Shown: in pieces, positions 1 to 64,000 of the stretch
Position numbering within the stretch: the first letter of the stretch is position 1
Layout of the letters: the number at the start of each line of letters is the position of its first letter
Assembly: GCF_006352475.1 (NCBI RefSeq)
Contig: NZ_VCMZ01000001.1
Span: 2,170,001-2,234,000, forward strand
Direction of reading: 5' to 3'
DNA length: 64,000 nucleotides
DNA from: Acinetobacter pullicarnis
GTDB taxonomy: Bacteria > Pseudomonadota > Gammaproteobacteria > Pseudomonadales > Moraxellaceae
Notes under the pieces: model-generated
What the model saw: the letters and a program-made list of their open reading frames with translations, nothing else
The model's database searches: none
What the model was told of the DNA's origin: nothing
Position numbers and translations under genes: made by a program

Positions 1-648
1 ATTGATGCGATCAGCCAATCGATCAGCTACCCCTTACAACGTCAATCACCGATTCCTAGCATTGAGAATGCGGCAATGATGAAAAATCGTTATAGCCAAG
101 TTTTCGATGTGCAATTGAGCCAGACAATTGCCAATTCAAAATTATCGCAATGGTCGAGTGTCGGATACCGTGGGGTGATGTTAGACAGTGGTCTAGTTTG
201 GTTAGATGGCCCTGAGATTCGCGCGATTAACTACATGAGTCCTGCCGAACAGCAGTATAAAAACAAGATCATTGCTCAACAAAAACAAATGCTGCATCCA
301 ACACTCAAGCAATTTAAAGACGTTGCCCTACAATTTAAAACAGAGAAATATCAAGTTCGTATTGATCAACTCTCCAATGGAAACTATCGCTATGCAGCTT
401 GGGCGGCATCAAAGGCTCAGTCCAGCAAACCTGATCTGATCCTCAATAATGGTAGCGTTACCATGGATGGATCAGGCGGTAATCATTTTTATCGCTTTAA
501 AAATGGTGCCTACCAATATACAGTTTATCGCTTTATCCTCGGTGCAGAAGACATAGACGTAGAACTGGTGGTTGAAAAGAATAGCAAAGAGATTCTTAAG
601 CAAGCTGGTGAAATTTTGCCATGGGTGATTTTAAAATCGAATCAATAA
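1..648 (+). CDS. Hypothetical protein, 5' end outside the window
   Basis: The reading frame is open from base 1, so the gene begins upstream and only about the last 215 residues are visible. The methionine at 76 is internal to this frame and I do not take it as the start. The visible part is soluble-looking, without membrane segments, rich in Tyr, Asn and Gln, and has a repeated aromatic pattern near its end (FYRFKNGAYQYTVYRF). I do not recognise a family. An enzyme-inhibitor or periplasmic protein would fit the composition, but that is a guess. The stop is followed by the CRISPR leader region, so no downstream partner is visible. Confidence 0.8.
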   Translation: MDAISQSISYPLQRQSPIPSIENAAMMKNRYSQVFDVQLSQTIANSKLSQWSSVGYRGVMLDSGLVWLDGPEIRAINYMSPAEQQYKNKIIAQQKQMLHPTLKQFKDVALQFKTEKYQVRIDQLSNGNYRYAAWAASKAQSSKPDLILNNGSVTMDGSGGNHFYRFKNGAYQYTVYRFILGAEDIDVELVVEKNSKEILKQAGEILPWVILKSNQ

Positions 649-699
649 AAAGGTGCTGAACGCATAATCATTTTGACAATCGCCCTTTTTTACCCCAAT

Positions 700-824
700 A
701 TTTAAAACACTCTTTAACAGCTCAATAAAATCAATGGTTTACAAACAACCTTAAAAACTTGGGGTTCTTGCTATTTTTTAAGTTAAATAGCTGTTATAAA
801 TAATTTTTTAGCTTTAAACTTACT
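700..824 (+). promoter_or_regulatory. Probable CRISPR leader
   Basis: AT-rich stretch directly before the first intact CRISPR repeat. It contains a -10-like TATAAA at 795-800 and a run of Ts just before the array. Degeneration of the last repeat at the other end places the leader on this side. The exact left edge is not defined by the sequence. Confidence 0.55.
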
Positions 825-972
825 GTTCACTGCCACATAGGCAGCTTAGAAAGCTTGAAAAAGTTGTGAACGTTACTCTGCCTACTTCACTGCCACATAG
901 GCAGCTTAGAAACCCAGCGCCATCTTTAATTGATTGGGTTAGTTGTTCACTGCCACATAGGCAGCTTCAAAT
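825..972 (+). CRISPR. Orphan type I-F CRISPR mini-array, 3 repeats and 2 spacers
   Basis: Three 28-bp repeats at 825-852, 885-912 and 945-972 share the core TTCACTGCCACATAGGCAG, which contains the CTGCC/GGCAG hairpin typical of type I-F (Csy/Cas6f) repeats. The two spacers (853-884 and 913-944) are both exactly 32 bp, the standard I-F length. Repeat 2 begins with C instead of G. Repeat 3 has lost the last bases of the consensus (TTCAAAT instead of TTAGAAA), marking it as the leader-distal end. No cas1, cas3, csy or cas6f gene lies in this window, so the array is an orphan here. It could be served by a cas locus elsewhere on the chromosome. Confidence 0.93.
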
Positions 973-974
973 AC

Positions 975-1007
975 AAAAAAGCCCCAGCAAATTGCTGGGG
1001 CTTTAAC
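975..1007 (-). terminator. Rho-independent terminator of aroC
   Basis: GC-rich 10-bp stem (GCCCCAGCAA, 981-990, with its complement at 992-1001) followed on the minus strand by a run of Ts. It lies just after the aroC stop and directly abuts the last CRISPR repeat. It may also stop CRISPR transcription on the plus strand. Confidence 0.85.
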
Positions 1008-1023
1008 GACGTTTAAATCGCTC

Positions 1024-2118
1024 TTATTTGGGTTCGATTGGATTAAAGGGTGCGATCACATCGGCATTTTGTGCACGGTTACGCATAAAATGGTCCATCA
1101 ATACAATTGCAAGCATGCCTTCCGCGATGGGTGTCGCTCGTACACCAACACAAGGATCATGACGACCTTTGGTCAGTACATCGGTATCCTCACCATCAAT
1201 GTTAATGGTCTTGCCCGGTGTGGTAATACTCGCTGTTGGTTTCAAAGCAATCGCCACACGAATGGTTTGGCCTGAAGAAATCCCACCTAAAATCCCACCG
1301 GCATGATTGGCCAAGAAGCCATCACCGCTCAATTCATCACGGCTGCTGTGTCCAAATTGTTCAGCGACTGCAAAGCCATCCCCAATTTCAACACCTTTAA
1401 CCGCATTAATACTCATCATGGCATGGGCAATATCGGCATCAAGACGATCGAATACCGGTTCACCCCAACCCACTGGGACATTTTCAGCTAAGATTTCAAG
1501 CTTAGCACCACAACTGGTGCCTTGTTCACGCAATGAAGTCACTAAGGCTTCAAAGCGAGGTACCGCATTGAGATCACCGCAGAAAAATGGATTATTCGGC
1601 ACTTCATTCCAATCGAGGGTTTGTGCTTGTTCGTTGCCAATTTGAGTGACATGACCGCGAATCACAATACCAAACTTTTCGGCAAGATACTTTTTAGCAA
1701 TCGCACCCGCAGCCACACGCATCGCGGTTTCACGCGCACTCGAACGACCACCACCACGGTAATCACGGAAACCATATTTATGCGTATAGGTATAATCGGC
1801 ATGACCCGGACGGAACGTCTGTGCAATGTTGCCATAATCTTTGGATTTTTGGTCGGTATTGCGGATCAGCAAACCGATTGAAGTCCCAGTGGTTTTACCT
1901 TCAAAAACCCCAGAAATAATTTCGACCTGATCGGGCTCTTTGCGTTGGGTAGCAAATTTTGAAGTGCCCGGTTTACGGCGATCTAAATCGTGTTGTAAGT
2001 CTTGTTCGCTCAGTTGCAAACCGGGTGGGACGCCATCCACAATGGCCATGAGCCCAGCACCATGAGACTCACCGCAGGTCGTAACACGAAAAAGTTGTCC
2101 GATACTATTGCCAGCCAT
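1024..2118 (-). CDS. aroC: Chorismate synthase
   Basis: Converts 5-enolpyruvylshikimate-3-phosphate to chorismate, the last common step of aromatic amino acid, folate and ubiquinone synthesis. It needs reduced FMN and acts in the cytosol. The 364-residue length is normal. The N-terminus [18 protein letters not shown] carries the first family signature, DRRKPG follows near residue 50, and the [12 protein letters not shown] stretch near residue 125 forms part of the FMN/substrate site. It lies 12 bp after prmB on the same strand, so the two are probably cotranscribed, and it ends in a strong terminator. Identification is secure from the motifs. Confidence 0.98.
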
Positions 2119-2130
2119 GTAGATGATTCC

Positions 2131-3144
2131 TTATACGTTTTGAAGTGATTGAATGAAGACATCACGGTATTGACGGCACTGTGCAGCGGTCAAAGCAAAA
2201 ATACCTGAACCGCCTTTTTGGAATTGCAACCAGTGCATATCCACGGTGTTAAAGTTTTGCTTCATTGCCCATTCAGAGTTGCCGACTTCAATCACGATTA
2301 AGCCATCTTCAGTCAAATAATCAGCCGCTTGCGCCAACATTTTACGCACCAAGTCGAGTCCATCTTGACCCGCAGCCAATGCCAGTTCAGGCTCATGCAA
2401 GAATTCTTGTGGCAAATCTGCCATGTCTTCTGCATCAACATACGGTGGGTTGGTCACGATCAAATCATATTGATTTTCAGCAGGGATTTTTTCAAACAAA
2501 TCCGATTCCATTAATGCAACTTGATATTGCATATTGTGGTGTTCGCTATTGATTGAGGCGACTTCTAAGGCTTCTTTGGAAATATCTGTTGCATCGACTT
2601 CCGATTCTGGGAAAGCATAGGCCAAGGCAATCGCGATACAGCCCGAACCGGTACACATATCTAAAATACGGCGTGGGGTAATCGCTAGTGGGTTTTCAGG
2701 TAGCGCATTTAATGCAGCACGCATTTGCCCTTGTTCATCGAGGAAGTACGGTGCAAAACGTTGCTCAATTAATTCGGCAATCGGTGAGCGTGGGATGAGC
2801 ACACGTTCATCTACATAAAAAGGTTTGTTGGCGAAATAAGCCAAATTGAGTAAATATGAGGTTGGAATCTTCTCGTTCACACGACGCACCAAGAGTTCCA
2901 AGAATTCTGCTTTTTCACTTGGCAACAATTTAGCATCTAAGATTTCAGGATTTGCACTCCAATCAAGCGAGAGAGTTTGCAATACCAATGCTGAACTTTC
3001 AGCAAAAAAATCTTCGGTTCCTTGACCTAAGTGGGCATCATATTGACGTAATGCTGACACACCAAAGCGAATAAAATCGCGAATCGTGCTTAAGTTTTCA
3101 GCTGCTTCCTGTATTTGTTCAGGGGAGATAGTCATTTGATCCAC
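2131..3144 (-). CDS. prmB: Ribosomal protein uL3 (L3) N5-glutamine methyltransferase
   Basis: SAM-dependent methyltransferase that modifies a glutamine of ribosomal protein L3. An N-terminal helical substrate domain precedes a Rossmann fold with motif I (LDMCTGSGCIAIALA) and the catalytic NPPY motif (IVTNPPYVDAEDM), both diagnostic of the HemK/PrmA-type glutamine methyltransferases. The 'VDAEDM' continuation and upstream position to aroC favour PrmB over PrmC. Start: a TTG at 3159 and an ATG at 3135 are also in frame, but GGAGG at 3153-3157 is 8 nt from the GTG at 3144 and 17 nt from the ATG, so I prefer GTG. It forms an apparent operon with aroC. Confidence 0.93.
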   Translation of the reverse strand: MDQMTISPEQIQEAAENLSTIRDFIRFGVSALRQYDAHLGQGTEDFFAESSALVLQTLSLDWSANPEILDAKLLPSEKAEFLELLVRRVNEKIPTSYLLNLAYFANKPFYVDERVLIPRSPIAELIEQRFAPYFLDEQGQMRAALNALPENPLAITPRRILDMCTGSGCIAIALAYAFPESEVDATDISKEALEVASINSEHHNMQYQVALMESDLFEKIPAENQYDLIVTNPPYVDAEDMADLPQEFLHEPELALAAGQDGLDLVRKMLAQAADYLTEDGLIVIEVGNSEWAMKQNFNTVDMHWLQFQKGGSGIFALTAAQCRQYRDVFIQSLQNV

Positions 3145-3159
3145 TAAAGGCGCCTCCAA

Positions 3160-3544
3160 GGGGCAAGTCGTTTAAAAGACGCTATCATACCCTGTTTTTA
3201 TTGTTTTTTTAACGGCATTGACGCAGTGTTATTGCAGAATATTGAATCATTTCGCGCTTAAGATCTGATTCACGACAGATAATCAGCAACAGTGCTGATT
3301 TTTTATACCAAAAAACATTTTCCAATCCCAATCGCGCTTATACGTGCGGTAAAGCCCCGAATATTTTTTCTGATTCTGTAGCTGCAATACACGCGAACGT
3401 ATAATCGCGCTCCCCATGCAATTTAATCTGTGTAAATCACAAGGGCTCGGCTAAGTTTTTCACGTTTGTAGTCAGCCAAACCGATTAAACCCAAAGGTTT
3501 AATCGTGTTTCTAAGTGGCCGTTCATGTATGTGATCAAATACCC
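3160..3544. other. Intergenic region with a perfect 9-bp hairpin
   Basis: No credible gene. The right part has an inverted repeat, GATTAAACC (3483-3491) and GGTTTAATC (3496-3504) around CAAA. It lacks a long T-run, so it is a weak terminator or a binding site. Many gammaproteobacteria carry an Smr-domain gene divergent from prmB; none is present here. Confidence 0.5.
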
Positions 3545-3769
3545 TTATTTGACTTTGAAAAAATGCTTTTCCGTCACCAGTTTAACTCGGATATTTCGAT
3601 ATAAATGATGTTTGCCATCCCCTGATTTACTCACCAGCATAAAAAATTCATCTGCATCGACCAATCGTGCATAGGTCTTGAAACCAAACTCAAGTTTTTC
3701 AGGCACCTTTCCTGCTGCGATATGTGCGTCAATTAGTTGATTAATTTTCTTGGTATCTAGATCATTCAT
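3545..3769 (-). CDS. Small hypothetical protein, 74 aa
   Basis: Short open frame with protein-like composition: an N-terminal amphipathic helix (TKKINQLIDAHIAAG), then alternating hydrophobic and charged residues and a basic C-terminus. No membrane segment or signal peptide, and no family recognised. There is no clear Shine-Dalgarno before the ATG. It is likely but not certainly real. It converges on nothing obvious and has no operon partner. Confidence 0.4.
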   Translation of the reverse strand: MNDLDTKKINQLIDAHIAAGKVPEKLEFGFKTYARLVDADEFFMLVSKSGDGKHHLYRNIRVKLVTEKHFFKVK

Positions 3770-4032
3770 ATGCTTAAAATCAATTGCTTAGATAGAATCC
3801 TGTTTGTAACATGCAATGTTTACATTTTTATTAAACTTGGCTCTCAGCTGCAGAATCAGGTTGAAAGACTGCGCTTTTTTGATATTTGAGGATATTATTG
3901 CTTCACTTCGAATGGATGCACTGCTGAGTTGGGCTTTTTGAATCAATCGCAACTCCTGCTGTATTAACGGCATTGCATCATCGCCAAGCACACGGCATCA
4001 TATACTCGAAGCTTTTGAAATAAGGACGGCAG

Positions 4033-4338
4033 ATGAGTTATAAGCACAATGATTTACACGCAATTCGTCAAAACTATTGGCAAGATGAACAGTCCGACAA
4101 AGTGCAAACTGAAAAACAGTATTTTCAACAACTTTTAACCACACATGGCATTTTTCAAAGCGCAACACTTGAAGATGCAAAGTATTTGTTTTTCACCTTG
4201 CCCAGCATCATCATTGTGAAAGGCTATGCACTCGGCTTTATGAGCAATTTGGTGAATGAGATGCTGACTGATCATATTGTCACGCACAAAACTGAATTGT
4301 CTCAACGTAAAGTCCTTAAAATTAAATACCGTCTCTAA
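4033..4338 (+). CDS. Small hypothetical cytosolic protein, 101 aa
   Basis: Begins at an ATG with AAGGACGG about 4 nt upstream, a good ribosome-binding site. The protein is soluble and charged at the N-terminus, with a hydrophobic stretch around residues 50-75 (YLFFTLPSIIIVKGYALGFM) that could be a buried helix or a weak membrane segment, and a basic tail. I do not recognise a family. It stands alone, about 140 bp before the ABC1-family gene on the same strand. Confidence 0.65.
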   Translation: MSYKHNDLHAIRQNYWQDEQSDKVQTEKQYFQQLLTTHGIFQSATLEDAKYLFFTLPSIIIVKGYALGFMSNLVNEMLTDHIVTHKTELSQRKVLKIKYRL

Positions 4339-4475
4339 ACATTTAACAAATGACTGCCTAATTTGATTAGGCTGGTTTATGTGAACGATTAGATTAAACT
4401 TTTTTTATACGTGCATACGCTGTAATATTCACTACAATGACTTATCTGCACGCTTGCCCAAAGGATTTAATGTTC

Positions 4476-5849
4476 ATGTCAGATCAGAACGATAAGCTTA
4501 AACAGTTAAAAACCTCTTCAATGGATCGACGCTTCTCAATCGCCAAAGCCTCTTTACTTGCAGGGACACGTTGGGCAGCATCAAATGCAAGTACGTTATT
4601 CTCAAGCGAAGAAGAAAAAGAAAGAAAACGTAAAAAAGCCATGAAAGAGCAAGCTGAATACCTGGTCGCAGAAATTGGCAAACTTAAAGGTTCAATCGTC
4701 AAAATCGGTCAAATGATGGCGCTCTACGGCGAACATTTTTTACCCGTAGAAATCACCCAAGCATTAAATACCTTGAACAATCAAACAGTAGCTTTGGCAT
4801 GGCCTGCGATTAAGCAGCATTTGGCGCTGCAACTTGGCTCAAAACTTGATGAACTCACCATTGATCATGAACCGATTGGTACAGCATCTCTCGCACAAGT
4901 ACATCGCGCTACACGTAAATCGGATGGCTTAGAACTGGTGCTAAAAATTCAATATCCAGGCGTTGCAGAAGCCATCGATTCGGACATGAGCTTGTTTAAA
5001 AACATGCTCAAACTCACCCGTATGGTGCCGCAAACCCGTGAATTTGATCAGTGGTTTGATGAAGTGCGTGAAATGATGCATCGTGAAGTGGATTATGCGG
5101 TTGAAGCAGCAACCACGCGACGTTTTGCTGAGCGTTTACAAGATGATGAGCGCTATGTAGTCCCCGAGATTGTCGATTACTTCTGTAGTGATCGGGTGTT
5201 GTGCATGACCTTTGAACGTGGTGTCCCGATTAACAGCCCAGTGATGTTGTCTCTGCCGCAGGATCGTCGTAATCGCCTAGGTGAAGCTTCGCTGGAAATT
5301 GCAGTTCGTGAAATTTTTGAATGGGGCGAAATGCAAACCGACCCGAACTTTGGTAACTACCTGGTTCGACTCGGTGATGGTCAAGCACAGGTCGATAAAA
5401 TCGTGCTACTCGATTTCGGTGCGATTCGCCAGTTTGATCAACAGTTGTTACGTGTTGCGCGTCAGCTCATTACCGCAGGCTACAATCACAATATCGATCA
5501 AATGGTGGATGCCATGACTGATTATCCATTTTTTGAAGGGATGCCTGCCAGTATTAAACCAGACATGGCCAAAGTATTCTTATTGGCAACTGAAGCGTTT
5601 AGTAGCATTGAAAACAACCCAGATTTACCACCAGGCGTGATGGATGCACATCAGCGCTATGACTGGAAAAAAAGTCAATTACATAGCCGAGTGATGCAAC
5701 GTGCCTCTAAGTCAATGGCCTCGCGTTATTTCAGTATTCCACCGAAAGAATTTATGTTTATTAGCCGTAAGTTTATCGGGGCTTATACCTTTATGACCGT
5801 AATTGAAGCCAAAACCAATGTACGTAAAATGATCACACCCTTTATCTAA
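4476..5849 (+). CDS. ABC1/UbiB-family atypical kinase-like protein
   Basis: Member of the ABC1/ADCK/UbiB family, atypical protein-kinase-like ATPases linked to ubiquinone and lipid metabolism. Visible motifs in order are: KxGQ region (GSIVKIGQMMALYG), the Ala-rich nucleotide loop GTASLAQVHRA, Lys in LVLKIQYPGV, the REVDYAVEA helix, catalytic QTDPNFGNYLV and metal-binding LLDFGAIRQF. About 457 residues, normal for the soluble bacterial branch. It lacks the two C-terminal membrane helices of true UbiB and is not near ubiE/ubiJ, so it is a paralogue rather than UbiB. Starts at 4470 and 4476 are both plausible; AAAGGA lies just upstream. Confidence 0.9.
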   Translation: MSDQNDKLKQLKTSSMDRRFSIAKASLLAGTRWAASNASTLFSSEEEKERKRKKAMKEQAEYLVAEIGKLKGSIVKIGQMMALYGEHFLPVEITQALNTLNNQTVALAWPAIKQHLALQLGSKLDELTIDHEPIGTASLAQVHRATRKSDGLELVLKIQYPGVAEAIDSDMSLFKNMLKLTRMVPQTREFDQWFDEVREMMHREVDYAVEAATTRRFAERLQDDERYVVPEIVDYFCSDRVLCMTFERGVPINSPVMLSLPQDRRNRLGEASLEIAVREIFEWGEMQTDPNFGNYLVRLGDGQAQVDKIVLLDFGAIRQFDQQLLRVARQLITAGYNHNIDQMVDAMTDYPFFEGMPASIKPDMAKVFLLATEAFSSIENNPDLPPGVMDAHQRYDWKKSQLHSRVMQRASKSMASRYFSIPPKEFMFISRKFIGAYTFMTVIEAKTNVRKMITPFI

Positions 5850-6097
5850 ATCCTGTCCATTTTTTTAAACACTTGGCTAACTTGATGAAAATTTATAATT
5901 TACGTCAGCTTAGCCAATTGATCGTTTTTCCAACTCAATCAATATATAAAAATAACGATAATTCAAGCGACTGATCTCTCCCTCGCCATTCTTCTACACG
6001 CAAACTTTGTTCAATCTACATGTCAGTGCCGACATAGTTTTTTTGATTTTCTCGTGTCAGCATGATGATCGAATGACAGGATGATCAGGACAATAAG

Positions 6098-7396
6098 ATG
6101 AATAAAATGGCAAACCAAGCCCAAGGTTGGAGCTTAGCACTACTCACAAAAATTGCAGGAAGCCAACTGATTGATCAACTCAAACTGAGAAAGTGGCTGG
6201 AAAAATCACTCTATCAAAGTGCCAAGCACAGTTTTAAGACACTCTCTCAAACTCAAAAAATTTTTCAATCACAACCGCAGCTCAAACAACAACGCTTAGC
6301 AAATCAAAAAAAAGACTTGTTTGATCTTCATTTAACCGAAGATCAGCAAATGACCTGTGATGCGCTCGGACAATTTGCAACCGAGGTACTCTACCCGCTG
6401 GCACGGGATGCCGATCAACATGAGAAATTCCCAGATGTCCTTTGGCAACATTGCAGCGATTTAGGTTTACATGACTATGCCCTCACCGAAGCTTTGGGTG
6501 GTGTGGCCACTGAAAAAAATATGCTCAGCAATGTGCTGATTGCAGAACAATTGGCACGTGGCGATTTTAGCCTTGCAGCCGGATTGCTCAGCAGTTTTAG
6601 TGTGATCAACTGTATTAGCCAATGGGGTTCAGCACAGGTGCAAGCCGATTTCTTGCCCGCCTTTGCCACACAAACTGATTTACGTGCCAGTTTTGCTGTG
6701 CAAGAAAACACCTCAGGCTTTAATCCGATGCAACTCAAAACCCAAGCCAGCATCAATCATCTCGGTGAAATTCAACTTCAGGGTGAAAAAACCTTGGTGC
6801 TTTTGGGCGAAACTGCCGATGTATTGATTGTGAGTGCCGAGTTCAACGCGCAACCCGATGTATTTGTGGTCAAACGTGATAACAGCATCCGCTGCAAAAA
6901 GTCACCGGCCATGGGACTTAAAGCCACAGAAACAGTGATGCTATATTTTGATCACACCCCTGCTCAGCGTTTAGGTGATCATGATTTTAATTATGCTGCC
7001 TTTCTGGATTTAGGCAGTTTGATGTGGTGTGCTTTAGCAGTAGGCAGCTGTGAAGCCGTTAAAAAATATTGTATTGAATATGCCAATCAACGGCATGCCT
7101 TTGGAGAACCGATTTCTCACCGTCAAAGCATCGCCTTTATGATTGCCGATATGGCAATTGAAATTGAAGCCATGCGCTTGTTGCTGTTTCAAGCTGCCAG
7201 TCTCGCAGAAGCAGGACAAGCCTTTCATCGTGAAGCCTATTTAGCACGACTGCTCTGTGCAGAAAAAGCCATGAAAATTGGGACAGATGGGGTGCAAATC
7301 TTAGGGGGGCACGGCTATACCAAAGAACATCCCGTGGAACGTTGGTATCGGGATTTACGCGCCATCGCGATTTTACATTCTGGCTTACACGCTTAA
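6098..7396 (+). CDS. Acyl-CoA dehydrogenase family protein with N-terminal extension
   Basis: FAD-dependent acyl-CoA dehydrogenase fold. Residues 1 to about 85 are a basic, Gln-rich extension not seen in short-chain dehydrogenases. The usual three domains follow. The C-terminal motif GGHGYTKEHPVERWYRD contains the Glu that aligns with the catalytic base of medium-chain enzymes. It is followed after 40 bp by a second dehydrogenase, so the pair is probably one operon. Substrate is unknown; the family includes fatty-acyl and branched-chain acyl-CoA enzymes. The pair might work as two subunits of one heteromeric enzyme, as in some steroid-degrading dehydrogenases, but this is inference. Confidence 0.88.
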   Translation: MNKMANQAQGWSLALLTKIAGSQLIDQLKLRKWLEKSLYQSAKHSFKTLSQTQKIFQSQPQLKQQRLANQKKDLFDLHLTEDQQMTCDALGQFATEVLYPLARDADQHEKFPDVLWQHCSDLGLHDYALTEALGGVATEKNMLSNVLIAEQLARGDFSLAAGLLSSFSVINCISQWGSAQVQADFLPAFATQTDLRASFAVQENTSGFNPMQLKTQASINHLGEIQLQGEKTLVLLGETADVLIVSAEFNAQPDVFVVKRDNSIRCKKSPAMGLKATETVMLYFDHTPAQRLGDHDFNYAAFLDLGSLMWCALAVGSCEAVKKYCIEYANQRHAFGEPISHRQSIAFMIADMAIEIEAMRLLLFQAASLAEAGQAFHREAYLARLLCAEKAMKIGTDGVQILGGHGYTKEHPVERWYRDLRAIAILHSGLHA

Positions 7397-7435
7397 GTGA
7401 AACACCAGCATTAAAAATAATAAGGACGATTCAAC

Positions 7436-8635
7436 ATGAATCTACAACAACCGAAAAAATTCCAATTACTGCTCGATCAGGCCCACCAAGCTGCGCGTCA
7501 CGTGCTGCGCCCAATTTCCCGTAAATACGATAAAACCGAACATGCCTATCCCATCGAACTCGATATGTTCGCCTCCCTTATCGATGGCATGAATGACAGT
7601 GGTGATGACCAAAATGCAGGTGCGGCTGTAGGCAAATCGGATACCCAAGATTCAGCCAATAAAAATGGTGTCAATATGGCCACCGCATTAAGTATTATCG
7701 AAATGTGTTATGGCGATACCGCTTTATTACTCAGCATGCCGCGTCAAGGCTTGGGCAACTCAGCCATAGCAGCCGTTGCGAACGAAGAGCAACGCTTGCG
7801 CTTTAAAAACATCTGGGCAGCGATGGCGATTACTGAACCGCAGTGCGGCTCAGACTCGGCATCAATACGTACCACAGCCACCCGAGATGGCGATGATTAT
7901 ATTCTGAATGGCGAAAAAATATTTGTGACCTCAGGTCAACGTGCAGACGCCATTGTGGTCTGGGCGACACTCGACCCCAAACTCGGACGTGCTGCGATTA
8001 AATCCTTTGTGGTACTGAAAGAAACCGCGGGAATGACCGTTGAACGCTTAGAACATAAGCTTGGGATTAAGGCCTCCGATACCGCCACGATTCGTCTGAT
8101 CGACTGCCGCGTCCCAGCCAAAAACTTATTGGGGAATGCTGATATTGAAGTCAGCAAAGGCTTTGCCGGTGTAATGCAGACTTTTGACAATACTCGTCCC
8201 TTGGTCGCAGCCATGGCGATTGGCTGTGCCAAAGCATCCCTTGAGCGCATTCAAGAAATTTTCAAAGATCAGCTCGATGCCAACTATGCCACTCCCTATT
8301 TGCACTGTTCGCATTTGGCCGCACAGATTTATCGGATGCAAGCCGAATGGGAAGCAGCACGGTTATTGACGCTCAAAGCAGCATGGATGGCTGACAATAA
8401 CCAACCCAATTCCCGTGAGGCGTCTATCGCCAAAGCCAAAGCAGGCCGCATTGCGAATGAAATCACACTGAAATGCGTCGAACTGGCAGGCAGTCTGGGC
8501 TATAACGAAGATGAATTACTTGAAAAATGGGCACGTGACTCTAAAATTTTAGATATTTTTGAAGGCACACAGCAAATTCAACAACTCATCATTGCACGAC
8601 GTGAATTAGGAAAATCATCAAGTGAATTAAAATAA
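7436..8635 (+). CDS. Acyl-CoA dehydrogenase
   Basis: Second FAD-dependent dehydrogenase of the pair, 399 residues. It shows the substrate-facing TEPQCGSDSASIRTTA loop near residue 140, the FAD-binding FVTSGQRAD region, and the C-terminal SLGYNEDELLEKWARD with an acid at the catalytic position, then the IFEGTQQIQQ signature. Initiation is preceded by AAGGACG, a good ribosome site. The acidic insert around residues 50-75 (DDQNAGAAVGKSD) is unusual. Substrate cannot be told from sequence. Operon with the preceding gene. Confidence 0.92.
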   Translation: MNLQQPKKFQLLLDQAHQAARHVLRPISRKYDKTEHAYPIELDMFASLIDGMNDSGDDQNAGAAVGKSDTQDSANKNGVNMATALSIIEMCYGDTALLLSMPRQGLGNSAIAAVANEEQRLRFKNIWAAMAITEPQCGSDSASIRTTATRDGDDYILNGEKIFVTSGQRADAIVVWATLDPKLGRAAIKSFVVLKETAGMTVERLEHKLGIKASDTATIRLIDCRVPAKNLLGNADIEVSKGFAGVMQTFDNTRPLVAAMAIGCAKASLERIQEIFKDQLDANYATPYLHCSHLAAQIYRMQAEWEAARLLTLKAAWMADNNQPNSREASIAKAKAGRIANEITLKCVELAGSLGYNEDELLEKWARDSKILDIFEGTQQIQQLIIARRELGKSSSELK

Positions 8636-8830
8636 CCACGGAGCAAGAAGCAACAAACTTTTGTTGAAAATCGACCAATATGCATTAGAGCTCTTTCATC
8701 ATTTTTATAGGTCCTGTGATTTTCTCCTCAAAACAGGAATTAAAACGACTTATGCAAGAGCGCTATTGCAAAGAATTCTGTTTTTGCTATAAATAACAGC
8801 CTCTTGTTTTAATGTTTGTGTTTTATCCAT

Positions 8831-9316
8831 ATGTATCAACTTCGCCCACTCCAAGCGCAAGACAATGCGCAGATCGCGCAAATTATCCGTGATGTTTCTA
8901 AAGAATATGGTCTTGCAGCCGAATCTGGCTTTGCCGTTGCAGATCCCATTTTAGATGACCTCTATGCGGTTTACGACCAACCTCATGCACAGTACTGGGT
9001 CGTCGAAAATCAACATGGTCAGATTTTTGGTGGTGGTGGACTTTCCCCTTTGGCCGGTGATGCAACCATTTTAGAAATTCAGAAAATGTATTTCCGACCT
9101 GAATTACGTGGACTCGGCTTTGCCAAGAAAATCTTAGACCAAGCCTTTGCCTTTACCGCACAACATGGCTTTCAAGCCTGCTATTTAGAGACGACGGCAT
9201 CTTTATGGCAAGCGGTCAAGCTCTATGAAAAGCTTGGTTTTGAACATCTAAATGTCCCCAAAGGCCATACCGGACATAGCCATGCCTGTGAAATCTGGAT
9301 GCTAAAAACGGTATAA
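8831..9316 (+). CDS. GNAT-family N-acetyltransferase
   Basis: Acetyl-CoA-dependent acetyltransferase of the GNAT fold. The protein starts YQLRPLQAQDNAQI, a typical first strand and helix. The acetyl-CoA pyrophosphate loop follows in the RPELRGLGFAKKIL segment near residue 95. The C-terminal KLYEKLGFEHL motif is the family's closing signature. 161 residues from the ATG at 8831; a TTG five codons earlier is less likely. Acceptor substrate unknown. Monocistronic, converging with the LysE gene. Confidence 0.9.
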   Translation: MYQLRPLQAQDNAQIAQIIRDVSKEYGLAAESGFAVADPILDDLYAVYDQPHAQYWVVENQHGQIFGGGGLSPLAGDATILEIQKMYFRPELRGLGFAKKILDQAFAFTAQHGFQACYLETTASLWQAVKLYEKLGFEHLNVPKGHTGHSHACEIWMLKTV

Positions 9317-9352
9317 TCGGTGAATTGCGGGCGGCTCTAATCGCCCTCCCCA

Positions 9353-9976
9353 TTAAACTTTCAGCAGAAATCCGAGTAAGGCAAAAACCAAAAAGCAAGC
9401 AGCGGACAAATAATATAAATAAGCTGCTTGGCACTTTAACCAATCGATCCATGCCGCTCGACTCAAAAGTTTCAGCAGGCCTAAATTCCAAGCCAACACC
9501 ACCGCCAACATCCATATGCAAATCAACACATGCTGCCAAACAGAAAATTGGCTGTAGACCAAGACAATCAAACTGCTATAAAACAAAATATTCTTCGGAT
9601 TAAGTAAACTCGATTGCAAACCTAAGCCCAAATATTTGAGTGAGGAATTGAATAGCGTGCTGCGAGTCTCGGTTGAGATCGTCACTACAAAAGGTTGCCG
9701 TGCGGCGTTAAAACATCGGATAGCCAAGTACAGCAAATACCCTGCCCCCAAATACTGCACATAATGCAATATATTGGCATCGAGTTTTCCCAGCATCAAC
9801 ATGCAGCTATAGACCAATATTAAAATCAGTGCATTGCCCAAGGCAATACCAATACAAACCCACGTCGCAGCACGGCGATCATTGCTCAATAAGCTGGTGA
9901 GGAGTAAGAAAAAATCGGGCCCCGGTGAAAGCAGCGCAATAAAATGCGTCAACGCAATCATCAAAAAAATATCCAT
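9353..9976 (-). CDS. LysE/RhtB-family amino acid exporter
   Basis: Inner-membrane exporter of the LysE/RhtB superfamily, 207 residues with about six hydrophobic segments. The N-terminal ALTHFIALLSPGPDFFLLL holds the family's SPGPD signature, and the LGAGYLLYLAIRCF segment around residue 78 matches the third helix. The family exports amino acids such as lysine, threonine or homoserine lactone; the substrate here is not predictable. It lies 59 bp downstream of an AraC-type regulator on the same strand, a pairing that suggests local control. Confidence 0.92.
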   Translation of the reverse strand: MDIFLMIALTHFIALLSPGPDFFLLLTSLLSNDRRAATWVCIGIALGNALILILVYSCMLMLGKLDANILHYVQYLGAGYLLYLAIRCFNAARQPFVVTISTETRSTLFNSSLKYLGLGLQSSLLNPKNILFYSSLIVLVYSQFSVWQHVLICIWMLAVVLAWNLGLLKLLSRAAWIDWLKCQAAYLYYLSAACFLVFALLGFLLKV

Positions 9977-10035
9977 TGCTAGTTCCTGTTCAATACAGGT
10001 GGACTATAGATAAATGCGAATACGCGGGTCTTGTA

Positions 10036-10890
10036 TTAAATTGCAGCCTTGAATTTTTGTTGATATTGTTTGGGTGTCACACCGGTGTGACCTTTGAAAA
10101 CGCGATGAAAATGACTTTGATCACTAAAACCCAAGTCATAGGCCACCGTTAAAATAGACTGGCCTTGTTTTAACTGTTCGCGTGCTTGGTGAATATTTAA
10201 ATTTAATTGATAGGCATGCGGGGTAAATCCCAAATAATGCTTAAACAAACGAATTACCGCAAAACGACTGAGTTCAACCTGTGCAGCCAGTTGCGCCAAC
10301 GTTAAGATTTCGTCATGACTCGCAATATAATCCAACAGACACGCCATTTTGTCGTGTTCAGTCTTGCTATAGCGAGTTTTTTGCCAAATAAAAGCAGGCA
10401 ATAAGATCTGGGTTAATCCCTCAATCAGTACTTGTTCTTTCTCAGCAATGGTTTGCTCAAGTGAAAATAAAGTTTGATTCATGCGCGTAAACGCGGCATA
10501 TAGCTGCGGTGTATTCAAAATGCGTGGGGTAAATTGCGGAATTAAATATTGTAAAGCTTGGCCGGTACTTTCTTGCAACAATGTTGAAAGCCAATCGAGC
10601 TGCAAATGCATCATTTGATAACTCCATGGCTGTCCTGGCATGGGATTACACGAATGTTCAACATGGGCTGGAATACAAACCAAGCTGCCGCTTTGAATGG
10701 TTTGCGCAGCACTTAAATAACTACTAAATTGGCTTTGTCCTTGATCGACTGCGCCAATTGAAAAGGTTGGATGGCTATGTGCCTGATAACAAACCCGACT
10801 CTGGCAAGCCTGACGCGTCTCGACATAAGGCATACGTTGATCATGCCAAAATCTCGCTTCAAGCTGAGCAGGTGTTTGGCCAAGTGCCAT
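10036..10890 (-). CDS. AraC-family transcriptional regulator
   Basis: 284 residues: an N-terminal cupin-like effector domain (HPTFSIGAVDQG, VCIPAHVEHSC) and a C-terminal pair of helix-turn-helix motifs (LAQLAAQVELSRFAVIRLFKHYLGFTPHAY and ILTVAYDLGFSDQSHFHRVFKGHTGVTPKQY). The second contains the conserved GFSDQSHFHRVFK. This arrangement is common in regulators of small-molecule exporters. Its likely target is the LysE-type exporter immediately downstream, based on position only. Confidence 0.92.
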   Translation of the reverse strand: MALGQTPAQLEARFWHDQRMPYVETRQACQSRVCYQAHSHPTFSIGAVDQGQSQFSSYLSAAQTIQSGSLVCIPAHVEHSCNPMPGQPWSYQMMHLQLDWLSTLLQESTGQALQYLIPQFTPRILNTPQLYAAFTRMNQTLFSLEQTIAEKEQVLIEGLTQILLPAFIWQKTRYSKTEHDKMACLLDYIASHDEILTLAQLAAQVELSRFAVIRLFKHYLGFTPHAYQLNLNIHQAREQLKQGQSILTVAYDLGFSDQSHFHRVFKGHTGVTPKQYQQKFKAAI

Positions 10891-10951
10891 CCAGATATCC
10901 TTTAAACTTTAACCAAAGAAATTATTGAAATAAAAATAAGCCTGCTGAGCC

Positions 10952-11437
10952 TCAGGCCTGTGCTAAAGCATTTTCAATATCTTGCTCAATGCTTTCTGGC
11001 TTGGTGGTTGGTGCATAACGCTGAATCACCTCACCTTGCTGATTAATCAAAAACTTGGTGAAGTTCCATTTAATGCCATTGCCCAATATTCCTTTACTGT
11101 GATTGGTTAAGTAGCGAAAGAGAATATGTGCTTCCGGCCCTTTCACATCGACTTTGGCAAACATTGGAAAAGACACGCCATAGTTTTTCTGACAAAATGC
11201 CCCGATTTCTTCATGACTGCCCGGATCTTGGCCACCAAACTGATTGCATGGAAAGCCAAGCACTTCAAAACCTTGCGCATGATATTTTTGGTAGAGCTTT
11301 TCCAGACCAGAAAATTGTGGGGTAAAACCACATTTACTGGCAGTATTTACAATGAGTAGAACTTTTCCCTGATAATCAGAAAATGCTTGGTTCTTCCCAT
11401 CCAGTAATTCAGCTTCATACTGATAAATATTACTCAT
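10952..11437 (-). CDS. Glutathione peroxidase (cysteine type)
   Basis: Thiol peroxidase of the glutathione peroxidase family, reducing peroxides with glutathione or thioredoxin. The active-site motif [11 protein letters not shown] (Cys about residue 36), the [12 protein letters not shown] motif (Gln) and the WNFTKFLI motif (Trp, Asn) complete the catalytic tetrad. 161 residues, the bacterial Cys-containing form. The ATG overlaps the stop of msrB (ATGA), so translation is probably coupled and the pair forms an oxidative-damage repair operon. Confidence 0.95.
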
Positions 11438-11853
11438 GGATAGGTGTCCTCATCGCTCTTTTCTTGGGTTACCAAGTCTAATGAGGCTGAGTTGATGCAA
11501 TAGCGAAGGCCTGTTGGTTGTGGACCATCTTCAAACACATGCCCCAAATGTGCATCACAATGATGACATGTCACTTCAGTCCGCGTCATGCCATGTGTTT
11601 GGTCATCGTGTTCTTCAATTACGGTTGGATTGGCTGGTTTGAAAAAACTCGGCCAACCACAGCCACTATCAAATTTGGTCTCTGAAAGGAACAAGGCCGT
11701 TCCGCAACAGCGACATAAATAGGTACCTGCTTGTTTGGTATTCCAATATTTGCCAGTAAACGCGGCTTCAGTCCCCTTTTGGCGCGTAATCCTAAATTCC
11801 TCTGGTGATAACTCTCTTTGCCATTCTCGGTCTGTTTTATTGAGTTTTCCCAT
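11434..11853 (-). CDS. msrB: Peptide-methionine (R)-S-oxide reductase
   Basis: Reduces methionine-R-sulfoxide in proteins. Two CxxC pairs bind zinc ([10 protein letters not shown] and [11 protein letters not shown]), the GCGWPSF loop is conserved, and the catalytic RYCINSASL is near the C-terminus. Start chosen at 11853, where AAGGAG lies 6 nt upstream; a longer frame to 11889 has no ribosome site. 139 residues, normal for MsrB. Operon with the peroxidase gene, overlapping by 4 bp. Confidence 0.96.
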
Positions 11854-12018
11854 GATTAACTCCTTTAAATATTTAACATTCGGTGTCATGCTTCATGACA
11901 ATCATATTTACGCTAGAACGTTATAAAATCCTAGCAAAATTTGAACATAGATTGTGATATTTCAGTAATCTATATACTTTTTAACTTAATCACTAACTCA
12001 CTCACATTGGATGGCAAT

Positions 12019-13254
12019 ATGTCCGGTTTAGGTTTTACATTACCACGCGAAATTAAAAAATCATCAAAGCTCGAGCATGTATGCTACGACATTCGCGGAC
12101 CAGTATTACGAGCCGCCAACGAAATGGAAGAAGCCGGACATAAAATTATTAAATTAAATATCGGCAATCCAGCACCTTTCGGCTTCGAAGCACCACAAGA
12201 AATTATTAATGATGTGGCACTCAACCTGCCCAATGCCATTGGTTATACCGATTCAAAAGGGATTTTTCCAGCACGTAAAGCGGTTTGTCAGTATTACCAA
12301 CAAAAAGGTATTCTCGATTTATCGGTCAAAGATGTGTATATCGGCAATGGTGTTTCTGAGCTGATCGTGATGGCCATGCAAGGTCTACTCGATGATGGCG
12401 ATGAAATGTTGGTCCCAATGCCAGATTATCCACTTTGGACGGCTGCGGTAAATCTTTCTGGCGGTACCGCAATTCACTATAAATGTGATGAAGAAAATTA
12501 TTGGTACCCCGATATTGCCGATATGGAAAGTAAAATCACGCCAAATACTCGCGGCATCGTGATTATCAATCCAAACAACCCAACAGGTTCAGTCTATCCA
12601 CGCCATGTACTTGAAAAAATCGTACAACTGTCAAAAAAATACGACCTGATTTTATTTGCTGACGAAATTTACGACAAAATTATTTACGATGGTATTGAAC
12701 AAGTTTCTGTTGCAACGCTCGCAGGTGATCAACTGTGTATCACCTTTAATGGTCTATCGAAATCACATCGTATTGCTGGCTTCCGTTCTGGCTGGATGGC
12801 TATTACCGGTGACAAAACCCGTGCAGAAGATTATATCGAAGGCTTAGACATGTTGGCATCTATGCGTCTGTGTGCCAATCATCAAGCGCAATACGCCATT
12901 CAAACGGCTCTAGGTGGCTACCAGTCAATTAACGACCTCATTCGTCCAGGTGGTCGTTTATATGAACAACGCAATATCGCATGGGAAATGCTCAATGAAA
13001 TCCCTGGGGTGACTTGCGTTAAACCAGAAGGTGCCATGTACTGCTTCCCGCGCCTCGATCCTGAAATGTACCCAATTAACGACGATGAAAAATTCATGCT
13101 CGATTTTCTCAAAGCTGAAAAAGTCTTATTGGTCCAAGGCACAGGCTTTAACTGGCCAACACCCGATCATTTCCGTTTGGTATTCTTGCCGGCAGAAAAT
13201 GAACTGCGTGAAGCCATTACCCGTCTAGGTCGTTTCTTGCAAAAAATGCGTTAA
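12019..13254 (+). CDS. alaA: AlaA-like pyridoxal-phosphate aminotransferase
   Basis: Class I/II aminotransferase, most like glutamate-pyruvate transaminase AlaA. Visible are the NIGNPAPFGFEAP start of the fold, NPNNPTGS (substrate/PLP Asn), DEIYDKI (PLP Asp) and FNGLSKSHRIAGFRSGW with the Schiff-base Lys. About 411 residues. The start at 12019 (SGLGFTLPREIKKSSK) is favoured because the family begins there; 26 codons of upstream frame look non-coding. Monocistronic, ending at a terminator at 13311-13343. Confidence 0.93.
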   Translation: MSGLGFTLPREIKKSSKLEHVCYDIRGPVLRAANEMEEAGHKIIKLNIGNPAPFGFEAPQEIINDVALNLPNAIGYTDSKGIFPARKAVCQYYQQKGILDLSVKDVYIGNGVSELIVMAMQGLLDDGDEMLVPMPDYPLWTAAVNLSGGTAIHYKCDEENYWYPDIADMESKITPNTRGIVIINPNNPTGSVYPRHVLEKIVQLSKKYDLILFADEIYDKIIYDGIEQVSVATLAGDQLCITFNGLSKSHRIAGFRSGWMAITGDKTRAEDYIEGLDMLASMRLCANHQAQYAIQTALGGYQSINDLIRPGGRLYEQRNIAWEMLNEIPGVTCVKPEGAMYCFPRLDPEMYPINDDEKFMLDFLKAEKVLLVQGTGFNWPTPDHFRLVFLPAENELREAITRLGRFLQKMR

Positions 13255-13310
13255 ATTACTTGGGTACGCATTGTGTTTTTTGGCGCTTGGTTGAGAAAAA
13301 TCAAGCTTCA

Positions 13311-13343
13311 AAAAAAAACCAGCGCATTCAGCGCTGGTTTTTT
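13311..13343. terminator. Bidirectional terminator
   Basis: Stem AACCAGCGC / GCGCTGGTT with loop ATTCA, flanked by A-run on the left and T-run on the right, so it works on both strands. It ends the aminotransferase transcript and, on the minus strand, followed the now-broken outer-membrane gene. Confidence 0.9.
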
Positions 13344-13366
13344 AATGCCTTAAATTTTAATCGAAC

Positions 13367-13450
13367 TTACCAACTAAAACCAACGCCTGCACCACCTGAA
13401 CTTTCATCGTCTGTAAATGCACCACCGAAGTTGAGACTCACTGTGATATT
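13367..13450 (-). pseudogene. C-terminal remnant of an outer-membrane barrel protein
   Basis: On the minus strand the last 27 codons read as a typical final pair of beta strands (ITVSLNFGGAF, then GGAGVGFSW and a stop). The terminal aromatic residue after alternating hydrophobic positions is the recognition signal for barrel insertion. An in-frame TGA at 13451-13453 precedes it directly and no upstream coding is visible. The rest of the gene appears deleted, while its stop and terminator remain. Confidence 0.6.
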
Positions 13451-13679
13451 TCAAAAACTTATAGAATTATTTTGCGACACAAGATAGCTTTTCGTAAAAT
13501 AGTTTGATATATATCTCTCTTTTGCAAAAATTAAATCCTCTGCCCATCAATTGAAAAAATCACATGCCTATTACCATTTTCAGATGGCTATAGCCAAGCA
13601 TAGCTGTTTTATATTATTTTGAATTTGTGTATGTTTTTTTTTGCACTAGAAATAAACAATATGACAATTAAAGGATTAA

Positions 13680-14741
<1,062 letters not shown>

Positions 14742-14755
14742 TTTTATTTAGTAAA

Positions 14756-14793
14756 AAATACAGCAGCGAGCATTTTAACTCACTGCTGTATTT
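14756..14793. terminator. Bidirectional terminator between convergent genes
   Basis: Inverted repeat AAATACAGCAG / CTGCTGTATTT separated by 16 nt whose ends (GAG/CTC) extend the stem. It lies between the asparaginase and the first Sel1 gene, which converge. Confidence 0.8.
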
Positions 14794-14814
14794 CTCTTAA
14801 ATTAACAGTCTGCA

Positions 14815-15690
14815 TTAATAGTCTGACATTGACTCTTTATACTGTTTAGATTTACGAATGTCTTTTTTCAAACCATAGCCGCCTGTTTCATATAAGCGTG
14901 CTAAATCTTCTGCCACTTCTTCATAACCAAGATCAACTGCTGCTTCATAGTATTCAGCGGCGATTTTATAATTTTTGGCAACACCTAAACCATTTTCGTA
15001 GAGTTCACCCATATTATAATTGGCATGTGCATTGTCTAATGCAATTGATGCCTTAAAAAGTCGTATGGCTTCTGGATAATCTTGTTTGACACCATTACCA
15101 TCTTTATAGAATAAGCCTAGATTATTTAAAGCACCTGCATCGTCCTGTGCTGCTGCTAATTTATAATAACGGATCGCTTTTGCGATATCTTGATTGACCG
15201 AAATACCCTCATCATAATTATATGCAAGATGATATTGTGCATCACTTAATCCACCATCAGCCGCTTTGGTGAGCAGGGCAATCGATTTCTTCGGATCTTC
15301 ATCAACACCTTCAGCGCCATTTTCATAAATGATTGCGAGTGCATATTGAGAAAGACCATGACCACGATTGGCTGCTTTGCTATACCATTTGACCGCTTCT
15401 ACCGCATTTTCATCGACATGTTGGCCTTCGCTATACATATAACCAATTGAATAGATTGCATCTAAATGGCCTTGTGCTGCGGCTTTTTGATACCACTTAA
15501 AGGCTTCAGCTTCATCTTCGTCAACCTCATAGCCTTGATAATACGCTTCACCCAAATCATATTGCGCTTGTGCATTACCCTTTTTGGCTTGCGAAACTAG
15601 ACTTTGGCTAAATACGACCTCTTCCGCTGATACTGCCCCAGAAAATGAAAATGCCAATACCATGGCCAGTGATAAGTTTTTAAGCTTCAT
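14815..15690 (-). CDS. Secreted Sel1-repeat protein (copy A)
   Basis: 291 residues. Signal peptide at residues 1-22 (MKLKNLSLAMVLAFSFSGAVSA), then about six Sel1-type repeats of roughly 36 residues, recognisable by A-x2-G-x4-A-x3-LGxxYxxG patterns such as AQAQYDLGEAYYQGY and AGALNNLGLFYKDGNG. Sel1 solenoids bind proteins and often act as adaptors or in cell-envelope and host interaction. A closely related copy lies upstream on the same strand (15889-16767) with a similar promoter region, so this is a tandem duplication. Periplasmic location is inferred from the signal peptide; there is no lipobox cysteine. Confidence 0.9.
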   Translation of the reverse strand: MKLKNLSLAMVLAFSFSGAVSAEEVVFSQSLVSQAKKGNAQAQYDLGEAYYQGYEVDEDEAEAFKWYQKAAAQGHLDAIYSIGYMYSEGQHVDENAVEAVKWYSKAANRGHGLSQYALAIIYENGAEGVDEDPKKSIALLTKAADGGLSDAQYHLAYNYDEGISVNQDIAKAIRYYKLAAAQDDAGALNNLGLFYKDGNGVKQDYPEAIRLFKASIALDNAHANYNMGELYENGLGVAKNYKIAAEYYEAAVDLGYEEVAEDLARLYETGGYGLKKDIRKSKQYKESMSDY

Positions 15691-15888
15691 AAAATCCCTA
15701 AATAGACTTTTAAATTAGAATGATCAGTAAGATATATTATTGATATTTTTTTAGTTTGAATACTGGAATAAACACTTTGTACCGAACAAAATCCAAAATA
15801 AATTGAAGGCTTGTACCACGCATTCTAATTTTAATTGCGTTTTTAATACGACCAATCTCTAAGATTGATCGTATTTCTTTAAATGGAC

Positions 15889-16767
15889 TTAATAGCCATT
15901 TGCAAATTTTTCGCTATATTGAGTTGATTTACGAATATCTTTTTTCAAACCATACCCCCCTTTTTCATAAATACGGGCCAAGTCTTCAGCAGCTTCCTCA
16001 AAACCAAGGTCGAGTGATTTTTCATAATAATTGGCTGCTTCTTGATAGTTTTTAGTCACCCCAAACCCATTTTCATAGAGCTCGCCAATATTAAAATAAG
16101 CATGCTCATTGTCTTGTTCAGCAGAAGCTTTAAATAAACGCATCGCCTCAGCATAGTTTTGCTTGACGCCATTGCCATCTTTATAGAACAAGCCCAGATT
16201 ATTTAAGCCTGCCGCATTATTTTGTGCAGCCGCCAATTGATAATAATGTACCGCTTTACTAATATTTGGCTCTACCGAAATCCCTTCTTCATAGTTATAC
16301 GCTAAATGATGTTGGGCTTGCGCCAAACCGCCATCAGCTGCTTTGGTAAGCCAATAAATTGATTTTTTGGCATCTTCCGCCACACCATCTTCACCATCTT
16401 CATAGACCACGGCCAATTGATATTGGGAAAGCCCATGACCCCGTACTGCAGCTTTGCTATACCATTTTATTGCTTCTTCGCCATTTTCTTCGACAAAATG
16501 GCCATCACTATACATACAGCCAATGGAATAAATTGCCTCTAAGTGTCCTTGTGCTGCGGCTTTTTGGTACCATTTATAGGCTTCCTCATTGTCTTCTTCA
16601 ACGCCATAAGCTTGATAATAAGCCTCAGCTAAATCATATTGCGCCTGTGCATTGCCCTTTTTCGCTTGCGTGACTAGACTTTGGCTGTATTGAACTTCGC
16701 TCGCCAACACCGTCCCTGAAAAAGAAAATGCCAACAAAATAGCCAATGATAAATTTTTAAGCTTCAT
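15889..16767 (-). CDS. Secreted Sel1-repeat protein (copy B)
   Basis: Paralogue of the following gene, 292 residues from the ATG at 16767 (a start four codons earlier is possible). Signal peptide MKLKNLSLAILLAFSFSGTVLA is nearly identical to that of copy A. The Sel1 repeats are in the same order, with closely matching blocks (KKGNAQAQYDL, WYQKAAAQGHL, NNLGLFYKDGNGVKQ) and diverged acidic positions between them. Upstream bases around 16780-16835 resemble those before copy A, including the shared GACTTTTAAATTA. It probably has its own promoter. Confidence 0.9.
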   Translation of the reverse strand: MKLKNLSLAILLAFSFSGTVLASEVQYSQSLVTQAKKGNAQAQYDLAEAYYQAYGVEEDNEEAYKWYQKAAAQGHLEAIYSIGCMYSDGHFVEENGEEAIKWYSKAAVRGHGLSQYQLAVVYEDGEDGVAEDAKKSIYWLTKAADGGLAQAQHHLAYNYEEGISVEPNISKAVHYYQLAAAQNNAAGLNNLGLFYKDGNGVKQNYAEAMRLFKASAEQDNEHAYFNIGELYENGFGVTKNYQEAANYYEKSLDLGFEEAAEDLARIYEKGGYGLKKDIRKSTQYSEKFANGY

Positions 16768-16948
16768 AGCACCCCACAATGGACTTTTAAATTAAATGGA
16801 TTAATGGCAGCCATATTATTGATAATTTATAAGTTTGAATACACTAAATAGCCAATTACACTACAGATCGGTCTAAAAAGGCAGTTTCACCTGCATTCAC
16901 AAATCAGACCATGTTAAAATATCGGCGGCTTTCTTTAAGGATTTTTTT

Positions 16949-19900
16949 ATGCAGTTTGTTCATCTTGGTATTCATACGGAATTTTCGATTACCGAATCGA
17001 TTGTCCGCGTACCTGATCTGATTAAAGCTGCTGCATCTGAAAACATGCCTGCGCTGGCCATGACCGATCTGTCCAACTTACACGCAGCGGTTAAATTTTA
17101 TCGCGCGTGTTTAGGCAAAGGTATCAAACCCATTTTGGGAGGTGTACTGCGTCTCAACGATGCCGAGCACCGGATTACCCTGTTGGCGATGAGCAATCGC
17201 GGTTGGCGGAGCCTGACGGAAATTATTTCACGTGGTTTTATTGAGGGCCAACAACTCAGCATTCCTTGTGTGCAAAAGCCTTGGATTTTAGAGCAAGCAG
17301 ACGACTTAATCGTGCTGCTCGGACAACACAGTGATGTCGGCAAAATGCTCTGCTCCTCCAATCCACAAAAAGCAGAGCCATTACTTGAAGAGTGGATTGC
17401 CAAATTTGGCAATCGTGTCTACTTCTCACTTTGCCGCACTCAACGCCCACAAGAAGAAGAATTTATTCAACAAGCGCTTAAACTTGCAGAAAAATATCAA
17501 ATTGGTGTGGTTGCGCAAAATGACATTCATTTTATTCGCCCTGAAGATTATGAAGCGCATGAAGCACGCGTGTGTATTGCCGATGGTTATGTACTCGCAG
17601 ACCAACGCCGCCCTCGTTTGTATAGCCAAGAGCAGTATTTTAAAACTGCGGAACAAATGAGTGAGTTGTTTGCTGACATTCCCAGCGCACTTGAAAATAC
17701 TTACCAAATTGCCAAACGCTGTAATGTCACGTTGAAATTAGGCACTTACCATTTGCCTGATTATCCAATTCCAGATGGCCATACCATCAACAGCTTTTTT
17801 GAGCATATTTCCAAACAAGGTTTAGAAGTGCGTCTGGATGTACTCTATCCTGTCGCGGAACGTGACCAAGATTGGCCAGAAATACGACGACCTTACGATC
17901 AACGCATTGAATACGAAATCAACATTATTAATAACATGGGATTCCCCGGTTACTTTCTAATCGTGATGGACTTTATTCAGTGGTCAAAAAACAATGGCGT
18001 TCCCGTCGGCCCTGGCCGTGGTTCGGGTGCCGGCTCATTGGTGGCCTATAGTCTCAATATTACTGACTTAGACCCCCTGCGTTATGATCTGCTGTTCGAA
18101 CGCTTCCTAAACCCTGAACGTGTTTCAATGCCCGACTTTGACATCGACTTTTGTATTGCTGGTCGAGACAAAGTGATTGACTATGTTTCACGGCACTATG
18201 GTCGTGATGCGGTTTCGCAAATTGCAACCTTCGGTACTATGGCGGCCAAAGGTGCGATTCGAGATGTGGCACGTGTTCTTGGTAAAGCTTATGGCTTAGC
18301 CGATCGAATCTCTAAAATGGTGCCAACCAAACCGCTTGGGGTGGACCTTCGTGGTGCCATCGACATGGAGCCGCAACTCAAAGATATTGTCACCAATCCA
18401 TCAAATCCCGACTATGACGATGCTGCTGAAATTTGGGAAATGGCGCTCAAGCTAGAAGGCATTACCCGAAATACGGGTAAACATGCGGGTGGTGTGGTGA
18501 TTGCACCAACCAAAATCACCGACTTCTCCGCAGTGCTCTGTGATGAAGACGGTACCAACCGGGTTGCTCAGTTCGATAAAGATGATGTCGAATCCGCTGG
18601 TTTGGTCAAATTTGACTTCTTGGGCTTACGTAACCTCACGGTGATCGAAGATGCCCTACAAAATATCAATAAAAATAGAGCTTCAGACCAACAACTATTA
18701 ATTTCTGAAATCCCATTAGACGATACTCAGGCATTTACCATCTTTGCCGACGCCAATACGACCGCGGTGTTCCAGTTCGAGTCCGTGGGCATGAAGCGCA
18801 TGTTAAAAGAAGCGCGCCCAAGTAAATTTGAAGAGATTATTGCATTCGTCTCCTTATATCGCCCAGGTCCGATGGATCTTATTCCTGACTTTATTCATCG
18901 TATGCACGGCGGTGAGTTTGAATATCTACATCCTTTACTTGAAGGCATTCTGGAACCCACCTACGGGATTATGGTTTACCAAGAACAGGTGATGCAGGCA
19001 GCACAGTATTGTGCAGGTTATACCTTGGGCGGTGCCGATTTACTGCGTCGTGCCATGGGTAAAAAGAAACCCGAAGAGATGGTACAGCAACGTAAAATCT
19101 TTACTGAAGGTGCCGCCTTAAAAGATATTGATGAAGCGACCGCCAACCATATCTTTGACTATATGGAAAAATTTGCGGGCTACGGTTTTAACAAATCGCA
19201 TGCTGCGGCCTATGCTTTGGTGGCTTATCAAACCGCATGGCTAAAAGCGCATTTCCCTGCCGAATTTATGTCTGCGGTTATGACCTCGGAGATGCAGAAC
19301 ACCGATAACGTGGTGTTTCTCATCGATGACTGCCGTAACAACAAGCTCGACGTTATGCCGCCATCGATCAACATGTCGCTCTATCGTTTCCATGCCAGCG
19401 ACGATAAAACCATTGTCTATGGACTTGGTGCGATTAAAGGTGTGGGTGAACAAGCCATGCAGTCGGTGATTGAATCGCGTCAGCAAGATGGCCCATTTAA
19501 AGACCTCTTCGATTTCTGCCATCGTATCGATTTGAAAAAAATCAACAAACGTACTCTTGAAGCCCTGCTGCGTGCCGGTGCACTAGACTGCTTAGGCGTC
19601 GAACGTTCAACCTTAATGGCACAGCTTCCCGAAGCGGTGCAAGCCGCAGATCAAGCACGCAGTAACCGTGAATCTGGCATCATGGATTTATTTGGTGAAG
19701 TTGAAGAAGTGCAGCGCAAGCCAAGTAAACCGGTTAAACCATGGAGTGATGAAGTCCGTCTCAAAGGTGAAAAAGATACCTTGGGCTTATATTTAACTGG
19801 TCACCCGATTGATATTTACAAAGCTGAATTAAAATCCTTTGTGCCCCTAAAAATTAATGAACTGACCCCAACCAGACGTGGTGTCACCACCGTCTATGCC

Positions 19901-20518
19901 GGTTTAGTCATTGATGTTGCTAACTTCCCCAATCGAATGATGATCACCCTCGACGATGGCACGGCGCGGATTGAAGTTTCAGTCAATCATGAACGTTTCC
20001 AACGTTTTAAAGAGATTGTTCAAACTGAAAAAATTGTGGTGATCGAAGGTGAAATCTACGAGCGTGAAGGCTTTGAACGTCCTATGGGTCGTATGAACAA
20101 AGCCTTTAGCCTCAATGAAATCCGGCAAAAACGTGCCAACTGCATCAATATCAAATTGCAGGCAGAGTTTCATGAAACACCTTTAGCGGCAGATTTAAAA
20201 CAAATCATCACTCCGTTTTGCGATGTCGATATGGCGCAGCATATCCCCATTCAAATCCAACTCGATTATGCCTATGCCAGCACTCAACTGTGCCTAGGCG
20301 TACAATGGAATGTGGTTCCAACCGACGAGTTACTGTCTCAATTACGTGACTATTTTGGCAAAGAATCCATTCACATTGAATATCAAGTCAAATCCAAGGC
20401 TGCAAAAGCAGTGCAAGTCGCAGCGACGACAGCACTGGCACCACCACCGACGGATATCAGCATGGATGAAGCGATGGATCTGTATCAAGCTGAAACCGAA
20501 GCCGGTCAATATTCTTAA
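16949..20518 (+). CDS. dnaE: DNA polymerase III alpha subunit
   Basis: Replicative C-family polymerase, 1189 residues. Order of domains: N-terminal PHP domain (FVHLGIHTEFS...), polymerase palm with GPGRGSGAGSL near residue 350 and the catalytic PDFDIDFC, fingers with the YQEQVMQ and FNKSHAAAYA motifs, helix-hairpin-helix KINKRTLEALLRAGALDCL near 870, and a C-terminal OB fold (TTVYAGLVIDV...) then the tau-binding tail. Length and motif order match DnaE1. trmJ and cysE follow closely (14 bp and overlap), so the three could share transcripts. Confidence 0.99.
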   Translation: MQFVHLGIHTEFSITESIVRVPDLIKAAASENMPALAMTDLSNLHAAVKFYRACLGKGIKPILGGVLRLNDAEHRITLLAMSNRGWRSLTEIISRGFIEGQQLSIPCVQKPWILEQADDLIVLLGQHSDVGKMLCSSNPQKAEPLLEEWIAKFGNRVYFSLCRTQRPQEEEFIQQALKLAEKYQIGVVAQNDIHFIRPEDYEAHEARVCIADGYVLADQRRPRLYSQEQYFKTAEQMSELFADIPSALENTYQIAKRCNVTLKLGTYHLPDYPIPDGHTINSFFEHISKQGLEVRLDVLYPVAERDQDWPEIRRPYDQRIEYEINIINNMGFPGYFLIVMDFIQWSKNNGVPVGPGRGSGAGSLVAYSLNITDLDPLRYDLLFERFLNPERVSMPDFDIDFCIAGRDKVIDYVSRHYGRDAVSQIATFGTMAAKGAIRDVARVLGKAYGLADRISKMVPTKPLGVDLRGAIDMEPQLKDIVTNPSNPDYDDAAEIWEMALKLEGITRNTGKHAGGVVIAPTKITDFSAVLCDEDGTNRVAQFDKDDVESAGLVKFDFLGLRNLTVIEDALQNINKNRASDQQLLISEIPLDDTQAFTIFADANTTAVFQFESVGMKRMLKEARPSKFEEIIAFVSLYRPGPMDLIPDFIHRMHGGEFEYLHPLLEGILEPTYGIMVYQEQVMQAAQYCAGYTLGGADLLRRAMGKKKPEEMVQQRKIFTEGAALKDIDEATANHIFDYMEKFAGYGFNKSHAAAYALVAYQTAWLKAHFPAEFMSAVMTSEMQNTDNVVFLIDDCRNNKLDVMPPSINMSLYRFHASDDKTIVYGLGAIKGVGEQAMQSVIESRQQDGPFKDLFDFCHRIDLKKINKRTLEALLRAGALDCLGVERSTLMAQLPEAVQAADQARSNRESGIMDLFGEVEEVQRKPSKPVKPWSDEVRLKGEKDTLGLYLTGHPIDIYKAELKSFVPLKINELTPTRRGVTTVYAGLVIDVANFPNRMMITLDDGTARIEVSVNHERFQRFKEIVQTEKIVVIEGEIYEREGFERPMGRMNKAFSLNEIRQKRANCINIKLQAEFHETPLAADLKQIITPFCDVDMAQHIPIQIQLDYAYASTQLCLGVQWNVVPTDELLSQLRDYFGKESIHIEYQVKSKAAKAVQVAATTALAPPPTDISMDEAMDLYQAETEAGQYS

Positions 20519-20532
20519 AATCTGGAAAAATT

Positions 20533-21420
20533 ATGGAACACTTTGACAATGCTGCTGTTTCAGCACATTTAAGTCATATACGTATTGTGATGGTCAACAC
20601 CACACTGCCCGCCAATATCGGCAGCGCCTTACGCGCCATGAAAACCATGGGGCTGTCTGAGTTGGTCCTGGTTGCACCTAAAACCTACCCGCATCCAGAT
20701 ATTGATGCCCTGGCGGCAGGTGCCACCGATCTGATTGAAAAAATTAAGATCGTGGAATCTTTAGAAGAAGCGATTGCAGATTGTCATTTGGTGTTTGGCA
20801 CCAGTGCACGTAGTCGAACCATTCCTTGGCCTTTGCTCGATGTGCGCCCTGCAGCAGAAAAATCCGTACATGCTGTTATTGAAAAACAGCAACGTGTCGC
20901 GATTATTTTTGGCCGTGAAGACCGCGGGCTCACCAATGAAGAACTGGCCCTAGCCAACTATCATGTGACAATTCCAGTTAACCCCGACTACGGTGTGTTA
21001 AATGTTGCACAGGCGATTCAAATTGTCTGCTATGAAATGCGCATGGCCGTACTGGCACAACAGCCTGTTGCAGCGCTGCCGAATCAATCTACCGACCAAA
21101 GTCAAGATGCGCTTGAGCATCAACCAGCTCAGATTGAGCGTATGCCCGTCACAGATCAACAATCCATGCAATGGGATGAACCTTTGGTCAATCAAGCACA
21201 AATGCAGCAATTTTACCCACACCTAGAGAAAATGTTGGCTGAAATTGAATTTATGGACCCAGAAAATCCAAGATTATTGCCTTTACGCTTGCGTCGTCTT
21301 TTTGGACGTATACAATTAGATCGTATGGAATATCACCTACTACGCGGCATATTTACCCGAGTACAGGCACTAAATAACGGTACATGGAAAAAATCGACAC
21401 CTCAGGAGAAACAACACTAA
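20533..21420 (+). CDS. trmJ: tRNA (cytidine/uridine-32-2'-O)-methyltransferase TrmJ
   Basis: SPOUT-fold methyltransferase that 2'-O-methylates position 32 of tRNAs. The N-terminal half carries the three SPOUT signatures: [35 protein letters not shown] and [23 protein letters not shown] Gln-rich insert of about 50 residues (185-235) separates it from the C-terminal helical extension that binds tRNA. 295 residues, slightly longer than the E. coli protein because of the insert. Its stop overlaps the cysE start (TAATG). Confidence 0.94.
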
Positions 21421-22247
21421 TGCTTAAACAGCTCAAAGAAGACATCCAAGCTGTACTCGCTCGCGATCCAGCAGCACGTAATAGTTTTGAAGTATTAACC
21501 ACCTATCCTGGCATACATGCCATTATCATGCATCGTATGGCGCATGAACTTTGGAAAAAGGATTGTAAAACTTCTGCGCGTGTTCTGTCCTCTTTTAGCC
21601 GCTTTGCAACGGGTATTGAAATTCATCCTGGTGCCAAAATTGGTAAACGTTTTTTCATTGACCACGGCATGGGTGTGGTGATTGGGGAAACTGCCGAAAT
21701 TGGCAATGATGTCACGCTTTATCATGGTGTTACGCTTGGTGGTACCACATGGAATAAAGGCAAACGTCATCCAACTTTAGCAGATGGTGTGGTGGTTGGT
21801 GCTGGCGCTAAAATTCTTGGGCCCTTTATCGTCGGTAAAAATGCCAAAGTGGGTTCTAATGCCGTGGTCACTAAACCCGTTCCTGAAGGGGTGACTGCTG
21901 TTGGTAACCCTGCTCGCTTCATTTATAAAGATGCACCGCAGGCCGAGCTCACCCAGATCAATAAACAAGAAGAAAGACGTCGTGATTATGCTGCTCGTAT
22001 TGGTTTCCAAGCCTATGCCACCAGCAATGAGCAGCCTGATCCAATGATTGAAGGCATGCGCGTTCTACTCGATCGGTTAGAACTCAATGAAAAACGCATG
22101 AATGATTTATGCAAACGGCTCTCGCATCTCGATCCAACATTTGATCAATCTACTCAAACCACTCAACCGTTTAGTCAACAAGAGTTAAAAGTACTCGATG
22201 ATATTCGCCGTGAGTGCGAAGCACAAAATGAATCCACACAAGATTAA
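21420..22247 (+). CDS. cysE: Serine O-acetyltransferase
   Basis: Acetylates serine to O-acetylserine, the entry step to cysteine. The N-terminal helical part is followed by a left-handed beta helix of hexapeptide repeats ([38 protein letters not shown]). [14 protein letters not shown] and YHGVTLGGT hold the active-site histidines. The start overlaps the trmJ stop; a longer frame from 21384 lies inside trmJ and is unlikely. 275 residues with a charged C-terminal tail. The end ([11 protein letters not shown]) lacks the terminal isoleucine with which E. coli CysE inserts into cysteine synthase, so complex formation may differ. Confidence 0.95.
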
Positions 22248-22357
22248 TGTAGTATTTTTATGCATGTAGAACATTTAACGTTGCATGTTAGACCTTCTTT
22301 TCTTAGACTGAAGCGCGTGTATAACCAAGCATTTACAACAATTACCGGATGATAGAT

Positions 22358-23275
22358 ATGACCCTTAAGCCCTTGGCATTTACCTTACTCGCGGCAGCAG
22401 TATTAACCGCATGTGGTACAACGTCACTGAAAAAAGATAATAAGGCAAATACCGATCCAATCGTATTTACTGAGCCAGATTTGACACCGCCATTCTATGC
22501 GTTAAATCCATTTAACTATGATCAACCACCTGTATTTGAACTTGAGTTACAAAAAGCTGCAGTTCAACCCGTGGCTAAAATGGAAGTCACTGACCCAAGC
22601 AATCCACAAAATAAAATGATCTTGGATACCAACAAACTCATTATCCCAACAGTCAACAATAAAAACCGCGCCATGAAATATGCGGTTCTTGCGGGTAATA
22701 ATGAAATTGATATCACCAGTATTGATGATTTCTTACAAATGGTTGAAGGTAAAGCGCGTCATTACCCACCTCAATTTACAGACCGTCAAGAACGTAAAGG
22801 CTTTGAAAATAGACTTAAAGAAGTGTCATCACAACTGGACACCCTTGCAGCCAAAGACAATGCATCGTTTGATGTCTTGATTCGCGCATTTAAAGCCAGC
22901 GTGATGGGACGTAACCTTGACCTTGGTCCTGCCTATACAACCAAATCATTGACCTATGCGCAGCGCATCTTAAAAATCAATAAAGATGATGGTGAAGCGA
23001 ATCTTTGGTTTGGCTTCTCACTGTCTGAGGGTGGTGGTCAAAGAGAATCTGTCGTTTATTTAGAGCGAGCGATGAAAGCTGGCGTGCAAGAAGCATATCT
23101 TTCTACAGCCAATAACTATATTGGTATGGAGCAAAAGAAAAATGCAATTCAAACGCTGAAAAACTATAAAGTCAAATACCCTCAAGAAAGTGAAGTGGCT
23201 GATCGCCTGATCACAGAAATCGAAAAGAAACAACGCTATAATGTTTGGCAAGTGCTCAAAACACCAGCGAAATAA
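22358..23275 (+). CDS. Lipoprotein with tetratricopeptide-like C-terminus
   Basis: 305 residues. Signal peptide with lipobox LTAC (cleavage before Cys19 from this start), so it is lipidated at the membrane. The middle has no known domain. Residues about 200-290 form helical repeats (EANLWFGFSLSEGGGQRESVVYLERAMKAG, AYLSTANNYIGM) like a tetratricopeptide solenoid. The upstream methionine three codons earlier is less likely. Function unknown; single gene, terminator after the stop. Confidence 0.85.
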   Translation: MTLKPLAFTLLAAAVLTACGTTSLKKDNKANTDPIVFTEPDLTPPFYALNPFNYDQPPVFELELQKAAVQPVAKMEVTDPSNPQNKMILDTNKLIIPTVNNKNRAMKYAVLAGNNEIDITSIDDFLQMVEGKARHYPPQFTDRQERKGFENRLKEVSSQLDTLAAKDNASFDVLIRAFKASVMGRNLDLGPAYTTKSLTYAQRILKINKDDGEANLWFGFSLSEGGGQRESVVYLERAMKAGVQEAYLSTANNYIGMEQKKNAIQTLKNYKVKYPQESEVADRLITEIEKKQRYNVWQVLKTPAK

Positions 23276-23321
23276 TAAAGCCTAGATCTAGGGTTTGGTT
23301 GTTCAACCAAGCCTTAGGCAT

Positions 23322-23363
23322 AAAAAAGACCCATAAGTTGTTTCCGACTTATGGGTCTTTTTT
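23322..23363. terminator. Bidirectional terminator
   Basis: 11-bp perfect stem GACCCATAAGT / ACTTATGGGTC with A-run before and T-run after. It separates the convergent lipoprotein gene and the secreted-protein gene at 23374. A second hairpin (GGTTTGGTTG / CAACCAAGCC, about 23291-23313) lies just before it. Confidence 0.92.
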
Positions 23364-23373
23364 ATGCCATTTT

Positions 23374-23853
23374 TTAAGGTCGAATCCGATGCAAGCTTAC
23401 AAAGCACTTATCACCTTTTTCATCCGCACAAAAATCGATGCTATTACTATTTTCCCAGCGCACGAAGACATTGGACATTTCACCAGTTTGGTCTTCTTTA
23501 AATCCAGAACAATCTTTTTCATTGTTTTCATATTTCACTTGAATCGCCAAGGTTGGCAATTTAGTCATACTGTTATCGGGCGAAGGTTGATAATCATAAG
23601 CCCCAATTGACCACTCCTTTGCGCTATTGATTACAACTTGATTGCCCCCTCTGAAATTATAGTATTCAACGCATTTTTTATTACTCGGAATAACCATTCC
23701 CCATAAACCCAAAATTTCAGGGCGAGTATCGACATTAATTTTAGATACATTTGGGGCAGTCGGATTATTTGGCACTTGTGTTTTAGCTGGACTTGCAAAT
23801 ATTGTTGGTGTTACCAAGCTCAATACAGCAGTCAATAAAAGAGTTCGATTCAT
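23374..23853 (-). CDS. Secreted hypothetical protein, 159 aa
   Basis: Signal peptide (MNRTLLLTAVLSLVTPTIFAS) followed by a Pro/Asn-rich linker and a compact domain with four cysteines (KKCVEYYNF, KDCSGF, DFCADEKGDKCFVS), probably two disulfides in the periplasm. The LGLWGMV start of the domain and the beta-strand pattern suggest a small lipocalin-like or META-like barrel, but I cannot name the family. No neighbour suggests a role. Confidence 0.75.
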   Translation of the reverse strand: MNRTLLLTAVLSLVTPTIFASPAKTQVPNNPTAPNVSKINVDTRPEILGLWGMVIPSNKKCVEYYNFRGGNQVVINSAKEWSIGAYDYQPSPDNSMTKLPTLAIQVKYENNEKDCSGFKEDQTGEMSNVFVRWENSNSIDFCADEKGDKCFVSLHRIRP

Positions 23854-24445
23854 ACTTCTTCAAAAATAATCAAATTTTATTTTGCTAACTTAGCACAATT
23901 TCTCAAGATTTTATTTAAAAATAACTATAGTTGAACAATCAAGTTTAAATATTCAGAATATCAAAATAAGGTCAAGGTATTTATAACTAATCTAGTTAAT
24001 ATCTATATATTTTAACTTGTTGCATTTACCAGTAAAGCCCAATGCACTCAATTTTAGCCGCATTGCAGCTTGGCTTTCATTACGGGCCTGCATTTAGTGT
24101 GACCCTTTAAGCTATAACACAAATATAGAAATCCAAAACTCGGACTCCCCGTCAAAAATTAATAAACCAACTCATTTCCATTTCTTTAATCTGTGCAATC
24201 CAGCAAACCCTGACTTAATTGCACCACATTATTCAGGCATTTCAAACCAATCTGCCAATGACTTCATTTAAGCTCAATGAAAATGCAGCATTCAAAATAA
24301 ATATTTTCAACCCCATGCGAGGGTCATGCTACTTTCATGCTATAGATGAGGCTTCAGTAGCGCAACTTCTTCTGAAATACGCTACCCTTATAAATAATCT
24401 GTAAATTTTACTTAGAATGAACAATACTTTAAGCGAAGGATTGCA
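23854..24445. other. 592-bp intergenic region, no gene identified
   Basis: AT-rich on the left, less so around 24030-24110. A short plus-strand open frame (24219-24404) lacks a ribosome site and protein-like composition. The right end must hold the amidase promoter; AAGGA lies before its ATG. Possibly the remains of a decayed gene, but I recognise none. Confidence 0.4.
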
Positions 24446-25936
24446 ATGAAATACGCCGAATACATTCAATATGATGGCCTTGGTTTAGCCAATTTAATTC
24501 ATAAAAAACAAGTCCAAGCCCATGAGCTTCTAGACATTGCCTTAGTACGCAGCGAACACGTTAACCCTAAATTAAATGCCATCGTCATTCCCATGATCGA
24601 ACAAGCCCGTAAAAAGGCGCAACAGCCATCATCGGGGCCTTTTTCGGGCGTTCCATTTCTACTCAAAGACTTACACCAAGAATATGCAGGTGTCGCAACC
24701 AGTTCTGGCTCTAATGCACTTAAACGAATAGGGTATATTGCTCCACAGCACGCAGAAATCGTAAGACGCTGGGAAAATACTGGGGTTAGCATTTTTGGCC
24801 TAACTAACGCACCAGAATTTGGTATTAAAGGTATTACCGAACCAAAAGCTTGGGGAAGTTGTCATAACCCTTGGCAATTAAAATATAACAGTGGTGGTTC
24901 CTCTGGTGGCTCCGCTGCTGCGGTTGCTGCGGGCATTGTTCCGATTGCAGGTGCCAGTGATGGTGGTGGTTCGATACGAATTCCAGCATCTTACTGCGGT
25001 TTATTTGGATTAAAGCCAAGTCGAGGTCGTACACCATGGGGACCTCACATGAGTGAAGCGATGCATGGTGCAGCAATGCAACATGTGCTCAGTAAATCTG
25101 TACGGGACAGTGCAGCAATGCTTGATGCCACGCAGGGTGCTGATGCACATGCCCTATTTAATATACAATCTCCACAAGGCAGCTATTTAGACTGCCTAAA
25201 ACAGCCACTAAAACCCTTGAGAATCGCCTTCAACACACAATCACCCATTGGTACCGAAGTCTCTAAAGATGCGATTCAGGCGATTCAAGCTACCGCCAAG
25301 CTATTAGAGTTTCTCGGTCATCATGTTGAAGAGGCTACACCGCCGCTTGATGGTATGGCACTGGCCAAAGATTTTGTTCGCATCTGGTTCAGCCAATGTG
25401 CCTACAATGTACAGCAACTGAAACAACAGCATGGTGCCACAGATCGAGATTTTGAACTCGACACCTTGGCAATTGCCGCTTTTGGTGCCAAAGTCAGTGC
25501 CCTAGATTATATTCACACCTTAAATCAATGGGGTGTTTATACGGCGCAAATGAATCAGTTCTTTCAGCAATATGATTTGTATCTCACACCTGCAACAGCA
25601 TCCGTTGCCCCTAAAAATGGACATGTTAAAACTCCTCGCTGGCAACACCCGATCCTGAAAACTTTATTAAAAGTCGATCAAGCACACTGGCTTGCAAAAG
25701 GCACATTGGTCGAACAATTGGTCAAAGGCAATCTACAATGGGTGCCTTTCACCCAATTGGCCAATATTACCGGCCTACCTGCCATGTCAGTGCCTTTATA
25801 TTGGAATAAAGAAAATCTCCCTTTGGGCTCACAATTTATTGCACCCTTCGGTCGAGAGGATCGTTTATTGCAACTGGCAGCGCAACTTGAAACAGCTCAG
25901 CCATGGATGCCCAAGTATAAAAATATTGTGGTTTAA
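24446..25936 (+). CDS. Amidase (amidase-signature family)
   Basis: Ser-Ser-Lys amidase, 496 residues, hydrolysing a carboxamide or similar bond. Lys74 lies in GVPFLLKDL, the Gly/Ser-rich signature NSGGSSGGSAAAVAAG holds the cis-serine (152/153), and Ser176 in SDGGGSIRIPAS is the nucleophile. No signal peptide. It is not GatA, since no gatB/gatC neighbour exists and the C-terminus differs; 6-aminohexanoate-type or general amidases are closer. Substrate unknown. Monocistronic. Confidence 0.92.
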   Translation: MKYAEYIQYDGLGLANLIHKKQVQAHELLDIALVRSEHVNPKLNAIVIPMIEQARKKAQQPSSGPFSGVPFLLKDLHQEYAGVATSSGSNALKRIGYIAPQHAEIVRRWENTGVSIFGLTNAPEFGIKGITEPKAWGSCHNPWQLKYNSGGSSGGSAAAVAAGIVPIAGASDGGGSIRIPASYCGLFGLKPSRGRTPWGPHMSEAMHGAAMQHVLSKSVRDSAAMLDATQGADAHALFNIQSPQGSYLDCLKQPLKPLRIAFNTQSPIGTEVSKDAIQAIQATAKLLEFLGHHVEEATPPLDGMALAKDFVRIWFSQCAYNVQQLKQQHGATDRDFELDTLAIAAFGAKVSALDYIHTLNQWGVYTAQMNQFFQQYDLYLTPATASVAPKNGHVKTPRWQHPILKTLLKVDQAHWLAKGTLVEQLVKGNLQWVPFTQLANITGLPAMSVPLYWNKENLPLGSQFIAPFGREDRLLQLAAQLETAQPWMPKYKNIVV

Positions 25937-26002
25937 ACGCTGAGTCAACACACATAGAAAAGTGGCAGTTTTATTTTAATAACCGCCATCCACATAACCA
26001 AA

Positions 26003-26032
26003 AACCCAATATTTTTTAAAATATTGGGTTTT
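26003..26032. terminator. Bidirectional terminator
   Basis: AACCCAATATTTT / AAAATATTGGGTT with a 2-nt centre, flanked by A and T runs. It follows the amidase gene and faces the convergent DUF2057 gene. Confidence 0.8.
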
Positions 26033-26118
26033 ATACTATCGCAGTTGCGGCTTAAAACCGCCCAAACTAAAAAGTCATCTCGTCGATGTGATCGACACTC
26101 AAACGATTGCTTTGCTAT

Positions 26119-26796
26119 TTATTGATTGGCTAACCAAGTCATAAAGCGTTGACGTTCTGCCTTACTGGCACTCTGCCAGATTTGAATCAATTGTTGATCT
26201 GCACTACGAGCAGGCATGGCATACTGTACATCTGTTGCTGCCGTTGCAGCACTTGGCTGAGCGGCTGATGCTTGCACTGCTGTTGAACTGCTTGCATAGA
26301 CCGCAGCAGGTTGGTTACCAGATGGTTTATTTGATTTGGTAAAATCAAATATACGCCCACCAAACCAAGCCTTTGGCTCGTTATTGGCACCCGTCTGTTC
26401 TACAACTAACTTTTTGTTCTGATCATAAAGTGCAATAGTGGGTTGCTCAGCATATTTTTTCGCGGCTTCATATTCATTGGGTACATTAACTGGCTTTAAT
26501 GTATAGGTTTTCCCATCCAATAAGTTTGGCGCCGCAATAGTCACAACACCCGATTTCACGATGTCATGCTCACCATCTAGATGTCTAAAATACTGCTGAT
26601 AACGCACACTAAATGACGCTTGCCCAGCATCCACTTTATAATCATTTTTTGAAGTTCTGAATAGGCCAGAATTGACTTCCTGATCATTAATCGCGAGCAG
26701 CACAATTTCCTCAGGTGTTGTAATCGTCACGGCCGCAAAAACAGGCGCACTCACCATTAAACTGATTGCTACAATGCCGAACTTATTAAACGCCAT
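26119..26796 (-). CDS. DUF2057/YccT-family secreted protein
   Basis: 225 residues from ATG 26796 (GGTGAAG upstream). Signal peptide MAFNKFGIVAISLMVSAPVFAA, then the DUF2057 domain: VTITTPEEIVLLAINDQEV followed by a beta-rich section (ASFSVRYQQYF). The C-terminal third adds an Ala/Ser/Gln-rich linker (residues 150-195) and a conserved-looking end (LIQIWQSASKAERQRFMTWLANQ) that may bind a partner. Family function is unknown; members are periplasmic. Confidence 0.85.
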   Translation of the reverse strand: MAFNKFGIVAISLMVSAPVFAAVTITTPEEIVLLAINDQEVNSGLFRTSKNDYKVDAGQASFSVRYQQYFRHLDGEHDIVKSGVVTIAAPNLLDGKTYTLKPVNVPNEYEAAKKYAEQPTIALYDQNKKLVVEQTGANNEPKAWFGGRIFDFTKSNKPSGNQPAAVYASSSTAVQASAAQPSAATAATDVQYAMPARSADQQLIQIWQSASKAERQRFMTWLANQ

Positions 26797-26941
26797 ACAC
26801 TTCACCCATACCACTGTCAAAAAACCGTAAAATTTAATGCACTATGCAATGTCCGTGTGACAACTTTATGACAATCAAGAAAATCTGCACTGTTTGTATA
26901 TCCCTCCCCAAAAAATCGAATCCCCCCGACCTCCAAAATGC

Positions 26942-26968
26942 AAAAAAGAACGCAATGCGTTCTTTTTT
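26942..26968. terminator. Terminator after the nitroreductase gene
   Basis: GAACGC / GCGTTC stem with AAT loop between A6 and T6 runs; functional on both strands and 24 bp past the nitroreductase stop on the minus strand. Confidence 0.85.
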
Positions 26969-26991
26969 AAATTAAATTCCATTAACCAAAC

Positions 26992-27585
26992 TTAATTAAA
27001 AGTTTTAAAGCGCACACTGTCATCAATATATGCTTTTTCTGCTGCTGGTGCTTCAATCGATCCAAATACCAATTGTGCACGTAATTTCCAGTCTTTAGGC
27101 ACTTGGAATACATCAGCAACTTCATCGTCTACGATTGGATTGTAATGCTGCAACGATGCACCTACACCCTGTTCTGCCAGTGCAGTCCATACTGCAAATT
27201 GAGCAATACCAGTTGAGTGCTCAGACCAAACAGGGAAATTATCGGCATAAAGTGGGAATTGTTCTTGCAACTGCTTAACAGTTGGTTGATCTTCATAAAA
27301 TAATACGGTTCCCTTACCTGCAATGAAACTGTCAATTTTAGTTTTAGTTCCTGCAAAAGCAGCTTCTGGCACTATTTTTTGCAAGGTTTCTAGAACAATC
27401 GTCCAAAATTTAACATGTGAATGATCAAATAAGATAACGGCACGGGAAGTTTGTGAGTTAAATGATGATGGGCTCTGTCTTACCGCTTCTTTAATAATAT
27501 TTTCAATTTCATTTTGAGCCAAAGTAACATTATTACCTAAGGCATAAATACTACGACGCTGTTTGATTTGATCTAAAAATGACAT
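26992..27585 (-). CDS. Nitroreductase family protein
   Basis: FMN-dependent NAD(P)H oxidoreductase of the nitroreductase fold, 197 residues. The FMN-phosphate motif is in the first helix (QIKQRRSIYALG), SPSSFNSQTSRAVIL is the substrate/FMN loop, and LAEQGVGASLQHYNP the second FMN site. The pattern matches the short Frm2/YtjD-like branch, which acts on small oxidised compounds or fatty-acid signals. Single gene with its own terminator. AAGG lies upstream of the start. Confidence 0.9.
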   Translation of the reverse strand: MSFLDQIKQRRSIYALGNNVTLAQNEIENIIKEAVRQSPSSFNSQTSRAVILFDHSHVKFWTIVLETLQKIVPEAAFAGTKTKIDSFIAGKGTVLFYEDQPTVKQLQEQFPLYADNFPVWSEHSTGIAQFAVWTALAEQGVGASLQHYNPIVDDEVADVFQVPKDWKLRAQLVFGSIEAPAAEKAYIDDSVRFKTFN

Positions 27586-27752
27586 CGTTTCAACCTTCTA
27601 CTATAGTAGTTTACATATTGTTTGGGATTTGGTCATTGTATGGATCAAGCCAATATTGTTCACTCATACTGGTACTACATTGCGTTTCGTAATTAGAACA
27701 ATATCTCTTTCACCTATTCCACTGTAACAGCGGAATAGATGAAATATAAAGC

Positions 27753-28844
27753 TTACTTTTCAGTTTCGAACAAAGCTGCAACAAATGATTTAGCAGAAAA
27801 TGGTCGTAAATCATCAATTTGCTCACCTACGCCAATGAAACGAATAGGAACATGTGTACGACTTGCGATGTTAAATAACACTCCACCTTTTGCAGTGCCA
27901 TCTAATTTAGTAATTGTCAGTCCAGTCAGCCCAACGGCTTCATCAAACATTTCAACCTGATTGACTGCATTCTGGCCTGTGCCAGCATCGACCACCAACA
28001 TAATTTCATGTGGTGCAGTGGCATCAATCTTTTGCATAACTCGTTTTACTTTTTTGAGTTCTTCCATCAAATTGCTTTTGTTATGCAACCGTCCTGCGGT
28101 ATCTGCAATAAGCACATCAATGCCTTTGGCACGCGCACTTTCAAAGGCATCAAAGATGACTGAAGCACTGTCTGCACCATGACCTTGAGAAACCACAGAG
28201 ATTTGATTGCGCTCCCCCCAAATTTCCAACTGCTCCGTTGCAGCTGCACGGAAAGTATCCCCAGCAGCCAACATTACTTTTTTGCCTTCACCCTGTAAGC
28301 GTTTTGCCAACTTACCAATCGTGGTGGTTTTACCCACACCATTAACGCCAACCACTAAAATGACAAAGGGATTTTTATTGGGATCGACATGTAATGCTTT
28401 CACTCTTGGCGCCAACAAACTCACCAACTCTTCTTGTAATGCTTTATACAATGAATGTGAGTAGATCAAATCACCACGTGTCGTACGTTCGGTCAGATTG
28501 GCAATAATTGTTTTGGTCGCTTCCACCCCAATATCTGCGACTAAAAGCTGCTCCTCAACCTCTTCAAGCAACTCATCATCAATCTCTTTACCGCCAATTA
28601 AAATATTCACCATACCGTCGGCAAGATTTTTGCGGGTCTTGGTTAAGCCCATTTTCATACGGCTAAAAAAACCACCCTTGCCGCTTTCTTCTACAGCATC
28701 AATCGAATGCGCAGTAGAAGGTGCACTTATTTCTGCCGCATGATTTTCAACGATAGGCACATCAACGGCGGGTAAACTCGGTAAAGTGACATCATCGTCA
28801 CCAATATCCGCATCAATCAAAAATTTATTTTGCTGTTGTTGCAT
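27753..28844 (-). CDS. ftsY: Signal recognition particle receptor FtsY
   Basis: GTPase that docks SRP-ribosome complexes to the inner membrane for cotranslational insertion. A short acidic N-terminal region (residues 1-60) precedes the helical N domain and the G domain: GVNGVGKTTTIGKLA (P-loop, G1), DTFRAAATEQLE (G2), DTAGRLHNKSNLMEEL (G3) and TKLDGTAKGG (G4). 363 residues with a shorter A domain than E. coli. No ftsE/ftsX follows, unlike in enterics. Confidence 0.98.
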   Translation of the reverse strand: MQQQQNKFLIDADIGDDDVTLPSLPAVDVPIVENHAAEISAPSTAHSIDAVEESGKGGFFSRMKMGLTKTRKNLADGMVNILIGGKEIDDELLEEVEEQLLVADIGVEATKTIIANLTERTTRGDLIYSHSLYKALQEELVSLLAPRVKALHVDPNKNPFVILVVGVNGVGKTTTIGKLAKRLQGEGKKVMLAAGDTFRAAATEQLEIWGERNQISVVSQGHGADSASVIFDAFESARAKGIDVLIADTAGRLHNKSNLMEELKKVKRVMQKIDATAPHEIMLVVDAGTGQNAVNQVEMFDEAVGLTGLTITKLDGTAKGGVLFNIASRTHVPIRFIGVGEQIDDLRPFSAKSFVAALFETEK

Positions 28845-29017
28845 GCCGATTCCTTGAAAAGCACCACGTTTAAAAGGCTGAGTTTAGCATAATTCTAGTT
28901 TTTTTATGTGCCAAATATCACAGCTATCCCCTAACCCAGCGCGGTGTTGTAGCGATTCTGATCATTTTGTCTTAAAGTGGATTTAAAGGTTAAGTACAGC
29001 ATTTCTCAAAACAATAT

Positions 29018-29341
29018 TTACTCATCTTCTAATTTCATGGCTGGATATTCTTTCACTTGACTCGCTTCTTGCTGTTGCGCCAACATCAGCTTCAGATATT
29101 CAAAGACATGTATTTTCTCTTGTCCCAAAAGTGCTTGCGCCATTGTTTGGGTATGCAAATAACTCGCTTGGTCAGACAACACAACTACATTATTATATTC
29201 TCGTGAATCAATGGGTTGATATAATTTTGCCGATGCATGTAACACAATTAAAATAATAATTGAAATTACAATGACTTGAAACATTTTATCTAGATTAAAC
29301 TTAGCTTTAAATCTGTTAAACCATTTTCTAAAATCAAACAT
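29018..29341 (-). CDS. Small inner-membrane protein, 107 aa
   Basis: One membrane helix near residues 20-43 (MFQVIVISIIILIVLHASAKLY) after a basic N-terminus (Lys/Arg-rich, FRKWFNRFKAKF), giving a predicted N-in orientation with the acidic Gln-rich C-terminal half outside. No family recognised. It may be cotranscribed with nothing; the next minus-strand gene (29475) is 133 bp upstream. Confidence 0.7.
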   Translation of the reverse strand: MFDFRKWFNRFKAKFNLDKMFQVIVISIIILIVLHASAKLYQPIDSREYNNVVVLSDQASYLHTQTMAQALLGQEKIHVFEYLKLMLAQQQEASQVKEYPAMKLEDE

Positions 29342-29451
29342 GAACTACCTCTAATTAGAGATAGTTTAATCATGCCGACCTAAAAAATATAGCCCTGTTT
29401 GATTCCAACCGAAACTTTAGCAAAATCCTTATAAATAAAGGGATCAAAGCC

Positions 29452-29469
29452 CTTAGCGACGTCGCTAAG
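29452..29469. repeat. Perfect 18-bp palindrome
   Basis: CTTAGCGAC joined directly to its reverse complement GTCGCTAAG, with a further GCTAAGG copy right after (29473-29480). It lies just beyond the stop of the gene at 29475. With no loop it is an unlikely terminator and could be a protein-binding site. Confidence 0.6.
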
Positions 29470-29474
29470 ATACG

Positions 29475-29834
29475 CTAAGGAATCGCGATTCGAACCACCG
29501 TAAAATATAAAATCATGGCAATAACAATCAAACTTAGAATCACTGCAAAAATACTCACACCTGATTCTGCATTTGCAGGGTGTAAATCATCGTCATCAGC
29601 CAAACGTCTTAATTCACCATCATAGATTTCATAAAACTGTTTTTTTTGCGGCAAGGTTAAAGTTCGAGTATACTCAGACACTCTATTACGCTGTGCAATG
29701 GAAAAATTTCCAAGATGAATTTCCTGATGGAAAATCGCTTCATCAAGTTGCTTACGATGAAACTGCGCCAAAGCGATAATTTGAGACTCGGATAGAGGTA
29801 GATCAAAATTAAAACCGTCAATTATATTTGTCAT
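29475..29834 (-). CDS. Small C-tail-anchored membrane protein, 119 aa
   Basis: Soluble charged N-terminal part with predicted helices (SQIIALAQFHRKQLDEAIFHQ), an acidic stretch (RRLADDDDLHP) and a single C-terminal membrane helix (SIFAVILSLIVIAMILYFTVV), so it is probably tail-anchored with its bulk in the cytosol. AAAGGAGAA precedes the ATG. Family not recognised. Function unknown. Confidence 0.75.
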   Translation of the reverse strand: MTNIIDGFNFDLPLSESQIIALAQFHRKQLDEAIFHQEIHLGNFSIAQRNRVSEYTRTLTLPQKKQFYEIYDGELRRLADDDDLHPANAESGVSIFAVILSLIVIAMILYFTVVRIAIP

Positions 29835-30058
29835 GATTGTTCTCCTTTTTAGTATTTCCTGTATTGATTTTAATAAAAAATATTTTAATTAATGTTTAAT
29901 CCTGTAATCTCATTATTATTAGTGGCTTGAAATGGCCTCAAATTAATTGACAAATGAAGTTATATGTAATATTAGTTTAATATTGCTTGGTTACACTACT
30001 CATGAGTCGAACATAAGCTACAACATTTAGTGATCATAATTACAATAAGGAGTTTAAT

Positions 30059-30292
30059 ATGATTCAACAATTCTCTCACCGTGACTTAGAAAATATTTAC
30101 GTAACTGCAGTTAATACAATCCACTCAGAAATGAATTTTATTGATGCAGTTCACCAGTTAGAAGATGCAGCACATGCTGGCCATGGTAAAGCGGCAATGT
30201 TCCTAGCAGAGCTTTACTACCAAGGATTTCGTGTCGAACGTGACTCACTTAAAGCACAATACTGGCAAAAGATGGCCACCATGCAAGCATAA
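30059..30292 (+). CDS. Small Sel1-like protein, 77 aa
   Basis: Cytosolic, without signal peptide. The second half is a single Sel1-type repeat (AAHAGHGKAAMFLAELYYQGFRVERD) with the typical A-x2-G-x4-A-x2-LAxLYYxG spacing, after a short helical N-terminus. AAGGAG lies 7 nt before the ATG. It is much shorter than the Sel1 pair at 14815-16767 and has no repeat array, so it may cap or mimic a partner surface. Followed by its own terminator. Confidence 0.8.
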   Translation: MIQQFSHRDLENIYVTAVNTIHSEMNFIDAVHQLEDAAHAGHGKAAMFLAELYYQGFRVERDSLKAQYWQKMATMQA

Positions 30293-30294
30293 TC

Positions 30295-30317
30295 AAACGT
30301 CACCTAGGTGGCGTTTT
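30295..30317 (+). terminator. Rho-independent terminator
   Basis: ACGTCAC / GTGGCGT stem (one G-U pair) with loop CTAG and six Ts, directly after the small Sel1-like gene. Confidence 0.85.
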
Positions 30318-30433
30318 TTACAACCTTTCAATTTTATATAAATATTTGTTTACGATAAAGCATAAAGCAGCTACTGACCTTGTCAGAAGTTCCATTACAA
30401 TAAGTTGACTTTGAATCAGACAGCTAGAGCCTC

Positions 30434-30808
30434 ATGAAAAAATACTTTGTATTACAACCAGTCTCTAAACAACTCATTATTCAAATCTCCATTTTAAAGA
30501 CCATGATGTACTGTGGCGTATTATGGGGCTTGTATCATGAAGGTTGGGCAATCAAATCCGAACATAATGGCAACATTTTCCCTTTCTGGCTCAACGCTGT
30601 TCAAGCCTATCGCTATGCTAAAAGCCATTGGCCAAATTATCAGCCCCGCAGAATCACCCCCAAAGACTTCGAGGAATCTTTATTACCGACCTTGACGCGC
30701 TTTAAAGTTATTCCGGTACTCTATAATTCTTCTACCCAAAAATTTAGATTAACCACACATCAAATGCATCATTTCTTTTTTGACTCAAAAACCATGCAGT
30801 TTGCTTAA
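30434..30808 (+). CDS. DUF2750-like protein, 124 aa
   Basis: Shows the DUF2750 pattern: LYHEGWAIKSEHNGNIFPFWLNAVQAYRYAKSHWPNYQPRRI, i.e. a GWA... then FPFW, W...Y.P and I...F.. strand-helix arrangement, after an N-terminal helix. Soluble, cytosolic. The family's function is not known to me. Single gene between terminators. Confidence 0.7.
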   Translation: MKKYFVLQPVSKQLIIQISILKTMMYCGVLWGLYHEGWAIKSEHNGNIFPFWLNAVQAYRYAKSHWPNYQPRRITPKDFEESLLPTLTRFKVIPVLYNSSTQKFRLTTHQMHHFFFDSKTMQFA

Positions 30809-30934
30809 TTTATCTCTCAGCCATTGATTTTACCCACAAAATGAAAAATACTCGCTATATCTTGATATAAAGATATAACCAATCAAAAAGCATGATTTTA
30901 AGATTTAGTTGATAAAAAAGAGAGGATAGCTAAT

Positions 30935-31366
30935 ATGTCCACCGTTGCAAAAGTATTACTTAATAAAGCTTCACAAGACGTTGCCACCATTACCCCAGAT
31001 GCCACGGTATTAGAAGCCATTGCCCTAATGGCCAGCAAAGGCATTGGTGCAATTGTGGTGGTCGAGCATGAACAAGTCGTCGGCATTGTATCCGAGCGTG
31101 ATTACACTCGTAAAATTGCACTTATGGCGCGAACCTCTCAACAGACCACGGTGTCTGAGATCATGACCAGTAGAGTCATTACCGTTGGTCGAAGCCACCG
31201 TGTAGATCAGTGTTTAGAACTTATGACCGACAAACATCTACGTCACTTGCCAGTGGTTGAAGATGGAAAGTTAATTGGTTTAATTTCTATTGGGGATTTA
31301 GTTAAGGCAACCATGGAAGATCAAAAGAAATTAATCGAACAATTACAGCAATATATTTCTGGCTAA
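30935..31366 (+). CDS. Tandem CBS-domain protein
   Basis: 143 residues made almost wholly of two CBS motifs (ATVLEAIALMASKGIGAIVVVEHEQVVGIVSERDY and SHRVDQCLELMTDKHLRHLPVVEDGKLIGLISIGDL). Such free-standing pairs (Bateman modules) bind adenosyl ligands and sense energy state. GAGAGGA lies before the ATG. It is soluble with no enzyme domain attached. Partner unknown. An IS element sits 21 bp beyond its stop, so its original terminator may be lost. Confidence 0.92.
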   Translation: MSTVAKVLLNKASQDVATITPDATVLEAIALMASKGIGAIVVVEHEQVVGIVSERDYTRKIALMARTSQQTTVSEIMTSRVITVGRSHRVDQCLELMTDKHLRHLPVVEDGKLIGLISIGDLVKATMEDQKKLIEQLQQYISG

Positions 31367-31387
31367 ACCCACCTAATTAAAGTCGAT

Positions 31388-31412
31388 TGTCTAGTCCTGA
31401 AATAGGTTGACA
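31388..31412. repeat. Left inverted repeat of the IS
   Basis: Pairs with 32706-32730; differences are at positions 5, 6, 12 and 13 of 25. The outer bases are TGTC. Confidence 0.9.
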
Positions 31413-31415
31413 GTT

Positions 31416-32279
31416 TTATGCAACGAATTGCTCTCTATTTCTAAACTCGATTATAGACGCCTGATGCACTGCATCAGGCGTTTTATATCCTAAAGATAAA
31501 TGTGGTCTCAAGCTATTATAGGCTTCAATTGATTCGGCAATTATTATTCGGGCTTGCTTTAAATCTCGTGGCTTCTCTAGCAGAAACTCCTGTTTCAAGA
31601 TTCCATTTACTCGCTCCGCTAAAGCATTTTGATAACAATCATAACCGTCTGTCATTGAACAGGTAATACCTTCAACCACATGAATATTTTGATAATTATC
31701 AGAACAATACTGAATACCTCGATCCGAGTGATGCACTAGCTGCTGATCTGTCTGCCTTGATTTAATCGCTACCAATAATGCTTTTGCTACATGCTCTGTA
31801 TGTAGGCTCTCATGCACATAATATCCAACGATTTTACGTGAGAAAGCATCTGTGATCAGGCTTAAATACACTGTTTGTTCATGTGTAGGAATATACGTTA
31901 TATCAGCAACCCACAACTGCTCACTACCCGTTACAGCTACTTGGTTCTCACCTGCTTTAAGTACGTTAGGGTGTTTTCTAAAACGGTGATGACTATTCGT
32001 CGTTTTGTGATACGAACGCCTGAGTTTAATGAGCATATTTGCACCACGCAATATATCGAATAAACCATCTCGCCCAAGCTTGATTTTTAAATCTTGAAAG
32101 CGCGATTTAAGTAAGAAATATAATTTACGTGTCCCTAATCGGGGTAATTGCAACCGCTGACTTATTACAAGTTCTACCACACTATTAGCCATTTTCGCCT
32201 TAGCTTTAAGGCTTTGAAATTGTTTGTAATAGGCTTGGCGGCTAATACCATAATGGCGGCAAGCGGTATCAATACTCAT
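31416..32279 (-). CDS. IS3-family transposase OrfB
   Basis: 287-residue catalytic part with an rve/DDE integrase fold: Asp in WVADITYIPT, Asp in HHSDRGIQY and Glu in NALAERVNGILKQE form the triad, and the K/R seven residues later is present (E-x6-K/R). An N-terminal helix-turn-helix-like segment (ACRHYGISRQAYYKQF) precedes. The start ATG overlaps the orfA stop by 4 bases (ATGA), so it may be made by coupling or by -1 frameshift into a fusion. No disabling mutation seen. Confidence 0.95.
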   Translation of the reverse strand: MSIDTACRHYGISRQAYYKQFQSLKAKAKMANSVVELVISQRLQLPRLGTRKLYFLLKSRFQDLKIKLGRDGLFDILRGANMLIKLRRSYHKTTNSHHRFRKHPNVLKAGENQVAVTGSEQLWVADITYIPTHEQTVYLSLITDAFSRKIVGYYVHESLHTEHVAKALLVAIKSRQTDQQLVHHSDRGIQYCSDNYQNIHVVEGITCSMTDGYDCYQNALAERVNGILKQEFLLEKPRDLKQARIIIAESIEAYNSLRPHLSLGYKTPDAVHQASIIEFRNREQFVA

Positions 32280-32677
32280 CGCTTTTTCGGCTTTGAGGTT
32301 TTGGACAGCTTGCCTAAAGGCTTTTTTATCAGTGGATTAGGGTACTCTGTACGAATAATTCTGACGACTTCTTCAAATAGCATAGCCTTTTGTTGTGCTT
32401 CAAGAAGTTGCACTTCTAATTCTTTAATACGTTGTTCTGGAGTAAGTGGTTGATTTTTCATATTAGCGGCACTGTTTTTATTAGATGTAGCTCCAAGCGT
32501 ACACCAATCCATAGAGCCATGCTTTCTTAACCAGTTACGAACAGTTGAATGACTCTGTATGCCGTAGCGCTTAGCAGCTTCAATATAAGTCATCTCGCCA
32601 CGTTCAATTTGGGCGACAACACTCAATTTAAAAGACATGCTGTAATCGCGTTGAGTACGCTTAACGTATTGGTTCAT
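32276..32677 (-). CDS. IS3-family transposase OrfA (DNA-binding)
   Basis: 133 residues. N-terminal helix-turn-helix (MSFKLSVVAQIERGEMTYIEAAKRYGIQSHSTVRNWLRKHG) followed by a leucine-zipper-like helix (PEQRIKELEVQLLEAQQKAMLFEEVVRII). The frame ends KPKKR with a GAAAAAG stretch just before the orfB start, a possible slippery site, though it is one A short of the standard heptamer. Confidence 0.94.
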   Translation of the reverse strand: MNQYVKRTQRDYSMSFKLSVVAQIERGEMTYIEAAKRYGIQSHSTVRNWLRKHGSMDWCTLGATSNKNSAANMKNQPLTPEQRIKELEVQLLEAQQKAMLFEEVVRIIRTEYPNPLIKKPLGKLSKTSKPKKR

Positions 32678-32742
32678 TTGACACTCCTGAGCTAACGCTC
32701 TGTTGTGTCAACCTATTCTAGGACGGGACAGATGCATAAAAT

Positions 32743-32770
32743 AAAACGAGCTATCCGAATAGCTCGTTTT
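32743..32770 (-). terminator. trpB terminator
   Basis: AAAACGAGCTAT / ATAGCTCGTTTT stem with 4-nt loop; 34 bp after the trpB stop on the minus strand. The IS right end lies 12 bp beyond it. Confidence 0.9.
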
Positions 32771-32803
32771 ATCTTTAAATAAAGCTGCAACTCAAATAAC
32801 AAT

Positions 32804-34009
32804 CTAATTTAAGCCTAGTTTTCCAGCAACAAAATCTGCATCCTTGTCCCCACGCCCAGACAAATTGACCACCATAATCGTTTCTTTTGGCATTTTTACA
32901 GATTCTCGAATTGCCCATGCCACAGCATGTGAACTTTCCAGTGCAGGCACAATCCCTTCTACGCGCGATAAGGTCATAAAGGCATCTAAGCACTCTTGGT
33001 CTGTTACTGAGTGATAATCAACACGACCTAAATCTTTCAGAAAGCTATGCTGTGGTCCTACACCCGGATAGTCAAGCCCTGAAGCGATGGAATGTACTGG
33101 TAAAGGTTGCCCATCATCCTCTAATACATAACATGCCATCCCATGTATCTGACTCGGTTTGCCAAGCGTTAATGTTGCAGAATGCATTTGCGTATCAAGA
33201 CCCAGACCAGCCGGTTCAACACCGACCAATTTAACCGTTGGCACATTTAAGAAGGCAGTAAAGGCACCAATGGCATTTGATCCACCACCGATACACGCCA
33301 CGATATAATCTGGATCTCGTGCGAATCGCTGTGCACTCTGTTGCTTAATTTCATTTCCGATAATCGATTGGAAATCACGCACCATTTTAGGAAATGGATG
33401 CGGACCGACAACTGAACCAATTGCATAGATAAAGTTTTTCGGGTCTTTTAAATATTCTTCAAAGGCACTATCAACGGCGTCTTTTAAGGTGGCGGTTCCT
33501 CTTGTGACTGAGATCAAATTCGCACCTAAAATTTTCATTTTAACCACGTTTGGATGCTCTTTCTCAATATCAACCTGCCCCATGTGAATTTCACAAGGAA
33601 TACCCACCAAGGCACAGGCTGTTGCCAGTGCCACACCATGTTGACCTGCGCCCGTTTCAGCAATCACTTTGGTTTTGCCCATATACTTGGCCAATAACGC
33701 TTCACCTAAGCAGTGATTAATTTTATGCGCGCCAGTATGGTTTAAATCTTCACGTTTTAAATAAATCTGCGCACCACCCAATTGCTGAGAAAGGCGCTTC
33801 GCATGAAACAATGGACTTGGACGCCCGACATAATTTGCAAATAAATCAGCTAGTTCATCCTGAAACTCAGCACTGTGACGAATATTCTCATAGGCAAGAT
33901 TAATCTCATCCATGGCTTCTTTTAAATTAGGCGGTATGAATTGACCACCATATTCGCCAAAAAAACCATCTTGGTTAGGTAATGCAATGCCATTGATCTG
34001 ATGATCCAT
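32804..34009 (-). CDS. trpB: Tryptophan synthase beta chain
   Basis: Makes tryptophan from indole and serine with PLP. Lys in the [17 protein letters not shown] motif forms the Schiff base, GAGQHGVA is the PLP phosphate region, and the [10 protein letters not shown] loop binds PLP phosphate. 401 residues from ATG 34009, which has GAGGA 5 nt upstream; a start seven codons earlier has none. No trpA follows, as the gene stands alone here; trp genes are scattered in Acinetobacter. Confidence 0.98.
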
Positions 34010-34118
34010 TCGAGTCCTCACAACATTCAATCTGATATTAACGATTATTGAAACTGAATTCTTGAAACTCAGCTACCGAAGCCAGGCGGCTAAAATTAGG
34101 TTATAGGGATATTAAACC

Positions 34119-35306
34119 TTAGCGGGCTAAATATTTAGTCATATCCTCAATGCCTTTCAAAGTCATTGGGTACATATGCTTTTCAAATATTTGCTCAATT
34201 AAACCAATACTTTGAGTGTATTGCCAATAGTTTTTTTCTTCTGGATTAAGCCATGCTGTTTTTTCAAAATGCTGATGGAGACGTTTTAACCAAAGTTCAC
34301 CTGGCTCCTCGTTCATATATTCAACCGAGCCACCCACGGATCTAATTTCATAAGGTGCCATGCTGGCATCACCAACCACAATAACCCGATAGTCTCTTCC
34401 ATAGGTATTGAGTAAATCCCATGTGCTCATGCGTGAGGTAGAACGACGCTTGTTGTCTTTCCATACATAGTCATATAGGCAATTATGAAAATAAAAATAA
34501 TCTAATGTTTTAAACTCAGACTTTGCCGCACTGAATAACTGCTCACATTGCGCAATATGAGCATCCATTGAGCCACCGATATCGAATAACATCAGTACTT
34601 TAATACGATTGCGTCGTTCAGGTACTAACTGTACATCTAAAATTCCTTGCTTCGCAGTTTCACGAATTGTTCCCTGAATATCGAGCTCTTCAGCCGCACC
34701 CTGCCGCGCAAACTTACGCAGCCGACGCAAGGCCAACTGCATATGCCGCGTCCCTAAAATTTGCTCATCATCTAAATTTTGATAATTGCGTTGTTCCCAA
34801 ACCTTGACCGCTGAACGTTTACGACCTGGCCCACCAATCCGCACCCCTTCTGGGTGATCACCAAAAGCACCAAAAGGTGAAGTTCCACCAGTACCAATCA
34901 TACGATTGCCACCCTGATGCTTTTTATGTTGTTCACGCAAACGCTCTTCCAACATTTTCATCAGCTCTTCAAGCGAACCAGCCTTTTTTAAGGCTTCACG
35001 TTGCTCTGGGCTCAAGTGCTTTTCAAGTAATTCTAGATCAAACCAATCTTTGGGCAATTTTTTAACCTGATTCAGTAAATCATCAAGATCAAAACTTTGA
35101 ATACCGTCAAAATAATCTTTCATGGCACGATCATATTTATCAAAAAAACGTTCATCTTTAACCATGATCGTCTTCACCAACTGATAAAATTCTTCTTGAT
35201 CCGCAAAAACTAGCCCTTGTGCAACGGCTTGATTCAAATCAATCAATTCACGTGTGCTCACAGGTACACCGTACTTTCTTAAGATGTAAAACAATCGCAC
35301 AAACAT
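34119..35306 (-). CDS. CoxE/VWA-domain protein (MoxR partner)
   Basis: 395 residues from ATG 35306 (a TTG seven codons earlier is open). The N-terminal half is helical and charged (VKKLPKDWFDLELLEKHLSPEQREAL...). The C-terminal half is a von Willebrand A fold with the metal-site motif DIGGSMDAH (DxGxSM) and a downstream GDASMAP loop. Such proteins work with MoxR AAA+ ATPases as metal-insertion or assembly chaperones. A MoxR gene lies on the same strand at 36451, separated by a cold-shock gene. Client unknown. Confidence 0.9.
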   Translation of the reverse strand: MFVRLFYILRKYGVPVSTRELIDLNQAVAQGLVFADQEEFYQLVKTIMVKDERFFDKYDRAMKDYFDGIQSFDLDDLLNQVKKLPKDWFDLELLEKHLSPEQREALKKAGSLEELMKMLEERLREQHKKHQGGNRMIGTGGTSPFGAFGDHPEGVRIGGPGRKRSAVKVWEQRNYQNLDDEQILGTRHMQLALRRLRKFARQGAAEELDIQGTIRETAKQGILDVQLVPERRNRIKVLMLFDIGGSMDAHIAQCEQLFSAAKSEFKTLDYFYFHNCLYDYVWKDNKRRSTSRMSTWDLLNTYGRDYRVIVVGDASMAPYEIRSVGGSVEYMNEEPGELWLKRLHQHFEKTAWLNPEEKNYWQYTQSIGLIEQIFEKHMYPMTLKGIEDMTKYLAR

Positions 35307-35340
35307 GGACGAATAGATCCCTTTCAATATGAGGTGAACT

Positions 35341-35727
35341 TGAGAAAATTAAAACAATGGTTATCAACTGACATATTCAATGCAAATTGAAATGCAGCTT
35401 AAAATGGCATTATGTGAGATTGTAAAAACGATGTAAAGCAAAATGCCAAGTACAGGTTTCAGTAAGGAGAATTCAGGCAAAATAATGCATTCAATCGACC
35501 AAATTTATAAATACTGAAATATTTACCCCCGTGCACTCAGATTGACATAAATAAAACACGTTAATATCGAATAAAAAAAAGCCCACATTTGTGAGCTTCT
35601 CGATTCATTTAAACTTTAACAAGATTTCATTTGCGATCTGCATCCTCATAAAGAGGCTACGTGACCAGACTAAATTCAACCTTTATATTAAAATGAATGT
35701 ATTGACCTAAACTAAAGCTTTTCGCAA
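35341..35727. other. Intergenic region downstream of the cold-shock gene
   Basis: 387 bp, AT-rich, contains the cold-shock gene terminator (35573-35597) and, nearer the VWA gene, its presumed promoter. No gene seen. Confidence 0.5.
35573..35597 (-). terminator. Terminator of the cold-shock gene
   Basis: On the minus strand GCTCAC / GTGGGC pairs (with one G-U) around AAAT and is followed by eight Ts. It lies about 130 nt after the cold-shock stop, giving a long 3' untranslated region. Confidence 0.75.
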
Positions 35728-35940
35728 TTAACCAATTACTTTAATGCTGCTTGCTTGTGGGCCTTTTTTGCCATCAGTCACTTCAAATTCAACACGTTGA
35801 CCTTCGTTCAATACTTTGAATCCACTGCTTTGAATTTCGCTATAATGAGCAAAAACATCTGGACCAGAATCTTGCTGAATAAAACCAAAACCTTTAGTTT
35901 CGTTAAACCATTTAACAGTACCAGTAACGATATTAGACAT
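35728..35940 (-). CDS. Cold-shock protein (CspA family)
   Basis: 70-residue single-stranded RNA/DNA-binding beta barrel. RNP1 (KGFGFIQ) and RNP2 (DVFAHYSEI) motifs are intact, as is the start [11 protein letters not shown]. It melts mRNA secondary structure, especially in cold. GGATTAAAT precedes the ATG. The space before it (about 510 bp) could hold the long 5' untranslated leader typical of cold-induced members, but which member this is cannot be told. Confidence 0.96.
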
Positions 35941-36450
35941 ATTTAATCCTAAATTTTAAAAATTGAGTCGACTCTTAATAATGTTCGAATTTGAAAGAAT
36001 GTGAAACTGAATCAAAAGATACGAAGGATTAAATGATAAACCACGAACTAAAAGATACTGAAACAAACTATTCACTCATTACGACTATAGAGTTGATCTT
36101 TAAAAAGCCCATCAATATGAGCAATGAATATATTAGTAAAATAAAAGCCCTTCGTCTACTAAAAAAATCAAAATTCATCGAACTAAGTCGGTTTATTTAA
36201 CGCTTTCTCAGATTCCACAAATTAATTGCAATTTATTCACTTTATTTATATTTTTAACGCACTAAATTCCTGATTTTTAGGTACTTATCTGCTAACAATA
36301 AGACTACAGTAAAAGTAAAATTTTAAAGCATTTATTAAATTAATTGCCATAGTTTTATAACTTTAAATGAAACGCTACGATTATATTCAGCAGATATATT
36401 TAGGGCGTAACATCACTGTTACGCCCCATTCAATTTACGAGAAAATCCGC
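35941..36450. other. Long leader/promoter region of the cold-shock gene
   Basis: 510 bp without genes. Near the cold-shock gene the sequence is AT-rich with two related GTATCTTTT-type stretches on the minus strand (around 36020 and 36055), consistent with a structured leader. At its far end is the hairpin after the MoxR gene (36403-36426). Confidence 0.45.
36403..36426. terminator. Hairpin after the MoxR gene
   Basis: Perfect stem GGGCGTAAC / GTTACGCCC with a 6-nt loop, 24 bp beyond the MoxR stop on the minus strand. T-run after it is weak, so termination may be partial. Confidence 0.65.
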
Positions 36451-37299
36451 TTATCGACGCGACATAAATGCGAGTCTTTCTAGTAACTGCACATCTTGTT
36501 CATTTTTAATCAATGCACCATACAACGGCAGTACAGCTTTGGCTTTATCCTGACGAAGAATGTCTTCAGGCATATCATCCGCCATCAATAAACTCAACCA
36601 ATCGATCAATTCAGAAGTCGAGGGTGGTTTTTTTAAGCCTGGGACTTTACGAAGTTTAAAGAATGTTTGTAATGCCTCATTCACCAAAGTTGTCGAAATC
36701 TTCGGAAAATGTACATCAATAATTTCACGCATGGTTGCTTCATCTGGGAATTCGATGTAATGAAAAAAACAACGACGTAAAAAGGCATCTGGGAGTTCTT
36801 TTTCATTATTGGAGGTGATAATTACGATTGGTCGTTGCACAGCATGAATCGTTTCACCAGTTTCATAAACATAGAACGACATTTTATCGAGTTCATGCAA
36901 CAAGTCATTTGGAAACTCAATATCCGCTTTATCAATCTCGTCAATTAATAGGACACAGCGCTCTTCACTACTAAAGGCCTCCCACAATTTACCTGGCTTA
37001 ATATAATTTTTAATATCATAAACACGCTCATCACCCAGTTGGCTATCTCTTAAGCGCGATACAGCATCGTACTCATACAAGCCCTGTTGTGCTTTGGTGG
37101 TTGATTTAATATGCCAAGTAATAAGTTTCAAACCTAAACTTTGTGCAACTTGTTCTGCCAATAAGGTTTTGCCTGTACCAGGTTCACCCTTTACCAATAA
37201 TGGCTTTTGTAATGAACGTGCAGCTTTAACGGCCAGCTTTAAACTATCCGTTGCAATATACTGTTCAGTTCCACTAAATTGTTGTGAGTCTACAGACAT
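36451..37299 (-). CDS. MoxR-type AAA+ ATPase
   Basis: 282 residues. Walker A GEPGTGKTLLA near residue 40, Walker B LLIDEIDKAD, sensor 1 TSNNEKELPDAFLRRC, sensor 2 region later. Motor of MoxR/VWA systems that remodel or insert metals into protein complexes. It follows a small membrane protein by 21 bp and a YcgL-type gene, so ycgL-membrane protein-moxR form an operon. The VWA partner is about 1.1 kb downstream on the same strand, beyond the cold-shock gene. Confidence 0.94.
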   Translation of the reverse strand: MSVDSQQFSGTEQYIATDSLKLAVKAARSLQKPLLVKGEPGTGKTLLAEQVAQSLGLKLITWHIKSTTKAQQGLYEYDAVSRLRDSQLGDERVYDIKNYIKPGKLWEAFSSEERCVLLIDEIDKADIEFPNDLLHELDKMSFYVYETGETIHAVQRPIVIITSNNEKELPDAFLRRCFFHYIEFPDEATMREIIDVHFPKISTTLVNEALQTFFKLRKVPGLKKPPSTSELIDWLSLLMADDMPEDILRQDKAKAVLPLYGALIKNEQDVQLLERLAFMSRR

Positions 37300-37320
37300 A
37301 ATCTTAACCTTATTTCTTAT

Positions 37321-37701
37321 TTAAAGTGGCGATGCCATTTTGGCTCGCTTTAGCTTGTTGGCTTTATATTTTGACCAACTATATCCGAGCAATAAACCAA
37401 TTCCGATCACAAATAAAATCAGGGATAAATTCGACCATACCAAGCTATATTCTTTGGTTAACAACCCAAATAATAAGCCAAACGTGGCTGGTGCAATTTC
37501 AGAATTTGGTCCTTCGGAGATCGTTGGTGTCGCCACAAAGGCAAATACGATAATCCACAATATCCCTGCCAATGGCGAGGCCAAGCGTTTTACAACCCCG
37601 TACCAACACCACAATATAATCAGGCCACCAAGAATATAAACGGTAATTGCAATACCATCTTCAGGAAGTGAGTCCAACAGACTTAAAAAACTGTCCCACA
37701 T
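37321..37701 (-). CDS. Membrane protein, 126 aa, three to four helices
   Basis: Hydrophobic segments at about residues 16-35, 44-61, 68-85 and 90-107 and a basic tail (KYKANKLKRAKM). No charged catalytic motif. Family not recognised. Operon position directly before moxR suggests a membrane partner or client of that ATPase; this is inference from position. Confidence 0.75.
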   Translation of the reverse strand: MWDSFLSLLDSLPEDGIAITVYILGGLIILWCWYGVVKRLASPLAGILWIIVFAFVATPTISEGPNSEIAPATFGLLFGLLTKEYSLVWSNLSLILFVIGIGLLLGYSWSKYKANKLKRAKMASPL

Positions 37702-37714
37702 CGTAATTTAATCC

Positions 37715-38020
37715 TTATGCACCACGCAGACCTTCCGGTTCAACCGCATTCGGATTAATTAAACCTTCGGGTGGCATTTGAATAAAAAAACCTTTGTTTA
37801 GCAGAGAGTCAATCACATGCAAAGTGCTTACACGAGCCAACTTACGCGCAGGACTTAACTCCAAATGCATCACAAATGTTGCACGACCAAAAGTCTGGCG
37901 CAGTAATTCGGGAACAACCGCTAAAGGATCTGTATCTTGCGCTTCATCCGCTTGTTCTGGGCGAGCGATGTAAAGATACATTTCATCTTTTTTACTCGAT
38001 TTATAAATATCACAATGCAT
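37715..38020 (-). CDS. YcgL-domain protein
   Basis: 101 residues matching the YcgL domain: [17 protein letters not shown] at the start, [20 protein letters not shown] in the middle and the conserved GFFIQMPP near residue 80. The family is common in gammaproteobacteria, often near rnd, as here. Function uncertain. First gene of the operon with the membrane protein and MoxR. Confidence 0.88.
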
Positions 38021-38152
38021 TAGGTTTGACCATGTCTATATAACTCGAGGAGTAGCATACAATAAAACCGCCCTGCTGGCATTAACCAATATCAATGCAA
38101 TAGTCGTATTTTAAGCATTCAATGATTTGTACGGCGATTCTCTTGTAAAGAA

Positions 38153-38182
38153 AAAGCTCTACACTTGCGTATAGAGCTTTAT
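38153..38182 (-). terminator. Terminator of rnd
   Basis: AAAGCTCTA / TAGAGCTTT stem, 46 bp after the rnd stop on the minus strand, with a short T-run. Confidence 0.8.
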
Positions 38183-38226
38183 TAAAGCAGCTTCATCTTA
38201 ATATATTCAGCCAGCAAACACAGCGA

Positions 38227-39369
38227 TTAATTCATCACTTTCATTTGCGTTGATAAATAATCGATGTCTTTATTTAAAAGAGCAATGATTGGTCGCGTTA
38301 AAATATCATAACGCCAGCCCAGCAAATACTCAGGTAAATCTTGCTCGCGCCCTTGAAACACCACATGATGATACAAAGTGTTCAACCATTTTTTACGCAT
38401 AAGTACCTCTTTAGGCACTTGACTGCTAATGACCGTTTTTTCGATTAAATCATCAACATACTGCGTCACTCCTTTCGATGAGTGCTTTATTGGTCGTGCA
38501 ATTCGCAGTGGCCAATGATCTGGTTCTGGTAGAAAACGCAAAAGATCCAAAATAATTTTGCCATGCTCGCGTACAATCGATGCACGTAGATCTTTGGTCT
38601 GAGACAATTGAAAATTATTTTTTGGGTTTTTTTCCACCAAATCAATCATACTTGAGTTCTTTAAAATAAAGCTTCTCGGTTGATTTAGGGCTTTGACCAT
38701 TTGCTCACGCCAAACACACAGTTGCTGCAATTGCATTAACTGCTTGCGTGAATGGCGATAATTACCGACTTCACTAAACAATTTTTCTTTCGGTACTTCA
38801 GCTGCAATTTCAAGACTTAAATGATTACTGTCTTCTACTGCAAACTGATAGAGCCCTTTTGCCTCAAGCTCAGCTTTGAGCTTTCCAGCAAGCTGCATAA
38901 TATATAAAACATCATTAGCCGCATATTGCATTTGCTCGCTACTTAATGGACGAGCAAGCCAGTCAGAACGGGTTTGATCTTTCGCAATATCAATTTCTAG
39001 CATTTGTTTTAATGCATTTTGATAACTGACCTGCAGACCATGCCCCAAAAAAGACATGCCAATTTGTGTATCAAAGACATTTTTTAGGCTTTTTTGCTGC
39101 GCATAATGATAGATCAGATCGATATCTTCACTACATGCGTGAAAAATATTTTGCTCTGCTTGATAAAGCCTGTTCCAAAACTCGCTCAAATCCAGTGTAG
39201 TACCATCTAAAAGAAAAATCTGATGATCTACATTAATCTGAAAAACACCGAGTTTCGGCCAGTAAGTATCAACTTTAATAAATTCTGTATCTAAGCCATA
39301 AATCGAACAGCGACTCATCAAATTCAGAACATTATCAAGTTCAGCTTGTTGTTGGATAAATTGAAACAT
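38227..39369 (-). CDS. rnd: Ribonuclease D
   Basis: 3'-5' exoribonuclease that trims tRNA 3' ends. DEDD exonuclease domain: GLDTEFIKVDTYWP (DxE), DLIYHYAQQ region and AANDVLYIMQL (Y-x3-D). An HRDC-type helical domain follows (RKQLMQLQQLCVWREQ). 380 residues, normal. Upstream of ycgL as often seen. Confidence 0.95.
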   Translation of the reverse strand: MFQFIQQQAELDNVLNLMSRCSIYGLDTEFIKVDTYWPKLGVFQINVDHQIFLLDGTTLDLSEFWNRLYQAEQNIFHACSEDIDLIYHYAQQKSLKNVFDTQIGMSFLGHGLQVSYQNALKQMLEIDIAKDQTRSDWLARPLSSEQMQYAANDVLYIMQLAGKLKAELEAKGLYQFAVEDSNHLSLEIAAEVPKEKLFSEVGNYRHSRKQLMQLQQLCVWREQMVKALNQPRSFILKNSSMIDLVEKNPKNNFQLSQTKDLRASIVREHGKIILDLLRFLPEPDHWPLRIARPIKHSSKGVTQYVDDLIEKTVISSQVPKEVLMRKKWLNTLYHHVVFQGREQDLPEYLLGWRYDILTRPIIALLNKDIDYLSTQMKVMN

Positions 39370-39682
39370 GTTCGTTTTGAGTCAAAATAATATATTCAAA
39401 TTAAACAATATTTTACATTAATACAAGATTTTTAAATATAGTATTTTTACACTAATTTCCTAAAAAAAATAAATTACATTGAAAATCAAACACAGCGATG
39501 TATTTTTTGACCTTAAAGCCTAAAATCATACGCCGCATCATCAAATGATGCTACCAAACCCTGAAGTATGAACAGCTTAACTTTGATTGATTTTGACACA
39601 AAACAATATTTTCAGGCGCGAAAATGTTTCAATTATTGTAAACGGATTTGGTGTTTTATCAAGAAAAATATATATAAGTCAC
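39370..39682. other. Intergenic region between rnd and recR
   Basis: 313 bp, AT-rich. Contains a small hairpin GCATCAT CAA ATGATGC at 39535-39551. A plus-strand frame beginning at 39568 runs into recR antisense and is not credible. Promoter of rnd is expected at the left end. Confidence 0.5.
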
Positions 39683-40279
39683 TTATTTCATTTGCATCCG
39701 ATGATGTAATGCCTGACTTAGGGTGTGGCTATCCACATATTCAAGTTCTCCACCCTGTGGTACACCTTGGGCGATTCGTGTCATATGTAAAGCAAGATGC
39801 TTGGTCGCCTCTAAAAGATAATGTGCTGTTGCCTGCCCCTCAACGGTTGCGTTGGTTGCCAGAATGACTTCTTGGATGGATCCCTCGGTTAGACGTTGCA
39901 CCAAATAAGGAATACCAATTTCTTCAGGTCCTATCCCATCTAAAGGTGATAAATGCCCTCCCAAAACATGATATTTCCCTCGAAAACTACCGCTTTGTTC
40001 AATTGCCATAACATCTGCAGGAGATTCAACGACACAAAGCACTTTGTCATCTCTGTCGATTGACAAACAAATATCACATACCTCATTTTCAGTCAGTGAG
40101 TGGCAAGTTCTGCATTCATGAATATAAGAGGTTGCTTCATTCAGGGCATGCGCTAAATTAACAGCCCCTTCACGGTTTTTCATAATCAGATGCAAAGCCA
40201 TACGTTGGGCAGACTTAGGCCCAACGCTTGGCAAAATACGTAAGCTTTGCACTAGCTGATCGAAACGATCACTAAACAC
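39683..40279 (-). CDS. recR: Recombination protein RecR
   Basis: Part of the RecFOR pathway that loads RecA at gaps. N-terminal helix-hairpin-helix (LRILPSVGPKSAQRMALHL), four-cysteine zinc site (CRTCHSLTENEVCDIC), and Toprim domain (LCVVESPADVMAIEQ). 198 residues. 11 bp after ybaB, the usual pair; dnaX, often before them, is absent here. Confidence 0.97.
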   Translation of the reverse strand: MFSDRFDQLVQSLRILPSVGPKSAQRMALHLIMKNREGAVNLAHALNEATSYIHECRTCHSLTENEVCDICLSIDRDDKVLCVVESPADVMAIEQSGSFRGKYHVLGGHLSPLDGIGPEEIGIPYLVQRLTEGSIQEVILATNATVEGQATAHYLLEATKHLALHMTRIAQGVPQGGELEYVDSHTLSQALHHRMQMK

Positions 40280-40290
40280 TAGGCGAATCC

Positions 40291-40620
40291 TTAAAACATA
40301 CCTGCTAAACCAGGGGGTAAGCCCATGCCAGTATTTGCAGCTTTCATTTTTTCTTCACTAATGACTTCGGCTTGACGTACAGCATCATTAATTGCAGCAG
40401 CGATTAAATCTTCAATCATATCCGGATCATCTTGTAATAATTCAGGATTAATTTCGATACGTTTAACCACGTTACGGCAAGTCATGGTGACTTTAACCAA
40501 ACCACCACCCGCTTCAGCTTGCACTTCTGTTTGCGCTAACTGCTCTTTGGCTTTTTTAACATTTTGTTCCATATCTTTTTGCATGCGCTGGGCTTGCTGC
40601 ATTAACATATTGATATTCAT
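40291..40620 (-). CDS. ybaB: Nucleoid-associated protein, YbaB/EbfC family
   Basis: 109 residues from the ATG at 40620, with GGAGAG upstream; a TTG four codons earlier is open. N-terminal and C-terminal helices flank a beta sheet ([19 protein letters not shown]). Dimeric DNA binder that sits with recR in an operon. Confidence 0.94.
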
Positions 40621-40646
40621 AAATCTCTCCAAACCATCCTATTTTC

Positions 40647-41834
40647 TTAAATTAAATCTAAACCACGAGCAAGATCGCGAATAATATCATTAAAATCTTC
40701 TAAACCAACAGATAGACGTATTAATCCTTCATCAATACCGACCCGTTGCTTGGCTTCATCACTCAGTTTGCCGTGTGTGGTCGTCGCTGGATGGGTAATG
40801 GTTGATTTAGCATCACCCAGATTCCCTGTAATCGAAATCATTTGGGTCTGATCAATGATCGTCCACGCCTGCTCACGACCGCCATATACTTTAAACGAAA
40901 CAATACCGCCAAACCCTTGTTGTTGTACAACCGCTAAAGCATGGGTTGGATGATCTTCGAATCCGGCATAATAAACATGTTCAACTTTAGGATGCTGCTT
41001 TAACCATTCAGCAACCTTTTCGGCATTCGCACAATGCTCTCGCATCCGCAAACGCAAGGTTTCTAAGCCTTTCAACACAACCCATGCATTAAACGGGCTC
41101 ATCGATGGACCAGTGGTACGCACATAACCAAATACGTCTTCAAGCAATTTATCGCTACCAGCGACAGCTCCCCCTAAAGTTCGACCTTGGCCATCCAAAT
41201 ATTTGGTTGCTGAATAAACCACTAAATCTGCACCCAACGCCAAAGGCTTTTGTAATATTGGCGTACAAAGCGTGTTATCAATCGCCAATAAGGCTTGGTG
41301 TGCATGTGCCAAATCGGCTAAAGCACGAATATCCGCAACTTCATTTAATGGATTAGAGGGGGATTCTAAAAACAACAGTTTTGTTTCTGGGCGAATCGCT
41401 GCTTCCCATGCACAAAGATCCGTTAAATCAACGAAATCGACAGCAATACCAAACTTGCAAATGTATTTTTCAAATAGCGCAACAGTTGAACCAAAGACTG
41501 CACGCGAACACACCACATGATCGCCCGTTTTTAAAAAGGACATGCACACCGCCATAATTGCAGCCATACCGGAACTGGTTGCAACAACACGTTCTGCGCC
41601 TTCAAGTGCTGCCAGACGTTTTTCAAACATCGCGACCGTTGGGTTAGTAAAGCGTGAATAGATATTCCCCGCCACTTGCCCAGAAAACTTGGCGGCTGCC
41701 TCGGCTGCATTCGCATAAGTAAAAGAAGAAGTTAAAAATATTGGTTCGGCATGCTCACCTTCAAAACTCCGGGTATGCCCGGTACGAATTGCAAGTGTGT
41801 CAAGTTGATATTCAATGTCGTCGTATTGACTCAT
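40647..41834 (-). CDS. metZ: O-succinylhomoserine sulfhydrylase
   Basis: PLP enzyme joining O-succinylhomoserine and sulfide to give homocysteine, direct sulfhydrylation for methionine. Cys/Met-metabolism family: YSRFTNPT near residue 60, SSGMAAIMAV, and Lys in VVYSATKYLDGQGR as the Schiff base. 395 residues. MetZ rather than MetB is based on overall similarity to Pseudomonas/Acinetobacter MetZ. Located 14 bp upstream of ybaB. Confidence 0.9.
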   Translation of the reverse strand: MSQYDDIEYQLDTLAIRTGHTRSFEGEHAEPIFLTSSFTYANAAEAAAKFSGQVAGNIYSRFTNPTVAMFEKRLAALEGAERVVATSSGMAAIMAVCMSFLKTGDHVVCSRAVFGSTVALFEKYICKFGIAVDFVDLTDLCAWEAAIRPETKLLFLESPSNPLNEVADIRALADLAHAHQALLAIDNTLCTPILQKPLALGADLVVYSATKYLDGQGRTLGGAVAGSDKLLEDVFGYVRTTGPSMSPFNAWVVLKGLETLRLRMREHCANAEKVAEWLKQHPKVEHVYYAGFEDHPTHALAVVQQQGFGGIVSFKVYGGREQAWTIIDQTQMISITGNLGDAKSTITHPATTTHGKLSDEAKQRVGIDEGLIRLSVGLEDFNDIIRDLARGLDLI

Positions 41835-41973
41835 TTATTTACACCAGTTATGGATTGGCTTGTGAATTATAGCCAACATTTTGAGCGCCTAAGGTATTTA
41901 AGGTCAAGGTAAAATATGAAAATATAGCTTAGACTGCCAACAAATTCTTCTGATCACGAGTTTTGATCCAATC

Positions 41974-43074
41974 ATGTCAGCCATTAAACAGAAAATGAAA
42001 CAGCAACAAGATAAACTGAAAAACCTGTCAAAACGGCTATTTGATTCGAAATCACTGATCCTTTCTCAGCAAACCCCCTATCAAATCATTGCCGAGTGGG
42101 ATCATATTCGGGTGCGCTATTATGCTGCCACTGAGAGAAAATATCTTGAACCACTGGTCTTTGTTGCGCCACTTGCGATCAACATGTCCATTTATGACTT
42201 ATTCCCTTATCGCTCATTAATCCAATATTTTACTCAAATCGGATTTGAAGTGTATTTAGTTGACTGGGGGGAAATGAACTACCAACACCGCCATCTAAAT
42301 TTTTTAAGTTTTGTTCAAGACTATATACCTCAATGTATTCAGCAGATTCAGCAGCATGCCAACAGCGAAAAAATTTCTCTGCATGGCTGGAGTATGGCTG
42401 GTATTTTTGTCATGCTGTATACCGCACGACAACAACCGCAGATTGTGAAAAATTTAATGGTCTTGGGGAGTCCAATTGACAGCTATGCTTCTGGTTATCT
42501 TGGTAAACTGATTGAAACTAGCAATGCTGTGATACAGCGGTCAGAGAAACTAAAAAAAACCTTATATTCTGGTAAGCTACCGACTGCATTTATTCACTCA
42601 CCAGCCAAGCTCAATGCAATAGGCTTTAAAATCATTAATCCCAAAAGTTGGTATGACGGACAGAAACAGTTATTACTCAACCTTGATAAAACACAAAACC
42701 TGCAAGAGCACGCAACTTTAGCTCACTTTTTGAATCATATGATTGACTATCCTGGCGGGATTGTTCAAGACATGCTCTTCAATATCTGGCTGCAAAATCC
42801 ATTAAAAAATGGTTGGATTGAATTACAAGATCAAATGATTAATCTTAAAGCGATCAATTGCTCATTATTGATTGGCGCAGGAACAAATGATCAAATCGTC
42901 ACTGCAGCCGCCGCGCAGCCACTGGAAAACCTAACCAGCAGTACAGATGTCACGTATCGCCTTATTCCTGGTGGACATTTAGGCTTGATGTCGAGCAAAA
43001 AAAGTGCTGATAAATTTTGGCCATTCCTCGCAGACTGGCTCAAGCAGCGATCTACAGCTTTAAACACAGCATAA
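41974..43074 (+). CDS. PhaC-like alpha/beta hydrolase
   Basis: 366 residues. Alpha/beta-hydrolase fold resembling polyhydroxyalkanoate synthases: the N-terminal region, YEVYLVDWG strand equivalent (GFEVYLVDWGEMN), nucleophile motif HGWSMAGIF, Asp in AGTNDQIV and His in PGGHLGL. The nucleophile is Ser where true PHA synthases have Cys, so it is more likely a hydrolase or a class III-like relative. No phaE, phaA or phaB neighbour. Single gene. Confidence 0.82.
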   Translation: MSAIKQKMKQQQDKLKNLSKRLFDSKSLILSQQTPYQIIAEWDHIRVRYYAATERKYLEPLVFVAPLAINMSIYDLFPYRSLIQYFTQIGFEVYLVDWGEMNYQHRHLNFLSFVQDYIPQCIQQIQQHANSEKISLHGWSMAGIFVMLYTARQQPQIVKNLMVLGSPIDSYASGYLGKLIETSNAVIQRSEKLKKTLYSGKLPTAFIHSPAKLNAIGFKIINPKSWYDGQKQLLLNLDKTQNLQEHATLAHFLNHMIDYPGGIVQDMLFNIWLQNPLKNGWIELQDQMINLKAINCSLLIGAGTNDQIVTAAAAQPLENLTSSTDVTYRLIPGGHLGLMSSKKSADKFWPFLADWLKQRSTALNTA

Positions 43075-43205
43075 GTCAGATATACAGAGATAAAAGAAGG
43101 GAAACTTGATGATTTAATCTGTTGCTGATACAAACAGTGACTTCGTCAGTGCAATAAAACGGTATGAATCATGGAGTAAAATTACGTTTGAGTAATGATT
43201 CAACA

Positions 43206-43233
43206 TTGTATAAAGCTTTTCTGCCCCTATAAT
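43206..43233 (+). promoter_or_regulatory. Sigma-70-type promoter
   Basis: TTGTAT (43206-43211), 16-bp spacer and perfect TATAAT (43228-43233), about 45 bp before the small secreted-protein gene. Confidence 0.6.
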
Positions 43234-43278
43234 GGCTATAAATAAGACACCATTGATGTCAATTTTTGAGGTAAGCAC

Positions 43279-43548
43279 ATGAAAAAGTTCACAGTAGCAT
43301 TATTCTCTATCGTTTCAGTTGCAGTGGGTTCATATGCCTATGCAGCAGATGCTGCACAAGAGTGTAAAAAACTCCAAGATGAATCAAATCTTATCTATGC
43401 GGCAAAAGGCTTCTGCTTTAAAGATCCTGAAGCAAAAGAGAAGTATGGAAATGAAAACTGCTTTACCAACAAACCCAAGTTTTCTGATAAAGAACAACAG
43501 CACCTTGACGACATCAAAGCACGTCAAAAAGAGTTGAACTGTAAATAG
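43279..43548 (+). CDS. Small secreted YARHG-like protein, 89 aa
   Basis: Signal peptide MKKFTVALFSIVSVAVGSYAYAA, then a short domain with YAAKGFCFKDPEAKEKYGNENC, which matches the YARHG pattern of small extracytoplasmic domains, and four cysteines in all. GAGGTAAG lies upstream of the ATG. Function unknown; it stands 34 bp before the HIT gene, so they may be cotranscribed. Confidence 0.8.
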   Translation: MKKFTVALFSIVSVAVGSYAYAADAAQECKKLQDESNLIYAAKGFCFKDPEAKEKYGNENCFTNKPKFSDKEQQHLDDIKARQKELNCK

Positions 43549-43582
43549 TTAAAATTCAAGGACACTAACCACGGAGTAGTAT

Positions 43583-43996
43583 ATGGCTTACGATGACCAA
43601 AATATTTTCGCAAAAATTTTACGTGCTGAGATTCCCGCGATAAAAGTCTATGAAGACGATCAAGTACTTGCTTTTATGGATATTATGCCACAAGCAGATG
43701 GTCACACATTGGTCATTCCTAAAGTACCAGCGGTCACACTACTCGATCTCCCAGCTGATGCTGCGGCCTATACCATTCAAGTCGTTCAAAAAGTTGCCAA
43801 AGCAATTGAAACAGCCTTAGATGCAAAAGGCATCGTCCTTATGCAACTCTCAGGAGAGGCTGCTGGACAAACTGTGCCCCACGTACATTTCCATCTGATT
43901 CCAAGTTCAATTCATACGTTGGGCAAACACGCTGCTCAAATGGGTGATCAAGAGAAAATTAAAGCGTTGGCTGAGAAAATTAAAGCAGCCCTCTAG
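43583..43996 (+). CDS. HIT-family nucleotide hydrolase
   Basis: 137 residues. Histidine triad HVHFH in [13 protein letters not shown] is the catalytic site; the start [20 protein letters not shown] is typical. Members cleave purine-nucleoside phosphoramidates or dinucleotides. Closer to HinT/Hit-like hydrolases than to GalT. GGAGTAGT precedes the ATG. Confidence 0.93.
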
Positions 43997-44622
43997 TTTA
44001 AATAAATAGACCTATTTCTTTTTTGTATAATGAAATCGAATGATAATTCTCCCTTGTCATTCCGAATTAAATTAAGCAATCAATGAAAGCGGTCTATTTT
44101 TTATGCGCTGATTTAAATGATTGCAAAATAAAAATCAACTTTCACACCCCTCTCCGCCTTCCTCGCCAGACATCAACCAAATCGATCCTTTAAATAACGC
44201 CCTCAAATGAAATCTAATGCTTTATAAACATTTAAATAAACCAAATGTTATATTTTAAAATAAATAGAATTCAATAAAATAGAAAAATTATTCAAGCCAT
44301 TCCACTTGGTTAATCAATATATTCCATGTATAAACAAGATAAAATAAATTCAATAAAAATCAGATTCACTTCACCTTTACACATATGAATTAATAATAAT
44401 TAACTTTATTTTTATACTTAAATACAATGACTTATAAATAAAAAATTAAAACCTAAAATAAAAAATAAGCAGAAATCACAAAGTATCAAACACTAGCTCT
44501 CTATATTTCCAATTTAGCTTTAACTACTCAGTCCATCACTTCATTTCAATTCCAAATTATACAATTACTAAAATCCACTTATTTATTAATATAAATTTTA
44601 AACCACTAAACCTACCTCTTAA
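43997..44622. other. Long AT-rich intergenic region
   Basis: About 790 bp gene-free to the porin, very rich in A and T. Near its left end, AATAGACC (44005-44012) is complementary to GGTCTATT before a T-run (44091-44098), enclosing a hairpin around 44038-44066; this could be the end of the HIT transcript or a small RNA. No open frame looks real. Confidence 0.4.
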
Positions 44623-44651
44623 ACGTCATCAAACTGTCATTTTGCTTTCAC
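44623..44651 (+). promoter_or_regulatory. Candidate Pho box
   Basis: Three 7-bp units at 11-bp spacing: ACGTCAT (44623-44629), CTGTCAT (44634-44640) and CTTTCAC (44645-44651), each separated by 4 AT-rich bases. This is the PhoB-site layout (7-bp direct repeats around 4-bp spacers, consensus CTGTCAT). It lies about 135 bp before the porin start. Confidence 0.55.
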
Positions 44652-44695
44652 TGACTTGTAACAAAGTTTTCAGATACTGCAAAGCAAGTTAGTAA

Positions 44696-44729
44696 GCGTT
44701 TGTAACTACCTTTAAAACCTTACAAACGC
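44696..44729 (+). promoter_or_regulatory. Leader stem-loop of the porin mRNA
   Basis: Perfect 10-bp inverted repeat GCGTTTGTAA / TTACAAACGC with a 14-nt loop, 57 bp upstream of the porin ATG and between it and the Pho-box-like site. No T-run follows, so it is more likely a stabilising leader hairpin or operator than a terminator. Confidence 0.55.
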
Positions 44730-44786
44730 AGAACGGTTAAATCAATCACATGCCATTTTAGATATACGTTTTTTGGAGAAATCTCA

Positions 44787-45881
44787 ATGAAAAAAGTGCT
44801 ACTCGCTGCAGCAGTTGCATCAATTGGCTTTAGCGCAGCGCATGCAGCGCCAACATTGTACGGTAAATTCAATGTTTCATTAAACCAAGTTGATAATAAT
44901 GACTGGAAAGGCAACGACCAAACTCAGCTCAACTCGAATGCTTCACGCTTTGGGATTAAAGGCGAAGAAAAATTAACGGATACACTTGGTGTTGTTTATC
45001 AAGCTGAATGGGCAATTTCAACTGATGGTTCAGGTTCAGATACAGACCTCAGCGCACGTAATCGCTTCCTCGGCTTAAGCTTTAAAGACATTGGTGTATT
45101 AAAAGCAGGTAATTACGACTCTTACTTCAAAACTGTTGCTGGCGATTATCAAGATATCTTCAACGATGACACCAATCTCGATATCACCAAAACCATGTAC
45201 GGTGAAGAACGTCTTAAAAACGTGGTTGGTTTTGAAACAGATAAAAAATTAATTATCCCAGGCCTACAATTTAAAGTTATGGCTGAAATGGGCGAAAATA
45301 ACGCTTCAAAATATACCACTAAAGAACGTAATGGCTTTGGAAGTGGCGTATCAACTGCACTGTCTTATGAAAACAAAGATGCTGGTGTAGCAGTTGCACT
45401 TGCTGGTAACTTTGGTGTCGCTGGTACTTATAATGCATCTGGCATTAAAGATAAAATCGAATCTGATGCTTACCGCCTAACCGGTTCTTATGACTTATCT
45501 AAAATTGGCGTTCAAGGTTTAACTTTAGGCGCACTTTATCAATATGTAGAACCATCTAATTCACCAACAGCTGCATCGCTAACTGCAAACAAACTTGACC
45601 CTAGAGTTGCCTCACTTGAAGAAAATGCATGGGCCATCCAAGCAACCTATCGCATTGCAAGCACACCTTGGGCAGTCAAAGGTCAATACCAGTCTGCAAA
45701 AGATGAATGGACAGGTGGTAGTCAAACACTTGATCAATATGGTATGGGCTTAGACTATAACTTCAATAAACAAACTCGCTTCTACGGCATCCTTGCACAG
45801 CAAAAACGTGATTGGAAAGATAAAAACACTACAGACGATACAAAAACTGTATTTGGTGCAGGTATGGTCTACAGCTTCTAA
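44787..45881 (+). CDS. Outer-membrane porin (Gram-negative porin family)
   Basis: 364 residues. Signal peptide MKKVLLAAAVASIGFSAAHAA, then a trimeric-porin pattern: APTLYGKFNVSLNQ first strand, SRFGIKGEEKLTDTLGVVYQAEW, NRFLGLSFKDIGVLKAGNYDS, and a C-terminal GAGMVYSF ending in Phe as needed for barrel assembly. Lys/Asp balance at loops does not settle ion choice. The upstream Pho-box-like site suggests induction by low phosphate. GGAGAAAT is the ribosome site. Confidence 0.92.
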   Translation: MKKVLLAAAVASIGFSAAHAAPTLYGKFNVSLNQVDNNDWKGNDQTQLNSNASRFGIKGEEKLTDTLGVVYQAEWAISTDGSGSDTDLSARNRFLGLSFKDIGVLKAGNYDSYFKTVAGDYQDIFNDDTNLDITKTMYGEERLKNVVGFETDKKLIIPGLQFKVMAEMGENNASKYTTKERNGFGSGVSTALSYENKDAGVAVALAGNFGVAGTYNASGIKDKIESDAYRLTGSYDLSKIGVQGLTLGALYQYVEPSNSPTAASLTANKLDPRVASLEENAWAIQATYRIASTPWAVKGQYQSAKDEWTGGSQTLDQYGMGLDYNFNKQTRFYGILAQQKRDWKDKNTTDDTKTVFGAGMVYSF

Positions 45882-45926
45882 GCCAATCCATCTGGTCTAA
45901 AGCAAGTTTTCCAAAACTCTCCCACT

Positions 45927-45957
45927 TAAAACTCCGAGTCAAATGACTCGGAGTTTT
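45927..45957. terminator. Bidirectional terminator
   Basis: AAACTCCGAGTC / GACTCGGAGTTT stem, loop AAAT, with T-run. It separates the convergent porin and dadA-like genes. Confidence 0.92.
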
Positions 45958-45992
45958 TCTGTTAAATCCATGAATAGATACGGCAAGCCACG

Positions 45993-47237
45993 CTACATCG
46001 GCAGCTCACGATAGACTTCTTGTGCAATCATCACCGCAGTTGCTGCAGATAAAGTCCATCCCAAATGACCGTGCCCAGTATTATAAAAAACCCGCTCACG
46101 CTTTCCACGTCGTACTACAGGCAACATATTCGGCATCATTGGTCGAAGTCCCGCCCAAGGCACGACATGTTCAGTAGAAAGGTTGAAATTTTTATTGACC
46201 CAGTCGGTTAAGGGTTGAATACGGTCAGCACGAATATCTCGATTATAGCCATTAAACTCCGCTGTTCCCGCCACCCGCAAACGATTTTCACCTAAGCGCG
46301 AAGTCACAATTTTAGCGCCCTCATCCAGCAAACTCACCCAAGGTGCAGCTTGAATACTTTCTGGATCATTGAGTTGTACAGTAATCGAATAGCCTTTCAC
46401 CGGATATATATTCACGCGATCACCCAGTTGCTTCGCTAACTGATAACTTCCCACACCGCCACAAACCACCACTGCATCTGCATCAAGTTGTGAGGTCATT
46501 TTTTCTGTCATCTGCATATTTTCTACGCTTGGCTGATACTGGATGCGCACCCCTTGAGTGTCCGTATCGATCGCCAGTACTTGCATACCAAACAAATACT
46601 TAACCCCTTTACTTTCAGTCACTTTAGCCAGCCCAGTGGTAAATTTATGAATATCACCTGTAGCATCGTCCGGGCAATAAAAACCGCCGTAATATTTCCC
46701 TGTCAGCGTTGGCTCAATACTTTTAATTTCATCGGTTGTAATTGAATATCGAGTTAAACCACCACTACACAGTAATTCATTAACCTGCGTTGCGACCACA
46801 TACTCCTCAGCTGTATGATAAAAATGTAAAATTCCCCGTTTTTCTAAATCGAAATCAATCCCTTCCTGCTCCGCAACAGTAAATAAACGTGCGCGTGCCA
46901 TCAGTGCCATTTTGACCGTTTCTTGTGTATTGCTTTCATAGTTTTTGATGTGGCCTAAGAATTCGACCAACCAAGCATATTTATGGAGATCAAAGGCTGG
47001 ATTGAGTAATAGCGGTGCATCCTTGCGCGCCATCCACTTAATTCCTTTAAGTACCGTTGATTTTTGATTCCACACTTCCGCATTACAGGCAGAAAGTTGG
47101 CCGCCATTGGCGAAAGAAGTTTCCATTGCTGGAAAAAGATGCTTATCAATAACCGTAACCGCATAGCCCAATTGAACCAATTCATAAGCTGTGGTTACGC
47201 CGGTAATACCTGCACCAATTACAACGACATGTTTCAT
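45993..47237 (-). CDS. dadA: D-amino acid dehydrogenase, glycine-riboswitch controlled
   Basis: FAD-dependent DAO-family oxidoreductase, 414 residues. N-terminal dinucleotide-binding motif VVVIGAGITGVTTAYEL, the family pattern SFANGGQLSACNAE, and a C-terminal FAD segment GHGHLGWTLSAATAV. Start at 47237 with AAGGGG upstream; a longer frame to 47264 enters the leader. Because a tandem glycine riboswitch precedes it, glycine is a likely physiological substrate or signal, so glycine oxidase activity is possible. No alr (dadX) gene adjoins it, unlike in many dad operons. Confidence 0.9.
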   Translation of the reverse strand: MKHVVVIGAGITGVTTAYELVQLGYAVTVIDKHLFPAMETSFANGGQLSACNAEVWNQKSTVLKGIKWMARKDAPLLLNPAFDLHKYAWLVEFLGHIKNYESNTQETVKMALMARARLFTVAEQEGIDFDLEKRGILHFYHTAEEYVVATQVNELLCSGGLTRYSITTDEIKSIEPTLTGKYYGGFYCPDDATGDIHKFTTGLAKVTESKGVKYLFGMQVLAIDTDTQGVRIQYQPSVENMQMTEKMTSQLDADAVVVCGGVGSYQLAKQLGDRVNIYPVKGYSITVQLNDPESIQAAPWVSLLDEGAKIVTSRLGENRLRVAGTAEFNGYNRDIRADRIQPLTDWVNKNFNLSTEHVVPWAGLRPMMPNMLPVVRRGKRERVFYNTGHGHLGWTLSAATAVMIAQEVYRELPM

Positions 47238-47247
47238 AAAACACCCC

Positions 47248-47270
47248 TTTGAAATGCATAACATTTCAAA
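47248..47270 (-). promoter_or_regulatory. Expression-platform hairpin before dadA
   Basis: TTTGAAATG / CATTTCAAA, perfect 9-bp stem with 5-nt loop, between the second glycine aptamer and the ribosome-binding site. The AAGGGG Shine-Dalgarno starts at the foot of the stem, so folding could hide part of it. Confidence 0.6.
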
Positions 47271-47275
47271 TCATG

Positions 47276-47493
47276 CCCCATCTGTCATTGGTACCTGAGA
47301 GCTTCGATACACATTTAAAAACTCAATTAGTTAAACAATGAGTAGTCAAATATGACCATCCCCTTCGGTGAGCACATAATTTTTTTATGGCTTCTCTCCA
47401 GATTTTTGCGATTGTTACAGTCCTTTTGCCTGAGAGTTTCCGGGGCGGTTGCTCCTTCGGCGAGCGCATTTTTGCTTCTCTCCTGCAACAATC
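47276..47493 (-). promoter_or_regulatory. Tandem glycine riboswitch
   Basis: Two aptamers read on the minus strand. Aptamer 1 (about 47486-47417) has GGAGAGA, GCTCGCCGAAGGAGCAACCGCC, AAACTCTCAGGCAAAAGGAC. Aptamer 2 (about 47402-47276) has GGAGAGAAGCC, GCTCACCGAAGGGG, GAAGCTCTCAGGTACCAATGACAGA. The 5' leader GATTGTT (47493-47487) pairs with AACAATC in the linker (47416-47410), forming the P0 kink-turn element known for full-length tandem glycine riboswitches. It directly precedes dadA. Confidence 0.96.
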
Positions 47494-47789
47494 TTTGCAT
47501 CCTTTATGCAATGTATATGCCATTTTTCTTAATATAAAACCTGAAACTTAATCTGTGTCACCAATCCTTTTAAGGCAACAAATATCAAGTGCGATCTGTC
47601 CATTCCACTTGATTGTAAAACAAACAAAAATAGATTTATCTCAATGTATTCGCTCTTATGACACATTGCAAGTTTCTTTTTAAAAGCAATAAGCTAGGAT
47701 ATTAGTCTATAAATGAGTAGTTTGAATCTTGCAATGTCTTTCTGGCTGGGGTGGTACTGCTATCTATCTCTTCAAGGTTTGAAGAATGA
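47494..47789. other. Intergenic region upstream of the riboswitch
   Basis: Holds the promoter of the dadA leader RNA (candidate -10 TATACA near 47511-47516 on the minus strand, weak -35) and the 3' end of ispD. No gene seen. Confidence 0.4.
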
Positions 47790-48509
47790 TTAAACGTCTT
47801 GTTGAGACTGTAGAATTAATCTGGCGAGCTCTAAATCTTCAGGATAGGTGATTTTAATATTATCCGAACGACCAGGCACAATTTGCACAGGTGCTGCACA
47901 GTATTCCAAAGCACTGGCTTCATCCGTCACATGCACGGCATCTGCCAAAGCACGTTCAAGTGCAGTTTTTAGCAAAGCAATGCTGGAAATTTGTGGGGTT
48001 TGTGCTTGCCAAAGTTGCTCACGGCTCACTGTTTTTACAATCGAATGATGTTCAGTTGAGCCTAATTTTAAGGTGTCTCTGACTGGTACAGCCAAAATAG
48101 CACTCTGCTTAGAGTACAGTGCCGTTTCGAGCAAAGTGTTTAAATTTTCAATACTTACACAAGGACGTGCTGCATCATGTACCAAAACCAAATCATTTGG
48201 ATCGGCAATATTACTCAGATAGTTTAGCGCATTTAAGACTGAATCTACCCTTTCCGCACCACCTAGACAAAAATGAGCTTTTTCTGCACATGTAAATTTT
48301 AAGCTTTTCGCGACATGGTCATCCGCACTAACTGCCAATACATAACCCGTCAAGGGCAAAGCATTTAATCGACTAACACTGTGTTCAAGTACGGTACGGT
48401 CTTGAATGATCTGATATTGTTTTAAATCAGTGGCCGAAAAACGACGACCTGAACCCGCTGCTGGAATAATGGCCCACAGTTTAATGGAGTTCAGGTGGTG
48501 CATCTTCAT
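47790..48509 (-). CDS. ispD: 2-C-methyl-D-erythritol 4-phosphate cytidylyltransferase
   Basis: Third step of the MEP isoprenoid pathway (CTP + MEP to CDP-ME). N-terminal nucleotide loop AIIPAAGSGRRF, LVHDAARPCVS motif and TDEASALEY near the end. 239 residues. The start overlaps ftsB by 29 bp; a second ATG two codons later is also possible. It is the last gene of the pyrG-kdsA-eno-ftsB-ispD block; ispF is not adjacent. Confidence 0.96.
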   Translation of the reverse strand: MKMHHLNSIKLWAIIPAAGSGRRFSATDLKQYQIIQDRTVLEHSVSRLNALPLTGYVLAVSADDHVAKSLKFTCAEKAHFCLGGAERVDSVLNALNYLSNIADPNDLVLVHDAARPCVSIENLNTLLETALYSKQSAILAVPVRDTLKLGSTEHHSIVKTVSREQLWQAQTPQISSIALLKTALERALADAVHVTDEASALEYCAAPVQIVPGRSDNIKITYPEDLELARLILQSQQDV

Positions 48510-48864
48510 TGGTTCCGATCTCTACGTCAATACTCGAATCAAGTTGTATAGGCTTATATTGGGTACTGATCGTACTCATTTGAATAAATGTTTCATGTGG
48601 TTTGATCAGACCGAGATCTAATCGTGCATGCTCTTCTATGGCTTCTGCACCATTTTTTAAATCAAAGACTTCCGCAGCTAAAACGCGATTATTTTCTTTT
48701 TGTTCTTGGTTGGCTTCGGTTTGAGTTTCAATCTGCTCAAGCAAAGTCTGGTGAGGAAGATAGCCTCCCTCACCCAACCAAAAGTGATATTGCAGCACGG
48801 CGATTATAATAATCGCCAATACTGTCAATACTTTACTCGAAGTTGTTTTAAATACTTCTAACAT
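48481..48864 (-). CDS. ftsB: Cell division protein FtsB
   Basis: Bitopic divisome protein bridging FtsL and FtsQ. Membrane helix at about residues 13-30 (VLTVLAIIIIAVLQYHFW), then a coiled coil (QIETQTEANQEQKENNRVLAAEVFDLKNG) and the typical AIEEHARLDLGLIKPHE motif. 127 residues with a short extra C-terminal tail. Between eno and ispD, the conserved position. Confidence 0.95.
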   Translation of the reverse strand: MLEVFKTTSSKVLTVLAIIIIAVLQYHFWLGEGGYLPHQTLLEQIETQTEANQEQKENNRVLAAEVFDLKNGAEAIEEHARLDLGLIKPHETFIQMSTISTQYKPIQLDSSIDVEIGTNEDAPPELH

Positions 48865-48881
48865 GGGTTGGTTTACACCAA

Positions 48882-51074
<2,193 letters not shown>

Positions 51075-51114
51075 TTAAACGTCCTCATCTGTCCTAAACA
51101 ATTACTGACTCAGC

Positions 51115-52821
<1,707 letters not shown>

Positions 52822-52937
52822 CTATAAAGCAAAGTCAATCAGCATCAATTCATAGAACTGAAAACAATTGATTATTTTATCAACATTTCCGATAAAATAT
52901 TTACATTTGTTTAGAGCGATAAACTCTATAAATTTAC

Positions 52938-52946
52938 TGCTATAAT
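52938..52946 (+). promoter_or_regulatory. Extended -10 promoter
   Basis: TGCTATAAT, a TGn-TATAAT extended -10, 38 bp before the lipoprotein start and in the 228-bp gap to the divergent pyrG. The -35 region is poor, as expected for such promoters. Confidence 0.65.
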
Positions 52947-52983
52947 ACGTTGACATTTTTGATTCAATTTTCTTTGAGTAATT

Positions 52984-53418
52984 ATGAATAAAAAACTTTT
53001 AATCTGTGGCCTTGTGGCTACAGCACTCCTCGTGACTGCCTGCGTAAAAAAGAAAGCACCGCAAGAAGAGGAAACTCAAACTGCTGAAGTTGCATCTCAG
53101 CCTGCTGCACAATTTGAAAGCTTGAAAAGTGTTGAGCAAGAACAACCTACTCAAGTAGAAATTCCAACACATGTTGAAGCAGAACCCGTTAGACATAATC
53201 CTGAAGTTCAGCCTAACATCATCAATACGCCAGACAATGCTGCGACTGAGGTAAAACCAGTGGTTGCGAAACCTGAGCCAAAACCAGCCAAAGCTGATGT
53301 TGTGAAAGAAACTGCAGAACCGACACGCCAAACCAGTACTAAATCATCAACTTCACAGTCTGAAGCTGATGCGATTGCTGCCGCAATGGCTGCTGCTGCG
53401 CCTGCATTAAAAAACTAA
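52984..53418 (+). CDS. Small Ala/Pro-rich lipoprotein
   Basis: 144 residues. Signal peptide with lipobox VTAC (Cys20), then KKKAPQEEE and a low-complexity Glu/Pro/Lys/Val-rich stem ending in an Ala-rich tail (ADAIAAAMAAAAPALKN). No folded domain visible; perhaps a spacer or a peptidoglycan- or envelope-linked stalk. Function unknown. Its own promoter and terminator. Confidence 0.8.
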   Translation: MNKKLLICGLVATALLVTACVKKKAPQEEETQTAEVASQPAAQFESLKSVEQEQPTQVEIPTHVEAEPVRHNPEVQPNIINTPDNAATEVKPVVAKPEPKPAKADVVKETAEPTRQTSTKSSTSQSEADAIAAAMAAAAPALKN

Positions 53419-53468
53419 GTTAACCGCTAAGCCTATTTCAATGGCTGACGTTGAATGACTTAACGTAT

Positions 53469-53497
53469 AAGAGGAACTCAATTGTTCCTCTTTTTTT
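53469..53497. terminator. Bidirectional terminator
   Basis: AAGAGGAAC / GTTCCTCTT stem, loop TCAATT, followed by seven Ts. Convergent with ybaK. Confidence 0.93.
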
Positions 53498-53550
53498 ATC
53501 GCTGGTCTTTTATTCCAATACGTCTTGCGCACTGAACAATCATCCCTCAC

Positions 53551-54021
53551 TTAGTCTGCATCGACAATATCTGCAAAAGCTGCATTTAAAACCTGTTGCA
53601 GTGCATTCGGATGCACCCCGATATCAAGACCACGCTTTCCACCGCTCACATAAATCTTTTCTAATTCAGTCGCCTGCTGATCTAATACTGTTTTCAAGCG
53701 CTTTTTCTGGCCAAAAGGACTGATCCCACCCACCAAGTAGCCCGTGAGCCGCTCTGCATCTTTGACGTCTGCCATATGCAGTTTTTTACAACCGAGCGCT
53801 GCTGCAACTTTTTTTAAGCTGAGCTGATATTGAACCGGGATGACAGCAATATAGAAGTTTTTATCATCAGTCACCAGCAGTGTCTTAAAGACCTCTTCAA
53901 CAGACAGTCCTAGTTTTTCTGCGGCTTCTAAACCAAAATTTTTGACATTTGGATCATGTTGATACTCATGAATACTAAATGCTATTTTTTGAGATTGCAG
54001 TATTTTACAGGCTGGAGTCAT
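53551..54021 (-). CDS. ybaK: Cys-tRNA(Pro)/Cys-tRNA(Cys) deacylase YbaK
   Basis: Trans-editing enzyme that hydrolyses mischarged Cys-tRNA(Pro). 156 residues from ATG 54021 (a start four codons earlier is open). Core motifs VFKTLLVTDDKNFYIAVIPV, LSLKKVAAALGCKK and GYLVGGISPFGQKK (conserved GGISPFG) are as in the family; the Lys in FKTLLV is the usual catalytic residue. Confidence 0.93.
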   Translation of the reverse strand: MTPACKILQSQKIAFSIHEYQHDPNVKNFGLEAAEKLGLSVEEVFKTLLVTDDKNFYIAVIPVQYQLSLKKVAAALGCKKLHMADVKDAERLTGYLVGGISPFGQKKRLKTVLDQQATELEKIYVSGGKRGLDIGVHPNALQQVLNAAFADIVDAD

Positions 54022-54160
54022 CTTGCTAAGCACTCAAATCAAAGGCGTTGATTATACTAAATTCATTTTAATTTTCAGCAAAACTTAAGATTTAAGCCTT
54101 ATAAAGCTTCTTTGCCGCACTTTTTGATGCATTTAAGTTAAATGATCAAGGAGAAAGAGT

Positions 54161-54189
54161 GTCAATCTACAACTCTCTTGCAGATTGAC
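54161..54189. promoter_or_regulatory. Inverted repeat at the promoter of the PAP2 gene
   Basis: GTCAATCT (54161-54168) and AGATTGAC (54182-54189) flank 13 nt, and TATAAT (54192-54197) follows at once. An operator for a dimeric repressor overlapping the promoter spacer would look like this. The gene starts 71 bp later. Confidence 0.5.
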
Positions 54190-54267
54190 CGTATAATGTC
54201 GCGCTTTATCTAATCTTGATGTTGTGATGATCAATAATCATTGGGACATTTTAATCAAGGAGCAAAA

Positions 54268-54864
54268 ATGTCAGTTGAAATGCTAAATTACCAATTATTT
54301 AATTATCTCAATGCACCAGCAACCGCAAGTCATACAGATATTTATTTTGGTATTTTTATGGCCAATGACACCTTGTATATTTTATTGCTCTTTTTGGCCA
54401 TGACCTGGTTCCTTGGCAGCTATCAATCCAAGGCCTTGGCACTCAAAGCGGTACTCACCACAATCACCGCACTGTTAATTGGTTATGTTATTTCGCTGGG
54501 GTATTATCATCCAAGACCCTTTATGCTCGACATGGGCAACACCTTGATTAAACATGCACCTACTGCATCTTTCCCAAGTAATCATATGCTGATCTTTAGC
54601 AGCGTGGCATTTTCCTATATCTTTGCAAAACAGCTTAAATTTGGACTAAGTTTATTTGGTTTTGCGCTGTTAGTTGCATGGTCTAGAATTTATGTGGGCG
54701 TACACTTTCCGATGGATATGTTAGGGGCTATATGTGTCGCTTTGATGACAAATGTCTTGCTGCAATGGATCTGGAATCGTTACCAAGATCCGATTATGAA
54801 CTTCTGCCTCAAAATTTATCATCTCTGTTTTAATGCAATTTTAAAAAGAGGCTGGATTAGATAA
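54268..54864 (+). CDS. PAP2-family undecaprenyl-diphosphatase-like enzyme
   Basis: 198 residues from ATG 54268 (AAGGAG 6 nt upstream). Five to six membrane helices with the three PAP2 phosphatase motifs: KxxxxxxRP-like YYHPRPF, PTASFPSNHM (PSNH) and SRIYVGVHFPMDML (SR...H..xD). The closest group is BcrC-type C55-PP phosphatase, which recycles the peptidoglycan carrier lipid. An alternative is another lipid phosphatase serving the downstream lipid operon. Confidence 0.9.
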   Translation: MSVEMLNYQLFNYLNAPATASHTDIYFGIFMANDTLYILLLFLAMTWFLGSYQSKALALKAVLTTITALLIGYVISLGYYHPRPFMLDMGNTLIKHAPTASFPSNHMLIFSSVAFSYIFAKQLKFGLSLFGFALLVAWSRIYVGVHFPMDMLGAICVALMTNVLLQWIWNRYQDPIMNFCLKIYHLCFNAILKRGWIR

Positions 54865-55019
54865 GGGCTGTACAGCCTTGTTATTCCAATAAAAAAAGAT
54901 ATGCATTTGTTGTGTTTTTAACCCCTCAGTACAAGTGCATACCATTGAAATAATTTAAGATTCATTTACCTGATAGATAAAAATTGAATGTTTTCTTTAA
55001 AAGAAATTCGATAAAACTT

Positions 55020-55048
55020 GAGTTTAATCATCTAACTTGATTAAACTC
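55020..55048 (+). promoter_or_regulatory. Perfect 10-bp inverted repeat before the lipid operon
   Basis: GAGTTTAATC (55020-55029) and GATTAAACTC (55039-55048) around 9 nt, 27 bp before the first gene's ATG. T-rich bases follow. It could be an operator or a leaky terminator/attenuator controlling the operon. Confidence 0.6.
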
Positions 55049-55075
55049 TTTATAAGATACTACGTCACAATAACA

Positions 55076-55702
55076 ATGCCATCTATCTATCAACTCAAAC
55101 CTATTTTCCAAAATGTGCTACGCCCCCTCGTTAAAAAACTATATCAACTGGGCGTAACTGCAAATCAAGTCACCTTATCTGCAATGATTATTTCAGTGCT
55201 GCTTGGTCTGTTCCTCTACTTACAAGCAGCAACCTCACCACTGATTTGGCTGTTATTTCCGGTATGGATGTTACTGCGAATGGCCTTTAATGCTGTCGAT
55301 GGCATGCTGGCACGTGAATTTAATCAGCAATCTAAGCTCGGGGCTTTTTATAATGAACTCAGTGATGTCATCTCAGACAGTGCACTGTATTTAAGTTTTT
55401 TATGTATTGCTTGGCTCTCTGCCGAACTGCTGTTGCTCATGTGCTTTCTTGCAATTTTATCTGAATATGCTGGGGTGATGGCGCCCTTGGTGGGTGCTGA
55501 ACGTCGTTATGATGGGCCAATGGGCAAAAGTGATCGCGCGTTTTGCTTAAGCCTGTTGGCAATTCTCATCTATCTCTCCTCCCTCCTTCCTGACCTGCAT
55601 CAACGGATGGCTTATCTCGCTAACGGTTTAATCATTCTGATTATTTTACTATTACTCCTGACGACTTTTAATCGAATCAAAAAAAGCATTAATTTACCTT
55701 AA
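55076..55702 (+). CDS. CDP-alcohol phosphatidyltransferase (YnbA-like)
   Basis: Transfers a phosphatidyl group from CDP-diacylglycerol to an alcohol, in the inner membrane. 208 residues, several membrane helices. The family motif reads NAVDGMLAREFNQQSKLG then NELSD, i.e. N-x2-DG-x2-AR-x8-G-x3-N-x3-D: the first and third aspartates of the canonical site are Asn. As I recall, E. coli YnbA shares these Asn. The start at 55076 (PSIYQLKPIFQ) fits the family; a TTG at 55037 is within the inverted repeat. First gene of the operon; alcohol acceptor unknown. Confidence 0.9.
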   Translation: MPSIYQLKPIFQNVLRPLVKKLYQLGVTANQVTLSAMIISVLLGLFLYLQAATSPLIWLLFPVWMLLRMAFNAVDGMLAREFNQQSKLGAFYNELSDVISDSALYLSFLCIAWLSAELLLLMCFLAILSEYAGVMAPLVGAERRYDGPMGKSDRAFCLSLLAILIYLSSLLPDLHQRMAYLANGLIILIILLLLLTTFNRIKKSINLP

Positions 55703-55727
55703 TTATCAATATTACTTTGGAATCAAA

Positions 55728-57479
55728 ATGATGCATAACAACTCAGAACAAACTTTTATTACACATGACGGCACATCACTCTTTTATCAACATTGGGCCA
55801 GCACCCAACCTGATTCAGAAAAGAAAGCTATTCTGCTATTTCATCGCGGGCATGAACACGCTGGCCGTATGGCACATTTAATTGAGGAACTCAAACTTCC
55901 CGCCTATGATTTTTTCGCTTGGGATGCTCGTGGTCATGGAAAGTCACCAGGTGAACGTGGGGACGCACCCAGTTTTTCAGTCTGTGTAAAAGATATTCAG
56001 TATTTTGTGCAGCACATTGCGACGGAATACAACATTCAAATTCATAATATTGCGGTGATTGGTCAGAGTGTAGGTGCTGTCTTGGCCGCCACTTGGGTAC
56101 ATGACTATGCGCCCAAAATTCGTGCACTGTGTTTGGCATCACCAGCCTTCGATATCAAACTTTATGTACCTTTGGCCCGACCTGGCCTCAGCTTAATGAA
56201 TAAGCTGCGTGGTAATTTCTTTATTAATAGCTATGTTAAATCCAAAATGCTCACCCACGATCTAGAACGTGCAGCGAGCTATGATACTGATCCACTGATT
56301 GCACGTGCCATTTCCGTTCGTATGTTGCTTGGCCTCTATCAAGCTGCGGATCGTATTGTCGATGATGCGCAACATATTTTCGTACCCACCCAAATCCTTT
56401 GCTCTGGTTCAGATTTTGTGGTCACGCAAGCACCACAACATAAGTTCTATCAAAAATTGCCACATCCACACAAAGAGTTCCACATATTAGAAGGCTTTTA
56501 TCACGATACTTTAGGTGAAAAAGGCCGTCATGTGGCAATCGAAAAAATACGCAGATTTATTTTGCAATGTTTTGCCCAAGACTACCAAGCCCCAGATGTA
56601 TTACATGCCGACAAAATGGGACCAAGCTGTGCTATCGCAGAGCAGCTTAGCGCTCCTCTACCAGAAAAATCGTTAAAACAAGTTTTTTGGCAACTGACCA
56701 AAAGAAATCTTAAAATTGGCAGTTATTTTTCTAAAGGCCTAAAAATTGGCGAAGATACTGGTTATGACTCCGGTAGCACCTTAGATTTTGTTTATCGCAA
56801 TCAAGCAGAAAGCCGTAATCCACTGGGTAAAATCATTGATCGCCAATATTTAAATGCGATCGGCTGGAAAGGGATTCGTGTTCGCAAACAGCATATCGAA
56901 CAACTACTACAAAAATACGCGCAGACTTTGACGCAAGCCAATCAACCATTACGCATCCTCGATATTGCCTCTGGGCATGGTCGCTATATTTTAGATGCCG
57001 TCAAAAGTTTGACTCAGCAGCCAGAATCGATTTTATTGCGTGACTATAGTGAGTTGAATGTAAAGGCTGGCCAGAAACTCATCTCTGACCGTGGTTTAGC
57101 AACCATCGCACAGTTTGTTCAAGCTGATGCATTTGATCAAGTTTCACTGGCGACCATTGCACCCAAAGTCAATTTGGCTGTGGTGTCTGGCCTATATGAG
57201 CTATTTAGTGATAATACCCTTTTAACACAGTCACTCAGCGGCTTAAGCGCTGCTGTCACTCAAGGTGGCTATTTAATTTACACCGGTCAAATCTGGCATC
57301 CACAACAAGAATTCATTGCACGCGCCTTAACTTCGCATCGCCAAGGAGATGCTTGGGTGATGCGCTTACGCTCTCAAGCAGAAATGGATGCCTTGGTTGA
57401 GCAAGCTGGCTTTAAAAAAGTTGACCAATGCATTGATGAATTTGGCATATTTACCGTCTCTGTTGCGCAGAAACTGTAA
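55728..57479 (+). CDS. Alpha/beta hydrolase-methyltransferase fusion (YnbC-like)
   Basis: 583 residues with two enzymes. Residues 1-285: serine hydrolase of the monoacylglycerol-lipase type (Ser114 in IGQSVGAVLA, Asp229 in CSGSDFVV, His259 in GFYHDTLGE). Residues 330-583: class I SAM-dependent methyltransferase with motif I LDIASGHGRYILDAV at 411-425. The same fusion is known in E. coli YnbC. It could deacylate a lipid intermediate and methylate a head group; neither substrate is known. 25 bp after the first gene. Confidence 0.9.
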   Translation: MMHNNSEQTFITHDGTSLFYQHWASTQPDSEKKAILLFHRGHEHAGRMAHLIEELKLPAYDFFAWDARGHGKSPGERGDAPSFSVCVKDIQYFVQHIATEYNIQIHNIAVIGQSVGAVLAATWVHDYAPKIRALCLASPAFDIKLYVPLARPGLSLMNKLRGNFFINSYVKSKMLTHDLERAASYDTDPLIARAISVRMLLGLYQAADRIVDDAQHIFVPTQILCSGSDFVVTQAPQHKFYQKLPHPHKEFHILEGFYHDTLGEKGRHVAIEKIRRFILQCFAQDYQAPDVLHADKMGPSCAIAEQLSAPLPEKSLKQVFWQLTKRNLKIGSYFSKGLKIGEDTGYDSGSTLDFVYRNQAESRNPLGKIIDRQYLNAIGWKGIRVRKQHIEQLLQKYAQTLTQANQPLRILDIASGHGRYILDAVKSLTQQPESILLRDYSELNVKAGQKLISDRGLATIAQFVQADAFDQVSLATIAPKVNLAVVSGLYELFSDNTLLTQSLSGLSAAVTQGGYLIYTGQIWHPQQEFIARALTSHRQGDAWVMRLRSQAEMDALVEQAGFKKVDQCIDEFGIFTVSVAQKL

Positions 57480-57542
57480 TTCAGATGATCTAAATCGCGC
57501 ACATTTTATCTTTACTGATCATTACTGGAATGCAAAATCGCA

Positions 57543-58907
57543 ATGATGCATACGCTTGATAAACAATCAGGAACATGGAAATGGGGAATATTCGGGCTTG
57601 CCCTATTGGCTCCATTTTTCTTTTTAAGTTATGGCTTTGCCAATCATTATGCCGCCAACCTCAAGGCTGTGCCAAGCATCATGTTTGCATGGGAAGCTGA
57701 TATTCCATTATGGCCTTGGAGCATTGTTCCTTATTGGTCAATTGATTTGTTTTATGGCCTATCGCTGCTGCTGTGTTGGAATAAATTTGAGCTCAAACAG
57801 CAAATGCTTAGGCTATTCTCAGCGCAAATCATTGCTGTGAGTTGCTTTTTACTCTTCCCACTCAAATTTAGTTTAGTACGCCCGGAACTCTCTGGCTTTT
57901 TTGGTTTATGGTTTGATGTATTAATGGGCTTTGACCAGCCTTTTAATCAAGCCCCTTCATTACATATCGTCTTATTGGTGATTCTTTGGGATTTTTACCG
58001 CAGGCATGTGAATGGCAGTTGGAAATTATGGGTTGATTGTTGGTCTTTTCTGATCGGGCTTTCTGTACTCACCACTTGGCAACATCATTTTATTGATATC
58101 CCAACGGGCATATTGGTTGGTGCCTTCTGTTTATGGCTCTTTCCGCTTCAGGTCAAAGCACCCTATTCCGCTCAAAAGCAACCGCAACATACGAAACGAC
58201 ATGCGCGACTAGCACTATTATATAGCCTTGCCGCCATCCTCCTTTGCTTTGTGGCTTATCTATTGAAAGGTTGGGCTTTGTGGTTACTGTATCCCAGCTT
58301 AAGTTTAATTCTAGTCGCATGTGCTTATGTTTTGGATCGCCCTCACTTTTTCCAAAAAGACCCACAAGGACAAATCAGTGCTGCTGCACAAATTCTATTT
58401 GCCCCCTATTTTCTCTGCGCTTGGTTAAATAGCCGAATCTGGACCAAGGCGCATCCTGAAGATTCATTCATCGTGACCTTGGGTTCAGTCGAATTGTATT
58501 TGGGACGTATTCCATCAATGCAACATGCTAAAAGCTTTGATGCTTTATTCGATTGTTGTGCTGAACTCCCACGCCCAAATCATCCGCATCATTATGCAAG
58601 CTATAGTTTAGATTTAACCACTGTACAGGCAATGCAATTACAATGTGCTGTAAATGAACTAGATCACGCCATAAATACCCTTACCCATCACACATCACCA
58701 CAAAAGATTTTAGTTTTTTGTGCCTTAGGCTATTCGAGAAGTAGTTGCACGCTGGTGGCATGGTTGCTGACGCATCACAATGCTGATTCCGTCGCTGAGG
58801 CAATCAGCATCATACAAAATGCACGACCGTGGATTGTGATTAATCCTGCGCAACACCTTGAACTTGAGCAGTTTCATCTGATGTTACAGGGGGCACAATC
58901 ATGTTAA
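57543..58907 (+). CDS. PAP2-like phosphatase fused to dual-specificity phosphatase (YnbD-like)
   Basis: 454 residues. N-terminal membrane part with PAP2-type features (PSLH at 138-141, HHFID at 181-185) and about six helices, more helices to about residue 260, then a soluble dual-specificity/tyrosine phosphatase domain with the catalytic loop FCALGYSRSS (Cys393, Arg399: C-x5-R) and an Asp upstream. Known in E. coli YnbD. It probably removes phosphate from lipid phosphates such as phosphatidylglycerol-phosphate-like intermediates. Overlaps the next gene. Confidence 0.9.
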   Translation: MMHTLDKQSGTWKWGIFGLALLAPFFFLSYGFANHYAANLKAVPSIMFAWEADIPLWPWSIVPYWSIDLFYGLSLLLCWNKFELKQQMLRLFSAQIIAVSCFLLFPLKFSLVRPELSGFFGLWFDVLMGFDQPFNQAPSLHIVLLVILWDFYRRHVNGSWKLWVDCWSFLIGLSVLTTWQHHFIDIPTGILVGAFCLWLFPLQVKAPYSAQKQPQHTKRHARLALLYSLAAILLCFVAYLLKGWALWLLYPSLSLILVACAYVLDRPHFFQKDPQGQISAAAQILFAPYFLCAWLNSRIWTKAHPEDSFIVTLGSVELYLGRIPSMQHAKSFDALFDCCAELPRPNHPHHYASYSLDLTTVQAMQLQCAVNELDHAINTLTHHTSPQKILVFCALGYSRSSCTLVAWLLTHHNADSVAEAISIIQNARPWIVINPAQHLELEQFHLMLQGAQSC

Positions 58908-59347
58908 TGCAATTACGTGTGCTATCAAAATTACTGTCTGCAACACGAGGTCTGTGCTGCTCGGCTTATCTGTGTTTTGCCTTGGCAATGCTCCCACTTA
59001 TGTTTTATATGTGGCACGACATGATTTGGTGGGCTTACTTACTGAGTATTATGGCTTTGTGTTTGACTCAACATTTTTTATGCATTCGCATACAATTTGA
59101 TGTCGACCTGCTGAACATGATGACGACAACTGCTGACAGCAAAAATGAGACTGCTTCACTCACCGAATTAACCACGCAACTCGACCATGCTTTGGTCGAC
59201 TTACAACTGATTCCACCCAAAAAAATAGGCCGTAATTGGAATCTACGTATGCAAGGCTGTATGCGTTTGTTTAAAATACAGATCACTTTACTTATACTTC
59301 AATACATTATATTTATTTTCTTGATTAAACGTCTTATTCAACAATAA
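58901..59347 (+). CDS. Small membrane protein of the lipid operon, 148 aa
   Basis: Start overlaps the preceding stop by 7 bp. Three membrane helices (residues about 22-38, 42-62, 130-145), with a cytosolic or periplasmic loop between that is acidic and Thr-rich (MTTTADSKNETASLTEL). No family recognised. Probably a scaffold or accessory protein of the operon. Confidence 0.75.
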   Translation: MLMQLRVLSKLLSATRGLCCSAYLCFALAMLPLMFYMWHDMIWWAYLLSIMALCLTQHFLCIRIQFDVDLLNMMTTTADSKNETASLTELTTQLDHALVDLQLIPPKKIGRNWNLRMQGCMRLFKIQITLLILQYIIFIFLIKRLIQQ

Positions 59348-59365
59348 TTTCACCTAGGCCTCATT

Positions 59366-60055
59366 ATGAACAGTAACTTGCCCACGCCTTCAAGTGGAAC
59401 CACCAAAAAGACTGCGATAATCTCACAGCAGATTGCTCGTTTTATTGCATTTTTAACACGTCGAAGTGCTCGATTACTGACTGGCGCAAGAAGCGTTTGG
59501 CTTGGCTGTGAACCTGATTTAAAGCAGCGCATTTACTATGCAAATCATAATAGCCATATCGATTTCATTCTTTTATGGTCGTCATTGCCTAAACCCATCC
59601 GCAGAAAAACACGTCCTGTGGCTGCATCAGATTATTGGAATAAAGATGGAATACGTCGCTTTCTGATTCAAGATACTTTTAATGGGGTGACCATAAAGCG
59701 CAATCGTGAAAATAATGCAGATCCATTACAGCCCATTAAAGATGTACTCAGTGATGGTTATTCAATTATTTTCTTTCCTGAAGGAACTCGAAACTTAGAT
59801 GATGATGTTGACCTGCTAAAATTTAAAAGTGGTCTTTATAATTTACATAAACAGTTTCCTGAAATTGAAATTATACCGGTCTGGATTTCAAACTTAAGAA
59901 GAGTGATGCCGAAGGGGGCTCTTATTCCACTTCCATTGTTGTCAACGGTTTGTTTTGGTGCACCACTTGAATCGCATTTAGACATGGATAAAGCAGAATT
60001 TTTAGATTATGCCCAAGATGCATTAATCAAATTAAAAAAGGCTGAAAACCAATGA
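59366..60055 (+). CDS. PlsC-like 1-acylglycerol-phosphate acyltransferase
   Basis: 229 residues. Acyltransferase motif I NHNSHID (H61-x4-D66) and motif III FPEGTR (137-142). The PlsC family adds the second fatty acid to lysophosphatidic acid or a similar acceptor. Operon with a CdsA-like gene suggests it makes the precursor for CDP-lipid formation. Not the housekeeping plsC by position; acceptor unknown. Confidence 0.92.
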   Translation: MNSNLPTPSSGTTKKTAIISQQIARFIAFLTRRSARLLTGARSVWLGCEPDLKQRIYYANHNSHIDFILLWSSLPKPIRRKTRPVAASDYWNKDGIRRFLIQDTFNGVTIKRNRENNADPLQPIKDVLSDGYSIIFFPEGTRNLDDDVDLLKFKSGLYNLHKQFPEIEIIPVWISNLRRVMPKGALIPLPLLSTVCFGAPLESHLDMDKAEFLDYAQDALIKLKKAENQ

Positions 60056-60996
60056 GCTTAGATAACCTACAGCAAACCTATCTTTTATTTGGAATTTTTG
60101 CAGGGATCTTAATTTTTGCTTCGACTGTTGGGTTTATTTTAAAACAACGAACAGCCTCAAAAGCATCACCAGTGATAGACAATTTAAATGCACGTATTAA
60201 TGCTTGGTGGGTAATGCTGATCGTTATCGGATCAGCAATTCTATTGGGTCAAACTGCATTTATTATACTTTTTGGTATTATTTCTTTATTTGCTTTACGT
60301 GAGTTTATCAGTTTATTACCTACACGACGTGGCGACTATTTTCCATTACTCATCGCATTTTACTTTGTCATTCCTTATCAATATTATTTAGTTTATATCG
60401 ATTGGTATGGGCTATATTCGATATTTATTCCACTTTATGTGTTCTTACTGATTCCAATTGCCAGTTTAAAACAAGAAGATACCACGCATTTTCTAGAGCG
60501 TAGCTCTAAAATACAATGGGGATTGATGGTTAGTGTATTCTGTATTTCCTATGTACCCGCATTATTAAACCTCAAATTAATCGGTTTTGATGGTGAAAAA
60601 ATATGGTTAGCCATCTGGCTCATTATGGTGGTACAAGCCTCGGATGTTTTACAGTACGTCTGTGGCAAACTATTTGGCAAACATAAAGTCGCCCCTGTTC
60701 TTTCTCCTTCAAAAACAGTTGAAGGTTTACTGGGTGGTATTATTTTGGCGACAGCACTCGGTGTGGCACTGTCCTGGCTCACTCCATTTAATTACTGGCA
60801 AGCAACAGTGATTGGTTTTGTTGTTTGTATTTTTGGCTTTTTGGGTGGCTTGGTTATGTCAGCGATTAAACGTGATCGCGGTGTAAAAGACTGGGGACAA
60901 CTCATTCAAGGGCATGGTGGCATGCTAGATCGTATCGATTCAATTTGTTTTTCCGCCCCAATCTTTTTTCATATTCTTCGTTATTGGTGGTCTTAA
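60052..60996 (+). CDS. Phosphatidate cytidylyltransferase (CdsA/YnbB-like)
   Basis: 314 residues, about eight membrane helices. C-terminal CDP-DAG synthase signature VLSPSKTVEGLLGG with KRDRGVKDWGQLIQGHGGMLDRIDS, as in CdsA. Makes CDP-diacylglycerol from phosphatidate and CTP. Its ATG overlaps the plsC stop (ATGA), the last gene of the operon. A paralogue of the essential cdsA, as YnbB is in E. coli. Confidence 0.94.
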   Translation: MSLDNLQQTYLLFGIFAGILIFASTVGFILKQRTASKASPVIDNLNARINAWWVMLIVIGSAILLGQTAFIILFGIISLFALREFISLLPTRRGDYFPLLIAFYFVIPYQYYLVYIDWYGLYSIFIPLYVFLLIPIASLKQEDTTHFLERSSKIQWGLMVSVFCISYVPALLNLKLIGFDGEKIWLAIWLIMVVQASDVLQYVCGKLFGKHKVAPVLSPSKTVEGLLGGIILATALGVALSWLTPFNYWQATVIGFVVCIFGFLGGLVMSAIKRDRGVKDWGQLIQGHGGMLDRIDSICFSAPIFFHILRYWWS

Positions 60997-61035
60997 GCCT
61001 CATACGACATTCAATCAAATCAAGTTCATCTCTTT

Positions 61036-61066
61036 AAAGCATGCATAAAACATTGCATGCTTTTTT
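61036..61066 (+). terminator. Terminator of the lipid operon
   Basis: AAGCATGCA / TGCATGCTT stem, 8-nt loop, then a T-run, 41 bp after the last stop. Confidence 0.9.
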
Positions 61067-61239
61067 ATTACTTAAACATCATGCTTAGAATAAAAATACT
61101 CCCATATAATGAGTTTTTCCGCCTCTATACATCAAGCACGATTCACTATCCAATTCTAAGCAAAATACATTCAGCCCTATATTTATTCGCAAATAAACTA
61201 AATATAATCGTATGATTGAATCGTTTTTATAAAATGTAG

Positions 61240-62034
61240 ATGATTTTAGCAATGCACACAGTACAAGACCGTCATAGGCAGAAGCATTGGCAAGGCAAAA
61301 TTGGGATTGGATATGGTATTGGTTATTTTGAAGGCCTGTCTGGTGATAATCACCACCACCAACATCACGCACATCAAATCAGTTTTTCAAAATCATCTGA
61401 ACATTTAATCTCGATAAAATCAGATCAAACGTGTTTAACCGGTGAAGCTTTTTTTATTCGAGCCAATACTGCACACCAGTTAGACCCAGATTATTACTGC
61501 TCGATTTATATAGACAGCACCCATTATTTAGCCGAGCAATTTATTGCACAGCATCAACTCAATGATGCCATTCTTCCCCTAACGCAAGATTTAATTCAAA
61601 TATTACGTCGCTGTTTCAATCATCCCAATAGCATTCAATCTAGTTTTTTGAAGTTGCTTCAATCACTAAAAAAACCAATAAATGTGAATACTTCAGACAA
61701 AAAAATAAAAACTCTAGCGCTTCTGCAATCCGAATATCCACATATTCCTGAACGACATTTACTTGCGCAATACATTGGGGTCTCGGATAGCCGCTTTTCA
61801 CATTGGTTTACAGCGTCATTTGGCATATCTTATCGAAGCTATCGAAAATGGCTAAGATTAATCAGCACTCTCAAACTTATTCAACTGCATGTCGATCTAA
61901 CCAGCATCGCACATGAACGCCAATTTTCAGATCAGGCTCATTTTAGCCGTACCTGCAAGCAAATGTTTGGCATTAATCCTTCCGCCATTCAACCGCTTGA
62001 CCAAATTGAGATGATTCCGTCATTGTTCGATTAA
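61240..62034 (+). CDS. AraC-family transcriptional regulator
   Basis: 264 residues. N-terminal cupin-like sensing domain rich in His (DNHHHQHHAHQISFS) and a C-terminal helix-turn-helix pair (RHLLAQYIGVSDSRFSHWFTASFGISYRSYRKW and SIAHERQFSDQAHFSRTCKQMFG). Starts at 61240 or the Met at 61252. The desaturase-like gene 85 bp downstream is the most likely target. The His-rich stretch may bind metal. Confidence 0.88.
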   Translation: MILAMHTVQDRHRQKHWQGKIGIGYGIGYFEGLSGDNHHHQHHAHQISFSKSSEHLISIKSDQTCLTGEAFFIRANTAHQLDPDYYCSIYIDSTHYLAEQFIAQHQLNDAILPLTQDLIQILRRCFNHPNSIQSSFLKLLQSLKKPINVNTSDKKIKTLALLQSEYPHIPERHLLAQYIGVSDSRFSHWFTASFGISYRSYRKWLRLISTLKLIQLHVDLTSIAHERQFSDQAHFSRTCKQMFGINPSAIQPLDQIEMIPSLFD

Positions 62035-62118
62035 TAATAAAATAGCCGTTTCATTCAATTCTAATTTCAATTGATCCATCAATATTGCTCCATTCACCGA
62101 CAAAGCAAAGGAGCACTG

Positions 62119-62958
62119 ATGAAAATATTATTGAAATACCTAATTCGCTATGGCAGCTATCCCCTCATTATCAGTAGTGTCATTCTGATTGTTTATAAAA
62201 TTGCGGATGGAACTTTAGCGTATTGGCCAACGGCTCTCGCTATTATTGTTATGGCTAGCCTGATTATTGCATTCTTGGAGCGCATTGATCCATATCAAGA
62301 AGATTGGTTAGATGACCATCAGGATACTTTCACTGATATCATACATGCGCTTTTGAACTTAAGCTTAATTGTACTCACCTCTGAAGTAATCAGCTTACTC
62401 TATCAATTTAATTTCACAACTCAACTTTGGCCAACAAAGCTTCCACTATTATTACAACTCTTACTGGTCGGCTTAATCATCGATTTTGGCTTATGGGTCA
62501 TGCATTATATGAGTCATAAATACCGACGTTTATGGAAACTACATGCCATCCATCATCAATCACAACGGCTCTATTGGTTGAATGCTGAAAAGCGGCATCC
62601 TTTAAGTGCTTTATTATTGGCAGCGCCAAGTCTTATTATTCTCACTATAATCGGTGCTCCTAGCTTACTTATCGGTTGCTGGATGTCAATGATGGCTGTT
62701 CATTTGGCTTTTCAACATGCCAACTTAGATTATCGACTTGGTCCATTTAAAAATATATTTGCTGTTGCGGAAGTTCATCGTTGGCATCATAAACATGGTT
62801 ATGGTCAAAAAAACTTTGGTGAAGTCTTTGTTGTCTGGGATCATCTCTTTAAAACATTTCATTATCAAGATCAAAAAGTACAAGACAACCAAGTCGGTAT
62901 CAAACTTAAAATGCCAAATGATTATCTAGGGCAACTTAAATGGCCATTTAAAAAATAA
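62119..62958 (+). CDS. Sterol desaturase/fatty acid hydroxylase family protein
   Basis: 279 residues from ATG 62119 (AAAGGAG 5 nt before). Non-haem di-iron membrane hydroxylase: His clusters HYMSHKYRRLWKLHAIHH, HANLDYRL and HRWHHKHG, with four membrane helices. This superfamily inserts hydroxyl or double bonds in fatty acids, sterols or carotenoids. Substrate unknown; the neighbouring lipid operon makes a lipid more likely than a sterol. Confidence 0.92.
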   Translation: MKILLKYLIRYGSYPLIISSVILIVYKIADGTLAYWPTALAIIVMASLIIAFLERIDPYQEDWLDDHQDTFTDIIHALLNLSLIVLTSEVISLLYQFNFTTQLWPTKLPLLLQLLLVGLIIDFGLWVMHYMSHKYRRLWKLHAIHHQSQRLYWLNAEKRHPLSALLLAAPSLIILTIIGAPSLLIGCWMSMMAVHLAFQHANLDYRLGPFKNIFAVAEVHRWHHKHGYGQKNFGEVFVVWDHLFKTFHYQDQKVQDNQVGIKLKMPNDYLGQLKWPFKK

Positions 62959-62987
62959 TCCGAACAGTGGGTTTAGCTTAAAAATTA

Positions 62988-63017
62988 AAAAGCCAGTAAC
63001 TTAAATTACTGGCTTTT
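62988..63017 (+). terminator. Terminator of the desaturase-like gene
   Basis: AAAAGCCAGTAA / TTACTGGCTTTT stem, loop CTTAAA. Confidence 0.88.
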
Positions 63018-63032
63018 GTTCAAAATACTGCC

Positions 63033-63230
63033 GAATTGTTTAAAGATGCAAGGCATCAATTGAAGCTGTACTTTGAATTTTACAATCACAAACGACCTCA
63101 TTCATTCTAGTCTAGAAAAATTGGCATCGAATGAGTTTTACTATGATCAGTTGCCTAAACAAAAACAGGCGGCTTAACTAGAGCAGAATATCACTTATAA
63201 ATAGAGTTCTAGTTGTTCAAAATATCGGAA
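63033..63230 (+). pseudogene. Remnant of an IS3-family transposase C-terminus
   Basis: Frame 1 (63033-63110) gives FKDARHQLKLYFEFYNHKRPHSF then a stop; the next piece (63121-63177, shifted by +1) gives LASNEFYYDQLPKQKQAA and a stop. Together they match the end of IS3-family OrfB (YNHxRPHS...P.EFYY). It is unrelated to the intact IS at 31388 (which ends IEFRNREQFVA). Only the tail remains. Confidence 0.8.
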
Positions 63231-63337
63231 CCACCTCTTGATTCTTGATTTTTTTGATGAGCTTCTTATTGGTTCGGTCTTTGTATTTTTAAATATTCAT
63301 AAAAATCTACGGCGTTATTTCTAAGTATGCCTAGTTA

Positions 63338-63925
63338 TCAAAAATGATATCGCAACCCCAATTTATATACCAAGCCATTTGCATTGACTTTGATTGAATC
63401 ACACGTGGTCTGGATACCCTTTATAGTAAAACAAGCTTTAGAATCATAATTAAATAACCACTGATAACTCAAATTACTAAAATATGAGAGATGCTCTGAT
63501 AATCTAGCCTCTCCTTCTATAAATAATGGTGTGGTTATATATTTGAGTTTTAGATCGACTGCGAGAGCATTTGAATCACCTAGTTTTTGATCCAACCACA
63601 TATAGCCAACTCCACCTCCAACCAGCCCATTAATTTTTTTACCACGATAAAACTTATACTGAGTACCTGCCGTCACTTCATTAAACTTTAATATACTTAT
63701 TTTCTGTTTATTATATTCAATATAAAAACCAATATGAGGGCTTGCCTTCACAGCACCTTTTACAAAAAAACCGTGAAGCTCTTCTTTATCATCACTAAAA
63801 TTCTCACCTCCTCCAATGTAACCAGTAGATATTGAAAACTTATTTTTTACTGGTAGATGCATATTCTCGGCATATGTACATGTAATCGAGACACTTAAAT
63901 AGCCGAGTAATAAAAAATATCTCAT
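63338..63925 (-). CDS. Outer-membrane beta-barrel protein, 195 aa
   Basis: Signal peptide MRYFLLLGYLSVSITCTYAE, then alternating beta strands (KFSISTGYIGGGENF, GFFVKGAVKASPHIGFYIEYNK, INGLVGGGVGYMW) and a C-terminal LVYKLGLRYHF with terminal Phe, the barrel signature. Two cysteines near the end may pair. About eight strands, like small OmpX/Opa-type barrels. Its base composition is AT-rich and it sits next to an IS remnant, so recent gain is possible. Confidence 0.85.
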   Translation of the reverse strand: MRYFLLLGYLSVSITCTYAENMHLPVKNKFSISTGYIGGGENFSDDKEELHGFFVKGAVKASPHIGFYIEYNKQKISILKFNEVTAGTQYKFYRGKKINGLVGGGVGYMWLDQKLGDSNALAVDLKLKYITTPLFIEGEARLSEHLSYFSNLSYQWLFNYDSKACFTIKGIQTTCDSIKVNANGLVYKLGLRYHF

Positions 63926-64000
63926 TGGAATTACTCAAATTTATTGGTTATAAATTTATCACTTATCCATGCCCTAGAAAATAATTTTTTTAAGTTAGTA

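What the first reader, a model, noticed from the sequence alone, without database searches (positions are those of the whole stretch)
55076..60996. Six-gene ynbABCD-like operon with an added acyltransferase: a candidate pathway for an unknown phospholipid
Seen: CDP-alcohol phosphatidyltransferase, hydrolase-methyltransferase fusion, PAP2/dual-specificity phosphatase fusion, small membrane protein, PlsC-like and CdsA-like enzymes, with gaps of 18-63 bp or overlaps, one strand, one terminator. Known: the same domain fusions occur in E. coli YnbC and YnbD. Inference: the set covers acylation, CDP activation, head-group transfer, dephosphorylation and methylation, so it could make a distinct, perhaps methylated, phospholipid separate from the housekeeping set. 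Two gene-specific parts (the small membrane protein and PlsC-like gene) are not in the E. coli cluster as I recall it.
Basis: partly seen in the sequence, partly recalled or inferred. Interest (0 to 1): 0.8.

Follow-up and report, generated by a model that had tools for sequence, protein, structure and literature searches.

The report
Acinetobacter version of the arc1/ynb operon
This six-gene operon is the Acinetobacter form of a gene cluster already named in Pseudomonas for helping cells survive toxins from neighbouring bacteria; the lipid it is thought to make is still unknown, and one of its enzymes has an oddly altered metal-binding site.

Summary
In detail: six co-directional genes at 55076-60996, spacers of 25, 63, -7, 18 and -4 bp, and a hairpin terminator after the last. 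It is not new as a gene set. The same genes in the same order occur in many Acinetobacter and Pseudomonas. In P. aeruginosa the cluster is PA2541-PA2536, published as arc1A-F: a Gac/Rsm-controlled defence against T6SS attack, with arc1A later tied to lipase-effector resistance. E. coli ynbABCD is a four-gene form. No listing or passage I saw names a lipid product, so "unknown phospholipid" stays open and "methylated" is untested.

Three results are not in the passages I saw. (1) The phosphatidyltransferase has Asn at two of the four metal-site Asp positions (D1, D3) in 93 of 93 aligned sequences (89 distinct, down to 38% identity) and in 12 of 12 further loci. (2) The operon's CdsA is full-length in exactly the 14 of 37 genus genomes that hold the hydrolase-methyltransferase; 3 lineages keep PlsC-CdsA apart from the rest. 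(3) The Rsm-type motif ahead of gene A (41 of 60 non-Acinetobacter loci) is absent from 18 of 18 scorable Acinetobacter loci. Verdict: new member of a known kind, with an unexplained enzyme.

The parts
55076..55702 (+). Gene A (YnbA / Arc1A type): CDP-alcohol phosphatidyltransferase-family membrane protein, 208 aa
   Evidence: PF01066 40.7 bits; best PDB sequence hit M. tuberculosis PIP synthase 6h53, E 1.5e-4
55289..55291 (+). Codon for Asn72, at the D1 position of the CDP-alcohol phosphotransferase motif
   Evidence: N in 93 of 93 aligned sequences; aligns with a motif Asp of 6h53
55352..55354 (+). Codon for Asn93, at the D3 (metal-bridging) position
   Evidence: N in 93 of 93 aligned sequences; aligns with a motif Asp of 6h53
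55728..57479 (+). Gene B (YnbC / Arc1B type): monoglyceride-lipase-like alpha/beta hydrolase fused to a SAM methyltransferase, 583 aa
   Evidence: PF12146 235.5 bits, PF12147 498.7 bits; 52% identical to E. coli YnbC; best PDB hits monoglyceride lipases
57543..58907 (+). Gene C (YnbD / Arc1C type): PAP2-like membrane domain fused to a dual-specificity phosphatase, 454 aa
   Evidence: DSPc 52 bits, PAP2 weak; PSLH, HxxxD and CxxGxxRS motifs invariant in A3 (26 sequences)
58901..59347 (+). Gene D (Arc1D type): small protein of unknown function, membrane-type by composition, 148 aa
   Evidence: No Pfam, NCBIfam or PADLOC family; relatives in 102 of 106 loci by profile
59366..60055 (+). Gene E (Arc1E type): PlsC-like acyltransferase, 229 aa
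   Evidence: PF01553 64.4 bits
60052..60996 (+). Gene F (YnbB / Arc1F type): CdsA-like cytidylyltransferase, 314 aa
   Evidence: PF01148 241.1 bits; one more CTP_transf_1 gene elsewhere in the genome
61036..61063 (+). Terminator-like hairpin
   Evidence: 10-pair stem followed by a T run

Best explanation
The operon is the Acinetobacter homologue of the P. aeruginosa arc1A-F cluster and of E. coli ynbABCD: a dedicated side pathway of phospholipid metabolism that protects the envelope from phospholipase damage. Proposed flow (inferred): E acylates a lysophosphatidate-type acceptor; F activates the phosphatidate with CTP; A transfers or remodels the activated lipid; C removes a phosphate and/or moves a head group; B trims an acyl ester and methylates; D is a membrane partner. 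Shown here: gene set, order, conservation, catalytic residues kept in B, C, E and F, and co-inheritance of F with B in the genus. Shown by others in P. aeruginosa: the defence phenotype of arc1. Not shown in anything I saw: substrates, product, or any function in Acinetobacter.
For: 77 of 80 named loci hold A, B, C, E and F in the window's order on one strand; of the other three, two end at a contig end (L051, L091) and one, A. pollinis L054, has F elsewhere with an E-like frame before it. D found by profile in 102 of 106 loci. P. aeruginosa PA2541-36 is named arc1A-F; five of six genes are predicted to act in phospholipid metabolism, and deletion of its most strongly hit gene lowers fitness against B. 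thailandensis with T6SS but not without it (PMC8926400). arc1A deletion raises sensitivity to lipase-armed V. cholerae and A. baylyi (PMC12663445). PA2537 is annotated acyltransferase, PA2536 phosphatidate cytidylyltransferase, PA2540 putative phospholipase, which fits E, F and B. Operon-type CdsA is full-length in the same 14 of 37 genus genomes as gene B and in 0 of the other 23. Where the operon is split, F is kept elsewhere in 3 of 3 and E beside it (scored in two; read by eye in the third).
Against: Gene A lacks two of four canonical metal-site Asp, so plain phosphatidyl transfer is doubtful. The Rsm-type motif is absent in Acinetobacter, so the trigger may differ. I did not compare with P. 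aeruginosa's own sequence; that match rests on order, on annotations in papers and on other Pseudomonas species. The arc1A effect in the 2025 paper is called auxiliary to arc3A, and arc1A did not matter for two other A. baylyi effectors tested with the other genes deleted together. E. coli lacks D and E; of 12 distant loci, L136, L137 and L140 show no E or F within about 14 kb, and L141 no C or D. 23 of 37 genus genomes lack gene B's family.
Confidence: 0.55

Rival explanations
1. Repair rather than a new lipid: the operon recycles phospholipase products. E re-acylates lysophosphatidate, F and A return it to ordinary anionic phospholipid (phosphatidylglycerol type), C is a phosphatidylglycerophosphate-type phosphatase, B clears monoacylglycerol and lysolipids.
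For: Resistance phenotype against lipase effectors in P. aeruginosa; Ting et al. write that four products resemble enzymes of phosphatidylglycerol synthesis; B's hydrolase half is monoglyceride-lipase-like; the best PDB hit of C's phosphatase as a single sequence is PTPMT1, which I recall as the mitochondrial phosphatidylglycerophosphate phosphatase.
Against: Gene A has Asn at D1 and D3, while two other PF01066 genes of the genome keep all four Asp; as a profile C's phosphatase scores PTPMT1 below ShufPTP, other protein-tyrosine phosphatases, DUSP10 and DUSP3; it gives the methyltransferase no job.
Confidence: 0.25
2. Back-up route for a glycolipid such as MPIase: F makes CDP-diacylglycerol that is diverted into a membrane-integration glycolipid.
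For: YnbB overproduction raises MPIase in E. coli, and YnbB does not complement a cdsA deletion (PMC6362211 passages).
Against: A ynbB knockout does not significantly change the MPIase level; it gives no role to A, B, C, D.
Confidence: 0.08
3. Gene A is a non-catalytic family member (sensor or scaffold), so the operon does not end in a phosphatidyl transfer.
For: Asn at two metal-ligand positions in all sequences examined.
Against: D75, the D4 position (presumed base in the M. tuberculosis enzyme), both Gly and the Ala of the motif, and a family-specific stretch near residues 143-155 are invariant or nearly so; the other enzymes keep their catalytic residues.
Confidence: 0.12

Closest known systems
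arc1A-F (PA2541-PA2536), P. aeruginosa antagonism resistance cluster 1
   Same: Six genes; the order and domain types fit the published locus tags and annotations and are seen directly in other Pseudomonas loci (57 of 58 hold A, B, C, E and F in order)
   Different: CANGGA motif within 40 nt ahead of gene A in 41 of 60 non-Acinetobacter loci, 0 of 18 Acinetobacter loci; function in Acinetobacter untested; P. aeruginosa's own sequence not compared here
E. coli K-12 ynbABCD (b1408-b1411)
   Same: Homologues of A (46%), F (37%), B (52%), C (37%); same Asn/Asn motif
   Different: Order A-F-B-C; no D and no E
Class I CDP-alcohol phosphotransferases, e.g. M. tuberculosis PgsA1 (PIP synthase, 6h53)
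   Same: Homologous by sequence; D2, both motif Gly, Ala and D4 kept
   Different: D1 (D68 there, a Mg-1 ligand) and D3 (D89 there, which binds both metals) are Asn
Arc3 and Aas lysophospholipid defences
   Same: Share the lipase-resistance phenotype in P. aeruginosa
   Different: Different genes; the window's genome has an Arc3A-type DUF2339 gene elsewhere

Membership tests
Arc1 gene cluster | Six genes arc1A-F in one order | tested here: met
   77 of 80 named loci, 57 of 58 Pseudomonas loci among them, hold A, B, C, E, F in the window's order; for P. aeruginosa itself only published locus tags and annotations were seen
Arc1 gene cluster | Gac/Rsm control (Rsm-type motif near the first start codon) | tested here: not met
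   CANGGA within 40 nt of gene A's start: 41 of 60 non-Acinetobacter, 0 of 18 scorable Acinetobacter loci (of 20); control genes of the former 4/60 (B), 0/60 (C), 0/51 (E), 2/59 (F). The looser A.GGA is not specific: 44/60 for A but 57/60 for B. Window: no A.GGA in 70 nt. A motif test only. I therefore call this a homologous cluster, not a shown member of the Arc1 regulon
Arc1 gene cluster | Defence against T6SS toxins | not testable with these tools
   Published for P. aeruginosa
ynbABCD | YnbC-type hydrolase-methyltransferase fusion (PF12146+PF12147) | tested here: met
   235.5 and 498.7 bits; 52% to E. coli YnbC
CDP-alcohol phosphotransferase (class I, catalytic) | Homology to PF01066 | tested here: met
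   40.7 bits, cut-off 22
CDP-alcohol phosphotransferase (class I, catalytic) | D1xxD2GxxAR(x8)GxxxD3xxxD4 with all four Asp | tested here: not met
   NxxDGxxAR(x8)GxxxNxxxD: N at both places in 93 of 93 aligned sequences (R is K in 2) and 12 of 12 distant loci. Two of the three other PF01066 genes of the own genome keep four Asp; the third did not fit the pattern and was not classified
CdsA | C-terminal signature | tested here: met
   S218 P219 K221 T222 E224 G225 and G287-G290, L292 D293 R294 D296 S297 invariant in 91 rows; that these are the signature is recalled
PlsC acyltransferase | HX4D and FPEGTR | tested here: met
   H61 and D66 in 95% or more, F137-R142 invariant in 90 rows
Dual-specificity phosphatase | CX5R(S/T) with an acid Asp | tested here: met
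   C393, R399, S400, D357 invariant in 95 rows; the usual His before Cys is not kept (Phe, Cys, Tyr or Ser)
PAP2 superfamily | RP / PSxH / HxxxD motifs and a Pfam match | tested here: inconclusive
   R113 P114, P138 S139 L140 H141, H181, D185 invariant in A3 (26 sequences), but the Pfam score (19 bits) is below its cut-off of 27.2

The most novel reading that the evidence does not exclude
YnbA/Arc1A defines a branch of the CDP-alcohol phosphotransferases in which two metal-binding aspartates, including the one that binds both Mg ions, were replaced by asparagine in the common ancestor and kept so. Together with the hydrolase-methyltransferase (gene A sits near gene B in 104 of 106 loci; the two exceptions are one contig, counted twice, that starts just ahead of gene B; all 106 were found through gene B or by asking for ynb, so A without B was not looked for) it would carry out a different reaction on CDP-activated lipid, with one metal ion or none, and make a lipid class not yet described that shields proteobacterial envelopes from phospholipase toxins.
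Probability: 0.3. Interest if true: 0.8.

Novelty: new member of a known kind. Interest (0 to 1): 0.45.

Why it matters
The arc1/ynb cluster is common (4242 of 5426 complete E. coli genomes hold a place covering at least 80% of ynbABCD), protects P. aeruginosa against attack by other bacteria, and no product of it is named in anything I saw. The Asn/Asn signature gives a concrete, testable question about one of its two most constant proteins; the stand-alone E-F pairs and the Acinetobacter copies without the Rsm-type motif are natural variants to test in.

Tried and rejected
Upstream PAP2 gene (54241-54864) and downstream AraC and fatty-acid-hydroxylase genes (61240-62958) as operon members: no homologue in the 94 loci compared except the PAP2 gene in L034, so left out. 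Promoter scan: fewer sites than in shuffles (13 versus 18.0), uninformative. PTPMT1 as identity of the phosphatase domain: best hit for the single sequence but not for the profile, so only a lead. PAP2_3 as identity of the PAP2 domain: 22.3 bits against a cut-off of 27 in E. coli YnbD, not claimed. Anti-phage families: no PADLOC hit for any of the six proteins. Solved relatives of D: nothing better than E 0.73; Pfam on 29 members gave only scattered weak hits. Co-occurrence with the Arc3A family: 34 of 37 genus genomes hold PF10101, so it says little.
Full report
What is there. Searches give six + strand genes, 55076-60996, with spacers of 25, 63, -7, 18 and -4 bp and a hairpin plus T run at 61036-61063. 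The window lies in a 4.13 Mb genome. Its genus is Acinetobacter: contigs of two genomes that genome-search runs "same genus" (G010:C1, 4024840 bases; G036:C16, 44795 bases) have the lengths of the named contigs of A. dispersus and A. soli.

It is a known gene set. In 77 of the 80, genes A, B, C, E and F are in the window's order on one strand; L051 and L091 end at a contig end, and A. pollinis L054 has E-F elsewhere. I examined 106 loci in all: these 80, 13 of unnamed same-genus genomes (several of them the same genomes as named loci), 12 of more distant genomes, and E. coli K-12. A profile of D finds it in 102 of 106, weakly in L136 (E 0.00099) and at about 1e-7 in L137-L139; it is missing from E. 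coli, from L091 (contig end) and from L140 and L141. E. coli K-12 ynbABCD is A-F-B-C without D and E. In 299 genomes of the phylum 17, the window's own included, hold gene B's methyltransferase family, so it is patchy. Of the 16 others I fetched 12: A is found in 12, C in 10, E and F in 9; A points the other way from B in L136 and L137.

The literature. Of PMC8926400 I saw the outline and abstract, one whole results section and passages: screens in P. aeruginosa named PA2541-36 arc1A-F, one of three Gac/Rsm-controlled clusters that protect against B. thailandensis T6SS; five of its six genes are predicted to act in phospholipid metabolism; none of the single toxin mutants tested removed the need for Arc1, and the authors call its role more general. 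Passages of PMC12663445 report that arc1A contributes, as an auxiliary to arc3A, to resistance against lipase effectors of V. cholerae and A. baylyi. A passage of PMC4066749 lists PA2541 among genes with a single known Rsm site around the ribosome-binding sequence. Annotations of PA2537, PA2536 and PA2540 in passages of three other papers fit genes E, F and B. Passages of PMC6362211 show that E. coli YnbB overproduction raises the glycolipid MPIase while its deletion does not significantly change it. Other passages give ynbA only as one hit in long lists. Nine paper searches were answered; nothing in the listings or passages I saw names the lipid product or remarks on the motif described next. 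The library holds open-licence papers only.

An altered active site. Class I CDP-alcohol phosphotransferases carry four aspartates. In M. tuberculosis PgsA1, D68, D71 and D89 bind Mg-1, D89 also binds Mg-2, and D93 is the presumed base (PMC6506517 passages). Gene A aligns with this enzyme but has Asn72 and Asn93 at the first and third positions. So do 93 of 93 aligned sequences (89 distinct, lowest pairwise identity 38%), E. coli YnbA among them, and the 12 distant loci (11, L141). Of the three other PF01066 genes of the same genome, two (by eye PgsA- and PssA-like) keep all four Asp; the third did not fit my pattern and was not classified. The rest of the motif is kept (Arg is Lys in 2 of 93), as is a family-specific stretch around residues 143-155. 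So this is an old, fixed change and not decay. How rare it is in the whole superfamily I did not establish.

The other catalytic residues are kept: Ser114, Asp229 and His259 of the hydrolase and the SAM-binding stretch of B; Cys-X5-Arg and PAP2-type motifs of C; HX4D (95% or more) and FPEGTR of E; the CdsA signature of F. The His that usually precedes the Cys is replaced in C.

One pathway in two modules. In 58 genomes (37 of the genus) gene B's family occurs strongly in 14, all of the genus, with one weak hit in G038. The operon-type CdsA (75% identity or more, nearly full length) occurs in exactly the same 14. Elsewhere there are only weaker, partial matches (27-52%), apart from a 69-residue end fragment at 93% at the edge of a contig in G030, a genome 65% complete. 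Ignoring kinship, the chance of such agreement within the genus is 1.6e-10; kinship makes this figure too small. But three lineages (G035, G015, A. pollinis) have F apart from A-D and still keep it, with E beside it (scored at 69% and 65% in the first two; read by eye in the third), in three different neighbourhoods whose genes, read by eye and not searched, show no lipid enzyme. G001, without gene B, has neither; E was scored in these five genomes only. I take this as the best evidence that E-F feeds A-D. Against it, L136, L137 and L140 show no E or F within about 14 kb, and their genomes were not searched for them.

Regulation. CANGGA lies within 40 nt ahead of gene A in 41 of 60 Pseudomonas, Paucimonas and Diaphorobacter loci but 0 of 18 scorable Acinetobacter loci (of 20); control genes B, C, E, F of the former show 4/60, 0/60, 0/51 and 2/59. 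The looser A.GGA does not discriminate (44/60 for A, 57/60 for B). This fits Rsm control in Pseudomonas, as published, and suggests another trigger in Acinetobacter; start codons were picked by script.

Descent. In a tree of gene B (35 rows chosen of 95, one cut-short row dropped) the window pairs with A. calcoaceticus JUb89 (90/70, not strongly supported), and Diaphorobacter caeni falls between A. pollinis and the other Acinetobacter (100/99), which points to transfer or contamination.

Mechanism. My best account is a dedicated phospholipid side pathway that hardens the envelope against phospholipases; head group, role of methylation and chemistry of A are inferred or unknown. A repair route to ordinary anionic lipid is the main rival.

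Noticed in passing
L055:14190-19748 and 13 other Pseudomonas loci: In 14 of 94 loci compared, all Pseudomonas, a bacterial alpha-2-macroglobulin gene lies in the flank after the operon; in L055 it begins 143 bases after the CdsA match. A weakly alpha-2-macroglobulin-like protein, MagD, came up in the same T6SS-resistance screen as arc1.
   Followed up: partly
L052 (Diaphorobacter caeni): A contig labelled as a betaproteobacterium carries an operon nearer to the window (72% in gene B) than the Pseudomonas copies are (59-62%); transfer or contamination not resolved.
   Followed up: partly
G000:C1:815729-817918 (L145): The window's own genome has an Arc3A-type DUF2339 protein (251 bits); 34 of 37 genus genomes hold the family.
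   Followed up: no
L013 / L027 (genome G015): The gene B frame carries one in-frame stop within the methyltransferase match: a broken gene or a sequencing error.
   Followed up: no
window 62071-62958: Fatty-acid-hydroxylase family protein whose best NCBIfam match is ornithine-lipid hydroxylase OlsE (153 bits, well below its cut-off of 475), next to an AraC-type regulator downstream of the operon.
   Followed up: no
L136, L137, L140, L141: Reduced or rearranged forms: in L136 and L137 gene A points the opposite way to B, with no E or F nearby; L140 shows only A and B; L141 lacks C and D.
   Followed up: no
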